From Sinohyriopsis cumingii (Eukaryota; Mollusca; Bivalvia; Unionida; Unionidae): DNA of 64,000 nucleotides. Location of the stretch: NCBI GenBank assembly GCA_028554795.2, contig CM068829.1, positions 132,829,325 to 132,893,324 of the forward strand, read 5' to 3'. The notes under the pieces are model-generated. The model ran no database searches. It had not been told where the DNA came from and saw only the letters and a program-made list of their open reading frames with translations. This document shows positions 1-64,000 of the stretch, one piece after another. The translations under genes and the position numbers were made by a program. Position 1 is the first letter of the stretch. The number at the start of each line of letters is the position of its first letter.

Positions 1-2147
1 AAAACAGAGGAAATGCTCATGGCGTAGCGAATTGCCGACATGTTTTCATTGGTGACTTGGTAGCATTGATAGGACTAAACTCTACATCTTTAAGATCATA
101 CCTGTTCCTCTTAACCGAAACCAGACGCGCGTGATGTATAATGAGAATGTTGATAAAGATTTGCTGGGGTGATATGTTTCACGTATGTATGATCGTTGTT
201 TGCACGCGTGGACTGAAATTCCTTTCGAATGAAACAACTTCCAGAAGGACACTTATCAGTCTTAGGCACTTGTGTTTAAAATCTATTTGTAAATATACCT
301 GATAGGTCTTTAACAACCACGTGATAATTATCTTGCGGACTTTACAGACGGAAATTGAATCAGCGGTCAGAGATTGCCAACATAGATGGTGATTGCTATA
401 ATGTCTTGAGAAGGAATATCTGTACCAAACCGTGGTGTACAGACCCTCGTATATGCTCAAATACAATGTACACCATGGCCAGATTGAAACTGCCAGGCGA
501 GGGGGGGGGGACCACCCAGATATACCGAATCGGAGCCAACTTGAAATAAATTCATTACGCTTAAATGCCCGGTTGCATAGAGATAGTGTCGCCGTCGAAC
601 GTAAAAATATAAAGGGATTGTTTTTAGAGTGAAAAGGTGAAATTAATTGACAAATCCACCGCGATATCATTATCTGTCGATTAGTTTAAACCAAAGTTGA
701 CTAAACCAAGAAATGAAGAATCTCCACTAATAATGGAATAGGACGCACTTGTACGTATAGCAATTCTTGCAATCAGTGTAGCTCTGTGTGAAATAAGAAC
801 CGTGTAACAAATCACTGGAGACATGCAATATTTCCCTGGAAACTGTAACAGTGAAGACAATTAATTGGATGGAAGTGCTTTGCGTCTTGCTCCCGACTTA
901 GATGCATCTGGACAAGGTCAGCATCTTAAACAATTATAATTTGCATCGACGTTATTAACAGAAATACTGTGATGGACCGTCAGATCTTCTGAAGTGAAAA
1001 ATAATCGAATCAGAAGAAACGCTGTGCGAAAAAGTCGCAAAATGTAAGCGCGAGTTTGTGGTCATGATTGCAGTTCGTTGACTGGCTTGGTAACAACTGT
1101 TGGCCTTGGTGTGACGGGTATTGCAACTAGGGCGACTATCAAAATAATTCCAATCGGATTTGCTTTCGGGGCTATACCGAAAGTGCCTGGTAGTGAAGGT
1201 GGCGCTGGACAACAATTTAATTACGGCTTCATCAGCATGTACATGTTATTCGGAATTTCTCACAGTGGCCCAAATCAGTCTCAATACAATTAGCAAACTA
1301 TACTCAATGGCCATCGAAGATAGAATCATTTGTATGGTCGAGGTAGCATATATCAAAACAGTAAAATCATGGGGATTGTGGGCGTAGACGGCTTGAACAG
1401 GGCTCAGTAATAAAAGACTAAAACTCATAGTTCACCATGAACTGTCGCCAGAAAAAATAAAAATGCACGACAATGATTTACTGACGCATTCAGACTTGGC
1501 ACAAGAAACTATCAAGCTGCGGGCCTGATCAAATATATATGGAACCTTGTGTTTTTAATATGGGTCAGCAAATGCTGCCCCGTGTTGGGGGCGACACAAA
1601 TTCTTGTATAATGAATTTTCAATGGTGTCTCCACGTCACGAGATCAGAGTGTGCGAGACGTCAGAGACTCAGAATATAACACTGCTTGAATCGTTATATA
1701 CATGTCTACTAAATGTGACTTATTTTTGTTTACTTTGTAATTACCGTTCTCATTTGCTTGATTACTTAAATAAAACAGAGAAAAAGGTAATCGGCTTGCA
1801 CAAGGCTTGGTAGGTATGAGATTTGGAACTGGTTAGAAATTGAAACTCTCGTTTTTCTTTGTTGACCCGAAATTTAGAATTAAGTACAAAATGAACCTGA
1901 CGTATCTTCGCCTAAAACGTCTGTGGTTTACAATTGGGTGCAGTTCCAAGAAAAATGGCAAAGCAGTTTTGAAATACGGTATGCTCTTGATCTTGGAAAA
2001 TGAATACATACATCAAAAGTGAGACACTGACAAAATTACAGACAAAACGAATTTTACCTTTTAGTAGCGAAGTTTATTTTCCTTTTTTATAAATATCGTT
2101 TTTGTATCAGTTGATGACGAATTACGAATCTTTTCTATGGCCAGTTT
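1..2147. other. 5' flank, no gene supported
   Basis: Open frames here, including a 163-codon frame on the minus strand at 179-670, carry no recognisable domain. A short cysteine-bearing frame near 355-549 on the plus strand follows a possible splice acceptor but matches nothing I know. A run of nine G lies at about 500-512. The stretch may hold the 5' part of the gene whose exons begin near 2.15 kb, but I cannot place a first exon or promoter. Confidence 0.4.
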
Positions 2148-2414
2148 ATGATGAAATTAAATGTATTGAATCGATGGAAGAACAATAGTGAGTTTATTAT
2201 TGTCACATGCAGGCTAAGTCACGAGATTGGGCAGAAAGTATCAGAGGGAAACCCCAATATTACGGATTTGAGTGACCACAATAGACCTACTAAGCTTGGA
2301 GAAATATACTCAGAGCTGTATGACAACGAGTGGACAAACGCATTCGAAGTTCTCACCACAACATTTCAACTGAATGAAAAAGACGCAATAGCAGTATTGC
2401 TCAAGATTCTGAAG
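2148..2414 (+). CDS. Mieap-like protein, N-terminal exon
   Basis: An open frame from ATG at 2148 runs into a strong donor (AAG|GTAAGT, exon end 2414, phase 0). The peptide includes ITDLSDHNRPTKLGEIYSEL and then YDNEWTNAFEVL, an acidic helical N-terminal region that I recognise from invertebrate mitochondria-eating-protein-like (Mieap/SPATA18) sequences. Mieap proteins act at mitochondria in quality control; the role of the invertebrate paralogues is less clear. The true exon may instead begin at 2213, after a plausible acceptor (pyrimidine-rich, TGCAG, at 2201-2212) with two bases of the first codon supplied by an upstream exon. In that case the 22 codons from ATG 2148 are intronic. The later exons at 2668, 7407 and 15239 continue in the same phase. 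Confidence 0.62.
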
Positions 2415-2667
2415 GTAAGTAAAATATATATAATACTTACTATTCCATAATGACAATCCTTTATATAAAAAAGGATTGTATCCAGCTGTCATGTCCCGAA
2501 ATATATTTTACGACATGGTATACACAACATGTTTAGATATCCCTTTAGATAAAAGTAATTATGTAGTTTATATTTAACTCCATGTGTGACTGTCTATATG
2601 CTGTGTTTATATTGATATGTATCAACAACTGGTACATGTATTCAGACGTTTTATTTGCATTCTTTAG

Positions 2668-2748
2668 GAATCCAGTAAGTATGCAAGCACCCTGTGCCAA
2701 TCAAACATGAAGATGATCGAGAAGTATGTCCTTGGATCTTCAGAAGAG
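2668..2748 (+). CDS. Mieap-like protein, internal exon 2
   Basis: This is an 81-bp exon of 27 codons in phase 0 at both ends. The acceptor is TTCTTTAG|GAA and the donor GAG|GTTAGT. It encodes ESSKYASTLCQSNMKMIEKY plus a short acidic tail, which continues the helical region of the preceding exon (the usual family text after ...LLKILK is a K/E-rich helix). It is too short to be identified alone; the call rests on matching phase, splice sites and position between two better exons. Confidence 0.6.
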
Positions 2749-3925
2749 GTTAGTTTGGACCTACATGCATGAGTGTTTTTATATTATGTCTTCATACTAT
2801 TAACACTTGTTTCCTTTTGTCTTATTCATATAGAAAATAATATATTAGTGAATTTCTCCTGATCCATTAAAGAAACTAGGAAATTGATTTTCAATGCAAT
2901 TCAAAGTAGTATCAGCATGTGAACATTTCAGATATATAGTTCTCTTGGATGAGGATTAAGATGTATTTTCATCTGACTCATTTGAGTGAACGTATTGAAT
3001 AATTATGAAAGAAAATATTCAATTTGGGCGTCGAATTTGTCATTACGTTTCCTCTCGCGGCTCGGAAGATTGTATGGAAACTTTTGTTACCTAGATCTGT
3101 TGAGCTGTATAATAAAGTTTTGTTTCTTTCGCTCAAAACATATTTTAGAAAATTGTTTTGAAATATTGTCGAGAAAAGGATATGTTCAAATTAAAGGTTG
3201 TTATTTGGTCCCCACATAAATAGCACGAAGTTTTCTTTGTTTTGCCACAGCATCCAAGGAAATATGGATATTGTCGTTGCATTTTCTGCCAACCTGTTTG
3301 TATGTCTATTCATCCATCTCTTCATCAGTCATCAGTCATTATGCCCATCCCTAATGTGGATTGTCTTTACTGATTATTTTGCGGAGGTCAAATACGGTTT
3401 CAATTTTTTCTTTCAGCCTCATTCGTAGTCCTTTTTTAAGTCATTAAAAAAAACAGTTGTGACTACTTTGAGAACTGACGTAGTTATCACTTCTCCCCTG
3501 ACACATGATGGATAATTTTGTTAAAACTTTGAAGGATATTTATGCTGTTGGTGTAAATATGCATTAAAGTGTACATTTTTCGTCTCTAGCTAATTTTATG
3601 AAAAATATATTTGGTTTATATGAGCAGTAAGGCATTACATTTTTTCCTCTAATCCATTTATGGAAACATTTCTTGAAAACGTTTCCGGAAAGGATTATTT
3701 CTAGAATGCAGATTATCGTAGCTTCTCCTGTGACATATGCATTAAGGACTTAATTCAAATTGTGTATGCAACATATGCGGCTAGTATAGATGAGCTAAAA
3801 TATTTCATTATTTTACAATGCTTACTTTGGAGACCATTTCTGGAAAACATGTCAAATGAGTGGAAATCCGAAAATTTAGTTTGCTTTTTTATGTATGTAG
3901 CCATAAGAAATTTCATTTCCTGGAC

Positions 3926-3928
<3 letters not shown>

Positions 3929-4012
<84 letters not shown>
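3929..4012. repeat. (TA)n microsatellite
   Basis: About 42 uninterrupted TA dinucleotides lie in an intron of the Mieap-like gene. Reading frames of alternating Tyr-Ile across it are artefacts. Confidence 0.97.
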
Positions 4013-4014
<2 letters not shown>

Positions 4015-5266
4015 AAACATGCTGATCTATCATTGTTTATAACGTCTTGAAAGGGGAATGTTGTACTTTTTCCATATATGAAAGCATATTTAGAAGCCAT
4101 GTCTGAAGGGCAGGTATATGCATATTTGTTACTGTATGTGATCTAGTTATTAATATTATTATTGTTTGACCTGTGTAAGTGTAAGATTTTGTAGTGTTTC
4201 TTCTGTTGACGGCGAATGTAGCGTTTTGAATGTAGCACATCTTCCTCGTTTGCTGCATTTATTGCCATCGTAAAACTAAGTTTATGCCTTGATATGCAAG
4301 AGGTTGTCTGTCTCACTAATGTAATAATCATAGTTCACAATGGTAACCTTTTGCAGTAACATTTATTGAATATCTTTTCTAAATTAGTGGCTGCCTTGAA
4401 ATGAAACTTCAGAATGATAGTTTTATTGACGTAAGGTTGTATGATATCACAGGAGTTCACCTCTTTATTGTGTAAGAAAAAAGGTTGTTAATTAATGTAA
4501 TAAATACAAACGTTTTGTATAGATGTTATTCGCATGTCTTCGACATTACATTTCTTGTTGCAATAAACAGCAGCTTTAGTATAATTAGGTCGAAAATGTA
4601 CATGTTGATATACCAGATATTCGTGTCCGATCTTACTATCATGTTTAAAATGTTTCCTCAGTGTAAATGTTGCACAAGTTTTATATTAATATTTTAAATA
4701 AATGACATCTTTTCAACATCTGTTGAAAGATTATAAGAAAGTTTTCATAATATTACCGTGGGTAAAAAGTTTATATAAGGATTATAGTGAACAATGTTTT
4801 AGTTCTCTACGAACGTCTGTTAAAGTCATATACAGGGGTTATGCTAATAAATATATAGGCACAGAGATGAAAGTGTGATACCTAATTCTTATTGTGATTC
4901 AGTCTCTTTTTAGTTTGGCTGAACGTTATACCGTTATACTTGGGTTGGGTCACTAACAGTAACGTAAGATATAAAGGACTTTGCACTGTTATTCTTGCTC
5001 TGTCATTGGGTACCGATTTCTACATTATGTTTGACTTTTATGATATCTCTAGTTCTCAGAGTTGTGGGTCACCATACCCTTTTATTCTCGTTTTCTCATT
5101 GTGTTCAAACTGAGAGTTTTCTCTCAATCCCATGTCATTATAATATGTCAGGTTCGTCTCTTTGTTCAAAATGTATTATTATGGACTCTGTTTCTGTATC
5201 ATCCAGTGTGTCTGAATGTTAAAGTCACACATAATTCTCTAGTTTGCTCTCTTTCCCTCCCTCCCT

Positions 5267-5270
<4 letters not shown>

Positions 5271-5316
<46 letters not shown>
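5271..5316. repeat. (TC)n microsatellite
   Basis: About 23 TC dinucleotides preceded by a degenerate CCCT/CTCC-rich lead-in. It is intronic. Confidence 0.96.
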
Positions 5317-5321
<5 letters not shown>

Positions 5322-5902
5322 TCGTACCATTGACCTGCAAACGTCATCCACTATTCCCAGGAGAGTTTGTTGCATACCAAATTTGTTTACTCATATTGTA
5401 ATGGTTTGATTAAGTAATTGATATTATCATATACGCTTTTGCACACTGCACAACTCCGTTCTGTATAACTGCCGTTAGACTATTGACCATGGGTAATAGT
5501 TCCCACACATATTTGTGTAGTCTTTATGTTTCTCCATATAAATATCTAAGTTGAAATTATCTCCAGATATCATTACCCATTTGTTGCGTTTTTCATGTAT
5601 ATGTCTAATGCACTGACAATTAACGCAATTATGATCTGATTCATGGCATCTTTTCTGCTTATACTAATATTTCTTTCATTGTCTATGAGTAAGCCTAATT
5701 GCTCCACCAAGTCAATGATCCCCTTATCATTCTACCTGATGTATTTTATTACAATTCTCTTCTCAGCCACAAAGCATCTTTCTAAGACACTTCTTACGAC
5801 AGTAAAGTCTCTCTAACTTAGCAATTATTTCCAGTGTACCATTGATGGATATTAGCTTTCCTGTGTCATTACATTTCCTGTCATAACAATAGCCCGATGG
5901 TT

Positions 5903-6120
5903 CAAACTGATCATAACATCTGTCTGCGTGGGTTCGAGTCTCGCATTCAGCCAATTTGGGTATGTGAGAACGCTTGCCAGTAGCTTCTCGTGGGTCGGTG
6001 GTTCTTTCCGGGGTTTTCCCGGGTTCTTCCTCCACCATTGATACTGGCCGCCATGTATAGCCTATCGTGTCTGAAAATGGCGTTAAACCCTACAACAATA
6101 ACAACAAACTGATCATACAT
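5903..6120 (+). mobile_element. SINE-A, 5'-truncated copy with target-site duplication
   Basis: The body runs from about 5920 to 6104 and is flanked by a 16-17 bp duplication, CAAACTGATCATAACAT (5903-5919) and CAAACTGATCATACAT (6105-6120). The body retains the tRNA-type B box (GGGTTCGAGTCTC near 5930) but not the A box. It ends in a short ACAATAACAA tail after a conserved CGTTAAACCCTACAAC 3' end. Two more copies of the same family lie at 27932-28182 and 28937-29130 on the minus strand; the first of these keeps both Pol III boxes. The duplication and tail indicate LINE-assisted retroposition. Confidence 0.85.
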
Positions 6121-6123
6121 TAA

Positions 6124-6154
6124 TAGCTGCGAGTATGTAACATACTCGCAGCTA
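6124..6154. repeat. perfect 14-bp inverted repeat (hairpin)
   Basis: TAGCTGCGAGTATG (6124-6137), a TAA spacer and the exact reverse complement (6141-6154). It sits 4 bp beyond the 3' target-site duplicate of the SINE at 5.9-6.1 kb. No gene end is nearby to make it a terminator-like structure. Confidence 0.8.
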
Positions 6155-7406
6155 TACCATTTCTTTTCTTTATCAGCCTATTGCTACCTACACACTCTGA
6201 TTGTACTATTTACCGATTCTAGTTTTAAGCCTCATCTTATGCTGTAGCTTCTTCAATTTTGTAACTCTGCCTCGTCAGTTAGCAGCGTGGTTTATCATTA
6301 GTTATCATCACCAGTATATCTACTACTTTGGAAGTTTGGCATTTACTCTGTAGGTAGTTATATATCAACATATTTTCTTTTTAGTGATTAGTGTACGATT
6401 TATTGGAAAGTCCGTGGCGCAAAATTGGCCACCTTTGGGTCTTCCTTCTTTCCATTCGTCTTTATGAGAGTGGACATTCTGTTATTGAATGTGGATGTCT
6501 GCCTTTGCCAATAAAGTAACTTGAATTTCTAATTGTGTTTGTACTGTTTAGTTCTGTTACCAAAGGCCTTGATTTGTATTGCTGTTTACTTGCTTTGTTG
6601 TTTCGGTTTTTCTAATATACACTCGACCGACATTTGTTGTACCTCTCTAAGGCGTGCTTTTTCCCATGGTCACCAATTTTCTATTGTTTGTATTGTAGAT
6701 ATAAAGCAGGCCCTATATTTTGTCATTGCTGTTTCTCCAACCCATGTGCATATGCAGAAACTGCTGCTTTCGTTTAATATTTATTTCAGACTTTTCATTC
6801 CAGAGCTCATGTTACTGTCACTGCACCATACTTATCAATGTTTTGATTCTGCTTGATGATACGTATAGTATAGTGGTTGTACCTCTTCAACCTTAAGCAA
6901 TTGTCTCAATATTGTTTTGTAATTTAAATATAGTTTGAAATGGATTTTCGTATTCTTTACTTGCTAGTTTGTGCTTCAACGAATTCTCGTTCTTTTCTAC
7001 TATATAAAGCTTTATTTCTTTCACTTTTCGGAGTTATACTGTATGCCAAACGATAGCCAAAGGATTCTCTAATAATTATTCTTTTATATGGTAAATTGAA
7101 TTGTCATGTTTGTCTTGATTCTTGTCTCAAACATTCTGACACTTTCCACTAGCACATGTTCATAGGCTGATGGTAAACCCTACTCTACCAACCTTAGAAC
7201 ATTATGTCCCCTTTAATTTGGCTCATTTTAAACGTAACACTCTCCTGTATCTCATTTCTGCATTTGAGCATGTTTACTATTGATTTATATCAATCATTCT
7301 GACAGACATTTTAGATTCTTTTATCTACATAGACATTTTAGATTCTGTTATCTACATATCAGTTAAGTATATTCAGACATTTATTTAAGATCTTTCTTGT
7401 TTTAAG

Positions 7407-7484
7407 CCCACTCCTGACTGCAAACGATTGTTAAGGGAGGCTAGGAAGCATATCAATATTGAGAAAGCCGAAGATCATATTCAG
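7407..7484 (+). CDS. Mieap-like protein, internal exon 3
   Basis: A 78-bp exon of 26 codons, phase 0 to phase 0. The acceptor is TTGTTTTAAG|CCC and the donor CAG|GTAAAA. It encodes PTPDCKRLLREARKHINIEK followed by AEDHIQ, a charged helix like the one that follows the N-terminal domain in this family. The next exon that I can identify is the C-terminal one at 15239. The central coiled coil normally found between them in Mieap-like proteins is either in exons I could not spot within 7.5-15.2 kb or absent. Confidence 0.6.
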
Positions 7485-8690
7485 GTAAAAAAAATAATTT
7501 ACACCTTAGCAATTATAATGAGTGATAAAAACAAATACATCAAAACTCATAGATTCCATTAATGTTTTCAACCTGAAACAGTCAGTTAACTAACCCACAA
7601 ATAAACACGGTCATATTTTAGACTGGATTCTTCATAGACCTGATGATAACATTCTACGGTCTGCATTATATACCATCTTGACGTATCAGTCCCTAACCTT
7701 CCACCTTTATCTACTACTAAGAGAAACCTCCGTATGATAAATAGAACCAAACTAATGCACGACATCCAAGCTAACTTAACAACTTGCTTACCTCCTACCG
7801 CAGAACAACTCGATAACTGCCTGCGTTCATTGCTTGACAAACATGCACCAGCTACCAAGTGCAGAGTATCAATTCAAAAGTGTTCTCCATGGTATAGCAG
7901 TGTTAGGGACCAGCTTCGCACTGCTAAGAGAGACCGCCGCAAAGCTGAGAGGCTTTCGCTTTCCACCAGACTCACTATTCATAAGCAAATCTATGAAGTC
8001 GCTAAGAAGAATGTCACAAATAGTCCATGCAGCGAAATCAGCCCAATACACTACTAAGATCATGGAAAGTTCCAGCTGCAAAGAGCTCTTCGAGATTACT
8101 AACAAGCTAATGTCAAGAACAAATCTACACCATTTCCAACTACATTCTCTCCAGTCGACCTTCCGGACATGTTTGCAAATTTCTTCCGTGACAAAGTACG
8201 AACTATTAGAGATAAGCTTGACACATCAATTTCAATTGACTCGTCGTCACCATACAGTTGGGATACAGAATTTGAGCGGCAACCATTAGCAGCATTTGAA
8301 CCTGCCTCTATGGATTTCGTACGTACAATCCTGATGAAGAGTGCACCAAAGTCATGTGAACTTGATCCAATTCCAACATCACTGCTGCTTGAGTGCTTAG
8401 ATCCAGTATTGCCTTCACTAACTGATGTTATTAATACCTCTCTCTCATCCGGGAAAGTCCCATCATTTTTCAAAACTGCCATTGTAAAGCCTCTGCTGAA
8501 GAAACAAACACTAGACCATAACGATTTAAAGAACTACCTCCCAGTTTCTAATCTCCCATTCATATAAAAAATCTTAGAAAATGTTGTTCTATCCCAGCTT
8601 GTATCTCATCTAAAGACAAACAGTATTTTTAGCAATGTACAATCCGCATATCGCCCTTGCCACAGCACTGAAACTACTCTTCTAAAAGTA

Positions 8691-9317
8691 GTGAATGACA
8701 TTCTCTCTGCGTTGGATAGCGGAAAGATTACTGTCCTCACCCTCCTTGATTTGTCTTCAGCATTTGACACAATAGACCATGATATATTACTTCACCGTCT
8801 CCAGCATGTATTTGGCATTCATGATACAGCCTTACTGTGGTTCAAGTCCTACTTGGTCAACAGGACACCAATTGTATCTGCAAATGGAATACACTCCAGC
8901 CCAGTTCATCTACATTGTGGTGTTCAACAGGAGTCTGTTCTTGGACCTGTTCTCTTCATTCTGTACACTCAGTCGATCTCAAGTGTCATATATCATCATC
9001 CAGTGTCTCACCAATTGTACGCTGATGACACACAAATATACAAATCTAGCCACCCAACTGAAGTTGATGCTACCATCCAAGGTGTAGAGATGTGCATTTC
9101 TGATGTGAAAAAATGGATGGCATGTAACAAGCTGCAGATGAATGATGATAACATTGAGGCCATTCTGATCACAACACAAAGACTTTCTCATTCACATCCT
9201 TTACCTCAAACAATAAATATCAGCAACACCAACATTAAATTCACACAATCTATAGGAAACCTAGGTGTTACTCTGGACAGTGCTCTCACATTGCACCAAC
9301 ATGTCATGAACAAATGA
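8691..9317 (+). pseudogene. LINE reverse transcriptase fragment
   Basis: 208 codons covering RT fingers and palm. LTLLDLSSAFDTIDHDILL is the motif with the first catalytic Asp, GVQQESVLGPVLF is the template-grip motif (usually GVPQGSVLGP), and HQLYADDTQIY near 9003-9035 is the catalytic YADD box. An upstream stretch at 8169-8567 contains the N-terminal RT text (KPLLKKQTLD, LKNYLPVSNL). Substitutions in the GVPQGS motif and the broken frame show it is no longer functional. Confidence 0.9.
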
Positions 9318-9390
9318 AGGTGAATATCTTGAGCTGAAACGCATCAGCTCAGTTCGCAAATATCTTTCAGTTGATGCCACTAAAATACTT

Positions 9391-9870
9391 GTGTGTTCAT
9401 TAGTACTTTCCAGACTGGGCTATTGTAACTCAATTATGTCTGGTTCATCTCAATATCTGCTCCAGAAACTTCAAAAAGTACAAAACACAGCTGCTGCAAT
9501 CATACTTAGAGCACCACAATCAGAGCACACCTCCCCGTTGCTCTGTACCCTACACTGGCTATCCATTCGATCCAGAATCAATCACAGAATTTGTTCTCTG
9601 TATTACGTTTCACTGTCGGACTCTAGTTCAACATACCTATCCGACCTCACCCATGTGTACACACCGGCAAGATACCTACGCTCCTCTTCTGACAATCGTA
9701 TACTCATTATTCCCACTATGAAAACAAAGTCATATGGACAGAGTTCTTTTGCATACCAGGGCCGAGCAACGTGGAATGAATTGCCCACTGAACTTAGACA
9801 CAAAGGCAAAGTGATCACATTCAAGAGGGCTCTCAAAACTCACTTATTTCGACTGCAAGAACAAACTTAA
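9391..9870 (+). pseudogene. LINE C-terminal region after RT
   Basis: 159 codons, with LVLSRLGYCNSIMSG, LQKLQKVQNTAAAIILRAP, TPLLCTLHWLSIRSRI-like and RATWNELPTELRH text. This is the conserved post-RT segment of CR1/L2/Rex1-type LINEs. It ends at TAA 9868-9870, 170 bp before the (ATT)n tail. It is out of frame with the RT segment upstream. Confidence 0.88.
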
Positions 9871-10201
9871 AGACCTAATAATGTTTCCTACCTTAAATAT
9901 TATCAGCATGTTTTTTTAAAGCTTTCTAATTTCATGGTGTTTGTTTTTGTAATCATATCATTATATGTTTTTAATCTTATAGGTGTTGTCTAATGTTGTA
10001 AAGCGCTTAGAGCTTCTAAAGATTAGGCGCTATACAAAGTCATTATTATTATTATTATTATTATTATTAAAAAGAAAGCACCAATCAGTTATGAATATGT
10101 ATTACCGAGACCTTATTAGAAGCAAAATAAAATGTGGATCAAAATTGAAGACGTTCTTAAATAAACAATTACTAAATTGTTTACTGTTGCCAACAATGTG
10201 A

Positions 10202-10202
<1 letters not shown>

Positions 10203-10283
<81 letters not shown>
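10203..10283. repeat. (TA)n microsatellite
   Basis: About 40 TA units, intronic, 130 bp beyond the LINE tail. Confidence 0.97.
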
Positions 10284-10288
<5 letters not shown>

Positions 10289-11524
10289 TATGTAAAAACA
10301 GCAAACCCTTTGCAAATCTAATTCGCATATTTCTGTACCTTACAATGTTCCAGCAGAATCCTCTCTCCATTGGTACTGTCAATATATTGTCCTAAATATC
10401 TATCCTAAATTTATGTTTCCGGACCTCTTCCATTTTGACCCTTTCAGGAACAAAAAGTAATGAATGAATCGAAATAAATATAACATTTTTATACATCCAC
10501 ACTAGCCACTGGCATAGCCTTATCCCGTTCACATTGTATCTAACAGAAGGTAACGACCTGCTTAACCGTAAAGCTCTGCTGCTCAAAATATTTATGTTTT
10601 ATGACAATTTTCTTAATAATTGTAGCCTCTAAAAATACCCAGCGGAAAAGTAAACCCAGTTGCGCATTTACACCGGAACAGTCACGGAAATGTACTTAAA
10701 ATAAAATCCTCCCTATTGTTTTGGACAAGAAAAGGTTACATGACGTCTGACTCTCATACATGCACACAGATTAACTAACAAATCAAAATAAAACACCCTG
10801 TAAGTGAATTACAATGGCTTTGGTTACTTTCTGCATATGGTCATTGTGTATAAAAGTCTGACTAAAGCCATGGTTTGTACAGACAAATTCTCACACGTTT
10901 TGTAGCATATATTACATCCCAGAACATGAACCTGGACCTTGATTCATATGTCTTAATTCGAAATCACTACAGATATTATGAATACTCGTGCTCTGACAGC
11001 ATGATCTAAATATGTTGAATGTATTACAAAATGTCGCGGATGGGAATTTTTTAGTTTTGATAATTGACCTCCCCTCCAAGTGAGCACAGGGGAGGAAACC
11101 CAGAATGATATAAATCATGCAGATGGCAATCAAATCAGCAACCCATGTGCAAACATTAGTGAGGAAGTGCAGAAGCGGGCATCTCATGATCTGCCAGTTC
11201 AACTTACTCTGCCCCCTACTCCAGTCTTTAGACAGCTGTAGCCTCGAGACTATCGCCGGCAAATTATAAGAGGCAGAATGACACCCAAAGGCAAGAGCTT
11301 TGTTGTCAATGGATTTTAGGTGGCAATCAAATCTTCCATTATAGAGGCAGTTCGGCAAAAGGGAAGGGACTCATGTTTCTCCTTACCCAAGGCTCCTAAC
11401 AGCCGATATCGATCTACCATCCCGGCCTATTGCAGACAACATTCATGTGGGCCCCTGATTTGTTAGTATCCGGACTGTGTGGATTAATCTCGCACCTGAC
11501 AACAAATGAATGATCTAAGTTGTT

Positions 11525-12300
11525 TTGTGGTGGAGTGATATTTTCTCAAATCCCCTACCCTGTCAACATCCTCTTCCAAGAGGGATTTGCTGTCTAATCG
11601 GGATAAGTCAGAAACCTTACAGAAGATCAGGAAGCTACTCGACAATGGACCAGTATGTACAACCCAAATTAATTTTAAGTTGGGATTGGATTTTGGTGAG
11701 AGTTTCGCAACTCATTGCATAACTCAGTGTGGTGGTGGATTTGATTCTACTGAGCTGCATTTTCTTTAGCCCTCTGTAAATGGCCCTGCTAGCCTAATGC
11801 ACACCTTTCTGGATGTCTAAATAAAACAAAAGTATGATTCCAAGCAGAGTGTTGTTTTTCATGCATCAGTGGCGCAACAAACTATGGCTAACAGCAAAGA
11901 ATCACATAGGAAATCTCCGGCTGTACATTTAATCGGCACCGACACAAACTTGTACAGTTATAAAGCCCTTGTAGTACCCAACTTCGACACGGCTACTTGC
12001 GTCAAAACTTGCATTTCCACATCAACATTATGGAAATGAAAGTCATGAATGTTTTTCATTTCCTCAAACAATGGGGGACCAAATAACCATACATATGCAT
12101 GCTTGTTCCTCTTCTTATGTGCTTAGATAAATATAACTGCTCAGACCAGACATTTTTAGGCACGCTTAATGTCCCTGCAGGCTCGTTTCCAAGAACAAGA
12201 CAGACTCTTCACACATAATGGTCCATGCACAAAACGACAATTGAATTGATCTTGTCACTTTGCTGTTGCCCTATGATATATGTATCAGTGACAACACGGA
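11525..12300 (+). mobile_element. decayed DIRS-like retroelement relic
   Basis: Heavily decayed text resembles the region between reverse transcriptase and RNase H of DIRS elements. A KSETLQKIRKLLDN-like segment at 11605-11650 and a short stretch around 11700-11870 match the equivalent part of the better preserved DIRS-like copy at 17.9-20.2 kb; both share TGCATCAGTGGC followed by an asparagine/leucine-rich segment (11866 and 18715). It is broken many times and old. Ends were not found. Confidence 0.4.
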
Positions 12301-13063
12301 ATGAAAAACTGACTACCTTTATCTCACTAGTCCCGAACCTAGATGCATGGGCTGAAGATGATGTGGATGCACCGTGAATCAGCTTGTAATGGTTGGGGGA
12401 CGTCTGAAGCTGGATTATATTTAGCAATAATAGTTACAGGCATAATTGTACCTTTATCTTTTACTGGTATTCGTAGTGCGGTAGATATTGATGCACAGCC
12501 TTTTTTTGTTTAAAACAAAATTCGAAACATGATTAAATATTAACATCGCCTATCACGAAGATGATCAATAGTGATGATATGAATATATAAGTAAAACTGT
12601 CTGTGAATGGGAAATAAATTATAAGGAGTTTTATTTTGATAGTAAAATTATTCAATGAAAACAAAGAAATTAAATTAACCAGAGGAAATAAATACAATTC
12701 AAAGAGAACGATATCATAGAAAAATTCACAGGGAGAAATACGAATTAAATTTTTTTAAAGCGCTAAGTAAATGCTTCTATTTGTCTGCACTCATCTGTTT
12801 CTCTATGAAGTTAGAGTGAGACGCAGAGGACTGTGGATCTGTTGCATGATAGCTGTATTACACTCGATGGACTCCTTGATAATGAAACCTATTTTGTAAA
12901 CCAGATATGACAACATACATTACAGATTATCCATTCATTACAGATACTAATACTCATTGTTAAGAATTACACTGTTTGCGATGAACTAATAAGCAATGCA
13001 TTTTACTACTTTATTGACTGGAACTTGTATACAGGAATATACTAAATCTGGTTTTTGAAACAG

Positions 13064-13323
13064 AAACATTTATATTTTTTGGAAATGAACTCAACTGGAA
13101 CAATTATAAAGAAATTGAAAACACTTAAATAGAACTTTATGGCGCCGAGACTGAGAAGCTGGTGAATTAAATTATCACAGCATTTACCATTCTGAAAAAG
13201 AAACATTTATATTTTTAGAAATGAACTCAACTGAAACAATTATAAAGAAATTGAAAACACTTAAATAGAACTCAACGACGCCGAGATTGAGAAGCTGGTG
13301 AGTTAAATTATCATAGCATTTAC
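13064..13323 (+). repeat. 137-bp tandem duplication
   Basis: Two copies start at 13064 and 13201 with AAACATTTATATTTTT and share the AATGAACTCAACTG, AATTATAAAGAAATTGAAAA and GAGAAGCTGGTGA stretches. They are about 90 percent identical by eye. Intronic. Confidence 0.85.
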
Positions 13324-15238
13324 AGAGCTGAGCATCAACTTTTTTTTACCATATTATAGTTGCGGAAAATAATGTCTCAACAGAGATAATTTGCAAATTA
13401 AACAATTCATTTAAATGTCAGTTTTGTTAACTTTTAGAGTAAGCTACCTTGTGCTCTAGACAGCACTAAAAAGATCGATTTGGCCAAGACAGATTAGGAC
13501 CAGATCAAAGCTGTTCAATTCAATGAAAACCGCAAAAACACTTGACCCCTTGAATGAAAGACTGTTGACAAAGGTGTCGTTAGTATTTAACATCCTATAC
13601 AGTACTTATTCTCGATAGTGTTGAAGGTAATTTGATTGCAACGATCTTGATAGTGAAGCAAAACTTGTTTGCACTTGTTCAAGGTGTTAATGAACATGAT
13701 GTTTAATTTGGTGACAAAATAAGTTTTGTGCTACAGTGAAAAGAAAGCCTGTGTTCACGGTCGCTTGTCTGGGTAAAACAAAATGCGACTTCGGCACTGA
13801 TTTTATTATTTGTCATAGATATATAAAAAGTTCCGTAAATACATACCTCCTCATAAGCATGGAAAGATCTCAACAGGATCCAGAATATTTTGTTTGTACG
13901 AAGTAGTTTCTGAATGTTTAGTATAAACGTAAAATGAAACGCTAACATTGATTTGGGTAGAATGCTTGTGAAGTCATAGTCATATCTTTTGAACCCAGTT
14001 GTATTTTAGTTCATAAACTGTAACATTTTCAAGACATACAAAGATTTATGCTTTCCTGTTTCCCTTAGGACAAATATTTTGAACAATGTATAATATATGC
14101 ATAATTGAGATAGATAAGATTAGGCGCTGACAATGCACAGTATAATGTCACTGTAGTAGTACATATAGTGATGTAAGGAAAGACATTGTCCATTTTATCA
14201 TTGCACTATCCCTCAGGTTTCCAGATATTTGATATTACACTTGACAAATCAACAAGGGTTGTACAATGTGGAAAGCACGATTAGAAAACGGAAAACATTT
14301 GCTTTCAGTGCAGTATGTTTGCATCCGCATCAGCTGGATGATTAGTAAAGAATGAATACAGAAATGTACTGGCAATCCTCTAAAACTGCACCACTATCAG
14401 ATAGAATTATTGCCAACGAGCTTTCACTAAAATATTTCTTATGATATCTAGTTATCAGTAAAATAAAAATGTGTCTGCTCAGACCTCCGGCATAACGCAT
14501 ATTGTGACCATCATGAAAATCTTGTCGTGGCTTCTTCCCGTTAAAGTATGGTCTTACCGACATGCGTTTTTACTAAATCACATCTAAATCACATTTTAAA
14601 GTCACCAGCCAAAAAGCCTTGTTTATGAAAAAATATTTGAACACCGATTATATGATTGGATGACTTTCATTTTCTTATTATTTTTTTTTTGTCCTCTTGC
14701 TGGTCGTGGACATTGTTGCGAATTAATGGATTTATACTAAGAACAAAAAAAAGCGGAAACAAGCAAGTTTGTAAAGTTCAAAAATTAATTTATTTCCCTA
14801 TCAAGCAAAATGAAAATTTAAAAAGTACTTACAGAATTGTGAATTAAAACCCAAATAGACTTAAGAGTTTAATTACAAGTCCAAAGTATAAAGTATTCCG
14901 AATGAATTTCAGCGGTGGTCCGAATGAATTCCATATGTTCTTTAAAAGGTGTAGGAATTCATTATATACAAAGACTAACATATTTTGCCGTATTTAAATT
15001 TGTCAGTGTAACTGTTCTAGTCATATCTTCATTACGACTGCATTTGTGTGTTCCTTTTATTGATTATTTTTGTTGCAACCAGAATGAAATTCTATTACTC
15101 CCTAAACATAATGATGAATGCACGGTATTTTCAGTTATATATATATGCTTTCCCTGACCCATATGTTTACCATACAATTATCACATCACAAATAGTTTGG
15201 ATTTATTTTATTTGTAAAGGAAAATGCCATACTTTCAG

Positions 15239-15859
15239 GCTTATGTAAAGAATTTAGCAGGATGGAATGAAAGGACATATATGAAGAAGGAACAGGTGGA
15301 CGTTTACTCAAAGAAGTGCTTCCAGTTCGGTTGGCTGATGTCCATACAAGATCCACCTGTCGTTTTCTCTAAAGATCCTAAAAGAGGTTCATGTTTTGAT
15401 ACCAACTTATACAAACTTTATATGCATTCTGGTGATAAGTTTGATTATGTGGTATGGCCAGCATTATTGCTTCACAACGACGGCCCACTCCTTGCGAAAG
15501 GTGTTGCGCAGCCGTGTTCAGCACCTGAAGCAAACTCTACCCCCACTGTTTGGAGATCCACAACCAAAGATGACAATTCGTTTGATGGAACGAGTCAGGA
15601 GAAAGACAGTGATTCAGCTTCTGGTTCTGATAGGATGGATAAGAAGCAGGACGGATATCAAACTCGGGGTGAAGGTGCACTATCGTCAAAGCCAGGTCCT
15701 CGTTTGAAGCTTTCTCAGACATATTTAGCAGATGGAAGAAAACATAAGGCTTATTCGCCCAAGCCCATTTCACCAAATGATACACAGGACTCGGAGCTAA
15801 ATAAAAAATTTCAAAGCATGCGTAATAAATTTTCCAAAACATTCAATGATCACGTATAA
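15239..15859 (+). CDS. Mieap-like protein, C-terminal exon (Mieap_C domain)
   Basis: The last exon: acceptor ATACTTTCAG|GCT at 15229-15238 (phase 0), open for 206 codons to TAA at 15857-15859. The first 90 residues contain SKKCFQFGWLMSIQDPPVVF and FDYVVWPALLLHNDGPLLAK followed by GVAQP. The (W)LM.IQDPP and VWPAL.LH..GPLL.KGVAQ signatures mark the C-terminal domain of mitochondria-eating protein (Mieap/SPATA18). In vertebrates that protein binds cardiolipin at mitochondria and drives elimination of damaged mitochondria. The remaining 110 residues are a low-complexity Ser/Asp/Lys-rich tail, longer than that of the vertebrate protein. The upstream in-frame ATG at 15224 lies in the intron. Invertebrates often carry several such paralogues, so orthology to SPATA18 is not claimed. 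Confidence 0.85.
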   Translation, partial: AYVKNLAGWNERTYMKKEQVDVYSKKCFQFGWLMSIQDPPVVFSKDPKRGSCFDTNLYKLYMHSGDKFDYVVWPALLLHNDGPLLAKGVAQPCSAPEANSTPTVWRSTTKDDNSFDGTSQEKDSDSASGSDRMDKKQDGYQTRGEGALSSKPGPRLKLSQTYLADGRKHKAYSPKPISPNDTQDSELNKKFQSMRNKFSKTFNDHV

Positions 15860-17899
15860 ATACTTCACGAGCGAGATCTCCGAGAAAAATGTATGGAACA
15901 TTCAATGTTCATTACGACACCTTTTATATCAACCAAACCTTTGGCAATTGAGGGATTTGTAATCGTTGCTATTGGCCAAACCTTCATAGGTCGATGATTT
16001 ATTAATTTAATATATATCATAATCGTAATGTGCATACCAATCATACTTGGTCAGATTCCATCATGTTGCAGACATTTCCTGGCAGGACTTTTTTCTACAT
16101 ATATTTAATGTGTACTAATTAATCCGGTGTTGATCTATCTTGTGCAAAGTTTTATGCAAATATTGTCGCTAAGAAACTAACTTCATTAATTTTACTTATG
16201 TGACTTAAACTTAGTTCATGAAGGTATATCAAATTCCGATCACGCCATGTATATATAATTTTCTAAAAACAACTATCAGCATAAAATATGTAATGGAACT
16301 AACAAACCCGCCCCATGCACTTTTGAGCTTTAGTGGTAAAATTAAATTGCATTTCATCATATCAATATGTACAAAGCCGTGTTATTTCCAAAAGTAGGAT
16401 CATTAAAATGGATGGGATTAATTCAGCACGTACTGAAAGAATATTTCATAAACTATAAGACTGAGTGAAAGAGTTTACATTATCTACTGTTCCATTCAGC
16501 CTTCTTCTCTTTGTTCAGCGTCAACCGCTTTCATTAGTTACAATATGTGATCAATTGATCATCTGAAATACCAGGTCCTCATCTTCGCAGCGGTTTAGAA
16601 CAATCATCATGTCAGTAAAGGTAGCAAATTCTAAGTGTTTAGGTGCATTACTGTCCCGCTTCTCCAGTCACTTCACACCAACCTCAATTACAAGTAGGTA
16701 GCACAGGTACATTTTTACCGATCGGAGAATACAGGGGACCCAAAATGGGAAGAATTTACCTGTTTGCGAATGCAGCAATGTTTACCTACTAAATGAATTC
16801 TTTCTTTAATTATTAGTATTTTTATTTGCAATTATAGCAATACTACTACTACTACTTCTACTACTGCTGCTGCTGCTGCTACTACTACTACTAGTACTAC
16901 TTTTACTAATAATAATAATTAGAATTAGCATTAGTATTATTATTGTTCTATGATCATATTTGCCGTATTGTTTCATATTTTTCAACTTCTCACTAATTTT
17001 ATAATCAAGAATAGTAATTAATTGTATTAATCTGTTTATGGACCTTCTGATGGTACGTCAGGTTTCTGTTAATAATCATTGCATAACATTTGTTTTGTCT
17101 GTCAGTAATGATGCTTTTACTAGCGTTCTTCCTCGCTTGTATAATCGATTACATTTTGTAGAGAAAGTTTTATTAAAGCACTCTCATTTGAAATAATGTA
17201 TTTGCCTAAGTGTTATATCTTTGTATTTTAATATCATTTTCTATTCGCAAATTTGAGCTTTTGCTTCAAAATGACTTTTGTACAATGAAGAAGCCTTTGT
17301 TTATAAATATTGGTAATAATGTTGACACATAATTGCAATTTCGACATATAAGAATGCAAAAGATGATCAAAGTTAACACTTATGTCTGGATGAAGCTCTA
17401 CTGAATATAACAAGAAGCTATAAAAGATCTTAAATTCAAAATTTGTTATTATTGTTTTGTTTTCTTCTATAAATTTGTGTTTCAAACATATAATGGCATT
17501 ACATATACTAATTGTATTTTCTCTACGAATGAGTGTATATGTGTATTTCACGAGCTATCGTTCTATCGATGTAGTCGTATCGATACACCAATAGAACATT
17601 CATTAAAGATCTTTTCAGATTATTCTGTTTTCATTTCAGAAAGAGATAAATGCACTAAATGCAAGAAGGTTAAGACGAGGGAGGATACATACAAGTCCTC
17701 TTTAGCATGTACCAAAAGTATTTTATTTCTTCTCTGTTGCGTGCACACTATATAGTCGGAAGAATCTTGGCGTACAATTGTAAAGAAAGTGCTCTGTTAA
17801 TGACCCGTGCAATCAGGGCCATTGCCCCCTAGGCGTATTCAATGTCCAATGAGCTGACTGAATTCGAAAATCTTGATATGAGAGAACGTGCCGCGTGTT
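15860..17899. other. 3' flank of the Mieap-like gene, no gene supported
   Basis: AT-rich with short frames only. A trinucleotide run is listed separately. A frame at about 17640-17702 after a TTTCATTTCAG acceptor reads ERDKCTKCKKVKTREDTYKS, a possible isolated exon, but nothing adjoining supports it. Confidence 0.4.
16841..16901. repeat. (ACT)/(GCT) trinucleotide repeat
   Basis: Imperfect ACT repeats with an internal GCT run, followed by AAT-type trinucleotides. Confidence 0.93.
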
Positions 17900-20245
17900 T
17901 GAGTCCCAATGTCGCTCACGCCACATCATCGACAAAAAAGAAGCAGAAAATGTGCAAAAACCACGAACGGCAAGTTAAGGCAGATCATCGACCTGACTTG
18001 CCTCGATCAATGCATTACTGATCCAAAATTCAAGAAGGAGACGTCGAGAATGATACTCTTCTTCATGACAAGGGACAATTATGACGTCAGTATCGATCAG
18101 ACCGACGTATAATTTCCCGCCTATATCCACCCCACGTCACGTAAATTTATCCGTTTTGTAATCGCACACGTTTTATCAGTTCCAGGTGATAACCCTTGGC
18201 TCAGACATCACTCCCATGGTTTTTACCAAAGTCATGGATTAGGTCGTCAGCCTGTTCCGGTCGACTTCATCAACAGTGAAGGCGGCGTACTTGGGCGACA
18301 TTCTTTAAAAACATACGGTACGGTCTGTTCTCCTCAAGGACAAAAACCATTTCCTATTGTTTTCGGATCATTTAGGTCTTCTAGTAACTGAGAAAAGTCT
18401 GATCATATCAATGCCATCGTTTTATCCATCTGGATGTAGAGTTTCTCACAAGCCTCAATCTGGTACCGCTCCCAGGCGTTCGCTTAGTCCGGATCGTCGA
18501 ACTCGTCGAATCTGTTTTCAACAGGAGGGTTGTCTCAACGACAGGAGAGTTCTTGCAACTCTTCGGACTATTAAATGCTGCGGCGGGCTTGATTCCCCTC
18601 GGCCTTGCTTAAATGTGTCCCCTGCAGATGACCTTGCTAGCCCAATAGCGCCTGACCCTTTCTAAGTCATTCAATCCAACAATCATGATCATGCACGAGG
18701 GACGATCATTCCTGCATCAGTGGCATAATCCACATAAGCTCACCAGCAAAATTCCTCCATAGAAACACCAAGGACAAATGATAGTATGTACAAACACCAA
18801 TAACGAACTATTATGGTATTCATCTTCTGCAGGATTTCCAAACTGTCAGTGCCATAAAGGAGCCAAAGTATCAGCCTGTCCACTCCTCATTATCCTTTTG
18901 CAAAATGAACAATGCCATCAACGGCATTTTAGGTCTGGAATTTTGGACTCTCAAAAAAACATGTGTAGTGACGACCTTCCTCCTCAACCAGGAGCACACC
19001 GAAGCACCAGAAATGTGCCTTTTCAATTTCTATTTTGGCCCACCCAACTCCATATGAATGTACACAGCCGGCACATTCTCAGCAGAACCGATGTCCGGGT
19101 AGGCGCTCTATACAGAAAAGGTCAAATCATTTATACTGAAAGGTATCCCCATCAATCAGCCTTCTTCGGATTTGTGCATTTTTGGGCCGTCTGATATTTG
19201 AGTGGAATCACATGTTGCCCACTTTTCTCACGAACGTTCCTGACCAAGAAGCTTGGACTGCAGACGCACTCTCAATCAGCTGAGAAGGGCTGTGGTCCTT
19301 CGGTTCACACAGTCTTGGTACCCAAAATATTCCAAACGTTGATAAGTTCAGAACTGCAAGATAAATATGATTTCCATCTCAGATGGGACAAGGTCTTGGT
19401 CACCGACCTATTCAATCTAGCGACAGATCTGCCCAGGAAGATTACATCCAACCTAAATTTTTTCAACAACCGCGGTCGCAGATGTTCAAGCCTTCCTGGA
19501 CCATCCTCTTCTTCATGTTTTGCTCTTGGCCAGGCAGAATTGCAAAGGCAATATATAATCCGTGGATTGTAGCGAAAATCTCACGAACAAGAAGGCACTC
19601 GGACTTTTTATGAGGGAAAGTGGTGTGTCTCAGAGACTGGTGCGGAGTCAATTGCATAGTCCCTTTGAGTGCATCAAACACTCATCTGGGTGATTATTTT
19701 TATCTGGCTCTTTGAGAAGAAATAATTGACCCCAATTACAATCACAGGCTACCGTGCCATATCTGACACATTCCTGCATCATGGCAGATGTGATATTGGT
19801 TACGACAAATATGTGTCAGACGTTTTAGTCAATTATGATCTGAATCGACCAAATTTTCTCACCTTGCTTCCAAAAAAGAATTTGTTTTGGGTTTCAAACT
19901 GGCCCAATTTTGATAATTCTAGCATTTATCCCAAACTTCGCTGAAGTTACTATCCTACAAAACATATTTAATGATACATTAGCTTTAGCATGTAGGGTAA
20001 GCAAGTTAATTACCTTTTACGCTGACCAGAAGTATATTCAGTTCTGATCAGATAGTGTGGTCGTCCGCATGACGCAACAAGACTATGTTGCCAAAAATAG
20101 GTTACTGTCAGTCGGCAATCAGAGAGTCGTCTTACACTCCCTCTCTTCCACAGACATATCAAAAGAAGCAACCATGCAATACACTGTTCGACATCTCAAG
20201 CACTACTCAAATCGCACAGAAGTAGTGAATGGGGCCACCGTAGGG
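17900..20245 (+). mobile_element. DIRS-like retroelement fossil (RT, RNase H, tyrosine recombinase)
   Basis: Parts in order. The reverse transcriptase start is near 17975-18115 (LRQIIDLTCLDQCI, then a MILFFMTRDNYDVSIDQTDV segment and IHPTSRKFIRF). RNase H and linker text follows at about 18550-19290: a QLFGLLNAAAGLIPLG-like stretch, a SHLPTF..VPDQEAWTADALSISWEGL-type motif. A tyrosine recombinase region at about 19790-20235 has DLNRPNFLTLLPKK, RMTQQDYVAKNRLLSVGNQR and a RHLKHYSNRTE segment. This RT-RH-YR order is diagnostic of the DIRS order. It is broken, with on the order of ten or more breaks. No split direct or inverted terminal repeats were found by eye. It looks old but is younger than the relic at 11.5 kb. 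Confidence 0.75.
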
Positions 20246-20297
20246 TCAAGGGGACTTTAATGTTATAAAAGGGTATATCCACTATAAGGTCTATGTG

Positions 20298-20440
20298 AAT
20301 TTAACATGGGGAATTTTAACATGGATGGGACTGTAGCGCGTCAAGGGCAAATGAACATGGATGGGACGGTATAGCGTCAAGGGAAAATTAACATGGGAAT
20401 ATATCGTGGGACTGTATAGCGTCAAGGGAAATTGAACATG
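20298..20440 (+). repeat. short tandem repeat, unit about 36-40 bp
   Basis: Three to four degenerate units share AACATGGATGGGAC, GTATAGCGTCAAGGG and AAATTAACATGGG. It lies between the DIRS-like fossil and the minus-strand ORF pair. Confidence 0.75.
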
Positions 20441-20661
20441 GGAGATGGAGATAACACAAACAGACAAGAGACAAGCACTCATACAACATGAGAAAAAGAA
20501 ATTGGGGAGGCAAGAAAGTCATTTCTTTTCGAGACCAATGAGGGGCCCTGAAAAGGGCCTTTGGCTTCTTCTTCTTCTATTTCCTCCACTTCTTCAGCCA
20601 TCTCCTGACCTTGCCCACTATTCCTGTCTTCTTCTTCTTCTTTTGGGACTCTGGCACCCAG

Positions 20662-20943
20662 TCAGGGTGGCCCATGGCTCTTGTTCTGGATTTTGATCCA
20701 GTTATGGTTCAGCCTCTCACACTCTTCCTTTTTCTTTATATTTTCTCTTTCTTTTCTCTCCTTTAACCAACTTTCCTTGATCTTCTTCACTTCTACATCT
20801 ATCACCTTTCTCATCTGTTCTTCCGCTTTCTTCAGTTGTTCACGACCCCTTTTGACAAAGGGCCACTCTGACCATTGCTCTATCTCTTCCAAATAACATC
20901 TGACTTCTATTACTTTATCCATAGCTTCTTTTATTGTCCCCAC
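20662..20943 (-). CDS. unrecognised coiled-coil protein segment
   Basis: A frame of about 93 codons, in register with the frame immediately upstream on the same strand. It contains IEQWSEWPFVKRGREQLKKA followed by a Lys/Glu-rich helix (heptad-like, about 50 residues). Downstream the DNA becomes GA/CT-rich (20565-20650). No family was recognised. It is best read together with the 20950-21153 frame; alone it could be a low-complexity artefact. Confidence 0.4.
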   Translation of the reverse strand: MGTIKEAMDKVIEVRCYLEEIEQWSEWPFVKRGREQLKKAEEQMRKVIDVEVKKIKESWLKERKERENIKKKEECERLNHNWIKIQNKSHGPP

Positions 20944-20949
20944 TCTGAC

Positions 20950-21153
20950 CTAGGGGGGATTAATTAATCCTCTAAACATCTTCACTTCTTCTATTATCCC
21001 CTCTATCATCTCCCTGGCTAATTTCAGTTGGTTAATATAGTCAAGGCTCTTTGTTAACATCCATTCTCTTTCAATTCTTTGAACTGCATATTCACCATCC
21101 ACCATCCAAAAGTAACTATTTCTTAAATCATTGAACAAAGCTGACACTGCCAT
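20950..21153 (-). CDS. unrecognised protein, N-terminal frame, with promoter-like module upstream
   Basis: 68-codon frame from ATG at 21153, starting MAVSALFNDLRNSYFWMVDG followed by EYA (a W-M-V-D-G-E-Y-A segment at residues 16-23) and a predicted helix ending MFRGLINPP. A second frame in register (20662-20943) follows immediately downstream and is strongly coiled-coil, so the two probably belong to one transcription unit. The start is supported by a TATA-like ATATAAATA at 21201-21209 and by the conserved module at 21216-21241, both repeated in front of another ATG at 58935. No known domain was recognised. The repeated 5' module could mean a host multigene family, a non-autonomous mobile element or a gene of viral origin. 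Confidence 0.5.
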   Translation of the reverse strand: MAVSALFNDLRNSYFWMVDGEYAVQRIEREWMLTKSLDYINQLKLAREMIEGIIEEVKMFRGLINPP

Positions 21154-21199
21154 CTTCTCAGCTTATTGCGTAGAATGGCGCGAACGACGAAGGCTTTGA

Positions 21200-21241
21200 G
21201 TATTTATATCTAAAGCACGGACGTGAAGGAAAACATCCCCT
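21200..21241 (-). promoter_or_regulatory. promoter-like module shared with 58.97-59.02 kb
   Basis: A 26-bp block at 21216-21241, plus-strand text beginning CACGGACGTGAAGGAAAA and ending in TCCCCT, is 25/26 identical to 58995-59020. Reading on the minus strand, both copies are followed by an AT-rich TATA-like box, a CGCGC(C/T)ATTC block and then an ATG 62 or 59 bp downstream. Conservation of sequence, order and spacing in front of two start codons is direct; promoter function is inferred. Confidence 0.5.
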
Positions 21242-21262
21242 ATTTTTTCTCTTCTCATCTTA

Positions 21263-23450
21263 TTTACTATCCACACAGAGGTGAGGAGACAAATAACTAG
21301 CCAAATCAAACCCAAAATCTACCATCCACACATGGGAGAAGCTCAAAAAAAAACCCACAATCTACTATCCACACACGAGAAGAAGCCAAATCAAACAAAT
21401 TCTACCATCCACATACGCCAAGAAGCTAAAAACTTAACCACATTTTACTATCCACACACGCCAAGAAGCAGAAACAAACCCACCATTTACTATCCACACG
21501 CGCGGAGATGCCAAATCAAACCCAAACTATACCATCTACACACGGGAGAAGCTAAAAACAACCACAATCTACTATCCACACACGAGAAGAAGCCAAAATC
21601 AAACCCAAAATTTACTATCCACACACGCTGAGAAGCAAAAACATAACCATAATCTACTATCCACACACGCGGAGATGCTAAATCAAACCCCAAATCTACC
21701 ATCCACACACGCCTAGAAGCAGAAACAAACCCACCATTTACTATCCACACACGCGGATATGCCACATCAAACCCAGACTATACCATCCACACACGGGAGA
21801 AGCTAACAACATAACCACAATCTACTATCCACACACGAGAAGAAGCCAAATCAAACCCAAACTATACCATCGACACACGGGAGAAGCTAAAAACATAACC
21901 ACAATCTACTATCCACACACGAGAAGAAGCCAAATCAAACCCAAAATCTACCATCCACACACGAGAGAAGCTAAAAACCTAACCACAATTTACTATCCAC
22001 ACACGCCAAGAAGCAGAAAAAACCCACCATTTACTATCCACACACGCAGAGATGCCAAATCAAACCCAAACTATACCATCCACACACGGGAGAAGCCAAA
22101 ATCAACCCCAAAATTTACTATCCACACACGCGGAGATGCAAAATCAAACCCAAAATCTACCATCCACACACGCCAAGATGCAGAAACAAACCCAGCATTT
22201 ACTATCCACACACGCGGATATGCCACATCAAACCCAAACTATACCGTCCACACACGGGAGAAGCTAAAAACATAACCAAAATCTACTATCCACACAGGAG
22301 GAGAAGCCACATCAAACCCAAACTATACTATCCATACACGGGAGAAGCTAAAAACATAACCACAATCTACTATCCACACACGAGAAGAAGCCAAATCAAA
22401 CCCAAAATCTACCATCCACACCCAGGAGAAGCTAAAAACATAAGCACAATCTACTATCCACACATGAGAAGAAGCCAAATCAAACTCAAATTATACTATC
22501 CACACACTGGAGAAGCATAAACATAACCATAATCTACTATCCACACACGCAAAGAAGCCAAAAATCAAACCCAAACTATACAATCTACACACGAGAGAAG
22601 CAGAAACATAACCATAATCTACTATTCACACACGCGAAGAAGCCAAAAATTAAACCCAATAATATACTATCCACACACGCAAAGAAGCCAAAAATCAAAC
22701 CCAAATTATACAATCTACACACGAGATAAGCAAAAACATAACCAAAATCTCCTATCCACACACGCGAAGAAGCCAAAACATAGCCACCAATATACTATCC
22801 ACAAACGTGAAGAAACAAAACAAACTCTTACTTTACAATCCACAAACCCAATTATATACTATCCACACTAAAACTAAACATTCATCTACTATCCACACAC
22901 GCGGAGAGGCCAAATCAAACCCCAAATCTACTATCCACACACGCCAAGAAGCCAAATCAAACCCAAACTATACTATCCACACACTGGAGAAGCAGAAACA
23001 TAACCATAATCTACTATCCACACACGCGAAGCAGCCAAAAATCAAACCCAATAATTTAATATCCACATTCGCGAAGGAGCCAAAACTAAACACCAATCTA
23101 CTATCCATACACGCGGAGAAGCAAAACATAACCACAATCTACTATCCACACACGCGGAGAAGCCAAATCATAACCATAATATACTATCCACACGCGCGAA
23201 GAAGCCAAATCAAACCCCAAATCTACCATCCACACAGAAAGGAAGGTTAAATAACCACACACTCTACTATCCACACAAACGTACGTGAGCGCTTACAAAA
23301 CCCAATAATCTACTATCCACACACGCGAAGAAGCAAAATTATAAGCATAATCTACTATCCACACACGGGAAGAAGCCAAATTAAACCCATATTCTACTAT
23401 CCACACAAGATCAGAAGCAAACAACTAAACACTCATTTACTATCCGTTTA
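21263..23450 (+). repeat. minisatellite array, unit about 42-46 bp, roughly fifty units
   Basis: Each unit has the form TACTATCCACACACG, a purine-rich GAGAAGAAGCC, an A-rich part such as AAATCAAACCCAAAATC, and repeats. Two to three sub-variants alternate (GCCAAATCAAACCC versus GCTAAAAACATAACC), implying a higher-order dimer. Because many units are multiples of 3, long spurious frames of the IHTREEAKSNPK type occur; these are not genes. The array begins just upstream of the promoter-like module at 21.2 kb. Confidence 0.95.
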
Positions 23451-23581
23451 ATATTTGATGTGACAAGAAGAAATGGTGCAATACGCAACAAAGGGATTGA
23501 AAGTTTACACTCCAATCTGTCTGCACTGCAATGGTAACAAAGCTCTTGTGTTGGTATTATTTTGCCACACTACTTTAGAAA
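23446..23581 (+). repeat. direct repeat, left copy
   Basis: Begins GTTTAATATTTGATGTGACA and ends CCACACTACTTTAGAA. It matches 24681-24800 at about 90 percent, with an insertion of about 15 bp in this copy. It abuts the end of the minisatellite. Confidence 0.85.
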
Positions 23582-24680
23582 CCTGGAATCTCCACTATAT
23601 CATTAGACTCAAACCTTTTCACTAAATAAAATATTTAACAAATTATCTTTCTAGTTTTAGAATAGAGTGTGGTGCAGGTTTCAACCAGAGAGGTCAGCTT
23701 TGACTCCCTAGAAGGGGCTCTGAGATTTGGAATCTTCACTACAAGTTTAGACAATATAAAAACATTTGGAGTTTAAAAAAATTATTGAAAAGACTATTTA
23801 ATAATTTCAATTTTAATTTTCTTTTTTCTTTTTTCAACAGAATATAGTGGAGATCTCAACCAGAGAGGTCCAACTTTGGAAACTTGGGACTTCCACTATA
23901 ACTTCAGAAAAAAACTTAGAAAAAGAACCTGATTTGGAATTATATGCTTATTTTTTTGGGTATAGTAGATAGGAAGAAAACTTGTAGATTTGGACTAGAT
24001 AAGCCGTCCGATCATTCAGCATACAAAACATTATACGTATATACATACATACATATAAAAAAATTAAAAAATAAAAATTAAAAAAAAATTAATTAAAAAA
24101 AATTGAAAAAAATTGATTAAAAATTAAAAACACAAAGAATTTTTTAATTATCACAAATAACACAATACGGACAGAAAGACTGTGGCAAAGTCGCTTCAAA
24201 TAATCAAAATAACTTTAAAAGTGGAAGGAAATTAACCCAGGGTCGTAATAGCCTTTGGGTTAATAATACAACCCCAATCCGAAGTAAATGGTGGAAATCA
24301 GGCCCACTGTCAGCCCGGACAAAGGGAAGAAATTACACCTTTTAACTTCGTGGGATAAAAATCTTTTCATAACGCATTATTGTTTTCTAACAACTACACG
24401 TACAGATCTCAGGGAAGGACGGGGGAAACCCACACCAAATACACTTTTAGAAAAACAGGTGTAATTTCTGTGCTCTAACTAGCCATACATGCTGGGATGG
24501 GACTAAGGAATGTCAACAAAGCCCTGAATTTACAACCAATGTGTTACACATTGTAAGTGACTTCATTGGCTAACCGATATTTTACACTTCTGTCTCTATT
24601 GATGTGAGTGTGCTTGTCAAAATGTTTGAGGAAGATTAAAAATGTTTGTCAGTTTCGAAACGCGAACCAGTAATGTGGCC
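23582..24680. other. AT-rich interval between direct repeats, no gene
   Basis: Contains at least three diverged copies of a short block combining a GGAATCTCCACTAT-type stretch with CAACCAGAGAGGTC (near 23580, 23680-23740 and 23845-23900), then a very A/T-rich stretch at 24050-24135. No coding potential was recognised. Confidence 0.6.
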
Positions 24681-24800
24681 GTTTAATATTTTATGTGGCA
24701 AGAAGAAATGGTACAATACGCAACAAAGGGATTGTAAGTTTACACTCCAATCTGTCTGCACTGCAGTGGTAACAACGCTTTTGCCACACTACCTTAGAAA
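24681..24800 (+). repeat. direct repeat, right copy
   Basis: Begins GTTTAATATTTTATGTGGCA and ends CCACACTACCTTAGAA. It is the partner of 23446-23581, about 1.1 kb apart in the same orientation. Confidence 0.85.
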
Positions 24801-25959
24801 ACAAACAATGCATCACTCAATGAGATCGAGAGATTGAGAGAACAGCGGTGGTAAATCCAGTAGGATTACAGAACCAACACGACCAGTAAAGAAATAAATT
24901 TGTTTGATACCTCATGAAGATTATATTTTACAATCTAGTAGACCCAAAAGTGACTTGTAGAAAATGTAGAACGATGACATACACCTACAGTTACATTAAA
25001 GGTTTACGTCAATGGTTGCTATTTCTTTGTTATTAAATGTTCGTACAAACGATATGTGTGTAAGCGAAAGCTAACACACGCACGCACACGCATACAAGTG
25101 TTACTGCATTGGGTGACAGTAGAACGGGCAGTACTTTAGTCTGGATTGTTTTGAGAGATGGACAGATAGACTTAACATTACAGTGGAGAGAGAAAGAAAG
25201 AATGGTAAAGAAAAAACAAACGTAGGACATCATTTTTGGTTCCGTTATTCTTGCGGTATTATAGGACAAAGATTATTGAGACAACCATACATTCTATGTG
25301 AAATATGTTCCTTGTTTTCATTCATTCATCAATTTCATAAAAAGGTAATGTGATATTTATTGTCGACTGACTGCTTAACATTTGCTTAACCTATCTCAGA
25401 TTTAAGATGTGTCCTGTGTTTCGCAGCACACGCTACAAACAATGTTTCAAAGTTTTCACAAATCTAAGAGTGGAGAAAGAAAAAAAAAAAAACAGCACCA
25501 TAACGCTCCTTGTTCTATCCACAGTCTAAACTGAGAGAAAATAGGTCGAATATTGTTACATATTTTCTGAACGTGTGTTTTGGTTTTAGAATTCTGAGTT
25601 AAGCATATAGGCAGGGTTATAAAGTGCAATGTCACTCGCGTCATTCTTGAAAAAGCATTTGTTTGTTTCCTTTCTTGAAAAGGAAACATATTCTATATTT
25701 GGACGGGAATTAGGACAAAAAAAAACAATAATTAGGATAACAAATTACATTACAAAAACAATGATGGCCTGTGGCCAATTAATAACAATTACAAAATAAC
25801 TAACATAGGCCATCATAACCGATAGAATTATTTAAAATTAAAAAATTATGGACTAATTAAAGTCAGTAAAAAAATCACTTGATATCTCTCACAAATTAAA
25901 TATAAAATGGATTTACCCCCCCCCCATTAAAAACAAACAAACATATAAATGTAATATGC

Positions 25960-26165
25960 CGTTAAACACTAATACATTTGCATGTGTTTATATACCAAAT
26001 ACCAAACAGGGAGTAGGGGTCAGAAAGGGGCCTTGGTATAGCGCTTATTACGAGCGCTAACGCAAACGCAGGCTAAGACCTCGTTCCCACCCTGATCTTG
26101 GAGGTGGCTAATATATCGTTAAACACTTATTAGTTTGCATGTGTTTATATATAAATATCAAACAA
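25960..26165 (+). repeat. pair of 49-bp direct repeats
   Basis: CGTTAAACACTAATACATTT...GTGTTTATATACCAAATACC at 25960-26008 and its diverged partner at 26117-26165 are separated by about 108 bp. Confidence 0.75.
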
Positions 26166-27005
26166 TCCTTAGGGAATATTCTCCTTGCCTTTAAATATAC
26201 AAAAGGACAGGGTATGTGTATGGGGAAAGTAAGAGGCAATGACGTAATGGGTCTATATCACATGGCGCCACGGGAAGTGGAAAGGCCCTTAAAAAGCCTA
26301 AGAAAAACACCCCATATGGAACACTACTAGTACATGCAAAACACAAAAACAAACACAACACCTCTGCTTATTTCTAACTCTCGCTCTTCCTTAACTATAC
26401 AGTTCCCGTATTGTATAGTTGACTAATATAAATTTGAATTTTGGCCACAAAAAATAACAGAGGGGGCCAAAACTCGAGTCGGGTGAAATACGACAAATAA
26501 ATAAAGTATGGACCCTCACTTGAGCACAGCCCACCTCATTCCAAAATTACGCGATGAGCGACACGTATAAGCACGCACATAAAACACTAGGCTTTTTTAT
26601 TATTATTGAAAATAGTACACCGCTCAGTTGCCCTTTCAAAAATGATTAATAAAGTATAATAAAAAATAAAATAAAAACTAGTACTAAAGCAAACTGGGGA
26701 AATTTGACTGATATGCTGTCTCAACACGGAAACCAATATAGCATTCACACACATAGCAATACACATATAGCAAACACGAGACGAAGGAGACCTCTAACAG
26801 AGGTCACAAACACGAACTAGGGGAGCGAATTCGAGCTAGGTGAAATAAACTTGGCTCAGATGAACACCCCTATATATAACACTATGAAATAAAAATACCC
26901 CATCAAAAATTTAAAATAATTAAATTCTTTATTGAAAATTCTTTTTATAAAAATAAAACAAGCAACATACCTGGGGGATACACTTACACATAAAACACTT
27001 TTCAC

Positions 27006-27080
27006 TTTTTTTTTTTTGGGGGGGGTGCGTCTGTCTGGTGCCCCCCCCCCCCCCCAAAAAAAAAACGAAAAAAAAAAAAC
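27006..27080. repeat. T/G/C/A homopolymer blocks with inverted symmetry
   Basis: T12 then G8 at 27006-27025, a 15-bp spacer, C15 then A10 at 27041-27065, then more A runs. The T-G and C-A blocks are complementary and could fold into a hairpin. The C15 and G8 runs are also prone to sequencing and assembly error. Confidence 0.8.
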
Positions 27081-27604
27081 GGAGGATCTAATGTTAGAAT
27101 TTTTTTCCGTGACACTATACAGTGCCAAAATAAAGAGAAAGCTACGATACCTGAATTGTACAAGCTCGTCAACTCAAGATTTTTTTTCATCCAACGATTT
27201 ACTGATTTACAATTTGTAAGGATGTAAGTGTTTAAAAAAAAATTACATGACAAACGGAACAGTTCACAGAAATATTGCGACTACTAATCACATTTTGGAG
27301 AGGTATCTTCAAACAGCCACATATACCATTAGGATTTCAATCAAAACTACTATGACGGAGAGAGAGAGAGAGTGTTATTCCTACTGTAGAACATATCACG
27401 ACACTTACGTTTGTTTTTACAGTATATTTTCCTTAAGAAAGATAGTAATGTTGATACCATAAGTATACTTGGTTATTTTAAATGTGATCATATGAGGCAT
27501 GTGTCCAAATATTACGGCACCTTTCAAAACTATCAACTGTGCTTCTCTTGGCATGATGATCTTAGCGTTGAGGAAAGCTTTCCTGATGGAATCTTGAATT
27601 AGCT

Positions 27605-27895
27605 GGCATTCAGAAAATCCATCTACAATCCTGGTTTTTCAAGATCTTCAAGATGTTCATTAATATTTCTGATACAAGTCTGGAAAAGGCTTCTAAACAG
27701 CTAAGCATCAAGTCTTATCTTATCTGCTGTCCAAAGAATTTTTTGATAAAGAGTTTGATCTATCTCGTCTTTAACTGTCTCTTCACAACGTTTTTCATAT
27801 GTTTCTTTAAGAGCCAATGAAACCATTAAGGTAATCATTGCATTCAAGACTGGCTGAACACTTCTTTGTTTAATTTCGAACTATCTAAACATTTC
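27605..27895 (-). pseudogene. coding-like relic, unrecognised
   Basis: On the minus strand a frame with amino-acid-like composition reads VLNAMITLMVSLALKETYEK and then continues CEETVKDEIDQTLYQKILWT and FQTCIRNINEHLEDLEKPGL, interrupted by stops. It resembles a decayed helical protein rather than random AT-rich DNA, but no family was recognised. Confidence 0.25.
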
Positions 27896-27907
27896 CATGT
27901 GGACAGA

Positions 27908-28490
27908 CCACTCCGGTGGCCTAGTGGTTAGTTGTTGCTGTTGTAGGGTTTAACGCCATTTTTCAGCACACGATAGGCTATACATGGCGGCCAGTATTAA
28001 TGGTGGAGGAAGAACCCGGGAATGCCCCGGAAAGAACCACCTACCCACGAGAAGCTACTGGCAAGCTTTCTCACATACCCACATTGGCTGAATCCGAGAC
28101 GCGAACCCACGCAGACAGAGGTGAAATGGCAGTGATCGGTAACGGAGAGCGCTTTAGACCACTCGGCCACTCGGGGCCCCTGCCTTGTGGTTAGAGAGTC
28201 CGCTTTGGAAGCGGGAGGTCGTGGGTTCGATCCCCGGCCGAGTCTTGCCAAAGACTTACGAAAAGGGTACTAAAAGCTGCCTCGCTAGGCACTCAGTATT
28301 AAGAGGTTAGTGTCAGGACTTGTCGGCCTGGTGTCAGGATAATGTGACTGGGTGGGTCATCATGCTACATGTCTGCGGCATGATGCCCCAGTACTAGGCA
28401 TCATTATAAACTGCCACACTGCAGACATCGTTGCGATATGACTGAACAATTGTTAAAACTACGGTAAAAATCCTAATCACACACACACAC
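27908..28490 (+). mobile_element. SINE-B, tRNA-headed, interrupted by SINE-A
   Basis: The tRNA-like head starts near 27908. Its A-box region (GGTGGCCTAGTGGTTAG) is split by an inserted SINE-A, resumes at 28183 with CCTTGTGGTTAGAGAGTCC, and is followed by a B box (GGTCGTGGGTTCGATCCC, about 28216-28233). The body (TGGGTCATCATGCTACATGT, TGCGGCATGATGCC, TTATAAACTGCCACA) ends in a short (AC)n tail near 28480-28490. Head plus body is the structure of Pol III-transcribed SINEs common in molluscs. Confidence 0.82.
27932..28182 (-). mobile_element. SINE-A, near full-length, nested in SINE-B
   Basis: Read on the minus strand it starts GGGGCCCCGAGTGGCCGAGT with an A box (TGGCCGAGTGGTCTAAAGCG) and a B box (GGGTTCGCGTCTC), and ends CGTTAAACCCTACAACAGCA. 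It is flanked by a 12-bp target-site duplication, CCTAGTGGTTAG (27920-27931) and CCTTGTGGTTAG (28183-28194), inside the A box of SINE-B. Length is about 251 bp. It shows the full structure of the family represented by the truncated copies at 5.9 and 28.9 kb. Confidence 0.88.
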
Positions 28491-28492
28491 CC

Positions 28493-28690
28493 ATGTGCTC
28501 TTTTTTTTTCTCTATCAGGAAACTTCTTGATCCACTAGTATCCGATAATTTGTATGATCATTTGGTGAAATTCATGATCGATGTTATTGCTACCCCACGC
28601 TCCACCGCTGGCCTAGTAAAGTTATTTGGTTGTTTAAACAGATTGCTTCTCGGAAACAGTACTATATGCCGTTCCAACTACAAAACATAG
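28493..28690 (+). CDS. possible isolated exon, unrecognised
   Basis: A strong acceptor-like tract (TTTTTTTTTCTCTATCAG, about 28501-28518) leads into RKLLDPLVSDNLYDHLVKFM followed by IDVIATPRSTAGLVKLFGCL, ending at TAG 28688-28690. Composition is protein-like and helical. It directly follows the SINE-B tail. No family was recognised and no neighbouring exon was found, so it may be a fragment of a decayed mobile element. Confidence 0.25.
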   Translation: MCSFFFSIRKLLDPLVSDNLYDHLVKFMIDVIATPRSTAGLVKLFGCLNRLLLGNSTICRSNYKT

Positions 28691-28936
28691 AGTGTTCATT
28701 CCTAGAAAGGTTCAGGAAAGAGCTAAACGGAAACAAAATATCGTGGAGCTAAACATGATGCCAAGCCAAGTAATGAAACTTATTTAACTTCCTTTCACTA
28801 TGCATAAAAACACAGCACATACAGGAATTGTTGAACTGAGATAATTAGTACAGCTGAAACAAACCTTAAACAACACGTTGATAGTGTGACATATGCAAAA
28901 TGTTACGACATTCTTTTCCTTAGTGCTGATATTGTT

Positions 28937-29130
28937 TTAGGTTTAACGCCATTTCTCAGCGCATGATAGGCTATACATGGCGACCAGTATAACTAGTGGA
29001 AGAAGAACCCAGGAAAACCCACTAAGAACCACCGACCACGGGAAGATAGAGGCAAGCTTTCTCACATACCCACATTGGCCGAGCTTGAGATTCGAACCCA
29101 TGCGGATAGAGGTGCATTCTATTCGTAACA
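28937..29130 (-). mobile_element. SINE-A, truncated and diverged copy
   Basis: Minus-strand copy of the same family as 27932-28182. It keeps the 3' end (GGTTTAACGCC on the plus strand at 28939-28949) and body through the B box (CGAACCCATGCGGATAGAGG region near 29093-29112) but lacks the A-box end. It is more diverged than the nested copy. Confidence 0.82.
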
Positions 29131-30919
<1,789 letters not shown>

Positions 30920-30959
30920 GTATATGTTGTTACTTTCAAACTACGTCGACCTTACATAT

Positions 30960-32190
30960 GGGCCTGGACAGGGGCTAAGTGTGCATGAATATACAAGGCC
31001 ACGCTTATAGATTCTAAACGTACAAATAAAATAATTACTCCTTGCAGGTCTCAAGACCTATAATCATACAAACAACTTCAAAACAAAATGTAACCAAAAT
31101 ATTTTAATACAGTTTACCTTGTCTCTGTGTCGAAGAGAAAGCGACAGAGACAGACAAAGAGACAGAGAGAGTGAGTTGGAATAAATGGATATGAAAGGGC
31201 AAAGCACCTTAGTTCTACAGTCTATATATGATAACTATCCCTTCAAGGTTTGAATAATGACCATAAGGAAAAACCAAACCTAGGTTTTCAGATGTTCAGG
31301 ACTGTGTGTGGTGGGCAGAAAAATATTATGAGTGTACGGATATGAATGTACAGGGCGTTCTCATTTTACAGTCTAAGTATGACAGTTATTCATTACAGGG
31401 TTTGAGACTTAATGCTATGTTGAAAAAGACTGTGTACGTAAAGGTGACCAAGATTTCCAGATGACTTTGGCCTTGCCTTACGGTCATAGAAATGTAGATT
31501 TACATGGAAAGGAAAGGGCAGAGCTGTCTGATTCGACCTTTAAGTTATTCAAATTATCCCTCTTAGTGTTTAGCACTTATGACAATACAAGCAACTTTTA
31601 CTGAACACTTAACCAATATATTTAAATTTGCTTGGCATTGTCCGGTGTTCAAAACAAGATAAAAGGTGTATTGGTATGAAAGGTCAGATATTTTTTCAGT
31701 TCTGACGTCTAAGTATTATAACTATCCATTCAAGGGTTTGAAACTTATGCCCGAACAGACAAACTTTAACCGGAAACTAAATTTAAATTTCAAACGACCT
31801 TGCTATCTTCTGGGTGTCACGGAAACGGTACAAGAATACTATTCTAGGTTATCGGTGTACGGATTTTAAAGCAAATGATCTTAACCTTGCCTTAAAATCA
31901 CGTCAAAGGCAAAGGTGCATGGATATGAAAAGGCAGAACTTGTTGATGATAGGATTTAAGTATGAAAGTTATCCTTTGCAGGATTTGAGCATTATGACCG
32001 TACAGAAAATCTTTAAATGAAAACATTAGCAGACATTTTCAAACAATGTTGATTTTTTCTTAGGGTCAGAAGGGGGGGGGGGGTAGCTATACATGGGGCA
32101 TAACTTCCTAGTTCTATAATTCAGGCGTGAAAGGAATTCGCCGAAGGGATTAGGATTTACAATCATAAGACAAACTTTTACCAAAATGTT
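30960..32190 (+). repeat. very degenerate tandem array, period about 155-190 bp (one gap of about 245)
   Basis: A shared core such as ACAGTCTAAGTATGACAGTT, then TTCAAGGGTTTGA and CTTATGACCATACA-like text, recurs near 31020, 31213, 31367, 31538, 31700, 31950 and 32110. Individual copies have diverged to perhaps 65-75 percent. I see no sign that the frames over it are coding. Confidence 0.6.
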
Positions 32191-32520
32191 ATCGAATATT
32201 GATGAAGCCACCGCTGCCGCATTCAGAATAAGTGAACTTTATGACTCGCCAAAGCTAAAGCAGGCTCGGCAATAACCTCGTCGGCTGCCACTCTAGTGAA
32301 CTGTTTGACAGAGTCTGTGAGTAATGAATGAATATCTTCAGCTTTTAGAACTATTTCTTGTTTATCCAGTGAATCTAGCAGGTACTTTTTCATACAACCG
32401 ATTGCTATTCCAAAATCCTTCTGACTAGCATCGTCATTCCCTTGTCATCACTTATTACTAGTGCTCTATTTAAGTTTAGAAAATAAAATGAAGGAAACAA
32501 TGCAACTACTTACATACTAT

Positions 32521-33899
<1,379 letters not shown>

Positions 33900-33900
33900 C

Positions 33901-34590
33901 TCACACCCCCTGCTGCTGCTGATTACATTGTTTATCTAACCCGATTCGATACCGTGTTCTAGGATCATGTAAGTTTATTGTTATAAATCCATGCGGGGTT
34001 ATTTTAGCACGACAAAAGAAACTTTTAAATTTATTCATGTCCATGTCACCGCTACACCAGGTCTGATAAATATTTCTAAGTGTATGTGTACCGACTCCGT
34101 TAAATACAACCAAAATATTGCAGTTATCCCTGATTACTTTTGGTATTTGTGTATACCGCTGGGTTACATAAATCATATCAGTGTTTTTATGCCTGCCTCT
34201 GGAAAATATCCTGGCAGGGTTTGATTGTTTATCCAGCATTACATCATCGTACACAACTAAATTGTTAATAGATCGGTCAAGATCATCAACATTTGGTGCA
34301 TCATTAACATCAGTTATAAATTCAACAATCATCCCCGTTTTCATTCAAAGATTTTGTGCTTTCATTAAAATCTTTTATTACATCATAGCATCGTTGATCG
34401 TCCACAGATGGAGCTACCAAATATAGTTTATCCCATTTCATCCACTTCATTATTAAATTCAACAGTAATTGTGTTTTATCACTTCCAGATGGACCAATAA
34501 TAATCATGCGAACAGAATTTGGTAACACAGCAACATGCTTAACTGGTTCTCGTCGTTTTGTAGCAGGAAAGTCAGTAATTTCCATTAGAA
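33901..34590 (-). pseudogene. FtsK/HerA-type packaging ATPase (Polinton ATP), element A
   Basis: A32-like genome-packaging ATPase of Polintons. Visible landmarks on the minus strand are the P-loop region (VRMIIIGPSGSDKTQLLLNL, about 34460-34520) and the Walker B strand (INNLVVYDDVMLD, about 34220-34270), followed by a SRGRHKNTDMIYVTQRYTQI segment typical of the sensor region. In related viruses this enzyme pumps DNA into the capsid. It is broken. Confidence 0.8.
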
Positions 34591-34649
34591 TGATGTAAAA
34601 TAAATATAGATTTATATTGTGTAAAATGCAAGGTACGCACACCGACAAG

Positions 34650-35010
34650 TGATCTAACAACCATTACAACAAAAAATAATAAATCTGCACTTACTGGCAA
34701 GTGTGAACGATGCGACACAAAAAAAATTAAATTTGTCTCCACTAAGTCATTGCAGTCTGGTGAAAAACCAGCGCCAAAGTCAAAGTCAGCGCCAAAGTCA
34801 AAGTCAAAACCAACGCCAAGTAAAAAAAAAAGCAACACGGAGGTGATATCGCAGCAAAATTAACCCAAACTACCCTGAACTCCATGGGAAAATATCCAGG
34901 AGAAAAACATCTTCCAGGATACAATTACTGTGGTCCAGGAACTCGACTTGATATAAGACTTGACAACCAAAACCAACCAAAATCAGGTGAGGAACCAATG
35001 TCACACGTGT
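34650..35010 (+). pseudogene. PLA2-domain protein (parvovirus VP1-like), element A
   Basis: A CERCDTKKIKFVSTKSLQSG zinc-ribbon-like start (about 34697-34760) is followed by a Lys/Ser/Pro-rich linker and then KYPGEKHLPGYNYCGPGTRL (about 34887-34946), the calcium-loop part of a viral phospholipase A2 as in parvovirus VP1 and Polinton/adintovirus PLA2 proteins. In parvoviruses the enzyme breaches endosomal membranes during entry. It runs on the plus strand, opposite to the ATPase and next to the integrase. It is broken. Confidence 0.7.
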
Positions 35011-35865
35011 CACTGCTGAAAAATGGTTATCCAAACAAGCAATATGGCAAATTTATCTACCACCACCTAAACAAATTCACTTTGCATATTTCGATGTTAG
35101 TGTTCCTAATGAGGTTCATCAGGCTTATATATTGTTTTTATCACATGATACTATACGTCGAAAAATTTACAAATATGCGCTAACGATAGTTGATGTTGCA
35201 AGTAGTTACAACCGTTATTGACAAAAACATCATCAGAAGTTGCCTCTGCGTTTAAACGAATTTATCAACGGGGGCCTTTGCAATGGCCAAATCTGCTACA
35301 GGTTGATCCTGGTAGGGAATTTCAAGGCGCAGTATCATAGCTGATGAAGCAACATAATGTTAAAATACGACGAGGTCATACCGCGATTCATCTTGATCAG
35401 GCAATCGTTGAGCGATTTAATCGAACACTTGCTGAGCGGTTATTTGGATATCAATACGCGAGAGAGCTTATTCAAGACAAAAGATCTCGTGAATGGGTTG
35501 CAAGATTGCCGAGTGTAATAGCTGCGCTAAATAATGAGATTACTAGAATGATTAATATGAAACCCGTTAATGCAATCAAAAATGCGCGCATAACAATACC
35601 ACGAAGTGATTTTTCAAAACAACAAATACAAAGTAACGTCACTGTGAGATATTTGTATGAACCAGGTGAGTTTGAAGGTGGTAAAAAAAGAGCAACTGAT
35701 CCTATCTGGGGTATTACAATCCATAAAATTTCCAGTGTTGTTACATCTACTGGTAGACCCGCAATATACAAATTATATTCAACCGCTCCTCAACGTGGGT
35801 TTACACGTGAACAATTACAAGTAGTTCCCGAAGATACTCAACTACCACCACGATCACTTAACTAA
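35011..35865 (+). pseudogene. Polinton integrase (rve family), element A
   Basis: DDE-type integrase of retroviral kind. Core text: YKYALTIVDVASSY (about 35175-35215), LLQVDPGREFQGA region (35295-35330), then VERFNRTLAERLFGYQYARE with the conserved Glu-Arg-Phe-Asn motif (about 35407-35466). A C-terminal domain GFTREQLQVVPEDTQLPPR ends at TAA 35863-35865. No chromodomain is seen, unlike element C. The family inserts the element DNA into the host genome. It is broken near its start; the C-terminal 173 codons are open. Confidence 0.85.
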
Positions 35866-36095
35866 AACACCAGCGCCTCTGCGTCTGTTACACTCAAGAC
35901 AGGTTAGCATTGTGTTTTCTTGTGTATGACCGCGACTACTATCTTTTCTGTCTATGGTAAATTGTCGTGGGTTACTTTTAGAAAACCACAACATTACACA
36001 GTTACAGCTCATACAGTGATTGTTTTGCTGCTGTTTTAATGTTGCGATAAATTCAGCATCAATATCAAAATCGCGATTAATTTTTTTATCACGAT
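35854..36095 (-). pseudogene. HNH nuclease domain at the end of the polymerase-helicase locus, element A
   Basis: The minus-strand frame ends with a zinc-type HNH domain: HCMSCNCVMLWF, then QFTIDRKDSSRGHTQENTML and TCLECNRRRGAG. Two CxxC pairs and the IDR/H region are visible. It is in one continuous frame with helicase motif VI just upstream, so helicase and nuclease are joined in the same ORF. Its role is unknown; possibilities are replication-intermediate processing or a captured homing-type nuclease. Confidence 0.75.
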
Positions 36096-37130
36096 GTTTA
36101 GCACTGGCAAGTTTTTCTTTTATGGTATTGCTGGTAATTTTACTGTTGGTGGCGTCATCAAAACTTGCAACAATTCTTCGAAGTTGATTTATTCTTCTGA
36201 CTCTGGACACAGCAAGATAGACTAAATTTGACCACTCAATGTGATCGTCAACGATCCACACAATTGTGTTAGAAATTGTTAATCCTTGGGATGAATGAAT
36301 CGTCATTGCGTATCCTAGCCTCCATGGAGATTTGTCAGCGCGTATTGCATCTTCGACAACGCTAATGTCAACTAAGACAACATCATTCAGTACAAGATTT
36401 TGTTTTTCTACTCTTGCAGATGCTGGTTGTGGAATATCGACTTCAATATTTTGTCGTCGTGTATCAGTTGGTCTATAACATAACGGCACTGGTAACGTTG
36501 GGAACTTTTCCTTATGTAACTGAAATAACTTCTGCTGAAGCGTATCTCTGGCTATCTTTCTATTTACAATTATTAAATCATTTGGTCACCATGTTTCCCA
36601 AAAGTCATTCATGGAGGTTTCGGAAATTCTCTTTCGTGCTATTCTGCATTGAATTCTATTTGATTGTAATCTAATTATTTCTTAAACTCACTTAATTCTG
36701 GATCAAGCGCTCTATAATCAGCATTAATTTCTTCGTAATAATCAACGGTTCTCTTTAGCCATTCATGCGGAGATAATCCAGTAAATGGTGGTGGTTGGCC
36801 ATGATCACCACACATTATCACAGCTGTATTTTTTGTTAATAACCAATCAAGAAACATCTTCAACGTTTTTAATGGCACTGTACATATCTCATCCCAAATT
36901 ATAATCCTTGGAATATATTTTTCCCATACGATCAGAAGTCCATTCATCTCCGTTGTATCTAAAAAAGCCATGATATGTGCAAGAATTAACTTCTCGTTGT
37001 TTCATCTCCCTGGCAAGTCTATGTGTTGGTGTTAGTACAATCATATCACCGGATTTAAATAATTCGATCGCACGAGTTGTTTTACCAAATCCTCCTGGTC
37101 CGCTTAAATAAACTGTCTTGTATCTTGAAA
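36096..37130 (-). pseudogene. SF1 (Pif1/RecD-like) helicase region, element A
   Basis: Landmarks on the minus strand: Walker A YLSGPGGFGKTTRAIELF (about 37075-37128), motif Ia VLTPTHRLAREM (about 37005-37040), motif II IPRIIIWDEICT (about 36885-36920), motif III AVIMCGDHGQPPPF (about 36785-36830), and motifs V/VI YAMTIHSSQGLTI and NLVYLAVSRVRRI (about 36190-36310). This is a complete set of superfamily 1 helicase signatures. The Walker A segment shares a single uninterrupted ORF (36889-37467) with the last polymerase motif, showing that polymerase and helicase were one protein. Broken locus. Confidence 0.8.
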
Positions 37131-38491
37131 CTGGATCAAACACAGATGGTGCAGTTGATAATTCTGATATTTGATCACTACGATAATTGTCTTCAATCGC
37201 AACATCTGCGGATTCGCAATAACCATATAACGCTTCTTGTTTTATTCTCCATGAACCCCATGATGCACTAGGATCTGTAAAACGAGTCAATGATTCTTTA
37301 TACGCGGTGTTAATATAAAATGAGTCCGTAGCAACTCTAACTGCGGTGTTAGGAAATCTATTTATCAACGATAACAAATTTATTGAAACATAAGCGAGCA
37401 TAGATGATCTTAGGTGTGTGTACTGGGTAGATTTATCGCTCATTGCATAACTAACAATGTCGCCCATTTTTTTTCCGTCGGATAAATAAACACTTTTTTA
37501 TCTACTTGTATACCTTTATTTGTTATATCATTGATTATAAAATCGTACTCCGCTTTATCTAAAATTAATCTTGCACACTGCCGTTTGTGATCATATGCTC
37601 CGCCTTGGGTAAATTTACCAATTATTCTTCTACCCAAATCCTTCGCAATGTTTTCACTGTCAGTGAGCTTATTCCTGAGAATACTAGGAGCATTATCAAT
37701 GATCTCGTCCATGGGTATATGAGGATATTCAAGTTTATATTCTTCGATGGCTTCATCCATGCTGATGCGCTCTGGTGTGGGTAGCCAAACTTCGGTTTGT
37801 TTCCGATAGGATACAATTGCTTCGCTTACAATCAATGATATTAATATTCCACAATCGAGCATATCGTTTATTGACGCTCCTGTGTCCTTAATTGGTTCTG
37901 CCCATGATTTTATTATACTACTTCGTTTGTCTGTTAAACCATTTCCTCGCTTTGAATTTCTAAGATGTTCGATTACTCGCTCGGCCACACAATTTAACGA
38001 TGAAATTTTCATTGGGGTAATTTTTCGATGTTCGGGGTATTTATCAAATAAAATCCGTAAATAACCACATTTAATGGATATGCTCGATTGTAATATGCTC
38101 TATCAATTCCTGTTAATACTCCCGGTTTGGTTTTATTGTCTACAATTACGGTTTTATGTTTTGAAGTCATTATACGCTCACGCATGTCAAAAACCTTCCA
38201 TTTTCCTTCTTCAAGCTTAACAAACTTCGCCTGAAGAAAATATTTTTTACCATCACTGAAATCCATTTGTGCAAGTATCCTTTCAGCTCGTTTATCATTC
38301 ATGGTTCTATCGTTAAGTCTGGTTTTATACGTCGATGTTGTATACGAAGCTCCATCAAGGTAAAATTCATATTTTGCCTCTCTTATACTATTAGTTGTTT
38401 TATTGTTATATCGCTGAAATGCGCGATCAAAATAAAAAACACTCCTTTGCCGTCGTGGATGTATATCGGTAATTTTGGAAATTTCTTCCAT
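37131..38491 (-). pseudogene. protein-primed type B DNA polymerase region, element A
   Basis: On the minus strand from ATG 38491. An N-terminal segment (FYFDRAFQRYNNKTTNSIRE) is followed by RVIEHLRNSKRGNGLTDKRS, then the palm motif region NIAKDLGRRIIGKFTQGGAY (motif B-like) and VRVATDSFYI (motif C, near 37320-37350). The equivalent locus in element B additionally shows motif A (VDMAAYYPGSS). Polinton polymerases replicate the element from terminal proteins. The locus runs directly into the helicase. It is broken. Confidence 0.75.
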
Positions 38492-39060
38492 ATATTTTCT
38501 AGACAGTTTATTTGTTTAATTTATACCAGTAACAATGGCGCAGGCTTCAGAATGATAATCCCTGATAAAATCAGGGAGAAAAAAATGGCGCAAGTATCAT
38601 AATCATATATATTTATTAATGATTATGATAGTTGCGCCAAACTATAGTCTTAATTTATCAATCTAAGCCTTCTATATTTATTATTGTAGGAAGCTTCAGA
38701 ATGACAATCAGGGAGAAAAAAAGTGTGACAATTATCATAATCATTGATAAATATATATGATTCTGATAATTGTCACAAACTTTAGTCTTAATTTAACAAT
38801 CTAAGCCTTCTATGTTTATTATTGTAGGAAGCTTCAGAATGACAATCAGGGAACAAATGTGGTACAAGTATCATAATCATATATATTTATTAATGATTCT
38901 GATAATTGTCACGAACTTTAGTCTTAATTTAACAATCTAAGCCTTCTATGTTTATTATTGTAGGAAGCCTTGTGGATGTATATCGGTTGAAAATTTCTTC
39001 CATATATTTTCTAGACAGTTTATTAAATATATACACCATTTAAATAAACAATGGCGCAGA
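38453..39060. repeat. tandem and flanking repeats at the polymerase start of element A
   Basis: Roughly three units of 138-150 bp (markers GCTTCAGAATGA at 38543, 38693 and 38831), each with TATCATAATCAT, ATAATTGTCAC and CTAAGCCTTCTATGTTTATT, end at about 38969. A flanking segment at 38453-38541 is duplicated at 38968-39060 (GTGGATGTATATCGGT, TTCTTCCATATATTTTCTAG, CAATGGCGCAG). The array occupies the gap between the minus-strand polymerase and plus-strand genes, the position expected of a divergent promoter or replication-associated region. Confidence 0.8.
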
Positions 39061-39064
39061 ATCA

Positions 39065-39334
39065 TTGTGCATGGTAAAAAATAGGGTCGGCGAAACCATC
39101 TTCAAGGAAATGTGTGGGCGAATACTGTTCTTATCATGGACAATATGTCAGAAAGGGATCTCAAGGCCTATCACTTGCATCAATTGTGGAAATGGTGTAC
39201 GAGAAAAAACACAATTATGCAGCAATTGTGGAGGTAAACGATTTAGGACATTTGCTCGGTATTACGTGCGTAAGAACAACATCGTAATGTCCGAACAAGA
39301 CTACATTAATAGAATTCAGGGAGCTAGCAATTAA
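39065..39334 (+). CDS. small zinc-ribbon protein, element A
   Basis: 89 codons. CINCGNGVREKTQLCSNCGG gives a CxxC-(11)-CxxC zinc ribbon, followed by a basic segment RFRTFARYYVRKN. It sits beside the repeat array and shortly upstream of the HNH endonuclease, on the same strand. Looks whole; the start codon is uncertain. The function is unknown; a DNA-binding or transcription role would fit the motif. Confidence 0.45.
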   Translation: MCMVKNRVGETIFKEMCGRILFLSWTICQKGISRPITCINCGNGVREKTQLCSNCGGKRFRTFARYYVRKNNIVMSEQDYINRIQGASN

Positions 39335-39357
39335 ATATAACCTGTTTAACAATTGTA

Positions 39358-39843
39358 GTGAATAACAAGTTCGTATCTCACCCTGTTTTCACTAGCTACG
39401 AAGCATCTCGCGATGGTACAATCAGACATTGTCAACGAAGAAAAAAATTAGGTAGTATTATTAATAGTGGTTATCTGGCAACGACCATTAATGGTAAATT
39501 CTTTCTTGTACATCGGTTTGTTTATGAGTGTTTTAACGGATTAATTGACGAAAATCTTCTTATTGACCATATTAACTCAATCCGGCTAGATAACGACATA
39601 GATAATTTACGAGCTTTTACTCAAAGTGAAAATTGCCGCGCTGGGCGAACAGGAAAATTTCCAAAACCACCAAAACCGGTTATTGGATTTATCGATGAAA
39701 CCATTATCGAGTTTCCATCGATGTGCTCCGCAGGGAGATATTTTGGCATAGAACAACGTGGCATAAAATTTTCAGCTGATGGAACAACCCACACGGTATA
39801 CTCGCGACGATTCAACTTAAGAGTATCATTTGTATGCCAATGA
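39358..39843 (+). CDS. free-standing HNH endonuclease, element A
   Basis: About 161 codons. VHRFVYECFNGLIDENLLID followed by HINSIRLDNDIDNLRAFTQS is the His-Asn-His core of phage- and NCLDV-type HNH homing endonucleases. The C-terminal part (SMCSAGRYFGIEQRGIKF) resembles NUMOD/IENR-type DNA-binding helices. It lies in the non-structural part of the element, next to the polymerase start, as is usual for selfish endonucleases in viruses. The frame is open throughout; the annotated first codon is not ATG, so the true start is uncertain. Confidence 0.75.
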   Translation: MNNKFVSHPVFTSYEASRDGTIRHCQRRKKLGSIINSGYLATTINGKFFLVHRFVYECFNGLIDENLLIDHINSIRLDNDIDNLRAFTQSENCRAGRTGKFPKPPKPVIGFIDETIIEFPSMCSAGRYFGIEQRGIKFSADGTTHTVYSRRFNLRVSFVCQ

Positions 39844-40320
39844 CTGTCTGAATATGATAATCATTTAAACATATAATTTCTTATAGGTATATGAACGACG
39901 AAAACATTGCCGAGTTGATAATCGAACTTGATAAAATCAAGAATGAAGTTGGAAATTCATTCCGTACGTGCTTGCGGTAAAAAAAACACATAGAAACGAA
40001 TACAAATCTTATTATTAATGAGCGAACTACGCTTTTTCGTAACCACAAAAAAACTTAAAATGGTTTGTTCCATCTGGAAAAATTATCAGAAAAATCAAGG
40101 ATGGTATATCTAAGATTTTTGAAAGTGAAAAGGAAGATACACGTTTAGAGCGCTCATATGAAAGGTTGGAGATCCAAGATTAGTCGATTTCCTCAATTAG
40201 TGCCTTTGGTAACACCTCTTCCAGGTTTTCATTTTTTGTTTCCACGTCAATTCCGTGTTAGTTTTCGTCAACGCGGTATTAGCGCTTATTAATTCCGCGT
40301 TAGTGTTTATCAATAAGGTA
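39844..40320. other. interval with small relic frames and 24-bp-like repeats
   Basis: A short plus-strand frame from ATG near 39892 (MNDENIAELIIELDKIKNEV) suggests a decayed small gene. At 40262-40365 near-repeats of CGCGGTATTAGCGCTTATTA continue the repetitive DNA of the adjacent coiled-coil gene beyond its stop. Confidence 0.4.
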
Positions 40321-40995
40321 TTAGCGCTTATTAATTAATTTCGCATTAGCGTCTATTAGTTTTCTTTTTACTTTGTCGCCGGTGATACACTTTGACAATT
40401 TTTCAGAATCTTTTACCAACTCGACATATATTCTCAGTGTTGCGTTGCTGTCCACCAGCGGTGTGTGGATTTTCATCAACGCGGTTTGTTCCTCTGACAA
40501 TTTTTTAATATTGCTTTTTAGCGCTGTCACGTCATTTGTCAGAGTTGTATTTTCCACTGTTAATGTTTTAATGTTGTTTTTTAGCGTCATGATACCATCG
40601 CGCAACGCTGTCATGTTATCCATCAGTGTTGTATTTTCCCCTGACAGTGTTTCAACGTGTTCTCGCAGTGATGTAACGCTATCCGTTAATGCCGCATTTT
40701 GCACTGTTAACTCATCAAATTCTCTTTTTTGTTTGTCGTAGTTTAGTTTTAGTTTTTTGTATTCGCGTGCTTGTTCACGAGCTTGTTGTAACCTCATAGA
40801 GAGATTTCCTCTGCGAAGAACCCCTGTTAATCCAGCTGGATACCCTCTGTATACACCCGAGCAAACCCAAATTTTATACAACCTGGTTAGTCCAATATTG
40901 TACTTTGCTGCAACATCAACGGGTTTTTCAATTCCGCGGGATTCGATAATTTCCCGCTCATCCTTGTCTGATAAATATGTTGGTTTGTTAGGCAT
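40321..40995 (-). CDS. HTH-headed coiled-coil protein, element A
   Basis: 224 codons from ATG 40995, looks whole. Residues 6-45 (KDEREIIESRGIEKPVDVAA, then KYNIGLTRLYKIW) look like a helix-turn-helix of the homeodomain-like or transposase type. Residues 70-205 form a long coiled coil with repeated NTTLTNDVTALKSNIKKL-like heptads, arising from DNA-level repeats. No virion-type feature. An HTH plus an extended coiled coil suggests a dimeric DNA-binding protein, for example a transcription or partition-like factor; this is inference. Confidence 0.6.
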   Translation of the reverse strand: MPNKPTYLSDKDEREIIESRGIEKPVDVAAKYNIGLTRLYKIWVCSGVYRGYPAGLTGVLRRGNLSMRLQQAREQAREYKKLKLNYDKQKREFDELTVQNAALTDSVTSLREHVETLSGENTTLMDNMTALRDGIMTLKNNIKTLTVENTTLTNDVTALKSNIKKLSEEQTALMKIHTPLVDSNATLRIYVELVKDSEKLSKCITGDKVKRKLIDANAKLINKR

Positions 40996-41043
40996 ATATA
41001 TTAGGTAAAATAATTATGATGGGAAAAAATGAATAATCTTCTC

Positions 41044-41218
41044 GGGAATCTTATTCGGGATTATATTGATAATCTTGCTGGTAACAACATCGGTAAATCC
41101 TATCAGTGGTTACCGTGCGAGAGTGCGACGTATATAAGTAATTACCGGTAATGTTACCGATAGCGTTACCGATGTTGTTACCAGCAAGATTTTCAATATA
41201 ATCCCGAATAACATTCCC
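41044..41218. repeat. 53-bp near-perfect inverted repeat, element A
   Basis: The left arm 41044-41096 (starting GGGAATCTTATTCGGG) and right arm 41166-41218 (ending CCCGAATAACATTCCC) are complementary at 51 of 53 positions, with a 69-bp spacer that itself contains GGTAATGTTACC-like symmetry. It lies between two minus-strand gene ends and starts, just upstream of the HTH protein start. A minus-strand frame across it reads GNLVGNVIRDYIENLAGNNI, probably fortuitous. Confidence 0.9.
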
Positions 41219-41325
41219 GACAAGATTACCTCGTGCGGGCATCATCATGGTTACTGATTTAAAAATCTTAGAAATACTTAGACTTTTAAGATAGAAGTTC
41301 TTAAGATTTTTTAAGATAAAAATCC

Positions 41326-42738
41326 TTAAGATTTTGCAAGCAAATTGATACTTACGGTTTCACCTCGAATATCTAACAGATTTCCTGATTGGTCCGTCAG
41401 TTTGAAGTTAATTCTTGACAACCATGGATTATGACACCGCAAATAAACCGGATTAATTGGCTCTTGAGTGATTAAAGATCCAGGTGGAACTTGCGGAGTA
41501 AACGAATGTAAAACAAATTCTTGTTGAGCCTGGTTAGATATTGTCGTATCTGTGCTGTAGCTACCATCAATGACATCACAAACGAGATTAACCGAGACCA
41601 CCGAAGATATATTTACGATTTCCGGGGATAAATGTCTTCCTGTTCCTTCCAAACCATTATCGTGCCGGAGAATAGTTGCTGGTGGCAGTGTTTTTCTCCA
41701 CGCAGCAGTATGTAGGAAAGAACTCATCAATGAGATCATCGACGGATTTTTTTGTTTGGGGACACTATACTGTGGGAACTTAAAATTCGGCAGATTTGCC
41801 TCTGTTAACGAACGCGTAGTTAAAATTCGGTTCTTAAAATTATCGGTATCTGAGAGAGAAATCATTATCTGAATTACCCGATAGTTGATATGTTCCATGT
41901 CGGATGCAAGCTGATTTAGCATTTCTACGTGTTTATTAATCTTGTCGCGTGAAGTTATATCGGAAAGATGTTCTTGAATGAGTTACCGTAATTGCTGAAG
42001 TTTTCTTTTATGTTCTTGATTAATTTCGCTGAAGTATCTAAATCTTTGATTTGGACTAAGTAGGTTTCTTTCAGCACTAAATGACCAAAATTCGGTTCCA
42101 TCACCCTCATCTCTATACTTAACAGCCATCGCATCCTCACTCAGCGGTGAACTTCTTATTCTAAATAAAAGATCCCTGTACGATGGTGCCATATCGTGAT
42201 ACGAAGTCTTATCCGTGACATAGTCAGACTTTTTCGGTTCTGGTGGTATCGGTGGCGCTTCAGGTGGGATTTCAGTTCATCCTAACACTGTTCTGATCGA
42301 ACTGATATATATCCACGGCGTAGTCTGGGGATTTTATCTCGATGATCGAAGATAATGTTGGTTTATGGCTTGTTATGGATATTTGGGATTCTTTTCCGGT
42401 GATATTTTTTATGTTACGCTTGAATTCCTCATCGATGTCTTCGATTTGATAAGACCCATTTTTTAAGTCAACAACACTCCCGTCGGGTGTGTTGTCAGGT
42501 CGGTTTTTATACGCGAATACCAAAGAATTATTTGCGGGCAGTCACCGAATGGTTTTGATCTGATATTTGGCCAGCTGTAGTATACCCGCAATTGTGCTAG
42601 TGCGATCTCACTTACGGGAATCGCGGTTGGAAAATTAATACTAAATTCGGGTTTAGTCAAGCTTGCTGTTATCATTGTGGTTTTCAAATGGCTTGTGTTT
42701 GCTGCTATGTCGAGCAGAGCTCGAAGTGATTCCGTCAT
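41326..42738 (-). pseudogene. conserved Polinton virion-type protein, element A
   Basis: From ATG 42738 (TKPEFSINFPTAIPVSEIAL with a RVYYSWPNI segment), through YQIEDIDEEFKRNIKNITGK, to a C-terminal part containing FTPQVPPGSLITQEPINPVY and INFKLTDQSGNLLDIRGETV. The closing LTDQ.GN..D..GE..S..L text recurs in element B (50.6-50.82 kb) and resembles the C-terminus of conserved Polinton proteins (PW/PX group) of presumed structural role. It is broken. Confidence 0.55.
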
Positions 42739-42744
42739 AATTTA

Positions 42745-43209
42745 TTATTTTTGTTTTCAAATCCTTGTAGTCTTCGTATATACTTGCCATATTTGTAAAC
42801 TCAGAATCAGATATTGTTGTATCATCGAGGCTTGATGATATCAACGACGATAATTTTGAATACGCGCCCGTGGCTGTGTTTAGTTGTGTGATATAATTTT
42901 GTAGTTTTGTGATCGCGCACGAAGATATCTTTTTTGTGATGATATTAAAAACACCAGCAACCGCCGCTGATGATGAAGCGCATTTTGTTATCGCGATTGT
43001 TACTGGCGTTAACGTGATAATACCACTCCCGCGGACGCAACTAACGTGAATACCGAGTACACTAACGCGTCCAACATGATCACACGCCGTTGATATTTTT
43101 TCACTTTTAGGTTGTATTTGTCGATGAGGGTTTTTAACTGTGACTGCCATTCACGTACTTGATCGTATCTATATTGTTGCGCATCTAATGTTGTTGTTGA
43201 TGCTGTCAA
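42745..43209 (-). pseudogene. Polinton small coiled-coil/membrane-type protein, element A
   Basis: The N-terminal part has a QREWQSQLKTLIDKY-like helix and a hydrophobic stretch (MLDALVYSVFTLVASAGVVL). The C-terminal part ISSSLDDTTISDSEFTNMAS followed by IYEDYKDLKTKI resembles a recurrent ending (IS.AL.D..IS..EF..I...Y..LK) that I know from Polinton and adintovirus proteins. Function unknown. It is broken. Confidence 0.5.
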
Positions 43210-43220
43210 CGCAATTATTA

Positions 43221-44042
43221 TTAGGCAGTGATCAATTCAGGTACTTCAGCTACGAATTCCAAACACCACCAGTAAGATGCTGAGTTTATCGTATTGTCGG
43301 AGGCTTCTAACACAAATGTTTCTTCGGTTCCCTTATTTAATATCACAGTTGCAACTCCCGAAAATCTATCAGTGGAATATCGCCAAGGATATGTTGTAAA
43401 AATTTCAAACGCCGCCGAAGAGAACACAGACAACCTGTACACACCGGTGACTGTTGCGGTATATTTGATATTATCGCTTTCCGGACTCCATATTGCTGAT
43501 CCGGATGATACAGTGTACACGATGTTTTTAATCTGCGCAGGAACAACTCCAAGTGGAATTGTTATCAAACTGGTTTTATTAATGATATTAGGTATTCCAC
43601 TTATAACATCTTCAAGTGAATTTTTGACCGTCTCTATATTATTTCGAGAACTTCTGCTAAATCTTTTATATGTGTTTACGTGATCATTGTACTCATTTCG
43701 CAACTGATTAATGGCGTTGTAGTTAATGTCTGCGTATATTTTTGTTACCACATCGTTGTCGGATGTTGGATCTATTAATCCTGTTATTTTATTCCCGTTC
43801 ATGTTGAGTTCACCTGTCATTGTGTCACCGGTTTTTTTCACACGAGTGGTGATTTGATTTCTAAGGGTTGCAAACGATTGACTTGAATCCTTGATTTTTC
43901 CATCGTCGGTGAACACAGGAATATTGTCCGGGACAGCTCCAAAAACTCTTCGAACTATGTCGCTGTGCTTGATATTACTGGTTGCTAACCTGCCATGTCG
44001 GTCTTGAAATATAACAATCTCATTGGGGTCTAATCCCGACAA
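43221..44042 (-). CDS. fiber-like protein, element A
   Basis: 273 codons from ATG 44042, looks whole. Residues about 68-105 contain KKTGDTMTGELNMNGNKITG and LIDPTSDNDVVTKIYAD, the collar repeat of phage tail fibers also found in adintovirus/Polinton fibers. This is followed by a coiled stretch and a C-terminal domain (IKYTATVTGVYRLSVFSSAA) with the strand pattern of C1q/TNF-like trimer heads. It presumably formed a trimeric receptor-binding spike at the capsid vertex. A related, decayed copy lies in element B. Confidence 0.75.
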   Translation of the reverse strand: MSGLDPNEIVIFQDRHGRLATSNIKHSDIVRRVFGAVPDNIPVFTDDGKIKDSSQSFATLRNQITTRVKKTGDTMTGELNMNGNKITGLIDPTSDNDVVTKIYADINYNAINQLRNEYNDHVNTYKRFSRSSRNNIETVKNSLEDVISGIPNIINKTSLITIPLGVVPAQIKNIVYTVSSGSAIWSPESDNIKYTATVTGVYRLSVFSSAAFEIFTTYPWRYSTDRFSGVATVILNKGTEETFVLEASDNTINSASYWWCLEFVAEVPELITA

Positions 44043-44241
44043 CTATAAAAGATTGTCAACTTCATCCTTGGTCGGGTATTTTGACATGTCCAGGTCGAGC
44101 TTTTTCATTCTTGTTTCGATGAGAGATCTTCCGAAAATATCAACCATTATTGTTTTTACTTGCTTTAACTGGTAAAAAAGACGCTATTTACATGTGTTGT
44201 TGTAACGCGTATTCATGCACGGTTTTATGAGATGGTTTAGT

Positions 44242-44748
44242 TCATGCTGATATTGCCGCGAGCACATTTAATACTTCACGGCCGCATATTGATGGATCAG
44301 TTAGTGTTTGCGTTGGTAACGTCGAATACCAAACTGGAGTTGGAGTGCTTTGCACGTATTTGAGAAATTCAACTGGCGGAGCTAATCCATACGAATCAAA
44401 ATAGATAATACCACGTGGATCGAAGGCGTAAGCAACCCAATGAGTTCCAACACCATCGCTGTTATCGAGATTAATAATTCCTGTTTCTGGATTATTTGGT
44501 TGTTGCGGTAACTGATCTCGCATAAAAACACCTCTGAAAGTTTTAATTTTAAGTTGTTTGGCAGCATCAAGTAAATCAAAATTTGACATCGGAGTTATCG
44601 TAAATAGGTCCCGGGAAGTCTGAAGCCTTTTCCGTAGGGGAGTCTTAGACCCGCTCCGTATTGTTCCGCTGGCAACTTTAGATGACCTGGCTGAGGCATA
44701 TTGGACTTTTTTGGACGCCTTGTTGGTTTTTGTGTCCGCGATGATCAT
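44242..44748 (-). CDS. adenain-like maturation protease, element A
   Basis: 168 codons from ATG 44748. Catalytic-type landmarks: GVGTHWVAYAFD (His), IIYFDSYGLAPP (Asp after the strand) and SICGREVLNVLAA (Cys), the order of adenovirus protease/Ulp1 cysteine proteases found in Polintons. In that family the enzyme cleaves capsid and core precursors. A basic leader of about 50 residues precedes the domain. The start overlaps the stop of the upstream core-type gene (ATGA, 44745-44748), a compact viral arrangement. A decayed copy is in element B. Confidence 0.8.
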   Translation of the reverse strand: MIIADTKTNKASKKVQYASARSSKVASGTIRSGSKTPLRKRLQTSRDLFTITPMSNFDLLDAAKQLKIKTFRGVFMRDQLPQQPNNPETGIINLDNSDGVGTHWVAYAFDPRGIIYFDSYGLAPPVEFLKYVQSTPTPVWYSTLPTQTLTDPSICGREVLNVLAAISA

Positions 44749-45077
44749 TTTTTTAAGTTCTCCTTGTACACAATTCCCTTTCCAGTTGCTTTCGTTAATG
44801 CCATTCCGGTAGCTGTTTCAACAGCTCCTAACGCGAATGCTTTTGCGACAGCTGGGGCAGCAGCAGCTATTAGCGCTGGTATTGCTGCGAGAAGTGGAAA
44901 TATGCCACCGGTTTTAACCATATCATTGATGGCTTTTGGAGCGAAATCAAGTTGAGTTCCAGTTTTTGCTTGCTTCACTTTATTGAAATGTTTTAGTTGG
45001 GTTTTAGTCAACGATAACTTGTTTGGACCGCCGCTAGCGATTTGATCATTTTTTAGTGTTATCGTTGCCCCACACAC
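44745..45077 (-). CDS. hydrophobic core-type protein (adenovirus pX-like), element A
   Basis: 110 codons from ATG 45077, looks whole. A basic N-terminal half (LKHFNKVKQAKTGTQLDFAP) is followed by MVKTGGIFPLLAAIPALIAA and an Ala-rich amphipathic stretch. The GG(I/F)(F/L)PLL motif is the hallmark of small Polinton/adintovirus proteins compared with adenovirus pX/pVI and may be membrane-active or DNA-condensing. Placed between capsid and protease as in element B (49144-49539). Confidence 0.65.
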   Translation of the reverse strand: MCGATITLKNDQIASGGPNKLSLTKTQLKHFNKVKQAKTGTQLDFAPKAINDMVKTGGIFPLLAAIPALIAAAAPAVAKAFALGAVETATGMALTKATGKGIVYKENLKK

Positions 45078-45216
45078 ACTCGCGTTCTTTGATTGTAATT
45101 TCTAAACCTGACCAGAAGTCAGAGTAACAATAACGTGACTATATGACATTTTATTAATTAACTTTTGATCTAATTGTCTACCATATTTTTAGCTCAGTGT
45201 TACCATATTTTTAACG

Positions 45217-46544
45217 TTACATGTTTTCTACTGGTGCATCAACGATTCTCATTCGGCCACCAACACCTTCTATTAACATTGATTTATCACTGAGTATAAC
45301 AGCAATTGCTCTGTAATTCTCAGCTGAATTTACCATAACTTTCAAAATGTACATCAACGACAGATTGCTTAACTAAATCAAGATGTTCCATCGAAAAGTA
45401 GTAAATCGGATATAACCTTGTAAAATCCAGTTGTGATATTTGCAAACTAGTGTGTATGTTTTGATCGCGTCCCATAAATGTCATCAAGCGATGATATGCG
45501 TGTGCTACTTCATTATTTTCAAAATTCAACGTTATATCCTCGGTTGGTTCTTGATGCCCGTTTATTCTTAAAGATACTTCAGTGACGCCAAGTTTGTCAA
45601 ATACCATTGGATTTCTTTTTTGATTGTGTAATCGTGCGGTCAGTTGAAAAGCAACAAAGATATGTCTTGGTACAGAAACACCTTGCTGTGATGATATATG
45701 CCAGGTGAATAAACCGTTGACAGGATTTTGATTACTGTCGGTAGTTACCGTTAACCACGACAATACTGATTTACCGCCTTGATCCATAAAAGAAAGTAGA
45801 CGCTGTTCCTCAGCAATTGATGGTGACATTACCGGCATCCATAACGCGAGTTTAAATAACATTACTTTACCATCAGCCATATAGCATCATTATCATCACC
45901 TTTTCGATGAAGAACAACTGTATGTTTGGCTCCAAAAATAACCTTTCTAACTTTTCTGCAATATCCAAAGATGTGCGATAGTGCGCACGAATATCTTCTA
46001 CGATTACCTTCTAACATTGATTTTCGTGTGTAAAAACCTAAGCTCCTATTACTGCAGGTGTCGTATTATCACCAGCTGCGTTTCTCACATCACCCGTAGT
46101 TTCAAATTTATGATCAGGATGGTCAGAATTATTCTTGGCAAACATCATAGTTGGGCCGGCTGATTTAGTATAATCGTCTGAATATCTTGCTAGACCTAAA
46201 ACCGTTGTAGCAACGTCAACATTATCCTAGATTGTCTTACTTTCTCTTCCATCAATCATCTATGTGGCACTTTTAAACAACGCTATGATGCCATTATTAA
46301 CAAATCCAACTTTAACTCCGTATTCGGTATTAGCGACGACGTTTGTTACAAGTTCACCTGTGACCTCAATAAACGCTTCAGCGGGCAAAAAATACCTACT
46401 TGTATCCTGAACTCGTAATTCAATTCGTCCACGTTGATTTGGCGATATTGCTTCATAGGCATAATACTGGTAATCACGCACGGATTCATCCTTGAGTACT
46501 GGTGCATCCATGTCAAATGCTGGGTCAGATACACGTTTAAACAT
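45217..46544 (-). pseudogene. double jelly-roll major capsid protein, element A
   Basis: Start region at ATG 46544: SDPAFDMDAPVLKDESVRDY and GRIELRVQDTSRYFLPAEAF. The C-terminal half includes NGLFTWHISSQQGVSVPRHI, TEVSLRINGHQEPTEDITLN, YHRLMTFMGRDQ and LDFTRLYPIYYF. This is the Polinton major capsid protein, which builds the hexon-like trimers of the icosahedral shell. A homologous C-terminal part is at 48483-49119 in element B. It is broken. Confidence 0.88.
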
Positions 46545-46554
46545 TTTATTATAA

Positions 46555-47008
46555 TTTGTTATCTTCTAAAACGAAGACCACTTCCTGATATGAAACTTGT
46601 ATTTTGTTCAACCCCTTGATTTATCAACTCTGCTAGTTTTTTATTTGCGGCCTGATTTATTACTTTGCTGACATCTGCAGGCATCACTTCGGGTCTTGGT
46701 AATTTGACCGTTTGTGGTTTTGGTGAACCTCCTTAAGGTTTACGTATTAATCGTGCTAGTCTATCCTTGATTGCCAAGAACGCTTTACTGGCAATGTTAT
46801 CAATAGCGCCAGGAGCTTTATCACGAACAACGTCATTAGCTTTCATTGATAATTGTTTTGCGATTGGTACTGCTTTAGGCGCTATCCTTCTGAATAAACC
46901 CTGAACAACATCACCAAGTCCATCTCCGTAAGTTGCTTTATAGGTTGGTAATCGCGAGTTTACCACGTAGTCTGGTACGTGCCCACGAAGAGAAATGTGT
47001 ACGATCAT
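46555..47008 (-). CDS. small basic Polinton protein, element A
   Basis: From ATG 47008: YKATYGDGLGDVVQGLFRRI followed by APKAVPIAKQLSMKANDVVR and a GAIDNIASKAF segment. The YG.GLGD..RG.FR and AP.A......A.D....GA(I/A) pattern recurs in Polinton proteins encoded next to the capsid gene, probably a virion component. A 91-codon frame runs to 46733, and further protein-like text (PADVSKVINQAANKKLAELI) continues to about 46560. Confidence 0.6.
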
Positions 47009-47029
47009 TTTATTTAATCATTTATTTAT

Positions 47030-47645
47030 CTAACAACTAGTCACTGTGGTAGTTATCAACGAGCTCATCAATAAACTCTCGATATATATCGATATCCATG
47101 ATACCACCTTGAAATAATCGTCGACAAATATCAGCTGCTTCATTAATTATTTCCGGTGAGTTGTTTCCAGCTCGTTTTCCTCCTATGAGAACTTCTAGCC
47201 GTTGCGCATCATTGATGATATTATTATTAGGACAGTTAATAAAACCACTTCCTAAACCACTGACAGTAGGGCCGGGTGTTCCTCATTGAGATCGTCGCTG
47301 CTTGGCTATCACCCGTTGTTTAAACGCTAGGTAATCGGGATCCTTTAGATCAACACGCGAATTTTTAGATGCAAAATATAATGCAGGAAGCCAATTTGTG
47401 AGTGCTACTATGAGGTTTTAGATAACCATCTTTAAAGTCATAACCATGTGCAGCAATCCGAATTAATTTATCCTGGTTAGTAAAAGTATTAAGAGCACTT
47501 TTAGTAAACATTTCTGCAGGTTGGGGTGATAATGATATGGGGGAGGTTTGGATTGAGATTGTCGTTGTTCTGTTTGCTGCAGTGACGAAGGAGGCTGAGG
47601 CTCTTGCTCAGGTGAATAAGGAGGTGAAGAATAAGCTTCGTTTGC
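47030..47645 (-). pseudogene. minor-capsid or other conserved Polinton protein remnant, element A
   Basis: Minus-strand text includes GSGFINCPNNNIINDAQRLE, VLIGGKRAGNNSPEIINEAA and DICRRLFQGGIMDIDIYREF. The LI.GK.AGNNS..I..E...I...L...G.I....Y..F pattern is familiar from Polinton structural genes next to the capsid region. Assignment to a specific virion protein is uncertain. It is broken. This is the outermost recognisable part of element A on this side. Confidence 0.4.
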
Positions 47646-47653
47646 TGCTGCGA

Positions 47654-48476
47654 GTTATAGTTTTAGAGAAATATATTTAAAACGTGAATACGCTGATAAG
47701 CCGGTTTCAAGAGACATTTTGTACAATTGGATATTTCGAATAAGAAAAGGAGGTAAAAAGCATGTTAGGACAGGTAATTATGATTATATTGCATATATAA
47801 GTGAAATAAATAGATATTTAGCGATAGGACAACAACCTATAAAACAACCTAAACCCAAACCTAAACCTGAAATTTCTCTTCAAAATAATTTGACGAATAT
47901 AGGTTTGAATGCTATCGAAAATGCAATAGCAGCACAAGTTTATGCTGCAAATTATAAAAATATAAATAAATATGTAAGAATGAAACATGCTGATTTTTGG
48001 ACAAAAGATGATTAGGTTAGAGATGTATATCTCATTTTTACTAAACAAGATTCTTTCAAAACTGATGACTCTGATTTTCAAACATTTCAAGAAGTATGAA
48101 AGAGAGACCAACCTAAACAACCACAAATTGTAACTGAAGATCAACCACTACAATCTCCTCGACGACAACTTCCTAAATTTCCTCAACCATGACAACAACA
48201 TTCTCAACCGCAAAAATAACCTGAACCTGAAAAAGTTGTAACTGTAGCTATCAGTAAATTTACACCCTTGGCTTTAAAAATTATCAGAGACGCAGATTAT
48301 TCTTTGATAATAGATATTGCTGAGAAATATAATGAAAAAGATAATTATTTGAAACCTGAATATAGATCTTTGTCAGTAAAGATTGGAATAGAGATGCATT
48401 TTTTGTCAAATTTGATTATAAACTTTCAGAAAATCTTGATTTCGTCCGAGCATATATAGATAAAGTTGCTACTCAC
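47654..48476 (+). pseudogene. unrecognised decayed protein at the start of element B
   Basis: A plus-strand frame at 47719-48015 reads MYNWIFRIRKGGKKHVRTGN and, after a KPKPKPK-type linker, IGLNAIENAIAAQVYAANYK. Further protein-like text continues to about 48450 (ISKFTPLALKIIRDADYSLI). A Pro/Gln/Lys-rich stretch separates the halves. No family was recognised. By position it corresponds to the genes upstream of the capsid in element A, but the text does not match them. It is broken. Confidence 0.35.
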
Positions 48477-48482
48477 AATTGA

Positions 48483-49119
48483 ATGGTAAGATTAACAAAA
48501 CTTTCACTGTGGATGCCAGTAATGACTCCATCAATTCCTGAAGAAGAAAATTTAATTAGTTTTATGAATTCAGGTGGAAAATCATTGCTATCCACAGATA
48601 GCACTCAAAGTAATGTTGCTGGGTTATTTACATGGAATATAGCATCAATACAAGGTGTTTCTGCACCGAGCCATATATTTACCGCTTTACAAAATGCTGA
48701 TCGATCAGATTCACAAGAACGTAGTCATATCATATTTGACACACTTGCAGTTAGTGAAGTTTCTTTACCGATAAATGGACATCAAGAACCATCTGAAGAT
48801 ATATTATTAAAGTTTGACCGAAATCATACAGCATGTGCATATCATTGTTTAATGACATTTATGGGACGTGATCAAAATACAGATACTGGTTTACAAATAT
48901 CACAGCGGGATTTTACCACTCTGTATCCGAGCTATTTTTTTTATTGGAGCATATAAATTTATTCAAACAATCTGTTGTTGATATTCACTTTCTATCTCGT
49001 GTAAACCCCCTTGCTGCTAATTTTAGAGCAAGTGTAGTTATACTCAGCGATAAAACAATGTTACTTGAAGGTACTGGGGGACGAATGAGAGTTATTGATG
49101 CTTCAGTAGAAACCATGTA
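48483..49119 (+). pseudogene. major capsid protein remnant, element B
   Basis: TKLSLWMPVMTPSIPEEENL, VAGLFTWNIASIQGVSAPSH, SEVSLPINGHQEPSEDILLK and CLMTFMGRDQNTDTGLQISQ align with the element A capsid at about 60-65 percent by eye. The text runs on to a GGRMRVIDASVETM ending. It is the C-terminal jelly roll only. It is broken. Confidence 0.85.
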
Positions 49120-49143
49120 ATTAAATGGTTCACGATAATTATA

Positions 49144-49539
49144 ATGTCATGTCATCATGTTAGTGTCAGTCTGACTCATGGTCAGATTAAAAAGCTTCAA
49201 TCAAATTCAGCAAAGAGCTGTGGAATAAAAATATCACTAAAAAAGATCAGATCACAGGTGGTCAATAGCGCCAAACAATTAAAAACAGGCGTTAAGCTCA
49301 ATATTGCTGCTGGTGCGGTTAAAGACTCAATCAAAACAGGCGGTATATTTCCGCTTCTTGCAGCTATACCAGCGTTAATAGCTCCTGCAGCTCCAGCTGT
49401 AACAAAAGCAGCTACACTTGGTGCTGTTGGAACTGCTGCTGGGATGGCATTAAAGAAAGCAACAGGATTAGGATTTAAAAAAGAGGAAAGGGTCCAAGAC
49501 TTCCAGGAACTCCTTATTGATACGGAAAAGGTTCGTTAA
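49144..49539 (+). pseudogene. hydrophobic core-type protein, element B
   Basis: Counterpart of 44745-45077: VKDSIKTGGIFPLLAAIPAL followed by an Ala-rich stretch and GMALKKATGLGFKKE. The frame of 131 codons is open and longer at the N-terminus than the element A protein, with extra basic text (LKKIRSQVVNSAKQLKTGVK). It may be nearly whole, but it lies in a broken element. Confidence 0.6.
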
Positions 49540-49547
49540 TCTTTCCA

Positions 49548-49945
49548 ATGTCAAATTTTGATTTACTTGATGCTGCTAAAAAAATTAAATATAAAATATT
49601 TAGAGGTGTTTTTATGCGTGATCAATTACCAGAACGACCAAACAAAATTGAATCCGGTATTATTAATCTTGATAATAGTTCTGGTCAGGTACTCAATGGG
49701 TTGCATACGCAATTGATCACGTGGAATTGTTTATTTTGATTCGTATGGGTTAAGTCCACCAAAAGAATTTATAAGTTACGTGAAATCAATAAAAACTCCA
49801 GTCTGGTATTCAACATTACCAGCACAGAAATAATAGATCCGCCAACATGCGGGCGTGAAGCAATTGCTTTACTCAACGCTATATCTTCATCCACATTACC
49901 AGCTGAGAAAGTTGTTCACGAGTATACAAGTAGCCGCTAATCGTT
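49548..49945 (+). pseudogene. adenain-like protease remnant, element B
   Basis: SNFDLLDAAKKIKYKIFRGV and FMRDQLPERPNKIESGIINL match the start of the element A protease domain. Text farther on contains the Asp/Ser-rich loop and a Cys region (CGREAIALLNAISS) in other frames. It is broken. Confidence 0.7.
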
Positions 49946-49967
49946 TGAAACAGACCTTAAAGTATAA

Positions 49968-50600
49968 TGGTTGACATTTACGGAAGATCTTCCTCTAGAA
50001 AAACACAAAAAATCCGACAGAATAACTCATGATAATGTTAGCACACAGATTAGTGATGAAGTATCTGAATTATTAAATCTTGCAAATGTAGATCCAAGCG
50101 AATTTGTTGTATTTGAAGATAAGCAATGAAAACTAAAAGCAAGCAATCTTTCATTAAAAAAATCTTATCGTTAGAATTAATGGAGTAGCTGAATATAGCG
50201 TATCTGTGTTTGATAATAATGGAAAAATTAAGCCTGGTGTTATTATGTCAACGATATCAGATAGTATTCATGGTCAAGTACAAAGTTTTCGTGATACAAT
50301 GACTAGTTCTCTCAATATGTCTAAAAATAAAATTACTGGTCTTGGAGAAACAGAATGAGACAATGATTGTGTAACGAAGAAATATATCGATAATAAAAAC
50401 CTTCCAATGATAAACTCGTTAAGTTCGGTTAATAATGCAATAACCTAATTTAGAACTGATTATTCTAATCATGTACAATTGTTTCTCGTAGAAACATAAA
50501 TAAATCCATTACTGGATTTTTTGGAAGTCCACCAGCTATTGATATTAAACTCGTTAATTTCAACAATCTAAGTCAATCTTGTACGTGATGCAATTGATGG
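49968..50600 (+). pseudogene. fiber remnant, element B
   Basis: Decayed text contains a VQSFRDTMTSSLNMSKNKIT segment near 50275-50340 followed by GL.....NDCVTKKYID, the same collar repeat as in the element A fiber. It is broken; the C-terminal head region was not recognised. Confidence 0.55.
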
Positions 50601-50824
50601 CAGCTATCAAATAGATCTTGAAAATTATAGTCAGGCTCAATAAGGATATATTTTATACATTTACACCGCAAGTACCTCCTGGATATTTGATTGTACAAGA
50701 GCCTATTAATCCGGCTTATCTACGATGTCATAATCCGCTATTATCAAGGATACATTTCAAACTTACTGACCAATCCGGAAACTTAACTGATTTAAGATAT
50801 GAAAATTTGAGTATAAATTTATAA
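50601..50824 (+). pseudogene. C-terminal end of conserved virion-type protein, element B
   Basis: YTFTPQVPPGYLIVQEPINP, AYLRCHNPLLSRIHFKLTDQ and SGNLTDLRYENLSINL match 41326-41560 of element A. It ends at TAA 50822-50824. Only the C-terminus remains recognisable. Confidence 0.7.
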
Positions 50825-51396
50825 GAAAGATCATAAAAATTTCAGGGTATACTACCATAATTTAACAATTTCATTAAAGATATTAAAAATTTCATTAAAA
50901 GAAAATTACAAAGTTAAAAAAAATAATTTGTTATGCTACTTTTTGGCTAGATTTCTAAGGCAGAATAAAAAAAATCCCATAACAAAGTTAAGGATAATTA
51001 TTCACTTTCACTTTCAGAAATGTTGTCAATAGTTTCACTTTCACAATCCCTTTTAGAAACGTTGTCAATACTTTCATTTTCACAATCACTTTCGTTTTCA
51101 CGATCTGACATAATCTTTCTTAATTGTCTAACACGTGTATTCGTAATATTTTGTTTCGTATTCGTGAGAGAATTCTGATTTATTTTTTCTATCGTGCGTG
51201 AAAGCGATACGAATTTTTCAACTTCTGTATCTTTCACTATCGCCAAGGATAGGAACATAGCCTGCTGAATGAGCGTAATGAATGTGCAGTCTGCTGGTAT
51301 TGTATATCTATCTTCGAATGTACGTTCTTGTAATAATTTAAAATTACAAATAATTTTATCATGACATAGTTCATAATAGCTTTATATTTTTTTAAT

Positions 51397-51482
51397 GCAG
51401 AAATAATATCAATAATGTTTACAAAGTTCATTATAATATATATTATAATGAACTTTACAAATACTATTGCTATTATTTCTGC
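51397..51482. repeat. 86-bp imperfect palindrome
   Basis: GCAGAAATAAT... at 51397 is mirrored by ...ATTATTTCTGC ending at 51482. The central arms (AAAGTTCATTATAATA and its complement) are perfect, with about five mismatches per arm in the outer part. Such a structure could be a cruciform, a small foldback element or an rc-duplication. Confidence 0.85.
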
Positions 51483-51549
51483 AATTATATATATATATAT
51501 CGTATGTTTAACAAAAAAAAACACCCGTAGCATGATGAACGGTTATCAT

Positions 51550-52056
51550 TCATGGGGTCGCTTCATATTCTATTAGCCTTTGTGCCTTTCCATAATGTCC
51601 CTTTGTGAAATCTTTCGTAGGGTCTTCTCGGCACCCCACGATGCTTTTCTTTATGGCTGTCCTTCTTTCAGAATATTTTTGTGTGGGGTACCCTTCAGTA
51701 AGATTTAGAGCTCACATTACTCTACGATTTATTTTTGGAGGCTTAACAAATTCTTTCATAGACATACCCCCAGCGAATCTTCTAAACGAAACGAAATTTT
51801 AGCATATTCAGAAGGTTGTCTATGCCTTTTAATTTCATGCACATCGCCCATATCAAAGCCCCGGGAGAGTGCAAAACGTACTCATCAAGTTCGTCGACGT
51901 GGTGAGGAGATGTACATGAAATCTCTTTAGGCTGGAACCCCGTCTTTCTATACAAAAACCGCGAATATCGCCACCGTCGACAGTATGTTAGTCACGAGAT
52001 CCGAACGCCTACCCTCGAGTATGAGATTTAGCAGCGCAACCACTGCGCTATGTTCT
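51550..52056 (-). mobile_element. possible SINE with tRNA-like head (third family)
   Basis: On the minus strand, CATAGCGCAGTGGTTGCGCT (A-box region, ends at 52052) and GGCGTTCGGATCTCGTGAC (B box, 51991-52009) are spaced as in a tRNA-derived Pol III promoter. The body probably extends towards 51.55 kb, but its 3' end was not defined and it resembles neither SINE-A nor SINE-B. Confidence 0.5.
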
Positions 52057-53906
52057 AATCTTACTGATATACATTTCAGAAATTATTATGAAGTGACCTA
52101 TGCTTGATTTCCTACAGATGATTATTATACTAAGTAAATAAATTACAGCGCAGATTTATTTATGTTTCTAAACACAATGTATAAAATAATTTTACATATA
52201 TACTTCTGACTTGACAAAGTCAGTGTTTAAATGCAGCTATTTACCTAGAGATCTAAAAACAGCTAAGCTGTATTGTACATGCAAAGGTGTGCGTTACCTG
52301 TTTTCTGCCTTGATTATGTCGATAAGTTAAAAGGTACAAATGTCCTTCTACTAATTTGAACTATTATAAAATTATGTTAATCCATTCATATTAATTATCA
52401 CGTAGATGGTTAATAATTAATTAAAATTAAGCAATACCGGAGAAAGATATGCTACAGAGTTATCTCCCTTCTTCAATCAATATGTAGTAACAAGCAAGAT
52501 TATTACTGAACTACTCTTCCTGACAGAGTTTTAGCTTGACAGAGTTATCTCCCTTCAACAATAGAGGTCTCAAAATGATATATAACTTGTTTCTTGATAT
52601 TTTACCCAGCATGAGAAACAGCTTACTTGTTTCATTGCTGACAAAGTTTTTATAAGAGATTTTGGTGTCAGATTCGCTGTAAGGAACACTCTGCTGGGGA
52701 TGATAGAACCCTGCCAACAAGGAAATGGAAGACTGCTATCCCTCTGCCTCCACACCACAAACGGGCCTGTAAACCCGATCATCGTTTACGCTCCCACACA
52801 AAGCGTCTCCACAGATACCAAGGATGAGTTTTACGATGAGTTAAACTCGCTCATCGACAAAATTCCCAAGTAAGAGAACTTGATTTTGCTGGGCGACTTC
52901 AGTGCTAGGGTGGGTGCCGACCATGACTCTTGGCCCTCCTCTCTTCGCAAGTTTGGCATTGGGAAGATGAATGAGAATGGGCAGCGCCTTCTAGAGATGT
53001 GCTCGTACCACGACCTCAGCATCACCAATTCATTCTTTCAGACAAAGCCACAGCACAAAGTGTCTTGGAGGCATCCCCTGTCTAAACACTGGCATCAGGT
53101 GAACTTGATCATGACAAGACGGTCAGCCATGAAGGGTGTGCTTCTTACATGTACCTTCCACAGTGATGACTGCGACACCGACCACTCGCTGGTGTGCTGA
53201 AAAAGTAAGCTTCAGCTGAAGAAGATCCACAGCTGTAGGCAAGAGGGTAAAGCACGCATTGATGTGAGCAAAACGTCACATCCAGAAAAGGCTGAGGAAT
53301 TCACATATGCTCTTAACAAGAAGTTTAATTCAGAACCCCCCAACGGCAGTGCCAAAGAAAGATGGGATCACATCAGAGAGACTGTACAGCACAGCCACAG
53401 GGATCTTTGGTAAGAAGCAATCAAAGAACAATGACTGGTTTAAGGCTAACTCCGCCACACTCACGCCAGCCATAGAAAAGCGTCGCAGTGCTCATCTGCA
53501 ATACAAGCGATCCCACTGCCAGAAGACACTACAGGCATACAGGTCCACCAGAAGAAAAGTGCAGAGATTAGCACGGCAGTGTGACAATGAATACTGGCTT
53601 CAGCTCTGTCAGAGCATCCAGTCAGCAGCAGATATCGGAAACATCAGAGGCATGTACAATGGCATAAAGAAAGCAATGGGTCCTACGAAGAAAGTGACAG
53701 CATCACTGAAGTCTGCCACAGGCGATACCATCCACAACAAGGGCAAGCAGATGGAGCGTTGGGTGGAATCCTACTCTGAACTGTAGTCGAGAGAGAACCA
53801 CGTGACCAATGATGCCCTCAACGCCATTGAAAACCTCCCCCTCATGGTCGACCTGGACAGGAAACCGACAGTAGCCGAACTAAAGAAGGCCTAAGAGAAA
53901 CTGTAC

Positions 53907-54819
53907 TTAGGTAAAGCCCCAGGGAAGGATGGCATCCCAGCAGATGTCATCAAGTGAGGCTGTAGCGTGTTGTTCACACACCTGCACGACCTCCTCTGCC
54001 AGTTCTGGGATGAGGGTGCAGTGCCGCAGGACACGAGAGACGCCAACATCGTAGCCCTGTACAAGAACAAGGGCGACAGAAGGGACTGCAACAACTACAA
54101 GGGCATATCCCTTGTCAGCATCGTGGGTAAAGTTGTCGCACGCGTCATCCTGAACAGACTGCAGACGCTTGCTGACAGAGTGTATCCAGGGTCGCAGAGA
54201 GGTCCACAATCGACATGATCTTCATCGTCAGGCAACTGCAGGAAAAATGCAGAGAACAACACAGATCCCTCTTCCTGGCTTTATAGACCTCACCAAGGCA
54301 TTCGATCTGGTCAGCAGAGACGGACTCTTCACAATCCTGGCGAAAATTTGATGCTCTCCAAAGCTGCTAAGCATACTCCAATCCTTCCACGATGACATGA
54401 AAGGCACAGTGCAGTACGTTCGCTCAACAGCCGACCCCTTTGACATCCGCAGTGGAATGAAACAGGGCTGCGTCCTTGCCCCCACGCTCTTCGTCATCTT
54501 CTTCGCAGTCCTGCTCAAGCACGCTATAGGAACGTCCACAGAAAGGATCTACTTGCACACGCGATCAGACGGCAGACTGTTCAGCCTAGCACGACTGAAG
54601 GCAAAGAGCAAAGTGCGTGAAGTCACCAGCAGGGACATGCCCTTCGCAGACGATGCTGTTCTAGCCACCCAAACACAAGCTGACCTTCAGCGCCTGATGG
54701 ACTGCTTTGCTAAAGCATGCGATGAGTTTGGGTTGACCATAAGCCTAAAGAAAATAAAAGTGATGGTTCAGTACGCGGACCCCCAAGCATCATCATCAAC
54801 AACTACGAACTTGAAGTGA
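53907..54819 (+). pseudogene. LINE reverse transcriptase, RTE-like
   Basis: RT domain from the LGKAPGKDGIPAD motif to FADDAVLATQTQADLQRLMD and FGLTISLKKIKVM. The catalytic Asp pair (ADD) and the upstream DLTKAFD Asp are retained, but several stops and frame shifts (near 53957, 54217, 54350) make it non-functional. Confidence 0.85.
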
Positions 54820-55619
54820 TCAGTCAGTTCATGGACCTCGGCTCTACCATCAACAATAACCTCTCTCTCGATGCTGAGCTCAACAAGCGGATCGGAAAGG
54901 CATCAACAACTCTCTCCAGGTTGTCGCAGATAGTGTGGAACAACAGCATGCTGACCCTGAACACTAAGATCACCGTTTACCGTGCCTGCGTGCTAAGCAC
55001 TCTCCTGTACGCCAGTGAAACCTGGACTCTGTATGCCTCACAAGAGAAAAGACTGAGTGCCTTTCACATGCGATGCCTCCGACGCATACTCGGGATCACC
55101 TGGAGCGATCGAGTAACAAACAACGAGGTGCTCGAACGTGCCAAGATTCTCAGCATGGTCACACTCCTCCGTCAACGTCGCATCAGGTGGCTGAGCCATG
55201 TACGTCGGATGGATGACGGACGGATCCCCAAAGACATTCTTTATTCGTAACTCGCCTCTAGCAAAAAGGCGATCGGACGGCCACATCTCCGCTTCAAGGA
55301 TGTTTGCAGGCGCGACATGAAAGCCCATGACATCAATGTCAACACCTCGGTAGAGCTCGCTCTAGACAGATCAAGCTGGCGACATGCTCTGATCACTGGT
55401 CTGAAAGCCGACGAGGACAAGCTACGCTTGCTAGCTGATAAAAACGATCGTATAGGAAGAAGCAGCAGCTCTAACCAAATCCAGACGCAACCTTCAAGTG
55501 CAGCAAGTGCAGCAAGGACTGCTATTCTCGTGTTGGACTACATAGCTACAGCAGACGCTGCAAAACCACCAACCGGGACATCTCTCAAGGGCACACTTCC
55601 ATCCATAATATCAATTTAA
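54816..55619 (+). pseudogene. LINE C-terminal domain
   Basis: MDLGSTINNNLSLDAELNKR, YASETWTLYASQEKRLSAFH and MRCLRRILGITWSDRVTNNE are the standard post-RT region of RTE-like elements, followed by RQRRIRWLSHVRRMDDGRIP. A break near 55248 separates it from the last segment (ALDRSSWRHALITGLKADED). Confidence 0.85.
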
Positions 55620-55639
55620 ATATATACTTGTCTTAATTA

Positions 55640-58600
55640 TAACATGGAAGAATTATTGTCAGTTATTAAGATTAAGCCTTCTAAAGATCAATTTAATCTT
55701 GACGAAATGTCACCTGACTTACCGGTATGAGCTCTGGTTGATCCGATGAATAAAACTTTGATTAATAATATTGTTGATGCCAAGAAAGAATTTAACAAAC
55801 ATGGTGCATAGTATGTGTGGTCGACGTTCAAAATCATGCGCAACACCGATGGTGTCGACAAAGTGGTCGATGCTATGATGAATGCCAAACGAAAGGCAAC
55901 GATTATTAATTATCTCGAAAATCGAAGCTATTTTTTCAGAGTAAAGTTTATGTATTAGGAGAAACAAACAATAATACTTGGATTATCAGTGACAAACCTG
56001 ACCCTGTCCTTCATAACGAAAACGTTGCCGTATTAAGTAAAAATTCCAAACCAAGAATGTTGACAAACCGTATTATGAAAGAGCATATCCTCTAACCACG
56101 GTTATATATGGAATTTATCCAATAAATGATAAACCCAGCATTAATAATCTAAAGCCGATGAAATTTTCAAAAACAAAATGGTGTAGCAGAACGAGTAACG
56201 GAACATTTTACAAACGCGATACGTGGAAATGGTTTAACGGATAAATGACATACAATAATAAACGAGTGGGGAGAAATAGTTAAAAATACCGGAGCATCTG
56301 TCAAGGACGCCGCTGACCTAAGAAAGAAACTAAAATTTCCAATAATGGTAAAAACAATAACCGGAGTTATTTTGTACAAATCGAAATATAAATCGAAAGG
56401 AGCTTCGATTGAAATTATTGATCATAATGCGCATGCGTGTACTAATGCAGTAACAAAATTTCCACGAAATCGAACTGTTAAATTTTACTAAGGAGTTATA
56501 TTTGATTTCTTAACGAAATAAGTAAAAGTGATCCAATATTGGTATGGTTATTTCAAAGTTCCGATAATGGAAATTATGATCAGTTTGTCCGACCTAATGG
56601 AGATATTTATCGCACAGAATCTCTCCATGAAGAAATGAAAAATCTTGCGCTGAAATATATCTATGATGCTGAAAACTTTTTGAGTAATTGTTTTACCGTT
56701 CCGTCAGTTGCTGCTCATTTTGCTAAAGGGAACAAATCTTGGAAACCAGCACTATTTTATTTTCTTGAAGAAATACAACGCGGCTGTGTCGAATACAGAC
56801 ACGGTGGACAACGGAATACTAAATACGATTATAAGGATATTATTTCGGTTGATATGGCTGCATATTATCCCGGAAGTTCTCTTGGTATGGGTTCTAAATA
56901 TTTTGAGCGATATGGACATCCAATGCACGAGATGACCAGAGTATCGATAAATGGACCATTACCAGTGTTTGACCTGCCTGGATTTGCTTGTATCGAGTCA
57001 TTTAAGTTTGCCGAAAATCTTCATCCGATTTGTTATGTCTGGTTTGGGAAACATTTTTCATAAAATATATGGACACCACCATTATTATTACGGTATATGC
57101 TGGATGTAAAAATATTATTATTGTAACAGTAAGTGAATCAATTATATCGTATTGTCCGCAGAAGGAAGTTTAGTTACCACAACAAAATAAATATTATGAT
57201 GATGAAAATCCTGATATAAATGATTTTGAGAATAACATCGTAAAAGATCTTGGAAGAAAAATAATCGGTAAATTCACCTAAGGAGAATCATATTATCATA
57301 AACGACATTGTACAAGATTTATTACAGATGATGCTGAACTCGAATTTATAATTGCTGATGCAAGGAATATAAAAACGTTTATAAGTCGAAGTAATGTTAA
57401 TTTATCAGACGGAACTAAATTAGGTACAATTGTGAGTTATATTGATGGTGAATCACCGCAGTTTACTCATTTAAGATCTTCAATGCTTACGTACGTTTCG
57501 ATAAATCTATTATCACTGATACATAGAGTTTCTGAGTTTGCTGTCAGAGTCGCTACGGATTCATTTTATATCAATAAAAACATACAGGATTGCTCCAACA
57601 ACTACATTTCGGCACTTATGCATCATGGGGTGAATGGAGAATAAAACAAGAAAATATATTCAATTATTCTGAATCCGCCGACGTTGAAATTAAGGATAGT
57701 TATTACCAAAAACCTAAATATTAAAATTATTATCTGCGCCATCTGTCTTTGATCCTTTAGCTAGACATAAAACAGTTTATCTCAATGGGCCTGGTTGTTC
57801 TGGTAAAACAACTCGTGCGATCGAATTATTCTTGAACAGTTGTTCAGAAATAGTTGTATTAACACTTACACACAGACTTCCAAGAGAAATGAGAGAAATA
57901 CATATTAAATCATGCACTTATCATTAAATTCTTTCGATGGAAGGGAGATAAATCCAGTCCTGAACGAATGGGAGAGAAATGTATTCCAAGGATAATTGTT
58001 TGGGATGAAATGTGCACTATTTCAGTAGAAACGTTAAAAATATTTCTTGATTGGTTTAAAACAAAAAATACCGCTCTAATAATGAGTGGCGATCATGGTC
58101 AACCACCGCCTTTTGTTGGATTGTCTCCACATAAATGGCTAAAGAATTTTTTAGATTTTTATGAAGAAATAACTGATGATCATTGAGCTCTTGATCCAGA
58201 ATGAAGAGAGTTTAAGAAATTAATCAGACTACAGCCGAATAAAATTCAATGTGAAATAATGCGTGAAATAATATCAGAAACATTTATTAATAATTTTGGA
58301 ATTTATGGAGACCAAATGATTTGAAAGTTGCAATTAGAAAGATCGTAATGCACTTCAACAACAGTTATCTATGTTACATAAAGAAACATTTCAAATCTAC
58401 CCGTACCATTGTGTTATCGACCAGCAGATACGCGACGACAGAATATCGATGTTGATATACCAGGATCGTCAGAGAAACAAAATCTTGTATTAAATGGTAT
58501 TGTTTTAGTTCATGTCGGTGTTGTTGAGAGCTCCATATACGCAATGACGATTCATTCATCACAAGGGTTAACCAAGTCTGATAAAAATATTTGGATCGTC

Positions 58601-58670
58601 GATGATCGTATCGAATAGTCAAATTTAGTTTATCTTGCAGTGTATGGAGTCAGAAGAATATCTTAGCTGT
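55640..58670 (+). pseudogene. DNA polymerase B and SF1 helicase locus, element B
   Basis: The counterpart of 36.1-38.5 kb in element A. Starts MEELLSVIKI at 55644. Polymerase motif A: IISVDMAAYYPGSSLGMG, about 56845-56900. Motif B-like DLGRKIIGKF is near 57250, and motif C FAVRVATDSFYI near 57540-57575. Helicase follows: Walker A LNGPGCSGKTTRAIELF (about 57783-57835), motif II IPRIIVWDEMCT (about 57985-58020), motif III ALIMSGDHGQPPPF (about 58075-58115), motif VI YAMTIHSSQGLT (58538-58575). An HNH tail was not recognised here. Broken many times. Confidence 0.78.
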
Positions 58671-58824
58671 GGAGAATTGTCATAGACTTAACAGAAAACA
58701 AAAATCAAATTCAGGAAGCCATTGCTGGCAATGGCGATGGTATCTCCTTATCATTATTTTCCTTTTTGATCATTTACCTTATTCATTCTTTAGCCTTCCT
58801 CAAATTATTACTCTCCATCTTGAC

Positions 58825-58935
58825 TCATTGGGAGCTATAAGAAGCATACTCAAACGTGACTAACCAAACTTCCACCATGCTTAAATCATCCGCTTCTTCT
58901 TGCAACTCCATCTTGTCTAGATTGTCGCTAGCCAT
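58825..58935 (-). CDS. 36-codon ORF with promoter-like module upstream
   Basis: From ATG at 58935 (MASDNLDKMELQEEADDLSM then VEVWLVTFEYASYSSQ) to TGA at 58825-58827. Too short to identify, but it carries the same upstream module, TATA-like box and spacing as the frame at 21153, and a W-L-V-x-x-E-Y-A stretch resembling the W-M-V-D-G-E-Y-A stretch there. The two may be paralogues, this one truncated. Confidence 0.4.
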   Translation of the reverse strand: MASDNLDKMELQEEADDLSMVEVWLVTFEYASYSSQ

Positions 58936-58969
58936 TGTTGATCATTCAATGTTGAATAGCGCGATTGAA

Positions 58970-59020
58970 GAACGCTATGTTTTATTACCACAAACACGGA
59001 CGTGAAGGAAAATATCCCCT
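58970..59020 (-). promoter_or_regulatory. promoter-like module, second copy
   Basis: 26-bp block at 58995-59020 (plus strand CACGGACGTGAAGGAAAA ... TCCCCT), 25/26 identical to 21216-21241. A TAATAAAA TATA-like box (minus strand) follows at about 58979-58986, then TCGCGCTATTC at about 58955-58965, and ATG at 58935. Confidence 0.5.
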
Positions 59021-59292
59021 CACACCAACTACACATATCGCATACCAAATAACCCATAGCGATAATAGTGCTAATTTAAAATAACTTTTACAAACCAACA
59101 CACTGCTATCGACAAATAACTTTAATCTTCTTACCAACAAATAAGGGAGAAGGAAAGCTTTTCTTCCGAAAATACACACTCAAATCATCTCTTACAATTA
59201 CACTAGTCATGTGAGTTAGTCTTTATGCTTACATTACTCCACATACACACAAAACACACACTTATTCGACTAGGGACAATAGGTTGTTATAT

Positions 59293-59295
<3 letters not shown>

Positions 59296-59345
<50 letters not shown>
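59296..59345. repeat. (CA)n microsatellite
   Basis: About 22 CA units, then CACTCACACACAC. Further short CA runs occur at 59448-59458 and 59570-59590. Confidence 0.96.
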
Positions 59346-59899
59346 ACACTATGACATAAGTGTTTATAGTCCCATACTACTGTACATTCGCACACAAAAC
59401 CCACTCATGAGTGCAGGGACAATGGCAATTTTGTTAAGGGAAAAAAGACACACACACATAATATTGGTAAACTGATTAGTCTCTCTTTTCTGGAGATCTG
59501 GTTACCCCTTAGAAGGGCTATTTTCATAACTCCAAAAGCACCTGTCAATAATTACACTTCTTAGGTCTGGCCACACACACACACGCACACCCACAAGCGA
59601 AATGTCAGGATTGAATTGGCGACTTATCATTACCTGTGAAGCAAGAAAAACAATGGATACCTTGGAACCTTATTACCTTTTGAAAAACACTTCGTACACC
59701 GCTTCTTGGAATCTTTCCATTTATAAAGAGTCTCCACCATTCAAAGAGCGATAAGAGTCTTCCATAACTTTTAATAGTCTAGTCTAGACTTACTTCTCGC
59801 AAAAACTGTTGACTATTGTCGAATTCGGCATACAAGATGACGTTCACCATCTCGGTTAGGGCTTCCGCAAACTGAAGTTCCACACAAAGTTGACCAGAA
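59346..59899. other. CA-rich spacer, no gene
   Basis: Loose repetition of CACACAAAAC, ACTCATGAGTGCAGGGACAA and GACTAGGGACAA-like words either side of the CA repeat. No coding text recognised. Confidence 0.45.
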
Positions 59900-59929
59900 T
59901 TTATAGGGTGGAAATGTCCCTCATCCCTG

Positions 59930-60906
59930 CCTTTGTCTGGAGTGAAATCAAAAGCCACAAAGCCTAGCCTCCTGCATAATCGTCGTACGAAATGCCGTGA
60001 CTGTTGTTGGTCCCTAACAGTCCTGTGGTTTGGTACAAGGACAAATACGATTTCAAATAATTCTTCTTGTCAAAGTCAAGTTAGAACTCTGGTACACAAG
60101 GTCTTGGCATCGCGACTGACTTCAATCTTGGACACCTTGTAATGATCAAAATCGAAAGTATTTTAATCGTGCGCTCAGTTGATGGCTTTATTGCTAATGA
60201 TGCCAATCATTAAACATTTGGGTAACTGTCCTTGGAACAGTTGATCTTCGATCTTGGATCAGTGTCCAGCGGCAACGGTGAGGGTTTACCCTTGCACGAG
60301 TCGTATCGGATACTTGGCGGTCGTTCTGCTCAAAGTGTAACTGTTGTCGTTTCCAAACTTAGGTAACACTTCCACGAGTCGCACGTAGAGTCAGGCTTCT
60401 TTGATTATGGTTTTGTACTCGTTGGCATGGGGTATCAAATGGAAAACGGTACTGCTTCAATTCAGTCTCTGGTGGATATCAACACAGTTCGGCAAATACT
60501 TTTCTTGCAACCACATGTCCAAATGCAAACGTTACATCAGTTCCAAACTACGTCCTTGCAGGATTATATTTCCACTTGTTAAATCCCATATTGTGTGGAT
60601 CGTCAGCTGCTGTCAGGACTGTGTCATTAAATTAGTCCACAGTCATTGTGTCAGATTTCCATGCTACGCAAGCATCAGAAGAGTATTCCTGACATCTTTT
60701 CCGTTCGTCAAGAAACTTTTGATGTACGCTCGGTAAGGGTAAGTATCCATGCTGCTGCTGACCAGTTTGTTATTCAAGTACAAATTAACTTTGCTGAACA
60801 AGGAATGCATGAAAATATTTACTGGGGCTAGTCTGGAATCGGCACCCGGAAAGGGGTGTTCCGTTTTGATAACTTTCACTTTCAGGTACAAGTAACTGCT
60901 ATTCAA
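59930..60906 (-). pseudogene. F54H12.2-like major capsid protein, element C
   Basis: The best segment, 60664-60906, contains APVNIFMHSLFSKVNLYLNN, KLVSSSMDTYPYRAYIKSFL and TNGKDVRNTLL. This is the highly recognisable strand-loop region of the F54H12.2-type protein annotated in many invertebrate genomes, now regarded as a Maverick capsid protein. Downstream text (DDPHNMGFNKWKYNPA region near 60550-60610) is decayed. It is broken. Confidence 0.75.
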
Positions 60907-61250
60907 ATCGATGTAATCTTCGGCCTGTCTTTGACTTCAAATTCGATGGGGGCTGAGGTCGTCAACATAGCAAACAGACCCAGTTCTGACTTAGAACATT
61001 CGCAAGACTCTCGGTGCATCATTTTCTCTCTCTGCTGTTTAATAATCAAAGATGTCTAATTCTCTGACTTTTCTTCTTTTCTTTGTCGTTCTAGGCCTGT
61101 GTGTGTAAAGAACTCTGGCGGGGTGTCTTTGTCGTCTCCTTCTGCCTTGTCCTTGCTGTCGTGTCAGGGAAGCAGGAATGCCTGACTGGGCAGCATTCAA
61201 TATATTTATAGGAGCTTATTGTGGACCCAAAATGCCTTTCTCAGTTTGAA
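60907..61250. other. interval in element C without recognised gene
   Basis: Probably the N-terminal end of the capsid gene on the minus strand and its upstream spacer. The text is too decayed to assign. Confidence 0.4.
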
Positions 61251-61469
61251 TCAACACATTTTACCAGCTCTCAAGTAGGAATCTTTGGGGGTTTGCTGGT
61301 CGATGATGATATTTTGAAGAAATTCTTTTCCTAAGGTCAAAGCGGCATCTTTCAAGAAGTGCAATCCTCTCGTCACCTCCGATTTCAAAAGAAGGGCCAC
61401 CGAAAGAAACGCTGATTTCAACATATCTCCTAAACCATGTCCTCTCTCTCGAGCTACTCCTCGGTACAC
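61251..61469 (-). pseudogene. small Maverick protein next to capsid, element C
   Basis: 72 codons: MYRGVARERGHGLGDMLKSA followed by a hydrophobic stretch and ALTLGKEFLQNIII. The YRG...RGHG(L/I)G...K..F....P.L.. pattern recurs in Maverick genes beside the F54H12.2-like capsid gene and may be a core or scaffold protein. Confidence 0.55.
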
Positions 61470-61499
61470 AGGATACTTGGCTTACAAGTCGTTAGAGAA

Positions 61500-62421
61500 T
61501 CATTTTGAAAATGTAGTTTCACTGTGACTTTCTCTTTGGAGAATGAAATATTTTGTCCAGATTTCCTTTCATACCAATGTTGACATTGTCGAAATACGAC
61601 TTACTGACGGGCAAATAGTGAGGTTGTACAAACTTGCGGTGAATGTGATAGATGTTTCCACCTTCCTTGTTATTGGTTGTGGTAGAATCCGCTTTGAAAG
61701 GAATGACTCTCTGTAACGGTGCAGTTGTTTGTCCCAGTTGTCCTACACCACATCGGATTACTCAAAAATCAAACTCAATCCTTCGTTCAATTCTGCTATG
61801 ATGAAATAACTTTAAAAATCGGCTGTTGCTGAAGATACCATTGAATAATGTGATCTTCTCTCAGCCAAAAATGCAAAACAAACTGGAATTAAAAGGGATG
61901 GACAACGCTTGGGCATCAGTAAGTTACATTAACAGACGATGCGACATTTTATGGTAATCGATCGTGACATTTTTGTTCTGTTTAGTGAGAGCTTTGCAAA
62001 CCTGAGTGTCGAAAATAGTGGCAATCGTTTACACCAAATGTTGACCGTTGAAATAATAGCCCACCACGTTGTACTCCACCACATCAAAGTACACAAAGAT
62101 CAAATTTAACCCTTAGTTCAGTTCTACAGGGTAACGAAAGAAAACTCCAAAAATTCAAGTTGTTTGTGATAGATGGCATGGAACACTTGACCATCTTGAG
62201 GTCTCTACCCACAATGTAAAACAGTTCAGGACAAAATGTAATGAACAACGTTTTGGCATCCTAAATTTCATCCGCAGGTGACGAGCCACTTTATGGTACT
62301 CGATGGTGACACACCCTTTTGTTTTATCCAAGGCTTTGCCAAACAACGCATTCAATATGGAAACAATCGTGTCCATCAGATGTTGACCGTTACAATAATA
62401 GCCTGCAGGAGTTTGCGTCAT
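61500..62421 (-). pseudogene. minor-capsid-type protein with internal duplication, element C
   Basis: A TPAGYYCNGQHLMDTIVSIL segment (about 62340-62421) is echoed by a GYYFNGQHLV-like segment near 62030-62065, and both are followed by KT/Q.N.VTI.YHK text. GYY.(N)G.(H)L...IN..L is the motif of the penton-like minor capsid protein of Mavericks. Further text at 61560-61700 (IGMKGNLDKIFHSPKRKS region) is the more distal part. It is broken. Confidence 0.5.
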
Positions 62422-63081
62422 ATAGATGTACCGTGGAGTATCGGGTTACACTGGATCATTGTATAGATGAATCTACAGTTTCATTTTCATTCAAATATTG
62501 TTGTACTTGGTAGTTTAGAATCTCGAAGTGTTTTGATTTTCAATGATGTTTTTCATTTGTGTGGGGCGAATAATTTCCACCAATGGACTTCGTGATCCAA
62601 TTGGATGGCCTGATTTAATTTGGCCTTGAAACAGCACAAAGTATTGTGGGGAAACTCATCCATGGAACAGTCACTGGGTAAAGTTAAGTACGATTGCTTA
62701 TTCATACTTCCAGAATTATGCTGTATCGAAGTCAGAGGAGTGTCTAAAATAGGGTGTTGAAGTTGTGACTGTTGGGAGGGTGATGGAAGTTGGCCGAAAG
62801 GCTCCGATTGTTACCGGTGTATTTCGGGGGGGGGGGGCTGTGTAGAAGGTAACCGATGCAACCGCTGAGCACAATGGTTCACAATTGTTTGTGTCCTCGT
62901 TACAAACTCAATGGCAGCACCGATGACAATATAAAGATTTGGCAGAAAAAGACGATTTGCGTTTTAGGGAAAAGTTCTCCACACCACATCCACAAGGGTT
63001 GCTTTTGTAGATCTTGCAGAGAAGAACTCGGAGAAGGAGTGGTTACTGTTGTTGTTGAGGCTATGTTGAACGGCATGATGA
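62422..63081. other. spacer in element C, no gene recognised
   Basis: Contains a G11 homopolymer at 62827-62837 and short frames only. Confidence 0.4.
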
Positions 63082-64000
63082 TCACTTCTTTTTACAGTCG
63101 ATGACTTGTGAAGCGTCCATCCATGAATCAAAACTGGGAGGATATCCTTTCCAACGCACTTTGACTTCTTTGACACGTCGTTTTCCCACTTTACGAGATC
63201 TTTGATCGAGAATGATTTTGATGTTGTACACTTCGTCTTTCGTTTTGGTCACCCCTTGTAACTGGGTCAAGTAGAACGTTGTTTTTAACACGTGCCCGGT
63301 CATGTCTTTCAATTTATAAATGGCAGGATGACGACCACGCATTCGTCCAGTGACACAAAACAATTCGGTGATCCAGTTGGGTAAGTAACCTTTGTCGAAA
63401 GTGCGTTTGGTTTTTCAAGTGCGCACCCAATCTCCCGTCGACAACACTCCAACTTTTTTGGGGACATCCGCAGTCGGACGGTCACTTCGTTTTCACGAGT
63501 CACATCTTCGGGGATGCATCCGATACTCCGATGGTAAGATTGGTTGTACGCTTTGACCACGTGCGGTAAGACGTCTATGTACATGAGGGTGTGTTGATGC
63601 TTAAAATATTTCCACATGCGTTCTTTCTATGTGCGTTGAAAACGTTCCACGATGATTACTTTGGTTTCTAGATTCTCGGTGATGAAAACATGAATGTTTC
63701 GTTTCTTTAGTTTTTCTTTAAATGGAAAACTTGGTTCAGAATTCAGTGCCATTGTTCGCTCGCCATCGAAGAGGGTGACGACCGCATTGATTCAACACCA
63801 GTGTTAAGGCTTTTACTAAGTCAGAGCTCGATTTGGAAGTCAATGGCACGAGCCAGGCAAATTTGGAAAAGACGTCGATGACACAAAACAAATATTTTTA
63901 GTCACGATTGTCGGTGTCCAAATGAGAGACATCGGATAAATCCGCTTGCCATGGATGATCGATACCCTCCACTCGGGTGCGATTTCTACAAAATTTTCGT
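63082..64000 (-). pseudogene. Maverick integrase with C-terminal chromodomain, element C
   Basis: Minus strand, N-terminal part beyond the window. Core text near 63780-63960 (ADLSDVSHLDTDN and YLFCVIDVFSKFAWLVPLTS). Then HVVKAYNQSYHRSIGCIPED (about 63505-63565), and finally a chromodomain ending VKEVKVRWKGYPPSFDSWMD (about 63105-63165). VRWKGYP.SFDSW is the aromatic-cage part of the chromodomain, which in related elements is thought to guide insertion to marked chromatin. It is broken. Confidence 0.85.

What the first reader, a model, noticed from the sequence alone, without database searches (positions are those of the whole stretch)
35854..38491. Polymerase B, SF1 helicase and HNH nuclease fused in one Polinton locus
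The frame at 36889-37467 contains both the last polymerase motif (VATDSFYI) and the helicase Walker A (GPGGFGKTT) without interruption. The frame at 35854-36489 contains both helicase motif VI and an HNH domain. So polymerase-helicase and helicase-HNH joins are each visible directly. Typical animal Polintons encode a polymerase without a helicase. A three-part replication protein of this kind would mark an unusual Polinton lineage. Element B shows the same polymerase-helicase order.
Basis: partly seen in the sequence, partly recalled or inferred. Interest (0 to 1): 0.78.

Follow-up and report, generated by a model that had tools for sequence, protein, structure and literature searches.

The report
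Polymerase–helicase–nuclease replicase of animal Polinton-like elements
A virus-like mobile element that is present in many copies in this animal's genome carries one long gene that strings together a probable DNA polymerase, a DNA-unwinding helicase and a DNA-cutting nuclease; the join is real and kept by selection, but the same kind of fused protein is already known from related elements of single-celled hosts.

Summary
In the window's decayed copy one open frame joins polymerase motif C to the helicase Walker A, and another joins helicase motif VI to an HNH domain. Each join is spanned at 150 of 150 scored places in the host genome, lists capped at 150. By hand count, 58 of 150 places lie in stop-free frames of 1160 codons or more. 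In 7 of 7 aligned open frames, picked for length, palm-like and helicase regions share one frame; 4 of 7 hold the whole HNH. Palm, helicase and HNH are under purifying selection. The window copy is dead: broken frames, one stop, and a 269-codon deletion removing motif A that was seen at no other scored place.

The interpretation needs correcting: this is the 'Tlr1-like helicase' (pPolB-S1H) architecture, described for Polinton-like viruses with a C-terminal GIY-YIG or HNH (PMC11071308, passages). What may be new is a large, apparently recent family of it in an animal. The weak point is the polymerase label: three motifs in order, but profile comparison is only suggestive (9, 17 and 25 of 300 shuffles reach the score in three versions).

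The parts
38018..38491 (-). N-terminal part of the replicase gene, copy A (aligns with residues 85-255 of the open frame in L023)
   Evidence: tblastn 36% identity, E 8.6e-38; ATG at 38491
37452..38024 (-). Copy A piece: candidate vOTU-like Cys stretch (LNCVAERV, within 37965-37997), then directly the palm part with motif B (GRRIIGKFTQGGAYDHK, 37584-37634); a 269-codon segment with motif A and the candidate His is missing at 37860/37862
   Evidence: tblastn pieces 254-311 and 581-717 abut; motif positions; first 20 residues before the junction align at no other scored place; segment at least 247/269 covered in 36 of 38 other fetched loci. vOTU label is by eye from a described pattern
36889..37497 (-). 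Open frame joining polymerase motif C (VATDSFYI, 37312-37335) and helicase Walker A (GPGGFGKTT, 37075-37101)
   Evidence: 150 of 150 scored genome places span the join
36681..36920 (-). Helicase motifs II and III (IIWDEIC 36882-36902; CGDHGQPPPF 36783-36812)
   Evidence: 77.5% identity to L023 residues 900-979
35863..36678 (-). Helicase C-terminal half with motifs V-VI (TIHSSQGLT 36277-36303; VYLAVSRVRR 36193-36222) and C-terminal HNH domain (35872-36015); one stop inside; open from 36585 to 35854
   Evidence: 150 of 150 scored genome places cover nearly the whole 243-aa open piece
55629..58729 (+). Copy B of the same replicase, decayed, many stops: motif A (56848-56874), motif C (57549-57572), Walker A (57787-57813), motif II (58004-58024), motif V (58547-58573); HNH not found
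   Evidence: tblastn with L023 frame; motif positions
35341..35865 (+). Integrase fragment (rve type), convergent with the replicase gene
   Evidence: By eye matches the C-terminal half of the frame beside the replicase in fetched copies; the L023 frame hits rve E 4.6e-6, below Pfam cut-off; the window piece itself has no rve hit
33901..34663 (-). Packaging ATPase (Pox_A32 type) in two broken frames
   Evidence: Pfam E 1.6e-5 (above cut-off) and 4e-4 (below); the open frame in L021 gives E 1.7e-14
39044..39843 (+). Separate neighbouring gene pieces: zinc ribbon and HNH_3/NUMOD homing-type nuclease, divergent from the replicase
   Evidence: Frames (by eye); counterpart in L023 hits HNH_3 E 3.9e-16
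44242..44817 (-). Adenovirus-type protease fragment of the same element
   Evidence: Peptidase_C5 E 0.0023, below Pfam cut-off

Best explanation
The locus is a dead copy of the replication gene of an integrated, virus-like (Polinton/PLV-type) DNA element. The family's gene encodes one protein of roughly 1,170 residues from the first aligned ATG, in the order: N-terminal region with a candidate vOTU-like stretch, a polymerase-like palm without detectable exonuclease, a Pif1/Dda-type SF1 helicase, and an HNH nuclease. It has the architecture of the 'Tlr1-like helicases' (pPolB-S1H). Likely action (inferred): the N-terminal part serves protein priming and processing, the palm copies the linear element, the fused helicase unwinds ahead of it in place of a proofreading exonuclease, and the HNH nicks DNA, either as a homing function or to process replication intermediates. 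Shown: the fusion, the helicase and HNH identities, purifying selection on the parts tested, and many long open, closely similar copies in an animal genome. Not shown: polymerase activity, priming, or the role of the nuclease.
For: Joins at 150 of 150 scored places; 58 of 150 places in stop-free frames of 1160 or more codons, hand count; palm and helicase in one frame in 7 of 7 aligned open frames, complete HNH in 4 of 7 (picked for long frames). Helicase. HNH. dN/dS medians: palm 0.22 (21 pairs), helicase 0.18 (21), HNH 0.21 (10), N-terminal part 0.39 (15), candidate vOTU 0.19 (21, one pair at 1.01). Between subfamilies: palm 0.07-0.13 (4 usable of 5 pairs, dS 1.3-3.9), helicase I-III 0.09-0.13 (5 pairs, dS 0.9-1.8), helicase II-VI 0.05-0.13 (5 pairs, dS 1.1-2.7), linker plus HNH 0.13-0.33 (5 pairs, dS 0.55-1.2). 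Motif A, B and C stretches kept in 4 of 4 representatives of three groups, with A in place of the first Asp of motif C. Neighbour frames: integrase-like and ATPase-like in 8 of 8 loci (by eye; Pfam on one of each). Three copies on three contigs are 99.5-99.9% identical over 1 kb. Host is an animal: 40 matches to Wnt, a family known (recalled) from animals only, several on contigs that also carry the element. Architecture as in PMC11071308 (passages).
Against: The palm is not recognised by Pfam nor by a PDB profile search at E 10. Profile comparison with 8 PolB sequences pairs motifs B and C correctly but is reached by 17 of 300, 25 of 300 and 9 of 300 shuffles; in one version the helicase stretch scored higher against the PolB profile (23.3) than the palm did (18.8). 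Comparison with the genome's own PolB family finds nothing. A three-motif score (6.2) is reached by 13 of 400 shuffles and by 1 of 104 other proteins, its motif C part fits elsewhere than VATDSFYI, L025 scores only 0.1, and the PolBs from which it was built score 135-156 except one fragment. In the open frame of L025, motif A reads ACYLGS and the candidate vOTU Cys is Tyr. The vOTU call is by eye. No pPolB-S1H relative came out of viral contigs, though the 7- to 8-residue patterns used are insensitive, so membership rests on architecture, not on a tree.
Confidence: 0.75

Rival explanations
1. The palm is catalytically dead and serves only as a scaffold or primer-binding part; the protein works as a helicase-nuclease, and polymerase is supplied in trans, for example by the ordinary long PolB genes of other elements in the same genome.
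For: First Asp of motif C is Ala in 7 of 7 aligned frames and in 4 of 4 group representatives, and motif B lacks the usual N and Y; profile similarity to PolB is weak. DNA_pol_B_2 frames are present, 75 scored candidates. The authors' earlier view was that the Asp change inactivates the palm (PMC11071308 passage).
Against: Palm under purifying selection about as strong as the helicase; motif A Asp and the second Asp of motif C kept in 7 of 7 frames. PMC11071308 (passage) names active polymerases that lack the same Asp and predicts activity.
Confidence: 0.25
2. The HNH is a selfish homing nuclease that has settled at the end of the replicase gene and adds nothing to replication.
For: PMC11071308 and PMC12220804 (passages) treat such GIY-YIG/HNH domains as homing endonucleases; a separate HNH_3 homing-type gene lies next door.
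Against: HNH stretch found in 35 of 35 scanned copies and covered at 150 of 150 places (a search whose query held it), with purifying selection. This fits a function for the element at least as well; best PHROG label is endonuclease VII, though that is only a family name.
Confidence: 0.35
3. The joins are accidents of decay: separate genes brought into one frame by lost stops or deletions in this one copy.
For: The window copy is decayed and carries one in-frame deletion.
Against: Joins repeated at 150 of 150 scored places, including long stop-free frames, with selection on the parts.
Confidence: 0.01

Closest known systems
Tlr1-like helicase / pPolB-S1H of Tlr1, Polinton-like viruses and transpovirons (PMC11071308, PMC3671162, PMC4028283: passages read; Krupovic 2016 vew019 not held)
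   Same: Polymerase-like palm N-terminal to an SF1 helicase in one protein, C-terminal GIY-YIG or HNH in some, first Asp of motif C missing, no detectable exonuclease; Tlr elements also carry an rve integrase and a packaging ATPase.
   Different: Here in an animal genome in many copies; HNH rather than the GIY-YIG of Tlr1; an adenovirus-type protease fragment is present (weak hit), said to be absent in Tlr (PMC4028283 passage); vOTU and TP domains not demonstrated; no tree.
OmPLV Helicase SF1-pPolB of Oxyrrhis marina (PMC12721341, abstract and passages)
   Same: SF1 helicase and PolB fused in an integrated Polinton-like element; many fragmented copies.
   Different: Order reversed (helicase N-terminal), full exonuclease domain, rve integrase not detected; no HNH named for that protein in the passages I saw.
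Canonical Polinton/Maverick and adintovirus PolB
   Same: rve integrase, A32-type ATPase and protease as element neighbours; the same genome holds DNA_pol_B_2 frames of up to about 1360 codons.
   Different: That PolB has exonuclease-like and DTD motifs (by eye); in 2 of 2 truncated frames scanned (946 and 959 residues, C-terminal ends included, N-terminal parts not fetched) Pfam shows the polymerase only.
S1H-GIY-YIG and N-terminal HNH-helicase fusions of cryptophyte PLVs (PMC12220804, passages)
   Same: Large helicase proteins joined to homing-type nucleases, one of them next to an rve integrase.
   Different: HNH is N-terminal to the helicase there, C-terminal here.

Membership tests
Tlr1-like pPolB-S1H | SF1 helicase C-terminal to the polymerase region in one protein | tested here: met
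   polymerase region itself defined by motifs
Tlr1-like pPolB-S1H | Family B, protein-primed palm (motifs A-C, TPR1/TPR2) | tested here: inconclusive
   Motifs in order with spacing similar to other PolBs; statistics only suggestive; TPR not testable without a structure
Tlr1-like pPolB-S1H | First Asp of motif C missing | tested here: met
   VATDSFYI in 7 of 7 frames, 4 of 4 representatives and both window copies
Tlr1-like pPolB-S1H | Exonuclease domain lost | tested here: inconclusive
   No convincing alignment of the N-terminal region to the PolB profile, but the palm itself is barely detected, so absence is weak evidence
Tlr1-like pPolB-S1H | vOTU domain with Cys and His before the palm | tested here: inconclusive
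   Candidate NCVAERV and IIDHN[AS]HAW by eye; Tyr instead of Cys in 1 of 7; no convincing PDB profile hit
Tlr1-like pPolB-S1H | C-terminal GIY-YIG or HNH (in some members) | tested here: met
Tlr1-like pPolB-S1H | Groups with Tlr1/PLV/transpoviron helicases in a tree | not tested
   No such sequence obtained: 4 viral-contig scans with replicase parts and 3 with the ATPase
Polinton/Maverick | rve integrase | tested here: met
   L023 neighbour frame rve E 4.6e-6, below Pfam gathering score
Polinton/Maverick | A32-type packaging ATPase | tested here: met
   E 1.7e-14 in L021, above cut-off; 1.6e-5 in window, above cut-off
Polinton/Maverick | Adenovirus-type protease | tested here: inconclusive
   E 0.0023 in window, below cut-off
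Polinton/Maverick | Stand-alone pPolB with exonuclease | tested here: not met
   No DNA_pol_B_2 match listed inside the window (capped list); the replicase is the helicase fusion
Polinton/Maverick | Double jelly-roll capsid and terminal inverted repeats | tested here: inconclusive
   One capsid-region frame scanned in Pfam: no hit. No terminal inverted repeats recognised by gap-free search of the decayed elements

The most novel reading that the evidence does not exclude
Animals harbour a recently active lineage of Tlr1-type elements whose replicase is a four-part protein (processing region, exonuclease-less protein-primed polymerase, SF1 helicase, HNH nuclease) in which the HNH is a working part of replication rather than a homing parasite, coexisting in one genome with canonical Polintons that use a stand-alone polymerase.
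Probability: 0.3. Interest if true: 0.7.

Novelty: new member of a known kind. Interest (0 to 1): 0.48.

Why it matters
In the passages that I could read, pPolB-SF1 helicase fusions are discussed for protist elements, Polinton-like viruses and giant-virus plasmids. An animal genome with at least 150 copies, many in long open frames and some nearly identical, gives natural variation and selection estimates for every domain. It offers a place to ask whether helicase fusion replaces proofreading, and whether the terminal nuclease belongs to replication. It also shows that one genome can hold two Polinton-type replication genes at once.

Tried and rejected
Decay artefact: rejected. A deletion shared by a non-autonomous subfamily: not supported. 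In one search (81-residue query, junction near residue 37) only the window copy aligns over residues 1-20; the other 149 of 150 places start at residue 21 or later, all but three at 33 or later. Of those three, two were fetched (L121; L109/L124, one place) and hold 269 and 266 of the 269 missing residues; the third (C19) was not fetched. Of 38 other loci, L107 and L116 hold only 82 and 41, as partial copies with different coverage.

Relatives outside the host: 7 viral-contig scans. Helicase motif patterns gave 66 loci whose frames hit the helicase profile at best but never the palm profile (E 1); ATPase patterns gave a few contigs with A32-like ATPases and no replicase match; palm, N-terminal and HNH patterns gave no relative. 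The phages collection gave no match. The eighth viral scan and the genome-contig scan were not used.

Structure: the 243-aa window piece folded alone gave mean pLDDT 34; not interpreted, no fold search made. The 138-bp hairpin repeat at 38579-38990 was considered as an origin of the element: it occurs elsewhere, often in arrays (110 matches), so an independent repeat is more likely.

Literature: 8 searches and passages of 9 papers showed no animal pPolB-S1H-HNH. They do show animal elements close to PLVs by capsid (Nematostella vectensis; PMC4028283 and PMC4642659, passages), whose replication genes I did not look into. The key 2016 paper and two animal Polinton papers were not held, so I do not claim that it is unpublished.
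Full report
What was checked. The window lies in contig C6 of a 2.9-Gb assembly with 1138 contigs. The host is an animal: 40 matches to the Wnt family (animal-only, recalled), on contigs C3, C4, C5, C10, C11, C126 and C259, the first five of which also carry the element. Contigs C1-C19 look chromosome-sized from the lengths and coordinates seen, which would fit a bivalve, but that is my inference; the species and even the phylum were not identified.

The window copy. The gene on the minus strand is covered by five pieces: 38491-38018, 38024-37452, 37497-36913, 36920-36681 and 36678-35863. Neighbouring pieces lie in different frames and the last has one stop. Within the second piece, residues 254-311 and 581-717 of the reference open frame (L023) abut, so 269 codons are missing, motif A among them. 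Only the window copy aligns across the junction; the other 149 of 150 scored places start at residue 21 or later of 81. Of 38 other fetched loci (37 places, since L109 and L124 overlap), 36 hold at least 247 of the 269 residues; L107 and L116 hold 82 and 41. The window copy is therefore not a working polymerase, although its two joins are genuine.

The family. Matches to the polymerase-helicase piece and to the helicase-HNH piece were capped at 150, and all span their joins. In one search, 31 of 150 matches contain a stop (hand count). In one search, 58 of 150 lie in stop-free frames of at least 1160 codons (hand count). Eight loci were fetched for their long frames; seven frames were aligned (the eighth, L028, contains Ns): palm and helicase are in one frame in seven of seven, and HNH is complete in four (L021, L023, L025, L026), cut short or outside the frame in three. 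Among 35 copies scanned with profiles made from those seven, all 35 have hits to all four stretches, some partial. Eight of the 35 were fetched for long frames, eleven came as best matches, and sixteen were chosen mostly for divergence; this is not a random sample, and the seven frames match their own profiles by construction.

Domains, in L023 numbering. Residues 85-480 have no significant profile hit; LNCVAERV and IIDHNAHAW are candidate vOTU Cys and His stretches by eye, following the description in PMC11071308. Motif A is VDMIACYPGS (496-505), motif B AKDLGRRIIGKFTQG (653-667), motif C RVATDSFYI (755-763). Helicase motifs I, II, III, V and VI (labels by recall) lie between 838 and 1138; Pfam AAA_19 E 3.8e-9, PDB helicase chains E 1.6e-8, PHROG Dda-like E 5.4e-16. 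HNH about 1197-1247: PHROG endonuclease VII E 2.6e-12. The first HNH motif reads DR, not the DH or HH that I recall as usual; whether it is active is open. Open frames are not free of odd residues: L025 has ACYLGS in motif A and Tyr at the candidate Cys, L021 has GHHGQ in helicase motif III.

Is the palm a polymerase? PolBs fetched for comparison show D-x2-S-x-YP, an N-x-LYGK or LWGK stretch and DTDS. Ours has matching elements at similar spacing, and a free profile-profile alignment pairs motif B with B and C with C. But scores are reached by 17 of 300, 25 of 300 and 9 of 300 shuffled versions. In one search the helicase stretch even outscored the palm (23.3 against 18.8). A three-motif score of 6.2 is reached by 13 of 400 shuffles and 1 of 104 other proteins, against 135-156 for PolBs used to build it (one fragment aside). 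Database searches find nothing. I therefore rest the polymerase call on motif order, conservation and the known architecture, and say so.

Selection and age. dN/dS is below 1 in each domain on the median, with one vOTU-region pair at 1.01; between subfamilies it is 0.05-0.33 for palm, helicase and HNH. Frames were chosen for being open, which favours constrained copies. Two pairs had saturated dS and gave no ratio. The 84 codons upstream of the presumed start also show a low ratio (3 pairs); they overlap the antisense zinc-ribbon gene, so a low ratio alone does not prove coding. In a 1-kb helicase-HNH stretch of twelve long-frame copies and four earlier ones, nine copies are 96.5-99.0% identical to each other, three are 99.5-99.9% identical on C9, C15 and C17, and these two groups differ by about 26%. 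This suggests recent activity in more than one subfamily; flanks were not compared, so duplication of host segments or of the assembly is not excluded.

Neighbourhood. In the eight 8-kb loci, frames of 120 codons or more show, by eye, an integrase-like frame convergent with the replicase in 8 of 8 (328-330 residues in 5), an A32-like ATPase in 8 of 8, a divergent HNH_3-type frame in 6 of 8 and a PLA2-like frame in 6 of 8; Pfam was run on one of each. The window's element A keeps this order.

Comparison with the literature. PMC11071308 (passages) describes pPolB-S1H proteins with TP, vOTU, palm and S1H, C-terminal GIY-YIG or HNH in different PLVs, and a missing first Asp in motif C. PMC12721341 (abstract and passages) reports the reversed order in a dinoflagellate. 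PMC12220804 (passages) reports S1H-GIY-YIG and N-terminal HNH-helicase proteins in cryptophyte PLVs. PMC4028283 (passages) says that Tlr carries rve integrase, ATPase and SF1 helicase, and that a PLV capsid groups with Polintons of a sea anemone. None of the passages I saw names an animal pPolB-S1H; the main 2016 paper was not held. So the finding is best filed as a new, animal-hosted member of a known kind, with tree-based membership untested.

Noticed in passing
window 37860-37862: In-frame loss of 269 codons in the replicase of copy A, seen at no other scored place; the frame reads on through the junction.
   Followed up: yes
window 38579-38990: Three tandem 138-bp units made of near-perfect hairpins between replicase and the HNH_3 gene; 110 matches in the genome, often in arrays (C19, C15, C17), so probably an independent repeat.
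   Followed up: partly
window 39044-39843 and L023:6777-7262: Second, separate nuclease gene of HNH_3/NUMOD type next to a zinc ribbon, beside the replicase in 6 of 8 loci by eye.
   Followed up: partly
host genome, L001-L008: A different, long PolB family (DNA_pol_B_2, frames up to about 1360 codons, 75 scored candidates) without helicase match in the two parts scanned coexists with the fusion family.
   Followed up: partly
window about 47300-47600: Elements A (minus) and B (plus) appear to lie head to head with the same gene order (by eye).
   Followed up: no
window 52598-55619: Frames that look by eye like a LINE-type endonuclease and reverse transcriptase, inside element B.
   Followed up: no
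window 60664-60936 (-): Frame that by eye resembles the N-terminal part of a Polinton major capsid protein; possibly part of a third element.
   Followed up: no
window 21300-23430: Long array of roughly 42-bp repeats.
   Followed up: no
L021:6661-7164: Small gene joining DUF5679 and a phospholipase A2-like domain (E 8.9e-14 and 4.6e-13) beside the integrase.
   Followed up: partly
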